Shown here piece after piece: positions 1 to 38,264 of a stretch of DNA of 38,264 bases (the first letter of the stretch is position 1; each line of letters opens with the position of its first letter). The translations under genes were made by a program, and so were the position numbers. The notes below the pieces were generated by a model. That model worked only from the letters and a program-made list of their open reading frames with translations, did no database searches and was not told the DNA's origin. This stretch comes from Methanobrevibacter olleyae (GTDB lineage: Archaea > Methanobacteriota > Methanobacteria > Methanobacteriales > Methanobacteriaceae), in NCBI RefSeq assembly GCF_900114585.1, contig NZ_FOTL01000022.1:1-38264 (forward strand), written 5' to 3'.

Positions 1-144
1 AAAAGATTTAAAAACTTCACGACAAGAATTAAATAATCTTACAAAATGAGGATTTGAAAGAACAAAATCATCATTAAAATCGCAAAATATATATTGTTCA
101 ACATCTAAAATACTATTTGGAGCAATTGTTTTTTGTTTTATCAT
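1..144 (-). CDS. IS transposase, N-terminal fragment (runs off window)
   Basis: Forty-eight codons are visible from an ATG at 144-142, beginning MIKQKTIAPNSILDVEQY and still open at base 1. The residues look like the N-terminus of the archaeal DDE-type transposases carried by ISM1-like elements. The C-terminal end of what is probably the same protein is seen at 37946-38264 in the other copy. A GGAG lies upstream of the ATG, at a longer distance than in host genes here. The catalytic domain is outside the window, so activity cannot be judged. Confidence 0.6.
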   Translation of the reverse strand, partial: MIKQKTIAPNSILDVEQYIFCDFNDDFVLSNPHFVRLFNSCREVFKSF

Positions 145-282
145 GAAAAAAACTTTGCTCCAACTCTTTATTAAATTTTACTATTTTTAAATAAAAATCA
201 AACAATTTTTTAAGAAAAAATTCTAAAAACCACTACTTTTTATTAAAAAAATTTTCAAATCAACAAAGTTTTTGAAAGAGCC
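1..282 (-). mobile_element. Insertion sequence, 5' part (left copy), ISM1/ISNCY-like
   Basis: This is the 5' part of an insertion sequence that runs off the left edge of the window. Its outer end at 260-282 is the terminal repeat GGCTCTTTCAAAAACTTTGT (read on the minus strand). The same repeat occurs at 37939-37961, where it ends a second copy. Between the terminal repeat and the transposase start is about 115 bases of AT-rich leader. The family assignment, resembling ISM1 of Methanobrevibacter smithii, is from recollection of the transposase type and was not checked by search. Confidence 0.8.
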
Positions 283-283
283 C

Positions 284-1399
284 CTAATATATATCTAATG
301 CGCTTTGATAATTACCATTTAATTTTATATAAGATTCTGCCCTTTTTACAACAACACCTATTCTTTGAAGCTCTTCTAATTTTTTAAATGGTTTTTTTCT
401 GCGAATATTAATTATTCTTTTTGCAGATTTTGGCCCTATTCCAGGAACACGAATTAATTGTTTATATGGGGCGTAATTTATCTCTACAGGAAAGATATTC
501 ATTTCCCTTGCAGCTAAAATTTTAGGATCTTCATTTAAAAACAACTTATCGTTTTCATCAAATACCATTTCTTTTATATCAAATTCATAATCACTTAACA
601 ATGCATCTGCATGATATAATTGAGCTGTTCTATTTGTATTACAAGATTCTTTTTTCTCAAATTCTGTTCCTTCAACAGGGGAAAATGCACTAAAGTAACT
701 ACGTCTTAGGTCTACTTTTTTATATAAGCTATCCATTCTTTTTAAGATTTCTAAATCTGTTTCATCATTTGATCCAACGATTAATTGTGTTGTATGGCCT
801 GATTTAGCAAATCCTGGATTTTTCTTACTAATTTGATTCATCCAATCCAATCTTTTTAGGATATCTTTATTATAATCCTTTGTTGTTGTAATTTCACTAA
901 GTCCATCTTTTGTTGCAGCTTCAATATTCAAACTTACTCTATTAGCTAAACTCATTGCTCTTTTTATAGAATCTTTGGATGCTCCTGGAATGATTTTAAG
1001 ATGTATATAGTCATCATATCCATAGTCTTTTCTAAGGATTCTTGCAGTTTCTATTGTTTTTTCCATTGTATTGTCTATTGTATCTCCAATACCTGAACTT
1101 AAAAAAAGACCATTCACATAGCCATTATTGTAATAATGTAAGAATGCTTTTGATAATTCTTCAGGACTTAATTCAAGTCTTGTAAAATTACGTTTACTTT
1201 GGTTAATACAATATTTACAATCATTTTTACATTTATTTGTTAGCAATGTTTTAAAAAGAGGTATTTTACATCCATTATGTCCAGTAGCGTGATAAATCCC
1301 TGGGAGATTCACTTGAGAACTCTTACTATGGCTAACATAATCACATAGATCATATTGTGCACTATCTGCTAAAACTTGCATTTTTTCTAATGTAGACAT
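284..1399 (-). CDS. Radical SAM protein with C-terminal helix-hairpin-helix (putative DNA modification/repair)
   Basis: This 371-residue protein has a radical SAM cluster motif near residue 56 (C-K-N-D-C-K-Y-C, CxxxCxxC). It should therefore bind a 4Fe-4S cluster and cleave S-adenosylmethionine. Near residue 315 is a helix-hairpin-helix (VPGIGPKSAKRI), a non-specific DNA-binding motif. This combination is typical of the TIGR03916 family, which in bacteria often sits beside a uracil-DNA glycosylase-like gene; no such neighbour is present here. The substrate is unknown. The stop codon at 284-286 is only one or two bases from the insertion-sequence end, so the C-terminus may have been trimmed by the insertion. 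The gene stands alone, with 650 noncoding bases upstream. Confidence 0.85.
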   Translation of the reverse strand: MSTLEKMQVLADSAQYDLCDYVSHSKSSQVNLPGIYHATGHNGCKIPLFKTLLTNKCKNDCKYCINQSKRNFTRLELSPEELSKAFLHYYNNGYVNGLFLSSGIGDTIDNTMEKTIETARILRKDYGYDDYIHLKIIPGASKDSIKRAMSLANRVSLNIEAATKDGLSEITTTKDYNKDILKRLDWMNQISKKNPGFAKSGHTTQLIVGSNDETDLEILKRMDSLYKKVDLRRSYFSAFSPVEGTEFEKKESCNTNRTAQLYHADALLSDYEFDIKEMVFDENDKLFLNEDPKILAAREMNIFPVEINYAPYKQLIRVPGIGPKSAKRIINIRRKKPFKKLEELQRIGVVVKRAESYIKLNGNYQSALDIY

Positions 1400-1500
1400 A
1401 GTTCCTTCCTCTTTTTTTAAATTATTTTAAAATATATCATTTTTAAATAATCCTATTTTTAATTTATTCTTATTAAATATTTTTTATATTAGATATTTTT

Positions 1501-1560
1501 TACAATTCTTATAATAAAACTTTTTTATAATACAACTCTTATAATAAAACTTTTTTATAA
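1501..1560. repeat. 30-base tandem duplication
   Basis: Bases 1501-1530 and 1531-1560 are the same 30-mer with one difference (T versus C at the sixth base). It contains CTTATAATAAAAC. It looks like a recent slippage or duplication event in noncoding DNA. Confidence 0.85.
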
Positions 1561-2024
1561 TTATTTTCTCATTTTATTGTCTTTATTAATATTAATCTTT
1601 ATTAATATTTTTATTAATATTAATGAATTTTAATAAGTATATATAAACTAATATTTAATATATTAATGATTTCATCATTTCCTAGTAAAAATTTCAGATT
1701 TTATTTTTTAATAAAATCCTTTTAAACTTATCACTTTATTGTATTTATTTTTAGTTATTAAATTATTTAAATAAGCGCATATGATTAGTATTATTTATTA
1801 TATAATGTTTATTAAACTATTTTATACTATAATCTTTTTTATTAATTTTTTTATTAGTTTTTTATTAGTTTTTTATTATTGAACTATCTATCATTTTACT
1901 AGTTATTTATATTATTACTTTTTTTTTAAAATTCCTTTATTTTTATTATTTTCTATCAAAGTAGTTTATAATTTTAAATAATTTTTAAACTATTTTTAAA
2001 TAATTCATTCTAACTATAAGAAAC

Positions 2025-2036
2025 TTTTATATAAAA
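2025..2036 (+). promoter_or_regulatory. TATA box of cfbB/cbiA, leaderless transcript predicted
   Basis: TTTTATATAAAA is centred about 26 bases before the ATG at 2056. Archaeal transcription starts roughly 25-27 bases after the TATA centre, which places the start at the A of the ATG. There is no ribosome binding site in front of this gene, unlike most genes in the window, which also points to a leaderless mRNA. Confidence 0.6.
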
Positions 2037-2055
2037 TATATACTAATTTAATATT

Positions 2056-3570
2056 ATGAAAGTCGTACTTGCTGGAACTGGAAGTGCAGTTGGAAAAACC
2101 ACTATTTCTACAGGAATTATGAAAGCACTTCAAGATGAAAATGTTCAACCATTTAAAGTTGGCCCTGATTTTATAGATCCTTCATACCATACTCTAGCAA
2201 CTGGTAATGTATCAAGGAATTTAGACTCTTTTTTCATGAATGAATTTCAAATAATAAACTCATTTGAAAGAGCATTAAAGATATCTAATTCTAATATGGG
2301 AATTATTGAAGGAGTAAGAGGTTTATATGAAGGTATTAGTCCTATAAATGACATAGGAAACACGGCTTCTATTGCAAAAGCTTTAGATGCACCTGTAGTT
2401 TTACTTATGGATTCTAGAAGTTTGGTTAAAAGTGCAGCTGCGGTTGTTTTAGGCTTTAAAACTCTTGATTCAGAAATTCGTATTGAAGGAGTTATTTTAA
2501 ACAAAGTTAAGGGTAAAAGACATTATATAAAGGCTAAAGAGTCTGTTGAAAAATTAGCAGATGTTCCAGTTATTGGTGGCATACCAAGAAATGAAGAAAT
2601 TACGGTAGAAGAAAGACATCTTGGCCTTGTTCCTGCACTTGAAAAAGAAAGAATCAATAAAAATATTAATCTTTGGGGTAAAATAGCTGAGGAGTATATA
2701 GATTTAGATGCCTTAAAAGACATTATGAAAACATCAAGTAAATCTACTGTAAAAGACAATCAAAATAAAGCTGTTGAATCATTAGAAGATAATCATAATA
2801 ATAGCTCTAATAATTTTAATAATTATAATAACGGCCCTATTATAGATCTATCCATTCATGAAGATGATTTTAATAAAGCTCATAATGATGCTATTGAATT
2901 AGAAGTTACTAATGGATCAAAATATGGAGAGCTATGGAAAACTGGAAATAAAACTCCATTAAAAATTGGTGTAGCTTTAGATGAAATATTTACTTTTTAC
3001 TATAGAGAAAACCTAGAGTCTCTTGAAGATAATGGTGCTAAGATTATTCCATTTAGCCCATATAAAGATGAAGAAATTCCAGATGTTGATGCTCTTTATA
3101 TTGGTGGAGGATATCCTGAGGTATTTAAAAAGGAATTATCTGAAAATACATCTATGTTAAAATCAATCAACAAGTTTCATAAGGATAATAGGCCTATTTA
3201 TGGAGAATGTGGAGGTTTAATCTATTTATCTAAATCTATTGATGGATTAGACATGGTTAATGCAATTCCCTATAGCTCTGAAATGACTCCTAAAGTTCAA
3301 GGTTTAAATTATGTTGTAGCTAGATCTAATAGGGATAATCTTATCTCAGATAAAGGGGACATTTTCCGTGCACATGAATTCCATTATACAAAACTTAATG
3401 TTGATAAAACAGATAGATTGGTATTTGATGTATTAAGAGGCAGAGGCCTATTAAATAATATGGATGGTATTAGTGTTGGAAACACTTTAGCTAATTATAT
3501 TCATATCCATGCCTGCTCTCATCCTAACTTTGCCTACAATTTTACTAGAAATATTTCAGAGCCAGATTAA
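2056..3570 (+). CDS. cfbB: CfbB/CbiA-type a,c-diamide synthase
   Basis: This enzyme is a glutamine-dependent amidase that converts the a and c acetate side chains of a tetrapyrrole to amides using ATP. In methanogens CfbB acts on Ni-sirohydrochlorin in coenzyme F430 synthesis, and its paralogue CbiA acts on cobyrinate in B12 synthesis; sequence inspection alone cannot separate them. The N-terminal P-loop is at residues 7-16 ([10 protein letters not shown]). The C-terminal glutaminase domain has its nucleophile Cys385 in YGECGG and the HIH motif at residues 483-485. Residues about 230-275 form an Asn-rich, poorly conserved linker, which makes the protein longer (504) than usual for the family. 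It is monocistronic, and leaderless if the promoter call is right. Confidence 0.85.
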
Positions 3571-3583
3571 TCAATAGATTGAT
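3570..3583 (+). terminator. Possible weak hairpin terminator after cfbB
   Basis: ATCAAT and ATTGAT form a 6-bp stem with a 2-base gap right at the stop codon, followed after about 15 bases by T-rich sequence. The stem is short, so the T-tracts downstream may be the real terminator. Confidence 0.3.
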
Positions 3584-4478
3584 CAAGCTTTTCATTTCTA
3601 TTTTTTCTCTTTTTTAATTTTGCATCGGCAAATAAAATTTTTTTTATTTTCTTGAACTTTTTTTAAAATTTATTTTTGTATAATGTATAGATAATTTATC
3701 TAAGTTTTTAATAAATTTTATCTAATATATTAGATTTTCTTTAAATAATTTAAATTTTTTCATTGTTTTTGGATTTTTTATTTTAAAAAAGTATTACTTT
3801 TTAAATCATAAGCTATATTTCTCATTTTCCCCATCAAAATTTTTCAATTTTAAAATCTATTTAATTCTATTATTTCTTTCTAAAACTTGAGTTTTTTTAG
3901 TAATATTTATAAATAACAATAATCAGTTTTTGTTTTTTTAAAATACTCATTTTAAATCATTTTTTTATACAATTTTTTTTAAGGTTTTTGTAACTCTTTG
4001 TATATACGAAGTAACTCAATGATATTACATGCTATATTTTAGCCCATTGATGCATATGAATTAATACTTTTTTTCAAGTTTTTTAAAATTTTTTTTTAAA
4101 TCAGAAATCTAGCAATTAATCCCAATATTTTTTTTTAAAATAATGTCATTATCATTGAAGATTCAGGTGACTATTTCATCATTTAATTTCATTTTTTTGT
4201 AACTCAATTTTTACACTTGAAATTGTTCTTCTTATTTTTTAAGTTTTATAGAAATTTTCCATATCTTTTAAAAAAAGTGTTAACTCAATTTTTATTAATT
4301 TTTTTAAAATATAATATCATAATAACTCACTAAGTTATTTTCCAATTTTTAATATATTAATTGAGTTACAATTGTGCTTTTTTAATTGCTTTTATAAGTC
4401 AAGTTTATATGCAATGAGTTATCATATATATTATATAGTTCCTATTAATAATATCAATTTTTTCTTTGAAGGTATTTT
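3584..4478. other. About 900 noncoding bases with repeated TAACTCAAT boxes
   Basis: No gene is visible. The second half carries at least six related boxes reading TAACTCAAT or its complement: 3991 (partial), 4012-4020, 4200-4208, 4281-4289, 4323-4330 (TAACTCAC), 4360-4368 (reverse) and 4413-4421 (reverse). The box at 4200 continues into TTACACTTGAAAT (4211-4223), a 13-mer that recurs elsewhere in the window. The last box ends about 58 bases before the coiled-coil gene, so these may be regulatory sites for it. Confidence 0.55.
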
Positions 4479-5171
4479 ATGTTAGAAAAAGAAGTTAAAC
4501 AATATAAGAGGGGAAATAGTTTCACTTACCGTATCGACTTATCAAAAAAAGATAATTTTGAGGGTGGAGAGAAAGTAATGATTTTTAGGATAAGTGAATA
4601 TGAATCTTACCTAAATGAGATAGATAGTCTCGAACTTCAGATAGATGAGAATAAAAATACAATTTCTGATTTAAAACAATCTCGTAGTGAGGCTGATTCT
4701 AATATTAATGAAATAATGGAGCAAAGAAATCAAGAGATATCTGATAAAAATAAAGAAATTATGGATTTAGTTGAAGAAAATAAGTCTTCTATTCAGAAAT
4801 GCTATGATATTATTGATGAAAAAGATAAACTTCTTAAACAAGCTAATGAAGAGATTAGAATAGAAAGAGAAAAGGCTGACTTAGCTAAACAAAAGGCAGA
4901 AGAAAATCTAATTGATGAGAGAAAAAGACATGATGAATTGGTTCTTGAAAAAGATAAAGAGCTATATAATCTTAATCAACAACTTAAAGATAGCCTTAAA
5001 GAAATTGCTTATAAAGATCAATTATTAACTGTAGATAGACTTTTAATTGATAGATATAAAAACAGAAGTTTTATTGATCGCTTATTTAACAGGTTACCTG
5101 ATGATGCTGACTTAAAAATCGATAATCCTCCAAAAGAAACTTATGTTTTAGAAGCTGAAAAAGAGGATTAA
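4479..5171 (+). CDS. Coiled-coil protein with small N-terminal beta domain, function unknown
   Basis: I do not recognise a named family. The 230-residue product starts with about 45 residues of beta-like sequence (around YRIDLSKKDNFEGGEKVMIF). It continues with about 130 residues of charged heptad repeats rich in Glu, Lys, Asp and Gln that should form a long coiled coil, and ends in a short basic, then acidic tail. There is no signal peptide or membrane segment, so it is probably cytoplasmic. The N-terminal block resembles the start of the gene at 30339, suggesting two paralogues with the same plan. The gene is isolated between two long noncoding regions full of repeated boxes. The start is the ATG after GGTATTTT; an internal ATG after GGAGAG is possible but would remove the shared N-terminal block. 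Confidence 0.7.
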   Translation: MLEKEVKQYKRGNSFTYRIDLSKKDNFEGGEKVMIFRISEYESYLNEIDSLELQIDENKNTISDLKQSRSEADSNINEIMEQRNQEISDKNKEIMDLVEENKSSIQKCYDIIDEKDKLLKQANEEIRIEREKADLAKQKAEENLIDERKRHDELVLEKDKELYNLNQQLKDSLKEIAYKDQLLTVDRLLIDRYKNRSFIDRLFNRLPDDADLKIDNPPKETYVLEAEKED

Positions 5172-6057
5172 TTATTTTTATGATTTCTTTAGATTTTTAT
5201 GAATTTTTATTGTTTAATCTTATTTTCCACTTTTTTATTTTTTTAACTATTTTTTTAATTCTAAAGCAATTTTTTATTTTTATTTTAATAGGATATAATC
5301 AACTTAATACACTTAATACACTTAATACACCTGATATAACTTAATGCAACTTAATGTATCTTCATTTCAATATCATGATATCTTCAGTTTATATGCATTT
5401 TTTACTTAGTGAGTTGTATTTTTTATAAGATTTAAATTGTAACTCTTAGACATAGATTTCAACTGTATAATGAGTTAGCTTGTTATTATCATTTTTTTCA
5501 AATTTTAAAGCTAGAAATTCCTTGACATATATTTCAAGTGTAAGTTTTTATGAATTTTTTTAAATATTATTTTGATGTTATTATCATAGTATAATCATGT
5601 TAATTTATTTACATCATCATTTTTGATTTTATGTAATATCATTTTTTTTAGAAATTTTTCCTCATTTTTGATTTTTAAAAATGATATTATCATGAAATTT
5701 TTAAAAATATTTTAAATTTTTCAAAAATTTTTTCATATTTTTCATCTCTTTTTATGAATTTTTGTATTACCTTTTAATTTTTTTATCTATTGTAGTTTTT
5801 CTTTGACATTTTTAAAATGATTTTCATCTAAAGATCAATTTTTTAAAATTTTCACATTATGATTTTTATCTCTTGTATATTTTCAATTGAATTTTGCCTT
5901 TTTCTAATATATTTTTTATTTTTTCATTGGAAACAATTTTGAAATATTTTTAAATTCATATGAAATAGCTCATAAATAGCTCTATAAATAGTCCATTTAA
6001 TATGATGGTTTATTTAATAAAGTTATTATAATAGTTTAAACAAAGCTTAAATTAATT
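5172..6057. other. Noncoding AT-rich region with inverted copies of upstream boxes
   Basis: No gene is visible on either strand. Three tandem ACTTAATAC 9-mers lie at 5302-5328, followed by looser ACTTAATG copies. At 5456-5477 is the complement of the composite box seen at 4200-4223 (ATTTCAACTGTATAATGAGT...). At 5531-5543 is an exact reverse complement of TTACACTTGAAAT. The coiled-coil gene is thus bracketed by inverted copies of the same motif. Confidence 0.5.
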
Positions 6058-6119
6058 AAAGTTTTAATTAATTATTTTTTAAACAAAGTTTTAATTAATT
6101 ATTTTTTAAACAAAGTTTA
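6058..6119. repeat. 27-base tandem repeat just before the glycan operon
   Basis: Two full copies (6058-6084 and 6085-6111) and a short third start form a 27-base repeat built from AAAGTTTTAATTAATT plus T-run and AAAC. It ends about 24 bases before the start codon at 6143, so it lies in the promoter or leader of that gene. Confidence 0.8.
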
Positions 6120-6142
6120 AATTAAATTTTTATGGGGTTTTT

Positions 6143-7297
6143 ATGAATTTTAAGTTAATAGATAAAAAACTTGATCTATTCCATCCACTAATCATTGTAG
6201 TTATGGTAATATTATTTTTAATAATTGCTATGCCTATGTGGTATATTTATCGTCAATTACCTTATCCTAATATAGATTTATATCTTTATATAGGAATTGG
6301 ACTTTTATCTTTTATTTTAGGTATTTTTTTAACTAATTACTTCTTAAAAAATAAATTTAAAATTTTCACCTCAGAGAATCCTCGAACTAAAAGCTTTAAT
6401 TTAAATCCTCAGAAACTATCTATATTTGATTCATATTCTAAAAATGAATTAATTATAGTAAGTTTTGTTTCTATTGGAATATTATTACAAGTTATAAACA
6501 TAGCTCTACTAGGTAGCATACCACTTTTCTCTGCAACATTAAAAGCTAAAGCAGCAACAAAAATATGGTTAATATCTTACATAATATTCTTGCCATCTAT
6601 TAACATTTTACTTGCAAAATACAATAGAAAATCACATTACCTTTTATTAATTATAGGTTTAGCTTTGTTTGCTCTTACAGGATATAGAACAACACCTATT
6701 GGAATCATGCTATCATCTTTAATTACATTGTATTATTCAAGGGATGTAGATTTAAAATACATAATTTTAGCTATTTTAGCTATTGTAATTGTACTTTTAG
6801 CAGTAGGATTTATTGCAGTTCAAGCTATTAGTTGGCAACACTGGTCATTAAATCCAATTGAACTTCTCTCATATAGAGCAGCATTTACATTAAATGTATT
6901 ATCAAAAGCTATCACTAATCAATGTGCCACAATGGGAAAATTGCTTTATACTACACTTACTGGATTTTTTACACATTCAGATGCTAGAGTTTTAGTTGGT
7001 CAAGCTACTCTTGGAAGAGCTCATTCAATTACTTCTACAATATTTGGCCCAGCTTTACTTGACTTTGGTATTCTAGGAATGATTGTCCAAATGTTTTTAA
7101 TAGCTCTTATATTAAAGACTTTACACACTATACAAAATAATAAAAAAAGTATTTTTACAGCATTTTATAGTATTTTACTTGGACAAACTATTATCTGGAT
7201 TGAAACTGGACCAAGTGATGTGGTAGTTTACTTATTCTATTTAATTGGTATTTTGCTTATTATTAAAACATTATGGAGATTAGATAATGGAGTCTAA
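6143..7297 (+). CDS. Multi-pass membrane protein, oligosaccharide repeat-unit polymerase-like (Wzy-type)
   Basis: The 384-residue protein has about ten hydrophobic segments spread along its length and one larger loop near residues 220-290, containing SWQHWSLNPIELLSYRAAF. That is the general plan of O-antigen or oligosaccharide polymerases of the Wzy type, which join lipid-linked glycan units outside the membrane. No catalytic residues are well enough conserved to confirm this by eye. The last 11 bases overlap the next gene, a GT-B glycosyltransferase-like protein, so the two are translationally coupled and likely serve one surface-glycan pathway (pseudomurein, S-layer or exopolysaccharide glycan). 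The start ATG follows a short GGGG-containing leader. Confidence 0.6.
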   Translation: MNFKLIDKKLDLFHPLIIVVMVILFLIIAMPMWYIYRQLPYPNIDLYLYIGIGLLSFILGIFLTNYFLKNKFKIFTSENPRTKSFNLNPQKLSIFDSYSKNELIIVSFVSIGILLQVINIALLGSIPLFSATLKAKAATKIWLISYIIFLPSINILLAKYNRKSHYLLLIIGLALFALTGYRTTPIGIMLSSLITLYYSRDVDLKYIILAILAIVIVLLAVGFIAVQAISWQHWSLNPIELLSYRAAFTLNVLSKAITNQCATMGKLLYTTLTGFFTHSDARVLVGQATLGRAHSITSTIFGPALLDFGILGMIVQMFLIALILKTLHTIQNNKKSIFTAFYSILLGQTIIWIETGPSDVVVYLFYLIGILLIIKTLWRLDNGV

Positions 7298-8408
7298 AAA
7301 TATAGCTATTGCTGGTGAGATCACTCCTTCAAAAACAATTATTCCAATTATAGAAAGATTAAGAGAATTGGAAAGGGAAGATAAATTACATTTTAAATTA
7401 AATAAGATAATAGGTCTTTATCATGGAGAATCATCAAAGGCTTTTCTAGAACCTTATTGTGATGAAGTATATTCTATTGGAGAAGGTAGAAAAGGTTCAA
7501 AAAATTCTACTACAAAATTAATTTACCTTATTTCAAAAGATATTTTAAAATCATTTAATGCACTTAAAGGTCAAAATATAGATTTATTAATCACTGCAGG
7601 AAATGCAGGGGATGTTAGAAAAGCTATTGTGGCAGCAAATCTTTTAAAAATTCCTATTTTACATATTGAACAAGATATTTATAATCCTATTGAAGTAATT
7701 TCTCAAGCTAATCTTGTCACTGTTCCTTCCAGTGAATATAAGGAATACCTTGAGAAAAATTATAAACTTAAAAATGTTATAAATATAAATGGCTATCCTA
7801 TGGCTAAATATGTTGATAATCATATAAAAGAGGGAAACTTAAGAGATAAGGATGAAATCTATGGTGAATATGGCTTGAAAGAATTTGTTCTTGTAGTTAT
7901 TGGAGGAGACTTAAAAGATGATGATATAGAATCATTGATAAGATCTATTGAAGAACTTAATCTTAATGCACTAATTGCACCTTATAGATTTGATAGAAAT
8001 ATGGTTCAAGATTTAGTTTTATCTCCAAATATTAAAGTTTTACCTCAATATGTTGATTTATCAAGTTTTATAAATGCAGCATCTCATTTAATTTATGCAG
8101 CAGGTATGGGTATGACTATTGAGGCAGGAGTATTTAATATTCCATCTTTAAAAATAGAAGGTTTTCATACAGTTCATGGTAGTGTAGATTTAGCTAAAGA
8201 GCTTAATATACCGATTGTAAAGATTGATGAAATTCCTAAGGCTTTTGAAGAATTATCTCAGCAAGATGATTCTAATCTTCTAGAAAATAGTGAAATAGCT
8301 ATTGAAAGAGTGGTAGATTTAATCAATAAATTTAATAGTAAATCTCTTAGTAAAAGTGGCTTTAAATCTACTAAAGAAATTTGGAATAGTCGTAAAGTAT
8401 TCAAATAA
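7287..8408 (+). CDS. GT-B fold glycosyltransferase / UDP-GlcNAc epimerase-like protein
   Basis: The 373-residue soluble protein has the layout of MurG-like glycosyltransferases and UDP-GlcNAc 2-epimerases. It has an N-terminal Rossmann-like half (NIAIAGEITPSKTIIPIIERL), a linker near residue 170, and a C-terminal half with a Gly-rich nucleotide-sugar site (ASHLIYAAGMGMTIEAGVFN, around residues 262-281). The motif HIEQD near residue 128 resembles the HxExG/E region of epimerases. Transferase versus epimerase activity cannot be decided here. The overlap with the upstream Wzy-like gene suggests a two-gene operon for a cell-surface glycan. Confidence 0.6.
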   Translation: MESKNIAIAGEITPSKTIIPIIERLRELEREDKLHFKLNKIIGLYHGESSKAFLEPYCDEVYSIGEGRKGSKNSTTKLIYLISKDILKSFNALKGQNIDLLITAGNAGDVRKAIVAANLLKIPILHIEQDIYNPIEVISQANLVTVPSSEYKEYLEKNYKLKNVININGYPMAKYVDNHIKEGNLRDKDEIYGEYGLKEFVLVVIGGDLKDDDIESLIRSIEELNLNALIAPYRFDRNMVQDLVLSPNIKVLPQYVDLSSFINAASHLIYAAGMGMTIEAGVFNIPSLKIEGFHTVHGSVDLAKELNIPIVKIDEIPKAFEELSQQDDSNLLENSEIAIERVVDLINKFNSKSLSKSGFKSTKEIWNSRKVFK

Positions 8409-8679
8409 TTATTTTTTTTAAAATTTTCATTGTATCCTTTTCATTATTACTTAACACTGTTATAGTAATACTTTCTTTTTCTTCTTTTGAAGGGCTTTCT
8501 TACCTTTTTTTCATGTTTTTTAGTTTATTTTTATTTATTCACTTGTTATGCTTATTTTGGATATGATTTCTTGAATATAACATGATTATGTATATTTTTT
8601 TATTTTTTGTATTACTTATTAAGATATTTTTAATATTAGTAATACTTTTTTATTACTTTTTATCTTTTTTTCTATTTTT
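8409..8679. other. Upstream part of conserved promoter region with AGTAATA/TATTACT half-sites
   Basis: No gene is visible. An element at 8450-8472 (CTTAACA, two variable bases, then GTTATAGTAATACT) is repeated at 12381-12403 at nearly the same distance from the operator (216 versus 219 bases). Further half-sites are TATTACT at 8610-8616, AGTAATA at 8638-8644 and TATTACT at 8651-8657. The first and last of these three have counterparts upstream of the second paralogue (12540-12546 and 12584-12590). Confidence 0.6.
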
Positions 8680-8709
8680 AGTAATAATTAAATTTAAATA
8701 AGTATTACT
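8680..8709 (+). promoter_or_regulatory. NikR-like operator straddling a TATA box
   Basis: AGTAATA and TATTACT form an inverted repeat separated by exactly 16 bases. Trimmed to 6-mers it reads GTAATA-N16-TATTAC, the half-site spacing of the enterobacterial NikR operator (GTATGA-N16-TCATAC). The TATA-like TTTAAATA at 8693-8700 sits inside the spacer, so a bound protein would block TBP. The same arrangement is at 12614-12643 before the paralogous gene. The bound regulator is inferred, not shown. Confidence 0.65.
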
Positions 8710-8782
8710 TTATATTTTTAGTTAGATATTCTGTTTTTAAAAGTTTTATTTTTTTCTATTGATTTTTATATTTAGGGGTTTT

Positions 8783-8846
8783 GTTTACCTATTTAGGGAT
8801 TTTGTTTACCTAATTAAATATGTAAGTATAAGTTTTCGTTTACCTA
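8783..8846 (+). repeat. Three GTTTACCTA repeats in the leader of the first FmdE-like gene
   Basis: GTTTACCTA occurs at 8783-8791, 8804-8812 and 8838-8846, each after TTTTGT or TTTTCG-like sequence and the last two followed by ATTAAA. If transcription starts about 25 bases after the TATA box, these lie in a leader of roughly 180 nt. They are absent before the second paralogue, whose leader is about 100 bases shorter. Confidence 0.7.
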
Positions 8847-8890
8847 ATTAAATTAGTAGATATATTTTTACGGAATATCACAATTTTTTA

Positions 8891-8905
8891 GGAGGTTAAA
8901 TTATT
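8891..8905 (+). promoter_or_regulatory. Strong ribosome site GGAGGT followed by ATT start codon
   Basis: GGAGGT at 8891-8896 is followed by six bases and then ATT (8903-8905). The first standard in-frame start, TTG at 8921, is 24 bases away, too far for this site. A TTG at 8904 is in another frame and hits a stop after eight codons. The paralogue at 12720-12734 shows the same GGAGGT, six bases, ATT. Confidence 0.65.
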
Positions 8906-11900
8906 GAAAAACAAGTTCTTTTGCTTATAGCTCTTATGGCATGTTTAATATGTGCTATTAATGGAGTTTCAGCAGAAAATCTTGATGGAATTGATGATTC
9001 TAATCTTAGTATAGGTTCAACTTATATTAATGAATTTTCAACTGTTGAAAATAGTGATAATTCAGAATCATCTTTTAGTGTAAATAAAATGGAGCTATCT
9101 AGTTATAATAATATTTTAAGTGATGATTCTGTAGATATAAAAGCATCTAATAATAAAAATAGTATTAAAGATTCTGGATCTTCTAATGTTTCTGTTAATG
9201 TAAAAGTTAATTATGAATACCCTTCTGATAGTAGTCAAGTTGTACCTGATTTTTATGTAGTTTCTAATGGAAATTATCTTAATTTTACAAAAGCATATGA
9301 CTTTAATAAGAAAGCTTATGTCCTTAATATAAATGGCCCTTTAGAAGATTCTTATAATATCACTGCTTTAACTTCTGGTTACATAGATCAATCTAAAGTA
9401 ATTAGTGGTTCTTTAATAAGTGAATTAGTTACATTTGATTTAAAAGCTACTGCTGCTTATAAACTTGGTAAAGATGTAACTGCAGCTGCTGATAAAGCAT
9501 TAAATTTTAAAGATGCTGATGATATTCTTGTTGTAACTACAGCAGGTGTAGCTAAATTAAATGGTAAAAGCAGTGAAGAAGCTATTGAAGGGATTCTTAA
9601 TTATGGAAACATAATAGATTATACCGATATTTTAATGTTACGCCAATCTGCCTTAGATCCTATTGATTTTGCATTTATTATTAAAAAAGGAAATCAATTA
9701 AAAGCAGTTATTTTTGAAAATGGTTCCACAAAACAATCATATTTAGGAACTATTTCTGAAAATATGACTAGGAAAGAATGGAATAATTATTATAATGCTA
9801 TTAAAGGAGTTAACGCTTGGTCTTTTGCAAGTTTAGCTAATGGCTGGGTTGCTGGAGTATCAAGAGAAGTACTTCAAGAAGGTGCATTCCATGGACACAT
9901 ATGTGAAGGTACTTTAGGAGGATATAGTATTGTACAAGCTTTATTAAAATACTATCCCCCTGTTAAAGAAACCCAAACTGAAGGAGTAGGTTCTCCTGGG
10001 GATGTAACTTCTTATAAAATTCTTGGTGTTCCTGGTGGATCTGATGATGATGCAGCAATCTTCTTTTTAGATGCTACTATTGGTAAAACTGGTTATGTTG
10101 GAGTAGATACTACTGCAACTGGTGCAACTGAGAATATGATTGGATTTATCAGATGGTATGCTCGTAATAACACTGGTGATTTAATCATCATGTCCTTAAA
10201 TTCCACTAATGTTAAAAAAATCTTTACTAAAGAAATTGGCATTAATCCTGATGATGGAAGCTTAGAAGAGTTGAAATACTGTTCTTGGTGGATTAATAAA
10301 ATCAATAATGACCCAGGATGCTTAGTTGACTTTTTATATGAGTTTACTGCTTTAAATGCTGATCAATATTATTATTTAATGGGGACAAGTACTGATGTAA
10401 ATGTTGCAGAACACTCTGTTCAAGCAATTGATGCACATGGTTTAGATATGGAATATATCTTGTCTTTAAACCTTCCAAAGGCTACAAGATCTAATATTGA
10501 AACTATAAAAGCTACACTAACTGATGATCAAATGAAACAAATTGGTATAAATGCTGCTAATATTGGCAAAAGTTTATTTAAAGAAGAGCTAGGCATTGAT
10601 ATTGATAGAGATGCTGTTGACTTTGCAGTATTTACATCTGCTGGTTATGTATATTTAGATGGCCAAGAAACTGTTAAAGTTCGTGATGGTCTTTATGAAT
10701 CTTTAGGTACTAGTTTATACAGTAAAAATATGTTACAATACCATCAAGCTCTTTGGAAACCCTTATGGTTTGCATTTATTTTACGTCATCCTGATACTAA
10801 AGAAGTTCATGCAGCTTATTTAAGATATAATTCTGATGGTACTTTCTTTATAGGTGATCTTGAAGGGGATAAAGTAATAGATATTGGTATCAATACTTTA
10901 AATGATTCTGCAAAATTAAGAAAAATTGAAAAAACTTTTGCACCTGATGGAAATTGGTTTAGTGTACAAACCATTGCAAATGCATGGAGATCTCATCCAG
11001 TATTTGAACAAATATTGTCTTTCTTATATCATAACCATGTATGTCCAGGTGTACAACCAGGATTCTTTATAACTGATCATATTGAAAGTAATTATCCATT
11101 AGGTGAAAATGAATCATATACTTATATTGCTTCTACTACTTTCTGTAAAGATGACAGTATGACTTATTTATTAGGTATTTCTCCAGGTATGGGCACTTTT
11201 CTCGTTAAAAAATTACCTAAAAATGAAACTGTTTCTGAATATGTTGATGGTGGAACATATCAAGGTGTTCTTGTTGTATGGGATGATAATCTTAAAGTAG
11301 GTAAAGCTACTATTTTGAGTTTCAAATGGGGAAATATTGATACAAGTATGTATGGTACTTCTGAAGCAAAACGTGCTACTCAAATTGAAGCTTATATTGA
11401 TTTATATAATGGTGTAAATAATCCTAATATTAAAGCAAGTCCTGTTGTTTCTACTGATTGTGAAAAATGGATTACTGAAGAACAATTTAATATGTTAAAG
11501 ACAGGGGTTGGTGATGAAAATGTAATTAGATACATTCAAGGTCTTGATAATGTAACTAAAGAAGATTTATTAAAAGCTATGGAAAACAACACTAATATTG
11601 AAAATAGTTCTAATAGTGATTCTAAGAGCAAGGGTACTAGTACTAATAACAATTCCAATTTTAATAGTAATTCTAATACCAACTCTAATAGTAATTCCAA
11701 TAGTAATTCTAATACCAACTCTAATAGTAATTCCAATAGTAATTCTAATACCAATTCTAATAGTAATTCTAATGGTGTTGTATCTACTCCAAGTCATAAA
11801 CCTTCTCATTATACAAGTGTAGGAACTTTTGGAGCTGTAGCTACTGCTTCTCCTAATGAAGATGGCTTATCTGAAGATACAAATCCAGACAATCCTAGTG

Positions 11901-12031
11901 ATGCAAGTTCTTATGAAGTTTCTAAAACTTCAGCTACTAAGTCTGCTGATTCTAATGCTTTAATATATGCTATTATTGGTGTTTTAGCAATTGGTATTTT
12001 ACTTGGATTAGGTTACATCAGACGTAAATAA
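8903..12031 (+). CDS. Surface-anchored protein with two FmdE-like metal-binding domains (first paralogue)
   Basis: The product is 1042 residues counted from ATT. A signal peptide (EKQ, then a hydrophobic core, ending GVSA) exports it. A Ser/Asn-rich stretch and a beta-rich domain follow, then two copies of a module ending in an FmdE-like motif: H330-G-H332-I-C334-E-G and H710-N-H712-V-C714-P-G. FmdE proteins (PF02663) hold metal through such His/Cys residues; despite the name, no formylmethanofuran dehydrogenase gene is near. An Asn/Ser repeat (about 910-955) acts as a stalk and a C-terminal helix ending in RRK anchors it. The role is inferred from its context with CbiM and ExbB/DUF2149 genes: capture of nickel or a related metal at the cell surface. 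Regulation is probably through the operator at 8680. The start choice is discussed in the findings. Confidence 0.75.
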   Translation: MEKQVLLLIALMACLICAINGVSAENLDGIDDSNLSIGSTYINEFSTVENSDNSESSFSVNKMELSSYNNILSDDSVDIKASNNKNSIKDSGSSNVSVNVKVNYEYPSDSSQVVPDFYVVSNGNYLNFTKAYDFNKKAYVLNINGPLEDSYNITALTSGYIDQSKVISGSLISELVTFDLKATAAYKLGKDVTAAADKALNFKDADDILVVTTAGVAKLNGKSSEEAIEGILNYGNIIDYTDILMLRQSALDPIDFAFIIKKGNQLKAVIFENGSTKQSYLGTISENMTRKEWNNYYNAIKGVNAWSFASLANGWVAGVSREVLQEGAFHGHICEGTLGGYSIVQALLKYYPPVKETQTEGVGSPGDVTSYKILGVPGGSDDDAAIFFLDATIGKTGYVGVDTTATGATENMIGFIRWYARNNTGDLIIMSLNSTNVKKIFTKEIGINPDDGSLEELKYCSWWINKINNDPGCLVDFLYEFTALNADQYYYLMGTSTDVNVAEHSVQAIDAHGLDMEYILSLNLPKATRSNIETIKATLTDDQMKQIGINAANIGKSLFKEELGIDIDRDAVDFAVFTSAGYVYLDGQETVKVRDGLYESLGTSLYSKNMLQYHQALWKPLWFAFILRHPDTKEVHAAYLRYNSDGTFFIGDLEGDKVIDIGINTLNDSAKLRKIEKTFAPDGNWFSVQTIANAWRSHPVFEQILSFLYHNHVCPGVQPGFFITDHIESNYPLGENESYTYIASTTFCKDDSMTYLLGISPGMGTFLVKKLPKNETVSEYVDGGTYQGVLVVWDDNLKVGKATILSFKWGNIDTSMYGTSEAKRATQIEAYIDLYNGVNNPNIKASPVVSTDCEKWITEEQFNMLKTGVGDENVIRYIQGLDNVTKEDLLKAMENNTNIENSSNSDSKSKGTSTNNNSNFNSNSNTNSNSNSNSNSNTNSNSNSNSNSNTNSNSNSNGVVSTPSHKPSHYTSVGTFGAVATASPNEDGLSEDTNPDNPSDASSYEVSKTSATKSADSNALIYAIIGVLAIGILLGLGYIRRK
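11669..11776 (+). repeat. 36-base coding tandem repeat (Asn/Ser stalk)
   Basis: Three copies of a 36-base unit (AATTCTAATACCAACTCTAA...) encode alternating Asn-Ser and Asn-Thr residues. The third copy has drifted. Open frames on the other strand and in frame 2 across this stretch are by-products of the repeat. Confidence 0.85.
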
Positions 12032-12050
12032 GAAAAATAAGGTTTTATAA

Positions 12051-12078
12051 GATAAATAACTCATTTTGAGTTATTATC
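12051..12078 (+). terminator. Hairpin with T-rich tail after the first FmdE-like gene
   Basis: AATAACTCA and TGAGTTATT pair as a 9-bp stem with a TTT loop, extended by GATA/TATC on the outside, followed by TTTTTAATTTTTT. The same hairpin with a 4-base loop follows the second paralogue. The conserved stem suggests a functional terminator or 3' stability element. Confidence 0.7.
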
Positions 12079-12613
12079 TTTTTAATTTTTTACTTATGCT
12101 TTTTAAGGGAATTAATTTAATTTTAAGTTTTTAAAAGTAATTTACACTTTGTTGAAATCTTTTTTCACTTGAAATTGCAGATCGAATAAAATTTTTAAAT
12201 TACTCTAAATTGGATATAAAGCTTTTAAAATGCTTTAAGTTTAGTTACACTTGAAATAATACTTAAAGGATAAAAATAAGAAATAAAAAAACTAAATTCA
12301 AATGTTTAATCTAAAAATCCATAGATCAATTTAATTAGTTAGAAAATAAGGATTTCAACAAAACCTAATATTATTTTTTGCTTAACATCGTTATAGTAAT
12401 ACTTTTTTAATTTTTTTAAAAGTATTTTTCCTTTCTTAATTCTTGTTTTTTTTTAATTTTTTTTCTTTTTTGTCTTATTATTTTAGTTAACTATCTTATT
12501 TTTCAAAAATAATCTCCTTTTCTCGATATTAATTTTTTTTATTACTAATTTCTAATTTATTTATTATTTTTTAATAAGTTTTTTATTACTTTTTATACTT
12601 TTTTATCGATTTT
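12079..12613. other. Noncoding spacer with promoter region of the second paralogue
   Basis: No gene is visible. TTACACTTGAAAT at 12245-12257 matches the 13-mer at 4211 and, inverted, at 5531; a partial copy is at 12166-12175. The 12381-12403 element and the TATTACT half-sites at 12540-12546 and 12584-12590 match the layout upstream of the first paralogue. Confidence 0.55.
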
Positions 12614-12643
12614 AGTAATAAATAGCTTTATATAAGTATTACT
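12614..12643 (+). promoter_or_regulatory. NikR-like operator straddling a TATA box (second copy)
   Basis: AGTAATA (12614-12620), 16 bases, TATTACT (12637-12643). The spacer differs in sequence from the first copy but again contains a TATA box (CTTTATATA, 12626-12634). Conservation of half-sites and spacing with a changed spacer is what selection on a dimeric operator would leave. Confidence 0.65.
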
Positions 12644-12719
12644 ATAAATTTGTTTTAGATATTCATTTTTTTAAACTTAATGGATTGTTAATTAAATGGA
12701 ATATCATTAAAATTTTTGA

Positions 12720-12734
12720 GGAGGTAAAAATATT
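12720..12734 (+). promoter_or_regulatory. GGAGGT ribosome site followed by ATT start codon (second paralogue)
   Basis: GGAGGT (12720-12725), six bases, ATT (12732-12734), then AAA-AAA-CAG. The alignment with 8891-8905 and the codons that follow needs no gap. The next ATG (12744) is 18 bases from the ribosome site and would remove the Lys-Lys start of the signal peptide. Confidence 0.65.
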
Positions 12735-15700
12735 AAAAAACAGATGATTTTACTTATAACTCTTGTTACATTTCTAATGCTTGTTATAGGTGGAGTTTCT
12801 GCGGAAAATGTCGATGTTATGGATACTTCTAGTTTAAATGAAGTTTCTCTAGCTAATGTTAATGAAATTTCTGACACTGGAAGTACTGATATTCAATCTT
12901 ATTCTTCTGATGATGGAAATGGACTTGCTGTATCTGATTCTGTTGAAGATATTGATGAAGATAAAGGGGATATATCTGATTCAAAAAATACTCTCAAAGA
13001 ATCTGGTTCTGAAGATTCAAGATCTATTGATGTAAAAGTAAATTATGAATATTCAGCAGATGCTAATAAAATCAGTCCTGATTTTTATATAGTTTCTGCA
13101 GATGGAAAGTATCTTAACTTTACTAAAAAATTTGACTTTAATTCAAAAAAATGGACTTTAAACTTAGAAGGTACCTTAGAGGGGGATTGTAATATAACTA
13201 CCATGTCTGCAGGTTATATTACTCAATCTAAAATAGTTAGTGGTGCTAGTTTAAGTGATTTAGTTTTATTTGATTTAAAAGCTACTGAAGCTTATAAATT
13301 AGGGCGGGCTGTTTCTACATCTGCTGATAAAATTTTAGACTTTGCTAGTGCAGATGATATACTTGTAGTAACTACTGCCGGTGTTGCAAAGTTAAATGGA
13401 AAAACTAGTGAAGATGGAATGGAAGCTATTTTAAATTATGATAATTCAATAGCTTACACTAATGTATTAATGTTACGTCAAAGTGCAGTTGATCCTATAG
13501 ATTTTGCATTCATTATTAAAAAAGGAAATCAATTAAAAGCTGTTGTATTCCAAAATGCTTCTACAAGTCCTGTTTATAAAGGAACTATTTCTGAAAACAT
13601 GACTAAAAAAGAATGGAATACTTATTATAATGCTGTATTTGGAGAAAATGCTTGGGCTTTCGCAAGTTTAGCTAATGGTTGGGCTGCTGGTATCTCAAGA
13701 GAGATACTTCAAGAAGCTGCTTTCCATGGCCACATATGTGAGGGTACTTTAGGTGGATATAGTATTATCCAAGCATTATTAAAATACTATCCTCCAGAAC
13801 AAGAAACTAATCCTGGTGGAATAGGTTCTCCTGCAGATATAACTGCTTATAAAGTCCTTGGTGTTCCTGGAGGATCTGATGATGATGCAGCTCTATTCTT
13901 CTTAGATGATACTATTGGTAAAACTGGATATGTAGGTATGAATACTACCAATACCGGAGCTACTGAAAATATGCTTGGTTTCATTAAATGGAATAGTCAA
14001 ACTAAATCTGGTGATTTAATTATTATGACATTTAATTCATCAGATGTTAAAAAACTTTTCACTAAAGAAACCGGCATTAATCCTGATGCTGGAAGTTTAG
14101 AAGAGTTAAAATACAATTCCTGGTGGATTAAGCAAATTAATACTAATCCTGAAAAATTAGTTAATTTCTTATATGAATTCACTGGATTAAACCAAGAACA
14201 ATACAATTATTTAATGGGAACTACTGATAACGTTACCTACGATGGAGAACCATTTGATTATGGTATGGATGGTCATGGTTTAGATTTAAACTACATTTTA
14301 TCTTTAAATCTCCCTCAAGCTACAAGAGCTAATGTTGATAATAATCTAGGTCATTTATCTGATGCTCAATTAAAACAAATTGGTATTGACGCTGCTGATC
14401 AAGCTAAACTAATCTTCATGGAAGAATTAGGTGTTGATATTGATAGAGATGATGTAGATTTCTTAGCTTTAACAGATGCAAGTTATGCTTTCTTAAATGG
14501 TCAAGAAACAGTTGTTGTTCTTGATGGTCTTAACGAAGCTTTAGGAGCTACTTTATATAGTCAAACTTTGTTAAACCTTCACCAAGCAGTATGGAAACCA
14601 TTATGGTTTGCATTTGCTCTACGTTACCCTGACTCTAACTTAGTTAATATGGTCTATTTAAGATATAATTCTGCTACTAACGACTTCTTTGTAGGTGAAC
14701 TTGAGGGTAATAGGGTAGTGGATATTGGATTCAATACATTAAATGATTCAGCTAAATTAAAAAAGATTACACAAACATTTGTACCTGATGGAAACTGGTT
14801 TAATATTCAAAGTATTATTAATGCATGGAATGAACATCCATTATTTGATCAAATGTCTACATTCTTATACCATGCTCATGTATGTCCAGGTGTACAACCG
14901 GGCTTCTTCATAACTGATTATATTCAAAATGAATATCCATTAGGGGAAAATGAATCTTATACTTATATAGCTTCTAGTATCTATTGTAAAGATGACAGTC
15001 TAACCTATTTATTAGATTTATCTCCAGGTTTAGGTAATTACTATGTTCAAAAATTACCAAAAAATGAGACTGCTTCTGAATATATAGATGATGGAACTCA
15101 AGAAGGTATAATCATTGTATGGGATGACAATCTTAAAGTAGGTAGAGCAGCTATTGTAAGTTTCAAATGGGCAACTATTGACACTAGTATGTATGGTACT
15201 TCTGAAGGAAAGCGTGCAGCTCAAATTAAAGCTTATATTGATATGTATGCAAATAATGAAAATCCTAATATTAAAGCACTTCCAGTTGTATCAACTGACT
15301 GTGAAAAATGGATTACCGAAGAACAATTTAAGATGCTAAAACAGGGTGCTGGTGATGATTTTAATGTTATCACTTACTTAAAAAGCCTTGATAATCTAAC
15401 TAAAGAAGATTTATTAAAAGCTATGGAAAATAACACTAATAGCAATTCTAATGCTAATAGTAATTCTAACAGTAATAGCAATTCTAACGATAATGCTCAT
15501 ACTAACAGTAATTCTAACAGTAATAGCAATTCTAACGATAATGCTAATACTAACAGTAATTCTAATAGCAATAGTAATATTAATACTAATACTAATCCAG
15601 AATCTAATAGTGCAATTTCTAATCAAAGTCATAAATCTTTATCTAGTAGCATTGGAACTTCTGGAGATATAGCTTCTTCTGCTCCTAGTGTAGATACTGC

Positions 15701-15860
15701 ATATGAAGATGGAGATACAAATCCAAGTGATGCAAGTTCTTACGAAGTATCTAAGTCTCCTGTTACTAAATCTGCTGATTTCAATGCTTTAGCATATGCT
15801 CTTATTGGTGTTTTAGCAATTGGTATCTTACTTGGATTAGGTTACGTCAGACATAAATAA
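12732..15860 (+). CDS. Surface-anchored protein with two FmdE-like metal-binding domains (second paralogue)
   Basis: This is a tandem duplicate of the preceding gene, with the same length (1042 residues from ATT). The signal peptide begins KKQ, has a long hydrophobic core and ends GVSA. The N-terminal 140 residues have diverged most. The two FmdE-like modules keep H332-G-H334-I-C336 and H714-A-H716-V-C718, and the Asp/Glu-rich GGSDDDAA segment is also conserved. An Asn/Ser stalk and a C-terminal anchor helix follow. It has its own operator/TATA unit and its own 3' hairpin, so it can be expressed separately, but transcription may continue into the downstream transport genes. The second copy may differ in affinity or bind a different metal. 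No catalytic activity is claimed. Confidence 0.75.
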   Translation: MKKQMILLITLVTFLMLVIGGVSAENVDVMDTSSLNEVSLANVNEISDTGSTDIQSYSSDDGNGLAVSDSVEDIDEDKGDISDSKNTLKESGSEDSRSIDVKVNYEYSADANKISPDFYIVSADGKYLNFTKKFDFNSKKWTLNLEGTLEGDCNITTMSAGYITQSKIVSGASLSDLVLFDLKATEAYKLGRAVSTSADKILDFASADDILVVTTAGVAKLNGKTSEDGMEAILNYDNSIAYTNVLMLRQSAVDPIDFAFIIKKGNQLKAVVFQNASTSPVYKGTISENMTKKEWNTYYNAVFGENAWAFASLANGWAAGISREILQEAAFHGHICEGTLGGYSIIQALLKYYPPEQETNPGGIGSPADITAYKVLGVPGGSDDDAALFFLDDTIGKTGYVGMNTTNTGATENMLGFIKWNSQTKSGDLIIMTFNSSDVKKLFTKETGINPDAGSLEELKYNSWWIKQINTNPEKLVNFLYEFTGLNQEQYNYLMGTTDNVTYDGEPFDYGMDGHGLDLNYILSLNLPQATRANVDNNLGHLSDAQLKQIGIDAADQAKLIFMEELGVDIDRDDVDFLALTDASYAFLNGQETVVVLDGLNEALGATLYSQTLLNLHQAVWKPLWFAFALRYPDSNLVNMVYLRYNSATNDFFVGELEGNRVVDIGFNTLNDSAKLKKITQTFVPDGNWFNIQSIINAWNEHPLFDQMSTFLYHAHVCPGVQPGFFITDYIQNEYPLGENESYTYIASSIYCKDDSLTYLLDLSPGLGNYYVQKLPKNETASEYIDDGTQEGIIIVWDDNLKVGRAAIVSFKWATIDTSMYGTSEGKRAAQIKAYIDMYANNENPNIKALPVVSTDCEKWITEEQFKMLKQGAGDDFNVITYLKSLDNLTKEDLLKAMENNTNSNSNANSNSNSNSNSNDNAHTNSNSNSNSNSNDNANTNSNSNSNSNINTNTNPESNSAISNQSHKSLSSSIGTSGDIASSAPSVDTAYEDGDTNPSDASSYEVSKSPVTKSADFNALAYALIGVLAIGILLGLGYVRHK
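15462..15575 (+). repeat. 48-base coding tandem repeat (Asn/Ser stalk)
   Basis: A 48-base unit beginning AATTCTAACAGTAATAGC is present twice with part of a third copy. It encodes Asn/Ser with occasional Asp, Ala and His. The unit differs from the 36-base unit of the first paralogue, so the two stalks expanded independently. Confidence 0.85.
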
Positions 15861-15879
15861 GAAAAATAAGATTTTATAA

Positions 15880-15910
15880 GATAAATAACTCATTTTTGAG
15901 TTATTATCTT
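15880..15910 (+). terminator. Hairpin with T-rich tail after the second FmdE-like gene
   Basis: The AATAACTCA/TGAGTTATT stem is the same as at 12051, with a loop of four T, followed by TTTTTAATTTTTT. The 3' flanks of the paralogues are nearly identical for about 70 bases past the stop codon. Confidence 0.7.
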
Positions 15911-16046
15911 TTTAATTTTTTACTTATACTTTTTAAGGGACTTATAATTTTTAAGGAACTTATAATTTTTAAGGAAATTAAATTAATTTTAAGTTTTTAA
16001 AAGTAATTTAGTTTAAAGGGAATTTGATAGCTTTCAAAGTTTTTAA

Positions 16047-16073
16047 GGAGGTTAATTAATTAGATTTAATTAA
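16047..16073 (+). other. Orphan GGAGGT with four-codon ATT frame
   Basis: A strong GGAGGT (16047-16052) is followed by six bases and ATT-AGA-TTT-AAT-TAA, copying the start layout of the two large genes but ending at once. It may be a relic of a third copy or a leader peptide. It lies about 78 bases upstream of the next gene. Confidence 0.3.
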
Positions 16074-16129
16074 ATAATGCTTTTAATTGAATGTAATTAA
16101 TTAAACTTTATAATTATTGTGGTGATTTT

Positions 16130-16771
16130 TTGAATAAATATAAATTTTTAGCCTTATTAATTTCTGTAATTTTTATTTTTTCAGTTGTTTCAACTGCTAT
16201 TTCAGCACATCCGGGGCATGGTGGTGAATATGCAGAAGAAGTAACACCTGGTGATGTAAATTCCAATTCTCATGCTTCTAGTTCTGAGGGTTCTAGTTCT
16301 CATGCTTCTAGTTCTGGTTCTTCCTCTTCTGGCGGTTCTGGTTCTGGCGGTTCTTCTTCTCATGCTTCTAGTTCTGGTTCTTCCTCTTCTGGCGGTTCTA
16401 GTTCTGGGGGTTCTGGTTCTCATGCTTCTAGTTCTGGTGGTTCTAGTTCTGGGGGTTCTGGTTCTCATGCTTCTAGTTCTGGTGGTTCTTCTTCTGGTGG
16501 CTCTAGTAGTTCTACCAATTCTAAATCTTCTGGTGGTTCTAGTTCCAATATTCCATCTGATTCTTTAGGAGATAATTCTCAAATTGAACAAAATTCATCT
16601 GAAGAAGAAATGAATGAGTCTAATGCTAATTCAACTGAATTTAATGAAGTTATTGAAGATACAAATAAAGAAAATGATTTATTTACATTAACTAACATAA
16701 CTTTATTGATTTGTATGTTATTATGCGGATTCTTTGGAGTAATTATCATATCAAAATTATTTTCTAAATAA
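16130..16771 (+). CDS. Secreted, membrane-anchored His/Ser/Gly-rich protein (possible metal chelator)
   Basis: This 213-residue protein has no recognisable family. A signal peptide (NKYKF, then a hydrophobic core to AISA) is followed at once by H-P-G-H-G-G. About 110 residues of Ser/Gly repeats come next, with five S-H-A-S-S units, then an acidic segment and a C-terminal membrane helix. The seven histidines outside the membrane and the next-door CbiM gene suggest a role in holding metal at the surface; this is inference. The start TTG at 16130 has GGTGAT three bases before it, the usual spacing here. The Ser codons are mostly TCT/AGT in tandem units, so long frames on the other strand are artefacts. 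Confidence 0.65.
   Translation: MNKYKFLALLISVIFIFSVVSTAISAHPGHGGEYAEEVTPGDVNSNSHASSSEGSSSHASSSGSSSSGGSGSGGSSSHASSSGSSSSGGSSSGGSGSHASSSGGSSSGGSGSHASSSGGSSSGGSSSSTNSKSSGGSSSNIPSDSLGDNSQIEQNSSEEEMNESNANSTEFNEVIEDTNKENDLFTLTNITLLICMLLCGFFGVIIISKLFSK
16270..16505 (+). repeat. Coding tandem repeats (Ser/Gly/His)
   Basis: Five copies of CATGCTTCTAGTTCT alternate with GGTGGTTCT- and GGCGGTTCT-type units, giving SHASSSG and SSGGS repeats. Spacing is irregular, so this is not a CRISPR-like array. Confidence 0.8.
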
Positions 16772-16782
16772 TGGTGGATTTT

Positions 16783-17406
16783 ATGCATATTCCTGATGGT
16801 CTTATTCCAATGGATCAAGCTATAATATACTGGATTATTACACTTATTGTTTTAGCAATTTTCTTTATGAGAATTTCAAAAAAGGTTAATATGGAGGAAA
16901 GATTAGTCTTAACTGCTGTTTTAACTGCAGCTACAGCTGTAACAACTGCTGTTTCTATCCCTTCTCCCTTTGGAATACCTATGCATTTCTTTCTGATTCC
17001 TTTAGTTGTTATTATTTTAGGTCCTTTAAGTGGAACATTAGTTTGTTTTTTAGCTTTACTTAGCCAAGCTATTTTTTTAGGTATGGGGGGAATAACAACT
17101 TTAGGGGCAAATGTTTTAGTTATTGGAGTTTTTTTAAGTTTAGCAAGTTCAGTGGTATATGATTTATTTAAAAATATTAATGGAAGAGTTGCAATATTTA
17201 TTGCTACTTTATTCGGTATTTTAACAGCTACTGTTGTTCAAATAGTTATTTTATTATTAACTCAAACTACAAGTTTAGAGCTTCTTTTAGCTAGTTTATT
17301 ACCTTTTTATTTAGTTGTAGCATTTATTGAAGCTTTTATTAATGTTATTATTTTAGAATTAATATTTAATATTCGTCCAGATATTGCAGATATAGAAAAG
17401 ATTTGA
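16783..17406 (+). CDS. CbiM/NikM-type S component for nickel/cobalt uptake
   Basis: This membrane protein of the CbiM family (PF01891) begins MHIPDGLIP and has about six hydrophobic segments. In the NikM structure the metal is held by the amino group of Met1, by His2 and by a histidine near position 67; here His2 and His68 (in IPMHFF) are present. An ATG 12 bases upstream lies inside the ribosome site (GGTGGAT), and using it would bury His2, so 16783 is the right start (207 residues). CbiM normally works with CbiN, CbiQ and the ATPase CbiO. None of the latter two is nearby; instead an ExbB-type channel and DUF2149 protein follow. Which of the two metals it carries is not settled by sequence. 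Confidence 0.85.
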   Translation: MHIPDGLIPMDQAIIYWIITLIVLAIFFMRISKKVNMEERLVLTAVLTAATAVTTAVSIPSPFGIPMHFFLIPLVVIILGPLSGTLVCFLALLSQAIFLGMGGITTLGANVLVIGVFLSLASSVVYDLFKNINGRVAIFIATLFGILTATVVQIVILLLTQTTSLELLLASLLPFYLVVAFIEAFINVIILELIFNIRPDIADIEKI

Positions 17407-17464
17407 TTTATGATTCTTTAATTTATTTGTTTAATTAATTTTTATGTTTAAGGAGGTTTTAATT

Positions 17465-17953
17465 TTGAAAAAAATAATTTATTGTATTTTAATCATATTC
17501 ATTTTTCTTTTAACATTGTCTTCTGTTAGTGCACATGGTGCTGATATTACTGATGATACAATGATAATAGCAAATGAGTCTAATGGTGTTTTAGCAAAAA
17601 GTGTTGTAGATGATTTAGGTCTTAACATAACAGTTTATAAGTTTAAATCTGATGGAGATGTTGAACATCAATTAGAACATGCTTTATCTAATCCTAATAA
17701 AAGGATTTTAGCTATTGCATATCAAGATACTGTTGAAAATTATTTAAATAATCATTCTGAATTAAAAAACAGAGTTTTAATTTCTAATGATGATAGTAGT
17801 TCTCTTAGTGATTCAGCAAAGAAATTAGTTGAAATTGATATAGACTCAACTGATAGCAGTACTAACTTTATTACTCCATTGATCGTTGGTTTAGTTATTG
17901 GTTTATTAGTTGGAGTAGTTGTTGGCTTTGTGATTTTAAAAAATAAAAAATAA
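17465..17953 (+). CDS. Small protein with a membrane helix at each end (CbiN-like layout), function unknown
   Basis: The 162-residue protein has an N-terminal signal or membrane helix ending SSVSA, then H-G-A-D, about 95 extracytoplasmic residues, and a Gly/Val-rich C-terminal membrane helix ending KNKK. Two helices flanking an outer loop is the plan of CbiN/NikN, the usual partner of CbiM, but the loop is longer and no sequence match is evident. If cleaved after SA, the mature protein would begin with His. The start is the TTG at 17465, seven bases after GGAGGT (17452-17457). An ATG at 17444 lies before the ribosome site, and translating from it would merely encode that site. It follows CbiM by 58 bases. 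Confidence 0.6.
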   Translation: MKKIIYCILIIFIFLLTLSSVSAHGADITDDTMIIANESNGVLAKSVVDDLGLNITVYKFKSDGDVEHQLEHALSNPNKRILAIAYQDTVENYLNNHSELKNRVLISNDDSSSLSDSAKKLVEIDIDSTDSSTNFITPLIVGLVIGLLVGVVVGFVILKNKK

Positions 17954-18001
17954 TTCTTAATTTCATATCATATTATTTTAATAAGTAATTGTGGTGATAT
18001 T

Positions 18002-18682
18002 ATGGCATTTAGTTTATTATGGTCTTTAGGACTTATAATTTCTATAGTGATTTTTGCTATTGCCTTCGGTTTAATTCTTAGTTTGAATAATTTCTCTGAG
18101 AAAGATTTGGCAAAATTTTCTATTATTTCATTTATAAGTACCTTTATACTAATCTATTTTATTAATTTATTTAAGATTCAATTGAATTTAGCTATTGGGC
18201 ATTATAATTATCTATTATTGTTTTTAATAGCATTTTTATTGATTTTAAGTGGATATTTAATTAATAAAGATAAAGATATTAAGAAAAGTTTCAAATCAAT
18301 TTTAATCTTATCTTTTATTTGTTTTATTATAATGGCATTTATGTGTATTATATCTAAACAAGCATTATTTGGTTTAAATTCTTTAGAAATAAGTTTATTA
18401 ACTTCAATTTCATTTCTTTCACTATTGATTATATTGTGTTTTGTTTTTAAAAAGATTAATTTGAATATTTCATATAAAGAATTTGGGAGTTTATACTATA
18501 TTTTAGGAATCTATTCTTTGATAGTTTCATTATTTATACCAAATATAATATCTTTAGATTTAGATAAAATAAGTCCAATTAATATAGTTTCTATTGAATC
18601 TATACTTTTAACCATTATATTATTAGTAATAGTGATAGTTTTAGGTTTGTTTTATTATAAAAAGAATTCTATCTTTAGATAA
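18002..18682 (+). CDS. Six- to seven-helix membrane protein, possibly DUF2162 transporter
   Basis: The 226-residue, almost wholly hydrophobic protein has about six to seven membrane segments and short loops. Its size and position beside ExbB and DUF2149 genes fit the archaeal DUF2162 'predicted transporter' family, which I recall from similar methanogen clusters; no diagnostic motif is visible, so the family call is tentative. The start ATG has GGTGAT-ATT before it. It may be the permease or an accessory subunit of the metal-uptake system. Its 3' end, including the stop codon, is inside a 30-base tandem duplication. Confidence 0.5.
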   Translation: MAFSLLWSLGLIISIVIFAIAFGLILSLNNFSEKDLAKFSIISFISTFILIYFINLFKIQLNLAIGHYNYLLLFLIAFLLILSGYLINKDKDIKKSFKSILILSFICFIIMAFMCIISKQALFGLNSLEISLLTSISFLSLLIILCFVFKKINLNISYKEFGSLYYILGIYSLIVSLFIPNIISLDLDKISPINIVSIESILLTIILLVIVIVLGLFYYKKNSIFR

Positions 18683-18714
18683 TTTTATAAAAAGAATTCT
18701 ATCTTTAGATAATT
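18655..18714 (+). repeat. 30-base tandem duplication over a gene end
   Basis: Bases 18655-18684 and 18685-18714 are identical (TTATAAAAAGAATTCTATCT...). The first copy codes for the last residues and stop of the upstream membrane protein, and the second is noncoding. Confidence 0.9.
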
Positions 18715-18774
18715 TATTATTATTGTGATTAAATGAAATGTTTTTAAATTTATTAAATTTTTGTGGTGATTTAT

Positions 18775-19416
18775 GTGGTAAGTATACCTGGAAGTGAGTT
18801 ATTAACTGCAGCTTTAAATGTAGTTTCTCAAAGTTTACAGATTCCTGTAATAATTTTCTTACTTATATTTGCAGTTTTTGCAGTTTTTGCTTTTGGAGGT
18901 CTTATTTCAGATTATAATAATCGGAAAAAGTTAACTAGGGATTATAAAGAAAACTTAGTCTATTCTTTAGTTAATGCAAGTTCTGTTGATGAACTTAAAA
19001 AAATTGTTAATAAATCTGAGATTTTTGAAAGTCAAAAAGATGTCTTATTGAAAATTATTAATGCTCATTCTTTCTCTTCAGACTCTCGTGATGCATGGGC
19101 TTTAAATTTAATTGAGGAAGAAGAAGTTTCTATGGCAAAGTCCCTTGAAAAAATTGATATCTTAACTCGTATTGGCCCAACTCTTGGTTTAATGGGTACT
19201 TTAATACCTATGGGGCCTGGTCTTGCTGCTTTAGGTAGTGGAGATGTTTCTACTTTAGCAAGTGCAATTATCATTGCTTTTGATACTACAGTTGTAGGTA
19301 TTGGTTCTGGTGCAGTAGCTTATGTTATTTCAAAAGTTAGGCGTAGATGGTACGAAGAGTATTCTTCTAATCTCCAGTTATTAGTCAATGCTGTTTTGGA
19401 GAATTTAAAGAACTAA
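18775..19416 (+). CDS. MotA/TolQ/ExbB-type proton channel protein
   Basis: This is a member of the family that uses proton flow to drive movement in a partner protein (ExbB-ExbD, TolQ-TolR, MotA-MotB). There is a membrane helix near residues 10-40 and a charged cytoplasmic stretch. Two more helices follow, with the family signature GPTLGLMGTLIPMGPGLAAL and then the Thr/Gly-rich AFDTTVVGIGSG. The partner is the next gene, DUF2149, which has an ExbD-like single-helix plan. The start is uncertain: GTG at 18775 has GGTGAT four bases upstream, while GTG at 18763 overlaps that site. An out-of-frame ATG at 18773 also overlaps. In bacteria such pairs energise outer-membrane transport; this archaeon should have no outer membrane. 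Confidence 0.85.
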   Translation: MVSIPGSELLTAALNVVSQSLQIPVIIFLLIFAVFAVFAFGGLISDYNNRKKLTRDYKENLVYSLVNASSVDELKKIVNKSEIFESQKDVLLKIINAHSFSSDSRDAWALNLIEEEEVSMAKSLEKIDILTRIGPTLGLMGTLIPMGPGLAALGSGDVSTLASAIIIAFDTTVVGIGSGAVAYVISKVRRRWYEEYSSNLQLLVNAVLENLKN

Positions 19417-19497
19417 TTAAATTTAAACAGTTTTAAATTAAAAAAAATTTTCTTATTTCTTTAAAATCTCAAATTAAGTTTAACTTAAGGTGATTTC

Positions 19498-19836
19498 ATG
19501 ATTAAACGTAGAGAAGGAAAGTTTCTAAATCAAGGTGAAGAGGATCCAATGGCTGGAACTTCTAATTTAGTTGATGCAATGTTAGTTATTGCAGTTGGAT
19601 TATTAGTTTTTTTGGTTATTTCATGGAATATGCAAAGCATTATTTTTAATGAAAACATGGATGAACAACAAAAACAGAAAGTTAAAGATGCATTAAAAGA
19701 AATTTCTCAAATTGATCAAGGTAAAGAGCTAGAAGATACTCCTGATTTAAGTAAATCTTCAGGTAGTGGATACACAGAGATGGGGAAAGTTTATAAAGAT
19801 TCTTCGACAGGAAAATTAATCATGGTTGAAGGTTAA
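19498..19836 (+). CDS. DUF2149 protein (ExbD-like partner of the channel protein)
   Basis: The 112-residue protein matches the DUF2149 pattern as I know it. It starts with EEDPMAGTSNLVDAMLVIAV and one membrane helix (about residues 24-45), then a charged linker, and ends with a conserved segment (GSGYTEMGKVYKDSSTGKL). DUF2149 genes are regularly found next to ExbB-type genes, and the Asp in the helix (D26 region) would be the proton-carrying residue by analogy with ExbD. The start ATG follows GGTGAT-TTC. It is the last gene of the + strand cluster and is followed by a strong hairpin. Confidence 0.85.
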   Translation: MIKRREGKFLNQGEEDPMAGTSNLVDAMLVIAVGLLVFLVISWNMQSIIFNENMDEQQKQKVKDALKEISQIDQGKELEDTPDLSKSSGSGYTEMGKVYKDSSTGKLIMVEG

Positions 19837-19843
19837 TTCAAGC

Positions 19844-19864
19844 TTTTTAGCCTTCGGCTAAAAA
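19844..19864 (+). terminator. Hairpin closing the metal-uptake cluster
   Basis: TTTTTAGCC and GGCTAAAAA pair perfectly around a TTC loop, 8 bases after the DUF2149 stop. It is one of the most GC-rich stretches in the intergenic DNA and marks the end of the transcription unit. Confidence 0.75.
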
Positions 19865-19967
19865 CCTTGACCAAAATTCTTTTAAATTTTAGGTGAGTTG
19901 CTCTTTTTCTATTTTTAATTTTTTTAACTTTATTGCTATTTAGCTATTTGCTATTTTGCTCTGATTT

Positions 19968-20282
19968 TTATTCGGCATCTTCATCCATAGTTTCAAGTAA
20001 AAAACTTACAGGACGAAAACCATCATTACAAGATATCATAGCTGATTTTTTATTTTTCATCCATCCATCATAAAAATCTTCAGCACCATTTGCTAAAGCC
20101 ATAACAAATGGAGATAGATTTTCCCAGGCACTACTACATAAATTTTTAGGTTTTTCCCATCCGTTAGCTATAAAAACATCTCCAAGCTCTACATCACACT
20201 CATGTTCCAATGGATTTTCATACTTTTCAATCAAATCATCATGTCTAACTTTTTTCATAACTGTAATTTTTACTTTCTTCAT
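19968..20282 (-). CDS. TIGR04076 family protein
   Basis: The 104-residue protein has conserved cysteines near residues 29, 48 and 70 and the C-terminal SCNDGFRPVSF motif typical of TIGR04076. The family is short, of unknown function, and found in archaea and anaerobic bacteria. No signal peptide or membrane helix is present. It lies opposite the metal-uptake cluster and divergent from mtd, with no evident operon partner. A link to redox chemistry through the cysteines is possible but unsupported. Confidence 0.7.
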   Translation of the reverse strand: MKKVKITVMKKVRHDDLIEKYENPLEHECDVELGDVFIANGWEKPKNLCSSAWENLSPFVMALANGAEDFYDGWMKNKKSAMISCNDGFRPVSFLLETMDEDAE

Positions 20283-20750
20283 CTTCCCACCTATATCTAT
20301 CTTCTGAATTTTTTCTTAAATTAAATTTTAATATCTCTTTATTTTTCATTATTAATAAGTTTTTTATTAAAAAAATTTCTAAATACTGAAATAAATTTAA
20401 ACACTAAAATAAATTTAAAATAAAATATATAAAGCTATTGTATTGGCTTTATAATCCAATTCTAGAATAAAATCTTTTGAAATAAATTGATAATTATTTA
20501 AAAAATTAGTTTTTCTTTAAATAGATTTTTAGTAAAACAAATGGTGAATTTATTATCTAAATAATTGTTTTTCTTAAAAATACTGTTTATTTGGAGCTTA
20601 TTTTTTATTATTTTTGTTCACTATTTTATCATTCTATTATATCTTTTTTTATTAATTGATAAAAAATTTTTTCTATTATATAAATGTTTTTATTTGCTTT
20701 TAACCTCAAACTATATAATAAGTAAATACTATAAATATATATGTGATATT

Positions 20751-21581
20751 ATGGTAGTTAAAATTGGTATAATAAAAAGTGGTAATATTGGTACCTCACC
20801 AGTATTAGATTTATTATTAGATGAAAGAGCAGACAGACCAAACATCGATGTAAGAGTATTTGGATCTGGAGCAAAAATGAACCCTGAACAAGTTGAAGAT
20901 GTTGTACCTAAAGTAGATCAATTCGACCCAGATTTCTGTATTTTCATTAGCCCAAACCCAGGAGCACCTGGTCCAGATAAAGCAAGAGAATTATTATCTG
21001 AAAAAGATTGCCCTGCTATTATAATTGGTGATGCACCTGGTAAAGGTAAAAAGGATGAAATGGATGAACAAGGTTTAGGTTACATCATTGTAATGTCCGA
21101 CCCAATGATTGGTGCAAAAAGAGAATGGTTAGACCCTACTGAAATGGCTATCTTTAATGCGGACATCTTAAAAGTATTAGCAGAAACTGGCGCTTTAAGA
21201 TTAATACAAAAAACCATTGATGGTATAATTGAAGCTGCTGACGAAGGTAAAGAAATTGAATTACCTAAACTCATAATTACTGCTGAAAAAGCTGTAGATG
21301 CTGCTGAATTCCAAAATCCATATGCAAAAGCAAAAGCTATTGCTGCTTACGAAATGGCTGGTGCTGTAGCTAACTTAGACATGAAAGGTTGTTTCATGAC
21401 CAAAGGTTACGAAAACTTCATCCCATTAGTTGCTGCTGCTCACGAAATGGCTGCATATGCTGCTAAATTAGCACAAGAAGCAAGAGAAATTGAAAAATCT
21501 AATGACACTGTTTTAAGAACCCCTCACATGAAAGAAGGTAACATTGGTTGCAAATTTGATTTAATCAGCAAACCAGAATAA
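20751..21581 (+). CDS. mtd: F420-dependent methylenetetrahydromethanopterin dehydrogenase
   Basis: This central methanogenesis enzyme (EC 1.5.98.1) transfers hydride between F420 and methylene/methenyl-H4MPT in the CO2 reduction pathway. The product is 276 residues, the normal size, starting MVVKIGIIKSGNIGTSPVLD. Recognisable segments include CIFISPNPGAPGPDKAREL, GDAPGKGKKDEMDEQG and the C-terminal HMKEGNIGCKFDL. The ATG at 20751 has GTGAT three bases upstream; the open frame extends 62 codons further, but that part is hydrophobic AT-rich noise. TATA-like sequence at 20709-20719 fits a very short leader. Frequent codons ending in C mark a highly expressed gene compared with its neighbours. 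Confidence 0.97.
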   Translation: MVVKIGIIKSGNIGTSPVLDLLLDERADRPNIDVRVFGSGAKMNPEQVEDVVPKVDQFDPDFCIFISPNPGAPGPDKARELLSEKDCPAIIIGDAPGKGKKDEMDEQGLGYIIVMSDPMIGAKREWLDPTEMAIFNADILKVLAETGALRLIQKTIDGIIEAADEGKEIELPKLIITAEKAVDAAEFQNPYAKAKAIAAYEMAGAVANLDMKGCFMTKGYENFIPLVAAAHEMAAYAAKLAQEAREIEKSNDTVLRTPHMKEGNIGCKFDLISKPE

Positions 21582-21594
21582 GTGTATTAGAATT

Positions 21595-21613
21595 AAGTAG
21601 CTTTCAGCTACTT
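21595..21613 (+). terminator. Hairpin terminator of mtd
   Basis: AAGTAGCT and AGCTACTT pair perfectly around a TTC loop, followed by ATTTTTCTTTTTTC. It starts 13 bases after the mtd stop codon and has the same loop as the hairpin at 19844. Confidence 0.75.
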
Positions 21614-21890
21614 ATTTTTCTTTTTTCTTTTTTAAAACTAATTCAAATCAATTCAAATAAATCAAATCTCAAATCAAAATTAAAACTTACTTTTTTCTAT
21701 TTTTTATTTAATCTAATTTTTAAAACTTTTTATCTGAAAGTTTAATTCGTTAAAATACAAACAATTATACTTTTGCTAAAATGTATTATAAATAAAATTT
21801 TTAAAATGTTTAATAGCTAAAAATAGTGGGATTTAAAAATTTAAAAAATAAAAATTAAAAAAAGGGCTTTGATTAAATTTTTTTAAAAGC

Positions 21891-22469
21891 TTATAAAACA
21901 CCTTTAGTACTAGGTATCTCGTCATGTTCTATTTTACAAGCATCATATATGGATTTAGCAAATGCTTTAAAAACAGCCTCTGCTTTATGGTGATCATTGT
22001 AACCTTCACAAGTTCCATAGATATTAATCTTAGCACTTGATGCAAATGATTCAAAAAAGTGAACAACAATATCAGAACTTAAATCGCCGATTTTATCATT
22101 TCTAAAATCTAAGCTCATATTACAGTAGCTACGACCACTAATATCTATAGCTAGAACTGCAACTGAATCATCCATAGGGACAATCGCATGACCCATTCTC
22201 ATGATTCCTTTCTTATCACCAATAGCCTCTAAGAAAGCTTCGCCTAATAATATACCTACATCTTCTACAGTGTGGTGATCGTCTATTTCAATATCACCAA
22301 TTGCTTTAATGTTTAAATCAATAAAACTGTGGCGAGAAAAAGATTCTAGCATATGGTTAAAGAAATTAACTCCAGTGTCAATTTCATATTTTCCAGTTCC
22401 ATCGATATCTAATTCTATTTCAATATCTGTTTCAGATGTTTTTCTTGAAACTTTTGCTATTCTAGTCAT
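21891..22469 (-). CDS. hisB: Imidazoleglycerol-phosphate dehydratase
   Basis: Histidine biosynthesis step 6, dehydrating imidazole glycerol phosphate to imidazole acetol phosphate. Family signatures are [28 protein letters not shown] and, near the C-terminus, [17 protein letters not shown]; these His/Glu residues bind the two Mn ions. It is monofunctional, without the phosphatase domain of the enteric enzyme. The ATG at 22469 has AGTGAT-TCA just before it, matching the spacing used in this genome, so a GTG 12 bases further upstream is not needed (192 residues). The ferredoxin gene lies about 80 bases upstream on the same strand. Confidence 0.92.
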
Positions 22470-22551
22470 TGAATCACTCACTTTATTAAGCTTAATTAGA
22501 AAATATTATAAAATTTTAAAACATGATTTAATTAAAACAACGATTAATTAT

Positions 22552-22752
22552 TTATTCATCTGGCGCATTTCTTATAATTTTAATCGCATCAGGGCCGCAT
22601 TTCATTGCACATAATGTACAAACATGACAATAATCTAAGTTTGATACATGTGCAACATCATCAATTGTCCAAATATAACCACCTTTAGGACAAATTTCTT
22701 TACAATTTCCACATGCAGTACATCTGTCCTCGTCAACTTCTATTTTTAAGAT
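22552..22752 (-). CDS. Short 2[4Fe-4S] ferredoxin-like protein with apparent ATC start
   Basis: This 66-residue protein has two cluster motifs: C11-x2-C14-x2-C17-x3-C21-P and C42-x2-C45-x2-C48-x3-C52-GP. It should carry two 4Fe-4S clusters and move electrons. The frame has no ATG, GTG or TTG before the first cysteine and is closed upstream by a TAA. The ribosome site AGGTGAT is followed by three bases and then ATC-TTA-AAA-ATA-GAA, exactly the spacing used by other genes here, so ATC at 22752-22750 is the likely start (I-L-K-I-E-V-D). A sequencing error is the alternative. It lies between modE and hisB on the same strand. Confidence 0.75.
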   Translation of the reverse strand: MLKIEVDEDRCTACGNCKEICPKGGYIWTIDDVAHVSNLDYCHVCTLCAMKCGPDAIKIIRNAPDE

Positions 22753-22852
22753 AGTATCACCTATTGAATAAATCTCTAAATAATCTTATTTTATTTTTTT
22801 TAGTATAAAAATATAAACTAAATTCTTAATTTGGATTGATCTTTTAAAAAAT

Positions 22853-22908
22853 CTTAATCTCTATTTAAATAGATTAAATTCTTAATCTCTATTTAAATAG
22901 ATTAAATT
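22853..22908. repeat. 28-base direct repeat containing a palindrome
   Basis: Two adjacent 28-base copies (22853-22880, 22881-22908), each with the perfect palindrome TCTATTTAAATAGA. They lie between the stop of modE and the ferredoxin gene. The TTTAAATA core could be a TATA box, so the pair may be a doubled promoter or operator. Confidence 0.75.
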
Positions 22909-22915
22909 ATTATTA

Positions 22916-23608
22916 TTATAATTTTAAAGTAGCTATTGATAATGCTTTAAAGCCAATGTAAACTTCTTTTCCTAAACCTAAATCTAAGTCTTTACCTGCA
23001 GATAAGGTAATGTCTGAGAAAATGTCAACTCCACCAATATCTATTTTTACACGAATCATCTCATCTTGAAGCCTCATTTCAGTAACTTTACCTTTAAAGA
23101 TATTTCTAATACTTGAAGTTTGAGGTTCTAGCATTATAAAGATATTATCATAACTAATCAGAGCTAATATTTTATCTCCAACTTCATATTTTTTATTTAA
23201 AGGAATAGTCATAGTTAATTTATTCATTTGAATTTTCATAACTCCTTTTTCTCTGTCTACTTCAAGAATCTCTGCTTCAAGTTCATTAGTTTCTCTATGA
23301 AGTTCCATAATAGCATTGATTTTTTTACATTCTTTTAAGATTTGTAAACCTTCTTCGGTAAGAGTGGTACTACCTCCACCACCACTACCTCCTTTTTTAG
23401 TGCTTACAATAGCTATATCTAATGTAGATTCTATTTTATTAATATAGTTTAATGCAGTTCTATAAGAAATTTTAGAACGTTTAGCAGCTTCTGTAATAGA
23501 TCCACTTTCATTTATATAGATTAATAGATTGAATTTCTTTTCGTCTAATAAAAAAGAATTACCATCAATATTAATTTTATATTCTACACCTGCTTTTACT
23601 TCAGTCAT
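22916..23608 (-). CDS. ModE-type molybdate/tungstate-responsive regulator
   Basis: The 230-residue regulator has an N-terminal winged helix-turn-helix of the ModE/LysR type (ITEAAKRSKISYRTALNYINKIE, about residues 37-59) and the Gly-rich wing KKGGSGGGGSTTLTEEG. Two stretches resembling TOBE/MOP oxyanion-binding modules follow, at about 95-155 and 165-230 (SIRNIFKGKVTEM). ModE relatives in Methanobacteriales sense tungstate or molybdate and control formylmethanofuran dehydrogenase and Mo/W transport genes. No such targets are in this window. It is followed by the ferredoxin gene, which it might regulate through the repeated palindrome; that is a guess. Confidence 0.85.
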   Translation of the reverse strand: MTEVKAGVEYKINIDGNSFLLDEKKFNLLIYINESGSITEAAKRSKISYRTALNYINKIESTLDIAIVSTKKGGSGGGGSTTLTEEGLQILKECKKINAIMELHRETNELEAEILEVDREKGVMKIQMNKLTMTIPLNKKYEVGDKILALISYDNIFIMLEPQTSSIRNIFKGKVTEMRLQDEMIRVKIDIGGVDIFSDITLSAGKDLDLGLGKEVYIGFKALSIATLKL

Positions 23609-23947
23609 TATTATCGTCCCTTTTTTACCTTATTCTTATCACTTTTTAAAAAATAATTACCTATACTGATTTATAATTTATACTTTTTATTAATTAAACT
23701 TATTTATTTTTATTTCGTATTTTTTATTTTTAATTTTATAATTTAATAATGGCTTAAAAGGGATATAAATCTATAAAAAATTCTTATATTCATTTTTCCC
23801 ACGTTATGAATATTTTTTATAATCAATATTTTCTTAAAAAAGTTTAGTTTATTTTCATCGATATGAATTTTAAAAAAGTAAAAGCTTTTAAATCTATTAT
23901 TCAATGGATTTGAATTAAAAATAGTAAATGTTATAATTAATTAATGA

Positions 23948-25513
23948 TTAAGAACTATATCTATCAATAATATCTAATAATTTATTAACATATTTTCTTA
24001 TAGGGCCTAATTTAGTAGTAAATCTTCTAAATCCTACTACATCATCATGAGATAAAGTTCTAAGTGCTACAATTGCAATCATATAAACTATTGGACAAAT
24101 GATTAAACCTATAATTAATCCAATACTATTATTTGGAAGGAAAAATGAAGGTATTGTCATAATTAAGGAAGCTATTGTAACTTTAGTTAAAAATGCATAT
24201 GGGGCATGGGTTTTTGTTAATCTAAATTGAAGTAAAAACATTGGAATCATCATTAGAAATGAAGCTATTGTAGTTGCTAATGCTCCACCTTCAATTCCAT
24301 ATTTTGGAATTAAATACCAACCGAGACCTAGTGTAATAATACAACCGAATATTAAAAGATACATTGGGATTCTTGGATTTCCAATACCTTGTACAATACT
24401 TCCAGATATTGTATAAATAGAGTAAAATGTCATACCAATTACAAGAATTGCAAGTGACATTGCACCATTCATATATGCTGCATTAGTAAAGTATACAAGA
24501 CCCATAATCTCTTTTGCAAATATAGCTATTCCTACACACATTGGAATAACAAAGAACATTCCATATTTGTAAGATGCATTTACGTATTTTTCAAGTAAAA
24601 GTTGGTCTTTTAATGCATAAGCTTCAGATGAAGCTGGTAGTATAGTGGTTGCAAGTGAACTTGATACAATTAATGGAAGTCTTGATATGGGATCTGCTGC
24701 TATAAAGTAACCTATAGCAGATGCAGCTAAAAATCCTCCCATGATTAAAGTACAAATGCTGTAAATACCCATTTCAGCAAGTGCAGTTATTGTAATAGGA
24801 ATTGAGAAGAAAATCAATCTTTTTGCAAGGTTTAACTCTTGATCTAGTGTGAATTTAAAATCAGGATTTGCAGGAGGGATATATTTTCCCATATACCTTT
24901 TAAAGATATATACTGCAGATGCTGCAGATGCTGCAAAACCAAGAGCAGAACCTAAAACTGCACCAAAGGTAGATAAACCAAGAATAACAAGTGCAGTTGC
25001 AAAGAGAATCATAAAGATTTGTTCAATAGCACGTGTATAAAGGATATATTCCATTTTATATACTCCTTGAAAAGCTCCTCTAAATGCTCCAACAATTACA
25101 CTAAATGGGGTTATTAAACCAACAGCTTGAAGTGGAAGTAATGCTTCAGGTTTATGATAATAATTTGTAATTATTGGTGCAGCTACAAAAACCATAACTA
25201 GCCCAAAGAAAAATCCTAAAAAGACCATTATCTTAAGAGCTGTAAAAACAGTTTGACGAGCTAAATCCTCTTCATCAAGTACATTATATTCAGATACATA
25301 TTTAGCTATTGCTGGAGGAAGTCCTGCTGCAGATAAAACTTGGAATATTCCTTGGAAAGGGGTTGTTAGGCCAAATATACCATATGCTGCTGGTCCTAAA
25401 AGTGATGCCATAAGGAAACGGTATACATATCCTCCTACACGGAAGATAATATTTCCAATAAATATTATTGCACTTCCTTTAGCTACTTTAGAACTTCCAC
25501 TTGCTTCGCCCAT
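23948..25513 (-). CDS. MOP-superfamily flippase for lipid-linked oligosaccharides
   Basis: The 521-residue membrane protein has about 14 helices and the paired six-plus-helix plan of polysaccharide transporters and MurJ-like flippases. Family features include the N-terminal VAKGSAIIFIGNIIFRVGGY and the polysaccharide-synthesis C-terminal domain from about residue 360 on. It would flip undecaprenyl- or dolichyl-linked glycan units across the membrane, possibly pseudomurein precursors or S-layer glycans. The start ATG at 25513 has GGTGTG-AAC before it; a GTG two codons upstream is possible. It is separated from the Wzy-like and glycosyltransferase genes at 6-8 kb, so a shared pathway is only plausible. 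Confidence 0.85.
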   Translation of the reverse strand: MGEASGSSKVAKGSAIIFIGNIIFRVGGYVYRFLMASLLGPAAYGIFGLTTPFQGIFQVLSAAGLPPAIAKYVSEYNVLDEEDLARQTVFTALKIMVFLGFFFGLVMVFVAAPIITNYYHKPEALLPLQAVGLITPFSVIVGAFRGAFQGVYKMEYILYTRAIEQIFMILFATALVILGLSTFGAVLGSALGFAASAASAVYIFKRYMGKYIPPANPDFKFTLDQELNLAKRLIFFSIPITITALAEMGIYSICTLIMGGFLAASAIGYFIAADPISRLPLIVSSSLATTILPASSEAYALKDQLLLEKYVNASYKYGMFFVIPMCVGIAIFAKEIMGLVYFTNAAYMNGAMSLAILVIGMTFYSIYTISGSIVQGIGNPRIPMYLLIFGCIITLGLGWYLIPKYGIEGGALATTIASFLMMIPMFLLQFRLTKTHAPYAFLTKVTIASLIMTIPSFFLPNNSIGLIIGLIICPIVYMIAIVALRTLSHDDVVGFRRFTTKLGPIRKYVNKLLDIIDRYSS

Positions 25514-25688
25514 GTTCACACCAATAAATTTAAAAAATATTTAAATTAAATATATCTTTTCACTGAATTATTAAAAAAAGTTTTAAAATTTAATATATTA
25601 TCCTATATAATATAGATTTATATTATTATATAAGTTTTTAGTTATATATGTTCTGCTAACCACGAACTTGTTTTTAAACAAATCTATT

Positions 25689-26285
25689 TTAACATTTAAA
25701 TTCTAGTAAAAATTCTTTAAAATTGTTTATAGTCATATCTAATGTTTTAAGGCCATATTCATCTTTTTTTACTCCTTCTGCACCACCATCTTGTGACCAA
25801 AGACATGCACCTAAATTAGCACCAAAAGCTCCTCCACTTAGAGGTATAATCTTATTTAATAAGTAAAAAGTATTAATTTGTTGAATAGCTAATTCTTGGC
25901 CTCCTGTACGGTCACCGCCAACAACTATTGAAATACCTACTTTATTTTTAAAAATATCTAAATCTTCCATTATTAAAGCTTGACATCTATCAATTATTGC
26001 TTTTAATTGTGCTGAAATACTTCCAAAGTGTATAGGGCTTGCTAAAATAATTCCATCAGATTCTTTAAGTAATGAATAGATTTCATTCATATCATCATCA
26101 ATTGAACATTTTCCCCTTGTTTCTACACAGTTATCACAGTGAGTACATGGATTTATATTTCTATCTCTTACAGTTATGAATTTTGTTTCAAAGGATTCTT
26201 CTTTTTCTAATTCACTTAATGCCTTTTTTAATAAAAATTCACTAGCTCCCTCTCTTGGACTTCCAGATATTCCAATTATTTTCAT
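25689..26285 (-). CDS. Iron-sulfur flavoprotein (Isf-like, flavodoxin family)
   Basis: The 198-residue NADPH-dependent FMN reductase-fold protein begins MKIIGISGSPREGASEFLL, the FMN phosphate loop. The compact cysteine motif PCTHCDNCVETRGKC (about residues 46-60) matches the 4Fe-4S site of archaeal iron-sulfur flavoproteins, which transfer electrons between ferredoxin and oxidants such as O2 or H2O2. The true start is the ATG at 26285 with GGAGGAGAT just before it. An ATG seven codons upstream would place that ribosome site inside the coding region. It is about 175 bases upstream of the flippase on the same strand, with no functional link evident. Confidence 0.85.
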   Translation of the reverse strand: MKIIGISGSPREGASEFLLKKALSELEKEESFETKFITVRDRNINPCTHCDNCVETRGKCSIDDDMNEIYSLLKESDGIILASPIHFGSISAQLKAIIDRCQALIMEDLDIFKNKVGISIVVGGDRTGGQELAIQQINTFYLLNKIIPLSGGAFGANLGACLWSQDGGAEGVKKDEYGLKTLDMTINNFKEFLLEFKC

Positions 26286-26354
26286 TTTAATCTCCTCCAT
26301 TCTCATTACGAATTTTTATTAATTTTTTTATTTTTATTTTTAACTATTTTTTAT

Positions 26355-26438
26355 TTTTTTTATTTTTCTTTAAATAATTTTAAACCCTATTTTTATTTTT
26401 TTTATTTTTCTTTAAATAATTTTAAACCCTATTTTTTT
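26355..26438. repeat. 42-base tandem duplication
   Basis: TTTCTTTAAATAATTTTAAA and CCCTATTTTT occur twice, 42 bases apart (C at 26368 and at 26410), in AT-rich noncoding DNA beside the decayed transposase. Confidence 0.75.
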
Positions 26439-26582
26439 ATTTTTTGGCTTTCTAGAAATCATTATTTTTATTGAATTTATCTTAATCTGTAGATATTATA
26501 ATTTGTGTTTTTGAGTTTTGTTTCTGGTTTTCTTGTTCTAATGTATTAACTTTTTTCTTATTTATTTAAATTTTTTAAGATT

Positions 26583-27371
26583 TTGATGCAGATATTCATA
26601 ATAATCATTATTGATTTTATTTATTCTTTACTATTAATGTTTACTGCATTTGTTGTTAATCTTGCTATTTCTATTTCAACCTATTTATTATATGTTTCAT
26701 TTTGTCTATTATGTGATAGCTTGTTGGTTAAAAAATATGGTAAATGGAACTATTTATTGTTTTATTCGATACTGATTGAATGCTCTTGTTTCTTATGAAT
26801 TAGTCGAGAAAGAAGATAAAAGGACTGTTTACAAGTTTTTAAATAAATCATTGACGAATCAGTCTAAAAAATGTATTATAACTGATTTAGCAGTGGAATA
26901 TCTGGCTATAATTGATAAAATCAATATCAAATATCATTTTTGCAAGTTTTATACTAAATAAAAAATAAATAGGGATATAAGGAACTTTTTAAAAGAAAAT
27001 AAAGTCCTTGAAGAAGAATTAGCTTTAATATAATTGTTTAAAGAAGATGTTTTTAAGATTTTAAATAGTAAAACTATTAAAAATTCTGAAAAAATAAAAA
27101 ATAAGTTTTTTAAGATAATTAAAGAATCATTAGAGCTTATTTTTATTATAGTTTCAGATTCAATTATTTCTGAGTTTAAAAAAATTAAGTGTGGTATTTT
27201 GGATAGTAAAATAGAGGATACAATTAATAAAATTGAAAATAGTTTCTTAAAGTCACTTCCAAGAGATATTAAAAATGTTTAAAATCAGAAAAAGGAATTT
27301 TAACAAGATATGCATTAAAAATCGAATATTGGAACACACAACTCGAATTTCTTATAAACCCTCAAGTTTGA
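26583..27371 (+). pseudogene. Decayed transposase related to the flanking insertion sequences
   Basis: Fragments of one transposase are readable through stops and frame changes. VKKYGKWNYLLF (about 26728-26763) comes first; after a frameshift come LVSYELVEKEDKRTVYKFLN and CIITDLAVEYLAIIDKINIK, interrupted by TAA at 26959 and 27031. The part SKIEDTINKIENSFLKSLP (before 27270) aligns with KKIERTTNKLENAFQKTMP in the right-hand insertion sequence. After a -1 shift near 27281 the frame continues to a TGA at 27369. The start and N-terminal domain are missing or unrecognisable. It is a much older copy than the ones at the window ends. Confidence 0.7.
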
Positions 27372-27646
27372 AAATGCCTTCAATCTTTATATTATTGTTC
27401 TTATAAATATATATTTGTAGAATATGAAGCTCATATATGTTATATTTTGAAAGAGATATTTTATGAAATGAAATATTTAATTTTATATTTTCCAAATATA
27501 AAAGAAAAGATAAATTAATTTTTTATTAATCATATAATTGTTGTTTTTTTCATTATACCTAAAATATCATTTAGTTTATTATTTATTTTTTAACTTTTTA
27601 ATATAACCTCTTATCAACAATTACATTATGAAAAGAAAAAAATAAG
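27372..27646. other. Noncoding region
   Basis: AT-rich sequence with no gene and no clear terminal repeat of the decayed element. It must contain the promoter of the osmoprotectant transporter; no convincing TATA element stands out. Confidence 0.5.
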
Positions 27647-29200
27647 GTGAGAAAGATCTTAGAAGAATTAATATCATTGTTTATAAATAAATCTGATTTT
27701 TTCTTAGAATTAACTATTGAACACTTAGAAATTTCAATAATTTCAATAGCACTTGCTATTATAATTGGTCTTGGTCTTGGTATTACTGTAAGTGAATATC
27801 CTAGAAATAAATGGATTTTAACTATTGTTAATCTAATTTACACTATCCCTTCAATTGCATTATTTGGTTTTCTAATTCCAGTAGCTGGTGTTGGTGATAC
27901 TAATGCAATCATAGCCCTTACAATTTATGGTCTTTTACCAATGGTAAGAAATACCAATACTGGTATTAAAACTATTGATCCAGAAATCATTGAGGCAGCT
28001 AAGGGTATGGGTAGTACTGATAGACAGATTTTGTTTAAAATTAAATTACCACTAGCTTTACCCCATATAATGTCTGCTATTCGTAATATGACCGTTATGA
28101 CTATTGCTCTAACAGGTATTGCATCATTTATTGGAGCAGGTGGTCTAGGTGTAGCTATCTATAGAGGAATTACTACAAATAATATGTCACTTGTATTAGC
28201 AGGAAGTGTTTTAATTTCCATACTTGCAGTTGGAGTAGATTTTATTCTATCATTTATTGAAAAAGTAACTGCAGTAGGTCCTTCTAGAAAAAAATTCCTA
28301 AATTTCTTTAAAAACAAGAAGGTTATTGCAATTATCATAATCATCATAGTAGCTATTAGTGCATATGAAATTTATGAAGATTATGGTCATGAAACTATAA
28401 ATGTTGCATCTAAATCCTATACTGAACAATACATACTAGGATATATGCTAGAGGAATTAATTGAACATGATACTAACTACCATGTAGAGTATAGTAGTGG
28501 TATCTCTGGAGGATCATTTACGATACAGGGAGGTATGCAGAATGAGGAATTTGACATGTACTCAGAATATACAGGTGTTGGATGGATGAGTGTACTGAAC
28601 AATGGTGGAGTTTATAATGAATCCATGTTTAACAATTTAAAAGAAGAATTCAAGAATAGATATAATGAAACTTGGCTAGATTCATATGGATTCTATAATA
28701 ACTATGCAATTGCAGTACCTAATGATCTTGCAGAGGAATATAATCTTAAAAGTATTTCAGATCTATCAGCAATATCTAGTCAATTAAGCTTTGGTGCTGA
28801 ATCAGATTTCTTTTCAAGGGCAGATGGATATGATAATCTATCAAAAGTTTATGGACTAAAATTCAGGGAAACTATGGATTTAGATGTAAGTCTTAAATAT
28901 GATGCTGTTGAACAAGGAAAAATTGATGTTGTAGAGGTTTACACTACTGATGGAAGATTATATAACTCAAATCTAACTATACTAGAAGATGACAAACATT
29001 TCTTCCCTTCATATTACTGTTGTCCAGTAATTCGTCAAGAAACTCTAGAAGAACATCCAGATTTAATTCCAGTACTTAATAAATTAAGTGGAAAAATCAC
29101 AGTAGATGAGATGATACACATGAATTATGAAGTAGATGTGGAGAATAAAGATCCTAAGACTGTTGCTCATGAATTCTTACTATCAAAAGGACTAGTCTAG
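27647..29200 (+). CDS. Osmoprotectant ABC transporter, permease fused to substrate-binding domain
   Basis: This is a 517-residue fusion of the OpuC/OpuB type. Residues about 20-210 form the permease with five to six helices and the ATPase-contact loop EAAKGMGSTDRQILFKIKLP. A further helix follows near 225-245, and residues about 255-517 form the OpuAC-like binding domain (INVASKSYTEQYILGYMLEE) displayed outside. Substrates are likely glycine betaine, choline or related solutes. The ATPase is the next gene, 11 bases downstream. The start is uncertain: GTG at 27647 lacks a separate ribosome site, whereas GGTGAG sits four bases before an in-frame ATC at 27656, resembling the ATC start of the ferredoxin gene. 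Confidence 0.88.
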   Translation: MRKILEELISLFINKSDFFLELTIEHLEISIISIALAIIIGLGLGITVSEYPRNKWILTIVNLIYTIPSIALFGFLIPVAGVGDTNAIIALTIYGLLPMVRNTNTGIKTIDPEIIEAAKGMGSTDRQILFKIKLPLALPHIMSAIRNMTVMTIALTGIASFIGAGGLGVAIYRGITTNNMSLVLAGSVLISILAVGVDFILSFIEKVTAVGPSRKKFLNFFKNKKVIAIIIIIIVAISAYEIYEDYGHETINVASKSYTEQYILGYMLEELIEHDTNYHVEYSSGISGGSFTIQGGMQNEEFDMYSEYTGVGWMSVLNNGGVYNESMFNNLKEEFKNRYNETWLDSYGFYNNYAIAVPNDLAEEYNLKSISDLSAISSQLSFGAESDFFSRADGYDNLSKVYGLKFRETMDLDVSLKYDAVEQGKIDVVEVYTTDGRLYNSNLTILEDDKHFFPSYYCCPVIRQETLEEHPDLIPVLNKLSGKITVDEMIHMNYEVDVENKDPKTVAHEFLLSKGLV

Positions 29201-29211
29201 GAAGTGTTAGT

Positions 29212-30015
29212 ATGACTGATAATATAATTGAATTTCATAATATTTGTAAATCATATAATGGTAATGAAGTTATTTCCAATTTAAATCTAAATATTGAAAG
29301 GGGAGATTTTCTAACAGTTATTGGTAGTTCTGGCGGTGGTAAAACAACCATGCTTAAGATGATTAATCGTCTTATAAATCCTAGCTCTGGTAAAATTATT
29401 ATCAATGGAAAAAACATAGAAGATATTGATGCTGTAAATCTAAGACGTAAAATTGGATATTCTATCCAAGGAAACATGCTCTTTCCACATCTTACAGTAG
29501 CAGAAAATGTTTACTATGTTCCTGACTTAATTCGTGAAGATGAAAAAAAGGGAAGTGATAATAATATAGAAAGTAAGGAAACTTATATTAAAAATAAACA
29601 AGAAAAACTTTCCCATTTAATGAATGAAGTAGGCTTGGATGATTCTTATCTTAAGAGATTTCCACATGAATTATCTGGTGGCCAACAACAAAGAGTTGGT
29701 ATTGCAAGGGCAATAGCTGCAGAACCTAATTTATTACTTATGGATGAACCATTTGGTGCTATTGATGAAATTACACGTAATCAACTACAAAAACAATTAA
29801 AACAAATACATGACAAAGAACAACAAACAATTATCTTTGTAACTCACAATATAAGTGAAGCACTTTTTTTAGGTAAACATGTTCTAGTAATTAATGATGG
29901 GAAAATAAATCAATATGGTACACCAGAAGATATTTTAAATAAACCAGCAACTGAATTTGTGGAAAAACTCTGTGAAAGAGCAAAAATACTTAAAAAGGAA
30001 TTGGATCTTAACTAG
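29212..30015 (+). CDS. Osmoprotectant ABC transporter ATP-binding protein
   Basis: The 267-residue ABC ATPase powers the preceding fused permease. Walker A is at about residues 38-45 (GSSGGGKTT), the signature is LSGGQQQRVGIARAIA, Walker B is LLLMDEP, and the switch His is in VTHN. An insert of about 20 charged residues lies between the Q-loop and the signature (DEKKGSDNNIESKETYIKNK), longer than in many OpuCA proteins. No CBS domains follow, so the ionic-strength sensor of OpuA-type systems is absent. The start ATG is 11 bases after the upstream stop, consistent with an operon. Confidence 0.92.
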   Translation: MTDNIIEFHNICKSYNGNEVISNLNLNIERGDFLTVIGSSGGGKTTMLKMINRLINPSSGKIIINGKNIEDIDAVNLRRKIGYSIQGNMLFPHLTVAENVYYVPDLIREDEKKGSDNNIESKETYIKNKQEKLSHLMNEVGLDDSYLKRFPHELSGGQQQRVGIARAIAAEPNLLLMDEPFGAIDEITRNQLQKQLKQIHDKEQQTIIFVTHNISEALFLGKHVLVINDGKINQYGTPEDILNKPATEFVEKLCERAKILKKELDLN

Positions 30016-30338
30016 ATTTAATTCCTACTTAAAATCTCATCTTTTATAAAAAGAGCATTGAATTTAATTCAAATAGTAATTTTAAACTTATTCATTATTA
30101 AGTAATATTTATTAATTGTTGTGGGGCTATTTTATTTTTTATGTCATTTTTTTTAAATTTATTTTTCATTTTACATTCAATTAGTTTTTCACATAATTTT
30201 TAAAATTATAAAATTTAAATATTATAAAAAATATATATTAAATAAATAAAATTTATTAAATTTTATCAATATTGGTATTTTTTTAATTAGATTTATAATT
30301 TAATAATTTATTTTTCAAATATATTAAAAGGTGTCTAT
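30016..30338. other. Noncoding region
   Basis: AT-rich spacer with no gene and no repeat of note. The second coiled-coil gene's promoter must lie here; AT-rich TATA-like strings are too many to choose among. Confidence 0.5.
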
Positions 30339-31109
30339 ATGGATTTCGTAAAAGGTGTTGTTAAAAAATATTTTAGGTCATATAATAGGACTTTAAAGGA
30401 TGGTACTAAAAAGACCTATAAAACAGAACAGATTCAAGTAACAATACCTAAATCAGATAATATATTTGAGGATAAAGAAGAAGTTATTATTTTATCTTCA
30501 TCACAAGCTGAAGAAATTGAAGATAGTATAGAGATGCAAAGAGCTTTAGAATTATTTAATACTATGGTTGAAGATGATAACCAACAATTAGAAGATGAAT
30601 TAAATAAGCTTAAAGAAGAATTAGAAATAAATAATTCTAAGATAGATGATTATAATTCCGGAATAAAAGATTTAAAATTAGAATTAGAAGAATATAATAA
30701 GAAAAATCATTTCTTAGAAGATAAATGTTCTGATTTAAAAATGCAAATTGAAGAGGATAAAGCCACTATTGAAAGCTTAGAAAGTAAAATAAAGGATAAA
30801 AACTTTATTATTTCTGATTTAAATGATAATTTAAATAAACTAAATGAAAAAATTGATGCAAAAAATAGCAGTTTATTAGGCTCTAATTTTATTGGGGAAT
30901 CTAATGAAGATGATGTTATCGCTCTAAGCCCGATTCAGTCAATTGCTGATTATGATTATACCCATTACATTGATCTTCAAAGACAATACATTGCTTTATT
31001 AAATAAATATGAAAAATCCCAAGAAGATTTGTATAATGAAAAAGTCAAAGTAATTCATTATAAAAATTTGCTTGATAAATTTAAAAACTTTATTTTAAGA
31101 ATACAATAA
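30339..31109 (+). CDS. Coiled-coil protein with small N-terminal beta domain, function unknown (second copy)
   Basis: The 256-residue protein has an N-terminal block (about residues 1-52) with a YKTEQIQVTIPKSDNIFEDK segment and a following EVIIL strand. This lines up with YRIDLSKKDNFEGG and EKVMIF of the protein at 4479. The pattern (basic strand, I-P-K, acidic turn, hydrophobic strand) recalls AbrB-like swapped-hairpin domains but is not a clear match. Residues about 70-170 are charged heptad repeats predicted to form a coiled coil; a less repetitive linker follows and the C-terminus is basic. It has no membrane segment. The ATG follows GGTGTC-TAT. Two genes with this plan in 38 kb suggest a family in this organism. 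Confidence 0.7.
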   Translation: MDFVKGVVKKYFRSYNRTLKDGTKKTYKTEQIQVTIPKSDNIFEDKEEVIILSSSQAEEIEDSIEMQRALELFNTMVEDDNQQLEDELNKLKEELEINNSKIDDYNSGIKDLKLELEEYNKKNHFLEDKCSDLKMQIEEDKATIESLESKIKDKNFIISDLNDNLNKLNEKIDAKNSSLLGSNFIGESNEDDVIALSPIQSIADYDYTHYIDLQRQYIALLNKYEKSQEDLYNEKVKVIHYKNLLDKFKNFILRIQ

Positions 31110-31184
31110 TTTAACTACTTATTTTACTTATTTTTTTTACTATTGTTATTCTATATTTTCCTAAAGTTTTTTATTTTAAAAAAT

Positions 31185-31300
31185 AGTTTTTCTTATTTAT
31201 TAAGTTAAATTATTTTATTAAAAGTAGTTTTTCTTATTTTAAGTTAAATTATTTTATTAAAAGTAGTTTTTCTTATTTATTAAGTTAAATTATTATTAAA
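31185..31300. repeat. Tandem repeat of about 40 bases, three copies
   Basis: AGTTTTTCTTAT plus AAGTTAAATTATT recurs from 31185, 31226 and 31265 (spacings 41 and 39) between two genes pointing toward each other. Confidence 0.75.
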
Positions 31301-31325
31301 AATAGTTTTATGGGTTAAAAATTTA

Positions 31326-31350
31326 AAAAAAGATAGAAGTAAAACTTCTA
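31326..31350 (-). terminator. Hairpin terminator of the zinc-ribbon gene
   Basis: TAGAAGT and ACTTCTA pair around a three-base loop. Read on the minus strand, the stem is followed by TCTTTTTTT, 19 bases after the stop of the zinc-ribbon gene. Confidence 0.7.
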
Positions 31351-31368
31351 GATCTCATTTTTATTAAA

Positions 31369-31683
31369 TTATCTCATATGTCCTCTGTAACCTATCTCTT
31401 CTTCATCATTCTCAATTTCATCATCAGGATTCGGATTCCATCTTTTTAAATTAGGTAAAAAGTTACAAAGAATTCCTGTTGCTTCTTCTTCACGCAAATC
31501 CGGATTTTTTTTAAGCATTCTTTGTGCATATCTGATAATCATTTCATTTACAGTTATATCTGGCTCTGTAAACTCTCCATTTTGGAAACAATCTTTACAA
31601 TAGTCTTCATTTTGACTACCGTCCTCGTTAGTTCCATAATCATTTCTTCCCATAGGCTTACCACAAGAATTACAAAATGCCAT
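31369..31683 (-). CDS. Zinc-ribbon protein (PF12674-like)
   Basis: The 104-residue protein begins MAFCNSCGKPMGRNDYGTNE and continues ...GSQNEDYCKDCFQNGEFT, the four-cysteine zinc ribbon (C-x2-C and C-x2-C) of the 'putative zinc ribbon' family PF12674. Residues 45-85 look like a small helical domain of the kind that often follows this ribbon (VNEMIIRYAQRMLKKNPDL). The C-terminus is acidic. The function is unknown. It has its own terminator and lies between the second coiled-coil gene and fae-hps. Confidence 0.8.
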   Translation of the reverse strand: MAFCNSCGKPMGRNDYGTNEDGSQNEDYCKDCFQNGEFTEPDITVNEMIIRYAQRMLKKNPDLREEEATGILCNFLPNLKRWNPNPDDEIENDEEEIGYRGHMR

Positions 31684-31814
31684 TTTTTCACCATTTTTTA
31701 CTTTTTAAGTTTAAATTTTATAAAAAACTGATTTTAAGTTTGGATATCTTATAATTTAATATTTAATATTAATTTGATTATTTTTTAGAAAAATCAAAAA
31801 TTATTTAAAAAAAA

Positions 31815-31842
31815 TAGCTAATTAGAAAAATCTAATTAGCTA
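31815..31842 (-). terminator. Strong hairpin terminator of fae-hps
   Basis: TAGCTAATTAGA and TCTAATTAGCTA form a perfect 12-bp stem with a four-base loop, followed on the minus strand by eight T residues. It starts about 36 bases after the stop codon at 31879. It is the best intrinsic-type terminator in the window. Confidence 0.85.
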
Positions 31843-31878
31843 ATAATGCTTAAATAATTTTAGTCATTTACTGACTTT

Positions 31879-33096
31879 TTAAATTTGTTCATCATCTTCC
31901 ATTACTACTCTCATGTGGTTTGGATCTACAGGCATATGAGCTAAGAAGTCTTCTGCAGCTCTTCTTGGGTTGCCAGAACCAATGATGTATCTTCCTGCGA
32001 TGATGATATCTGCACCTTTTTCAAATGCTTCTTCTGCTTTTTCAGGAGTTACTCCTCCAGCTACAGCAACCTTAGCACCACTAATTTCTTTAATTTCTTT
32101 AATGTTACCCCAAGCACTTACATCATCAAGGTTTTTACCTTCTGCTCTAAGTTTACTTTCTAAGTCAACATTTCTGTGAAGAAGAACGATATCTGGCAAT
32201 AAATCTTTATTGATTTTTGCTAATTTATCAGTAAAGTTATCTACATTCATCATATCGAGGATAGAGTAAATACCTTGTTTTTTAGTTTCGTGAATTGCTT
32301 TTTCAATTGATTCAATAGTGCCGAGACCGGAAATTGCTACTGCATCAGCAGTTTCATCTGCAGCCATTTTAACTTCAACTCTTCCAACATCTAAAGTTTT
32401 TAAATCTGCAATAATGAATGCACTTGGAGCCAACTCTCTAATTTTACTTACTACGCCAACACCGAATTTTTTAACAAGAGGAGTTCCTGCTTCAAGGAGG
32501 ATTCTTTCTCTGTTAGGAAGTTGATTAATAATTCTTTCCATAAGTTCTAAGTTATCAAGGTCAAGAGCAACTTGTAAGTAAGGTGGTTCGTAGAGTTTGA
32601 TAGCTTTGAATCCCATAATTGCATGGGTTCCACGATCTTTTTCATATAATACTTTATCCATATCTGGGTATCCATCTAATGCTCTTTTAATTGCTAATTT
32701 AGTTGCAGCATAGTTGTATTGGTAAATTTTTCTGTAATCTTTAGCATCTGGACTAATAAACACACTAGCATTAATTACCCAATCTTCAGCTTTCTCTTTA
32801 GGAATAATTCCTTCTTCCACACAATCAGCTACAGCTCTACCTACTGCAGTTTGAGCTGGTCCAAATATTTTACTTGCATCATCCATATCACTAACAGTTA
32901 CTTTAGGAATAATTATGGTAGCTGGTTTGGTCATTAAGTTAGGTCTAATTACACTAAGTAATGGAGTGTGTCCAACAGATAATTGGCTTAATCCATTAGC
33001 AAAAGCATTTCCTACAGGACCATCTTTTTCACCAATAAGTAAATCAACATGTGCTAATTCGTCTCCGTCTCCAATGAGAGCTTCTCCTATAAACAT
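31879..33096 (-). CDS. fae-hps: Bifunctional formaldehyde-activating enzyme / 3-hexulose-6-phosphate synthase
   Basis: This 405-residue fusion is characteristic of archaea. Residues 1-160 are the Fae part ([20 protein letters not shown], with the His17 region used in catalysis) that joins formaldehyde to H4MPT. Residues about 165-395 are the Hps barrel ([25 protein letters not shown]) of the OMP decarboxylase fold, which in archaea runs in reverse, splitting hexulose 6-phosphate to make ribulose 5-phosphate and formaldehyde. It thereby supplies pentoses and detoxifies the formaldehyde released. The start ATG lies seven bases after GGAGG. The codon use suggests good expression. Confidence 0.95.
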
Positions 33097-33394
33097 TTCA
33101 TATCCTCCAATTTAAAGATAAATAAATATAACCATGATTTTTTCAATTTAAATCATTTATTTTAAATTATTTAATTTAGTTTAAATATTAAAATATTATG
33201 CTATATATTGGGATATTATTATTTTAAGAATATATTTCATAATATAGTAAGTATTTACACAAATATAATTTATGATTTTATATAATATATAGTTAAGTAA
33301 TTAATAAAAAGTTAAAAATAGTTCCTTAGAATGAGAATTATAATTTAAATAAAAAGAATAAAAAAATAATAAAAAATAGAAATTTGCGAGTAAA

Positions 33395-34459
33395 TTACCA
33401 AATACCTAATAAATGTTGTAGAATTAAACTTAGAATAGTTATTGATATCCAACAAGTTCCACCAATTAATAAGGGTTTTCCTCCAGTTTTAACAATTTTT
33501 ACAATATCACTATTTAATCCTATAGCAAGCATTGCCATCACAATTAAAAATTTACTTAATTCTTTCATAGGAATAAATAAATTAGAATCTACTCCTAAAG
33601 CAACTGCTATTGTTGTTATTATAGATGCTAAAATAAAAAATGCTACAAATGTTGGAAAAGCTCTTTTTAAACTAAATCCTTCACTTTCATTACCCTCATT
33701 ATCTCTATTATTATCTCCATTATTATTATCTTTTTTACCAATAACATAAGATAAAACAAGTGTTATTGGAATAATAGCTAATGTTCTTGTTAATTTAACT
33801 GTTGTGGCCTTATCAAGTGTAGAACTACCAAGTCCCCACATATTATCCCATGTTGCAGCTGCTGCTGTTACAGATGATGTATCATTAATAGCTGTCCCTG
33901 AAAAGATACCAAATGCATCTCCATTTAAAGTTGAAAAACCAAGTATTCTACCAAGCATTGGGAAAATAATAGCTGCAACTACATTGAAGAAAAAGATTAT
34001 TGAAATAGATTGTGCTACTTCTTCATCCTTTGCACCAATTACAGGAGCAGTTGCAGCAATTGCAGAACCTCCGCAAATAGAGGATCCAACACCAATTAAA
34101 ATTCCTGTATTTCTCTCTAATTTTAGGATTTTCATCATTATATATGCAAGAATAAGAGCTATAAATATTGTACCTATAATAATTGGGAGGGATTGAATTC
34201 CTGTTGCAACAATAGCACCTAAATTAAGTCCAAAACCTAAAAATACAACCGCTAATTGAAGAATATACTTAGATGTAAAGTTGATTCCTTCTTCTAGATT
34301 TCCCTTATCTCTCCAAAAGATTGCTATAATCATTCCAAGTATGATTGCAATGATAGGTCCCCCTATTATTGGGAACAAATTACCTAATAAAAATGAAGGA
34401 ATTGCAATTATAGAACAAATTATTAATCCATATAAAGTATTTTTACTTAAATTTAGCAT
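33395..34459 (-). CDS. UPF0324 / YeiH family putative sulfate exporter
   Basis: The 354-residue membrane protein has about ten helices and the conserved family segments GIGSSICGGSAIAATAPVI and FGIFSGTAINDTSSVTAAAA. It belongs to the UPF0324 (PSE, 'putative sulfate exporter') family. A hydrophilic Asn/Asp-rich loop interrupts the helices near residue 245 (KKDNNNGDNNRDNEGNE). The substrate is not established. The gene stands alone between fae-hps and thrS, with a separate promoter and no visible regulatory site. Confidence 0.85.
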   Translation of the reverse strand: MLNLSKNTLYGLIICSIIAIPSFLLGNLFPIIGGPIIAIILGMIIAIFWRDKGNLEEGINFTSKYILQLAVVFLGFGLNLGAIVATGIQSLPIIIGTIFIALILAYIMMKILKLERNTGILIGVGSSICGGSAIAATAPVIGAKDEEVAQSISIIFFFNVVAAIIFPMLGRILGFSTLNGDAFGIFSGTAINDTSSVTAAAATWDNMWGLGSSTLDKATTVKLTRTLAIIPITLVLSYVIGKKDNNNGDNNRDNEGNESEGFSLKRAFPTFVAFFILASIITTIAVALGVDSNLFIPMKELSKFLIVMAMLAIGLNSDIVKIVKTGGKPLLIGGTCWISITILSLILQHLLGIW

Positions 34460-34612
34460 AAAATCAGCTTGTTTAGATTTTTTAAAAGATATAAAAAATA
34501 AATTATTTTTAAGACTATTTTTTTAAGAATTTCTAAAAAGTATATAAATAATATTATAATTTTTAAGAATTTTAAAGGGATTAGTAAAAATAATATTTTA
34601 AAAAAAGAGTTT

Positions 34613-34638
34613 AATAAGTTGAATTTAATCAACTTATT
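34613..34638 (-). terminator. Hairpin terminator of thrS
   Basis: AATAAGTTGA and TCAACTTATT pair as a 10-bp stem with a six-base loop. On the minus strand it is followed by AAACTCTTTTTTT. It lies about 70 bases past the thrS stop. Confidence 0.7.
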
Positions 34639-34704
34639 TTTATAATTAATCTTATTTTCATTTAATAGATTTATTTTTATTAATTAAAATTATTTTAAAT
34701 TTAA

Positions 34705-36528
34705 TTATTTAAAATTAATTCTATCTGCAACGTTTCTTGGTAATGGAAGTCTTCTATAAGGCATTCCTTTGGTTTCTTCTTTAACTGCATTAATAAGTTC
34801 ATCTGCAGTCATATCAACTTTTTCACCAGTTTTTCTTACAGTTACAGAATAATTATTAGTTTCTAATTCCTTATCTCCAATTACAATGATGTAAGGAATC
34901 CATTCTTTAGAAGCCTTTCTAATTTTCTTACCTACTCTATCATCACTATTGTCAACATCTACACGAATATCATTAGCTGAAATAGTATCTGCCAATTTAT
35001 TTGCATAGTCAAGATGTTTTTCACCGATTGGTAAGATTCTAACTTGTGATGGAGATAACCATAAAGGTAATATAGGTGATTTTCCATCTTCTTTTGCAGT
35101 ATTTTCAAGTAAACTACAAATAACTCTTTCAATACTTCCAGTTGGAGAGCAGTGTAAAACAATAGGGTTTTGAACATCTTCATTTTCATCGATATATTCA
35201 ATACTAAATCTTTTACCACTTTCAACATCTATCTGTACAGTAGGATTTTCAATAGGTCTTCCTAAGTAGTCAATAGCTGCAAAGTCGATTTTACAAGACC
35301 AATAGTGTTTTCTTTCAGGTAAGATTTCTAAAAGTAATGGCTTACCAATTCTTCTAGCAGTTGCTTCCATCCAATCTTTATGTTCTGCATAGAAGTCTTC
35401 AGTAGCTCTAAAGATTGCCTCATAGTTCACTTCTAAATCTATTCCAGTTTGTATACACATATCCACTTGTGAGTCAAATTCTTTTAAAGTTTGTTCCATA
35501 TCAGTACAAATACTGTGCATATCTGGCATAGTAAATGCTCTAAGTCTCTTAAGACCTACAACTTCTCCTCTTTTTTCAAATCTAAAGCTGTAGGTAGATA
35601 GTTCATAAACTTTAGCAGGTAAGTTTTTCCAGGTTAAAAATGATTCACCAAGAACTCTAAATGCACCGAAACAACATGCAAATCTAAGCATTAAATCTTT
35701 TTTAGTTGCAGTTTTATATTGTCTTTCTCCAAATTTAGCTGCATGTACTCTAATAGCATCATTTGCAAGGTCATAGAAGATTGGAGTTTCAATAGGCATT
35801 GCACCTAAATCTACAACAAAGTTATAAACATAATCAGCAAGTAAATCACGTATTAATCTTCCCTTTGGATACCATTTAAGATTTCCAATATCAGATGCAA
35901 GTTCATAGTCACATAATTCTTTTTCTCTCATGATTTTAACATGTGGAGGTTCTCCTTCATCAGAAGCTCCTTCACCTAATTCATATGCAACTAATTTTTC
36001 TAAATCAGAACTTTTATAATTGTATTCTTTAGGTTCGATTGCTTTTCCATTATCAAAAATTAACCATTTAGATGGTTTTTTCTCTTTTTTCTCTTCCTCT
36101 TCTTTATCTGAGCTAATATTTCTTGAAAGTTCAGATAATGGGTGTCCTTTACATGAAATTTCAAATGCTTTATACCAACCGAATGGTACTCTAAATACAT
36201 CTAACCCTTCTTCTTTAAGTGCATCTTCAGCATCTTTTAATATTTGAACTGCTACTTTTGGTGCACCAAGTGATGAAGATAAGTGAGCATATGGGTATAA
36301 AACGATTTTTTCTGCATTAACTTCTTCGTTAGTTTTTTTAACTTCAGCAACTAAGTTACGAGCAATAGCTTCTGGATTTTTTTCATCTTCTTTTTCAATT
36401 GATGAGAAAACGACTAAAGCTTCTTCAAAGGCACCATTTTTATATGATTCTTCAATTTCTTCAGCTACTGGAGTTTTGTTTTTTACTTGATATTTTATAT
36501 AATCAGAGTGAATAAGTAAAACTCTCAT
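34705..36528 (-). CDS. thrS: Threonyl-tRNA synthetase, archaeal type
   Basis: The 607-residue enzyme joins threonine to tRNA-Thr. It has the archaeal N-terminal editing domain ([20 protein letters not shown]), related to D-aminoacyl-tRNA deacylase and unlike the bacterial N2 domain. The class II catalytic core follows, with motif 2 near [21 protein letters not shown] and motif 3 near [17 protein letters not shown]. The C-terminal anticodon-binding domain is [18 protein letters not shown]. The ATG at 36528 has GGTGAA three bases upstream. It is monocistronic, with a hairpin terminator. Confidence 0.96.
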
Positions 36529-36821
36529 ATTTTCACCGTTTTTAATTTTAAAAATAATTTATCAGATTAATATAATGAATTTTATATTGTAAAATAAAAA
36601 AATAAATTTTTAAATAATTAGATAAGTGTTAGTTTTTACAATATTATAATACAATATAAGTAGTATAATATTTATGATACAATATAATAGTATAATTTTA
36701 TTTTTTATATTATTTAATTATTGGTAATAATATAAAGATTTTTTAAAATTTTTTCATTTAAAAAAAGTAGGATTTAGATTAATAAATACTAGCCTAAAAT
36801 CCTAGTCTAAAATCAAATTTA

Positions 36822-37124
36822 TTAGTCTAAAATTAAATTTAAATCAAGATTTTCTCTAGATGCATCTTTAAAAGTAGCTAATAAATTATCATCAAGTGCT
36901 GAACTATCTTTTATAATGATTGTTTTATTGTATAATTCACTTAAACAGTCAAACAATGCATCAAGATTTTCACCATAATAATCTGGGAAATCTAGTTTTT
37001 CTTTAATATATTCATGAGGATTTTCTTTCATCTCTTTCCCATATAAGACTATTTCATTCATATTATCTATCATTTTTTTTAGCTTTTTCCTAAGTCCTCT
37101 ATTTTCTAATATTTTATTTGTCAT
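36822..37124 (-). CDS. Barstar-like ribonuclease inhibitor
   Basis: The core FPDYYGENLDALFDCLSEL (about residues 46-64) is nearly the same as in Bacillus barstar. It keeps Asp55 and Asp59, the equivalents of barstar Asp35 and Asp39 that contact the RNase active site; Trp38 of barstar is Phe here. It has no signal peptide and would stay in the cytoplasm to block any RNase that is not exported. The frame begins 21 residues before the barstar-like part, and Met22 (MNEIVLYGKEM) is a possible alternative start. It lies 64 bases downstream of the RNase gene on the same strand. Three short AGYCTAAAAT repeats surround its stop codon. Confidence 0.88.
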   Translation of the reverse strand: MTNKILENRGLRKKLKKMIDNMNEIVLYGKEMKENPHEYIKEKLDFPDYYGENLDALFDCLSELYNKTIIIKDSSALDDNLLATFKDASRENLDLNLILD

Positions 37125-37188
37125 GTTTTTTCCTAGCTATTTTTGATTAAGATTTAGTAATTTATTTAAGAGTTTTAAATCATCTAAT

Positions 37189-37647
37189 TCAAGTTAAATG
37201 CTCAAAGCTTGCATAATGATCTCCAGTATAATAAACCTCATAGTCATCAGTAGAATAAACTATTCTTTTAGGGCCTCTACTATCTGCTCCTAAAGTGTCG
37301 ATATCACATTCTTTATAAGCATGATTTACAGGTAAAATAGATTGACGATTTGAGAAGCTGTCCCCTCCAATACATTTTCCAGGTGCATATTTTTCTACAC
37401 TTCCGCCATGCCACCCAAGAGATCTTGCCTCACTTTTAGTTATATAATTTGAAGGAAGTTTGTGATATTCCTTAATATAGGTTGCAACTTCTTCTTTAGA
37501 GTCATAGGTTCCATCTTCTGTTATATTAAGAGCATTCACATCAAGTGTACTATTATCAAATGATGGTTCATCTCCAATACATCCACTTACTGCAACAACA
37601 GAAAGTAAGATGATTAAGATTAATCCAATTATTTTCCAGTTTTTCAT
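37189..37647 (-). CDS. Secreted barnase-like ribonuclease with lipobox
   Basis: The 152-residue protein has an N-terminal signal with the lipobox V-S-G-C23, then about 25 linker residues, then a complete barnase domain (EYHKLPSNYITKSEARSLGW). All main catalytic residues seem present: Lys71 (barnase Lys27), Glu113 (Glu73), Arg124 and Arg128 (Arg83, Arg87) and His144 (His102). The guanine-binding loop is FSNRQ. Two cysteines (92 and 114), absent from Bacillus barnase, could form a disulfide outside the cell. It should cut RNA after guanosine. With the barstar-like gene next in line it forms a toxin-immunity pair, possibly acquired from bacteria; it sits about 290 bases from an insertion sequence. 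Confidence 0.9.
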   Translation of the reverse strand: MKNWKIIGLILIILLSVVAVSGCIGDEPSFDNSTLDVNALNITEDGTYDSKEEVATYIKEYHKLPSNYITKSEARSLGWHGGSVEKYAPGKCIGGDSFSNRQSILPVNHAYKECDIDTLGADSRGPKRIVYSTDDYEVYYTGDHYASFEHLT

Positions 37648-37810
37648 TTTTAACCCTTTTATCCTTTTGTTTTTAAAAACATTCCTAATTTTAAAGAATA
37701 TAATAGTATTAATTTAAAAAATTTTAATTAATTTTATTTTTATTTCTCTTTTAATATAAGTTTATAAATTCTTTTGTCATGTCTGATTTTTATATCTTAT
37801 TTTTATATTT

Positions 37811-37928
37811 AACTTAATTTTAAAAAAGCTTCTTAGTTTATTTAATTTTTAACTTAATTTTAAAAAAGCTTCTTAGTTTATTTAATTTTTAACTTTTTTA
37901 AAAAAGCTTCTTAATTTATTTAATTTTT
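37811..37928. repeat. Three 40-base tandem repeats beside the insertion sequence
   Basis: Copies at 37811-37850 and 37851-37890 are identical; a third at 37891-37928 has changed. Each contains AAAAAAGCTTCTTA and TTTATTTAATTTTT. They end about 10 bases before the IS terminal repeat and lie upstream of the RNase gene. Confidence 0.85.
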
Positions 37929-37938
37929 CTTAAACTAT

Positions 37939-38264
37939 GGCTCTTTCAAAAACTTTGTTGATGAACTTGATTAAGTTTTCGATTTTCATTCCAAATCAAA
38001 TCTCCGCGATAAATTCTCTTTAAAACACCACGAATAGTCTTAAAAGTTCTTTTTCTTGATTTAGGCATAGTTTTTTGAAAAGCATTTTCAAGCTTATTAG
38101 TTGTTCTCTCAATTTTCTTATCTTTTAAATGATAAATAAAGCTTTTATACCTAGAAACAATAAATTTTCTTATAATTTCATAAATAACATTATGAAATTC
38201 ATTTTTACGATAAATTAAACCTTGTAATTCTTTTTCAGCTTCATAATAATCATTTAAATCAAAT
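37939..38264 (-). mobile_element. Insertion sequence, 3' part (right copy), ISM1/ISNCY-like
   Basis: It begins at the terminal repeat GGCTCTTTCAAAAACTTTGT (37939 onward), the same as the left-hand element's end, and continues past the window edge. The transposase stop codon lies inside the terminal repeat. The two copies point the same way, so the whole 37.6-kb segment between them is bracketed by direct IS copies. Confidence 0.8.
37946..38264 (-). CDS. IS transposase, C-terminal fragment (runs off window)
   Basis: About 105 C-terminal codons of a transposase are open from the window edge to TGA at 37948-37946. Readable segments include KELQGLIYRKNEFHNVIYEI, DKKIERTTNKLENAFQKTMP and RGVLKRIYRGDLIWNENRK. 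Together with the fragment at 1-144 it probably represents the two ends of one protein type. The catalytic residues fall outside the window. No internal stop is seen, so this copy may be intact. Confidence 0.7.
   Translation of the reverse strand, partial: FDLNDYYEAEKELQGLIYRKNEFHNVIYEIIRKFIVSRYKSFIYHLKDKKIERTTNKLENAFQKTMPKSRKRTFKTIRGVLKRIYRGDLIWNENRKLNQVHQQSF

Follow-up and report, generated by a model that had tools for sequence, protein, structure and literature searches.

A candidate NikR-controlled nickel-scavenging system at the cell surface of Methanobrevibacter olleyae and related methanogens

Introduction

How might a methanogen take up metal through a CbiM protein that is encoded without CbiQ or CbiO beside it, next to surface proteins and an ExbB-type channel? 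CbiM families transport nickel or cobalt, ExbB-type pairs turn proton flow into movement, and methanogen cells have no outer membrane. Nickel is central to methanogenesis, as part of F430 and of NiFe hydrogenases; in Methanothermobacter, its importer has been described as not yet identified (PMC3087415). We analysed the window, the whole stretch of 38,264 nt at positions 1-38,264 (forward strand) of Methanobrevibacter olleyae contig NZ_FOTL01000022.1, assembly GCF_900114585.1. We propose, with a probability of roughly 0.6 based on sequence comparison, that the locus is a nickel-starvation surface scavenging system, in which NikR-controlled FmdE proteins would capture the metal, a relay would lead it to CbiM for entry, and a DUF2162-ExbB-DUF2149 trio would act on tagged surface proteins. 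The block is likely an undescribed nickel-scavenging system lacking an ATP-driven pump of its own, and it is probably switched on by nickel shortage.

Gene content and conservation of the locus

All eight plus-strand genes that an earlier note on this DNA had described were found, at or very near the places it had assigned to them (Table 1). Pfam backs the family names: FmdE for two proteins (E values of 6e-18 and 3e-18), CbiM (2e-40), DUF2162 (3e-19), MotA/ExbB (4e-10), and DUF2149 (1e-21). The polytopic membrane protein listed alongside an ExbB-type channel and DUF2149 is DUF2162, and all three are present. As the note had also claimed, gene list and Pfam alike place neither CbiQ nor CbiO within the block. 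An Rfam scan of the window found no RNA elements. The FmdE1 start noted earlier is an ATT codon directly after AGGAGG, and the first standard start is TTG 8921; likewise, the FmdE2 frame extends back to an ATT, with the first standard start at ATG 12744. Both ATT codons (8903 and 12732) are preceded by a Shine-Dalgarno-like AGGAGG or GGAGG, and translation of both proteins probably begins there.

Table 1. Positions in the window of the candidate operators and genes of the block.
Feature	Position	Strand	Description
NikR-type operator 1	8681..8708	+	GTAATA-N16-TATTAC with TATA-like box TTTAAATA at centre, upstream of FmdE1; exact match, 28.9 bits
FmdE1	8903..12031	+	signal peptide, two FmdE-like halves (HGHIC, HNHVC), Asn/Ser-rich stalk, YEVSK tag, C-terminal TM
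NikR-type operator 2	12615..12642	+	dyad with TTTATATA box, upstream of FmdE2; exact match, 34.0 bits
FmdE2	12732..15860	+	65% identical to FmdE1, same architecture; H710, H712, C714, C748 kept in second half
HPGHG protein	16130..16771	+	signal peptide, predicted mature N-terminus HPGHG, Ser/Gly-rich linker, C-terminal TM
Orphan CbiM (S component)	16783..17406	+	Met1, His2, His68
P5	17444..17953	+	TM, Rossmann-like domain, TM; invariant post-signal His-Gly and HxxEH
DUF2162	18002..18682	+	some seven predicted TM helices; the CPCC motif found in CobN-linked copies is missing
ExbB/MotA-family proton channel subunit	18763..19416	+	Pfam 4e-10
DUF2149	19498..19836	+	single TM, invariant Asp (NLVDAMLV), candidate ExbD/HmuV-like partner

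The gene block recurs far beyond chance. A P5 profile search gave matches, a few of them marginal (E near 1e-3), in 59 of 150 Methanobacteriales genomes and in 16 of 19 genera. The orphan CbiM is present in all 32 full neighbourhoods, the HPGHG protein in 27, and an FmdE protein in 24, although some gene absences may stem in part from the simple gene caller. ExbB and DUF2162 each occur in at least 15 neighbourhoods and DUF2149 in at least 14; these are lower bounds, since in two genomes the trio lies just beyond the fetched stretch, behind CobN. CbiQ lies near the P5-linked CbiM in a single neighbourhood (genome G024, where 4.3 kb separate it from the P5 gene), in a survey that modelled CbiQ and not CbiO as a separate family. 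The conserved core is the orphan CbiM followed by P5, usually with the HPGHG-headed protein and tandem-FmdE surface proteins, and in some genomes (loci L053 and L119) FmdE, HPGHG protein, CbiM, P5, CobN, and the trio form a single cluster. The earlier note had named a neighbourhood that is not conserved in related species as grounds for giving up its idea; the set recurs in many genera, and of the co-occurrence that it had suggested looking for, a CbiQ-less CbiM is seen with FmdE genes in most of these neighbourhoods and with ExbB/DUF2149 in about half. Recurrent neighbouring genes of about 192, 235, and 520 aa were considered as an ECF S/T/A cassette and rejected on sequence and Pfam: they encode HisB (named by eye), a ModE-like HTH-TOBE protein, and a polysaccharide flippase.

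FmdE surface proteins and the HPGHG protein

Both large surface proteins score above the Pfam cut-off for FmdE (PF02663) and contain a His-x-His-x-Cys plus distal Cys site. In the alignment, H710, H712, C714, and C748 of the second half are invariant; the first half lacks the distal Cys. In a solved structure of this family, His15, His17, Cys19, and Cys55 coordinate mixed Zn/Ni (PMC2954224), and this pattern is preserved in the second half of the window proteins. A search of the PDB with the FmdE alignment found no FmdE chain, so the transfer of these ligands rests on the motif and the published structure. The next gene product had been called a His-rich secreted protein. It does have a signal peptide, but its composition is Ser/Gly-rich rather than His-rich, and its conserved feature is HPGHG after the signal peptide, which is kept across genera.

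Candidate NikR operators

What metal does the locus serve? The exact dyad GTAATA-N16-TATTAC, which encloses a TATA-like box, lies upstream of FmdE genes in 17 of 40 regions, and most of the remaining regions come within one to three bases of it. Its 6-N16-6 geometry is also that of the E. coli NikR operator. With a weight matrix built from other species only, the two window sites score 28.9 and 34.0 bits, against a maximum of 18.4 in Markov-1 backgrounds (3 x 225 kb). This genome contains ten perfect dyads, compared with three for the reversed control. Three genomes have one perfect site each, at FmdE, and the excess is not universal, one genome (G042) having none.

Eight of the ten sites are at FmdE1, FmdE2, an MCR operon, the hypA region (two sites, the farther of which may belong to a different gene), a CooC/MinD-like ATPase that follows NikD/E-like genes, hmd, and hmdC. 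The MCR operon was confirmed by its beta subunit (NCBIfam) and is taken as the mrt type because its layout lacks a C gene; the assignment to hmd is weaker because of the distance of about 470 bases. The other two sites precede a surface protein adjoining the CobN-trio locus and an MtrH-like gene named by eye. In a relative, a pair of sites lies before a nikA homologue and a further site before a CDF exporter. A NikR gene is present in each of the 17 genomes searched, and the M. olleyae copy passes the NCBIfam NikR models. In the Methanothermobacter loci fetched, the N16 dyad was not found, and GTATTAC/GTAATA half-sites occur there with other spacing. A NikR gene thus accompanies a conserved dyad common to nickel genes. 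NikR may well bind the candidate operators, and nickel rather than cobalt is the likely substrate.

CbiM and P5

The window CbiM has the N-terminal Met-His and second His of an ECF S component. Its ligands were earlier given as Met1, His2, and His68, a numbering that is correct because the CbiM start is ATG 16783 (MHIPDG), and none of the three varies among the 11 orthologues compared. Among solved chains, 4m58 and 5x3x come nearest; the former we take to be a NikM specific for nickel, with a Met-His site at its N-terminus. A single clade (49 rows, support 100/99) unites the P5-linked CbiMs, apart from the CbiMs located with CbiN/CbiQ; deeper claims are limited by the midpoint rooting of the tree and by some long branches. 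CbiM and CbiQ genes number three each in the genome. Two CbiMs adjoin CbiN and CbiQ, and the window CbiM adjoins neither; two cbiM-cbiN-cbiQ loci and the third CbiQ thus lie outside the block.

P5 had been described as CbiN-shaped. The shape, TM-domain-TM, is right; the likeness ends there, as a search for CbiN in P5 gave no match and the domain is predicted to adopt a Rossmann-like alpha/beta fold, with only weak structural matches. Its orthologues share an invariant His-Gly after the signal and HxxEH.

A C-terminal tag and the DUF2162-ExbB-DUF2149 trio

The FmdE and CobN surface proteins end in (S/A/K)YE(V/I/L), about 12-15 residues, one TM, and G(Y/F) followed by basic residues. At E<=1e-3, a 13-sequence profile of this tag detects only four proteins in the genome: FmdE1, FmdE2, CobN, and a 748-aa protein. 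In genomes G036 and G037, the tagged proteins looked at are nearly all CobN or FmdE, and in G037 a near-identical tag occurs on eight otherwise different proteins. Among 96 genomes, 80 have both tag and DUF2149, nine DUF2149 only, two the tag only, and five neither (Fisher p 6e-4, ignoring kinship). Furthermore, 19 of 38 DUF2149 genes, in 17 genomes, lie within 5 kb of a tag, compared with 0.8 expected, a figure biased upwards because the profile was seeded from trio neighbours; the bias leaves the presence of the tag on non-neighbouring CobN and FmdE proteins unaffected. We infer that the tag may be a docking element; the obvious alternative is a sorting signal.

In comparison with solved chains, the window ExbB matches MotA chains at 1e-3, in keeping with the ExbB family. 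Asp26 of DUF2149 is invariant in eight of eight sequences, and no sequence similarity was detected between DUF2149 and solved ExbD, TolR, or MotB. The predicted DUF2162 fold is a low-confidence model (pLDDT 65) with no meaningful structural match. Four of the five DUF2149 copies in the genome lack an adjoining CbiM: one, on contig C21, is beside a surface CobN, and those on contigs C12, C4, and C27 are beside adhesin or beta-helix proteins. Likewise, Methanothermobacter-like genomes have a single DUF2149 copy beside CobN and FmdE, with CbiM-P5 located elsewhere. The trio adjoins about half of the CbiM-P5 loci, and the pair stands without it in many neighbourhoods, including those of Methanothermobacter.

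Discussion

We propose the following mechanism. When nickel is scarce, NikR would leave the operators before FmdE1 and FmdE2, and the tandem-FmdE proteins would be exposed at the cell surface, where their HxHxC..C sites would bind nickel or a complex of it. From there, the HPGHG protein and P5 would pass the metal on to the orphan CbiM, which would bind it with Met1, His2, and His68 and carry it through the membrane with no CbiQO of its own. The trio would use proton flow on tagged surface proteins, FmdE here and CobN elsewhere, leading to metal release or handover, a role patterned on what HmuTUV may do for HmuS in Bacteroidota. The full chain, with a proton-driven trio acting on tagged FmdE/CobN metal-strippers and nickel freed for ATPase-free import by CbiM-P5, all under NikR in a cell with no outer membrane, is a tentative extension. 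ATPase-free transport itself is plausible but unproven, because CbiM may work alone, borrow CbiQO, or be driven by the trio.

What, then, does the trio act on? The earlier note had offered two versions, one in which the proton-driven pair replaces the ATPase of CbiM and one in which it drives release from the surface proteins. The first, with ExbB-DUF2149 as the direct motor of CbiM in place of CbiQO, draws on the tight operon seen here and in several genomes and on the absence of CbiQO nearby. It is the less likely version and an improbable one, as about half of the CbiM-P5 loci do without the trio, DUF2149 was found in only 14 of the 32 neighbourhoods, a lower bound, and the trio mostly stands away from CbiM, beside CobN or adhesin-like proteins. 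The second fits the placement of the trio better, with motor action a supposition of ours. Action on the surface proteins appears more likely because the trio elsewhere adjoins CobN or adhesin-like proteins and because FmdE and CobN have a common tag.

CbiM-P5 could instead serve as an alternative S component, using CbiQO made by the canonical nik/cbiMNQO operons, with the surface proteins and the trio doing no more than feeding it. The two cbiM-cbiN-cbiQ loci elsewhere in the genome and the CbiQ near P5 in G024 favour this idea, and in genome G020 a perfect dyad precedes the canonical cbiM, so that co-expression of the orphan CbiM with canonical CbiQO is plausible. A coexpressed cbiQO operon elsewhere was the other finding that the earlier note had set against itself; cbiQ loci are indeed present elsewhere, which partly weakens its claim, though each has its own CbiM. 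Since every canonical locus comes with a CbiM and a CbiN, and the orphan CbiMs form a separate clade that, outside G024, has no CbiQ close by, we regard borrowing as rather unlikely. A similarly modest chance attaches to a substrate of nickel in a tetrapyrrole or other organic complex, such as F430 debris, which surface CobN and FmdE would strip before import by CbiM: the joint clusters of L053 and L119 and the removal of heme iron by the CobN homologue HmuS, encoded with HmuTUV (PMC12583661), point towards it, whereas CobN is absent from the window locus and the CobN-trio lies on another contig. Least probable is a cobalt or zinc locus whose dyads are a coincidental AT-rich promoter feature. 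CbiM families do carry either nickel or cobalt, and FmdE domains bind zinc too (PMC2954224), but the dyads are distributed at nickel-linked genes, and the window sites far outscore the Markov backgrounds.

In the nickel-scavenging reading, a NikR-type operator preceding a conserved block of surface-protein, CbiM, and ExbB genes marks out a concrete candidate for the nickel importer, and suggests roles for archaeal CobN homologues, which are numerous and whose function has been called unclear (PMC12583661), for DUF2149 and DUF2162, and for ExbB-type motors in cells lacking an outer membrane.

How does the locus compare with known systems? It resembles the group I ECF transporters NikMNQO and CbiMNQO in its S component, a CbiM bearing the ligands Met1, His2, and a further His. 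Those systems have CbiQ, CbiO, and CbiN, whereas the window block encodes neither CbiQ nor CbiO and has P5 instead, with a CbiM of a separate clade. Similarly, an ExbB-family channel with a putative small single-TM partner bearing Asp at the start of the TM recalls ExbB-ExbD, TolQ-TolR, and MotA-MotB, although DUF2149 has no detectable sequence similarity to the solved partners. The response of M. marburgensis to nickel limitation is also alike: proteomics found CobN1, NikR1, and the 'Transporter' MTBMA_c10530 raised, and the main text of that study does not describe an FmdE-CbiM-P5 set or a motor (PMC12350162). MTBMA_c10530 is probably the ExbB of the trio, judging by gene order beside the CobN-like MTBMA_c10550-10570 (PMC3087415). 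In G036, a CobN split into several ORFs is followed by DUF2162, ExbB, and DUF2149.

Finally, the best reading of our comparisons is that the scavenging system is related to Bacteroidota HmuSTUV. The HmuS operon encodes a large CobN-class membrane-anchored protein, a polytopic membrane protein, ExbB, and DUF2149 (PMC10434189), and the window likewise groups a polytopic membrane protein, an ExbB-like protein, DUF2149, and large membrane-anchored proteins in one operon. ExbB and DUF2149 of the Hmu-type set are present, and DUF2162 may correspond to the HmuT-like membrane protein. In the window, FmdE stands in the place of CobN, which is found with a trio on contig C21; the TonB receptor is absent; and CbiM, P5, and nickel-type control are added. 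The methanogen CobN-DUF2162-ExbB-DUF2149 loci, in turn, mirror the layout of the Hmu operon.

Both surface FmdE genes appear, from their sequence, to begin at ATT codons (window 8903 and 12732), each lying behind AGGAGG/GGAGG, and the N-terminus read from ATT agrees in sequence comparison with the MRKQV start of one orthologue. At the other end of such proteins, eight surface CobN/FmdE proteins of genome G037 (L139-L146) have divergent bodies and nearly identical C-terminal YE(V/I)-TM tags, a pairing that suggests gene conversion or strong common constraint.

Three g3 genomes carry another orphan CbiM type, which lacks both P5 and CbiQ (L153-L155); an 80-aa His-rich small protein follows one of the three. 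A Methanosphaera-like FmdE-CbiM-P5-trio locus occurs on a contig in a Clostridia bin (L058), an assignment that is probably a binning error. Near the adhesin-trio locus of contig C12, from the window genome, lies a truncated second ExbB copy (L023, 2782-3447).

Genes downstream of the eight-gene block
Feature	Window position	Strand	Placement
104-aa Cys-containing protein	19968-20282	-	between block and mtd
mtd	20754-21581		a short way downstream of block

In M. marburgensis, mtd transcription rises under nickel limitation (PMC3087415).
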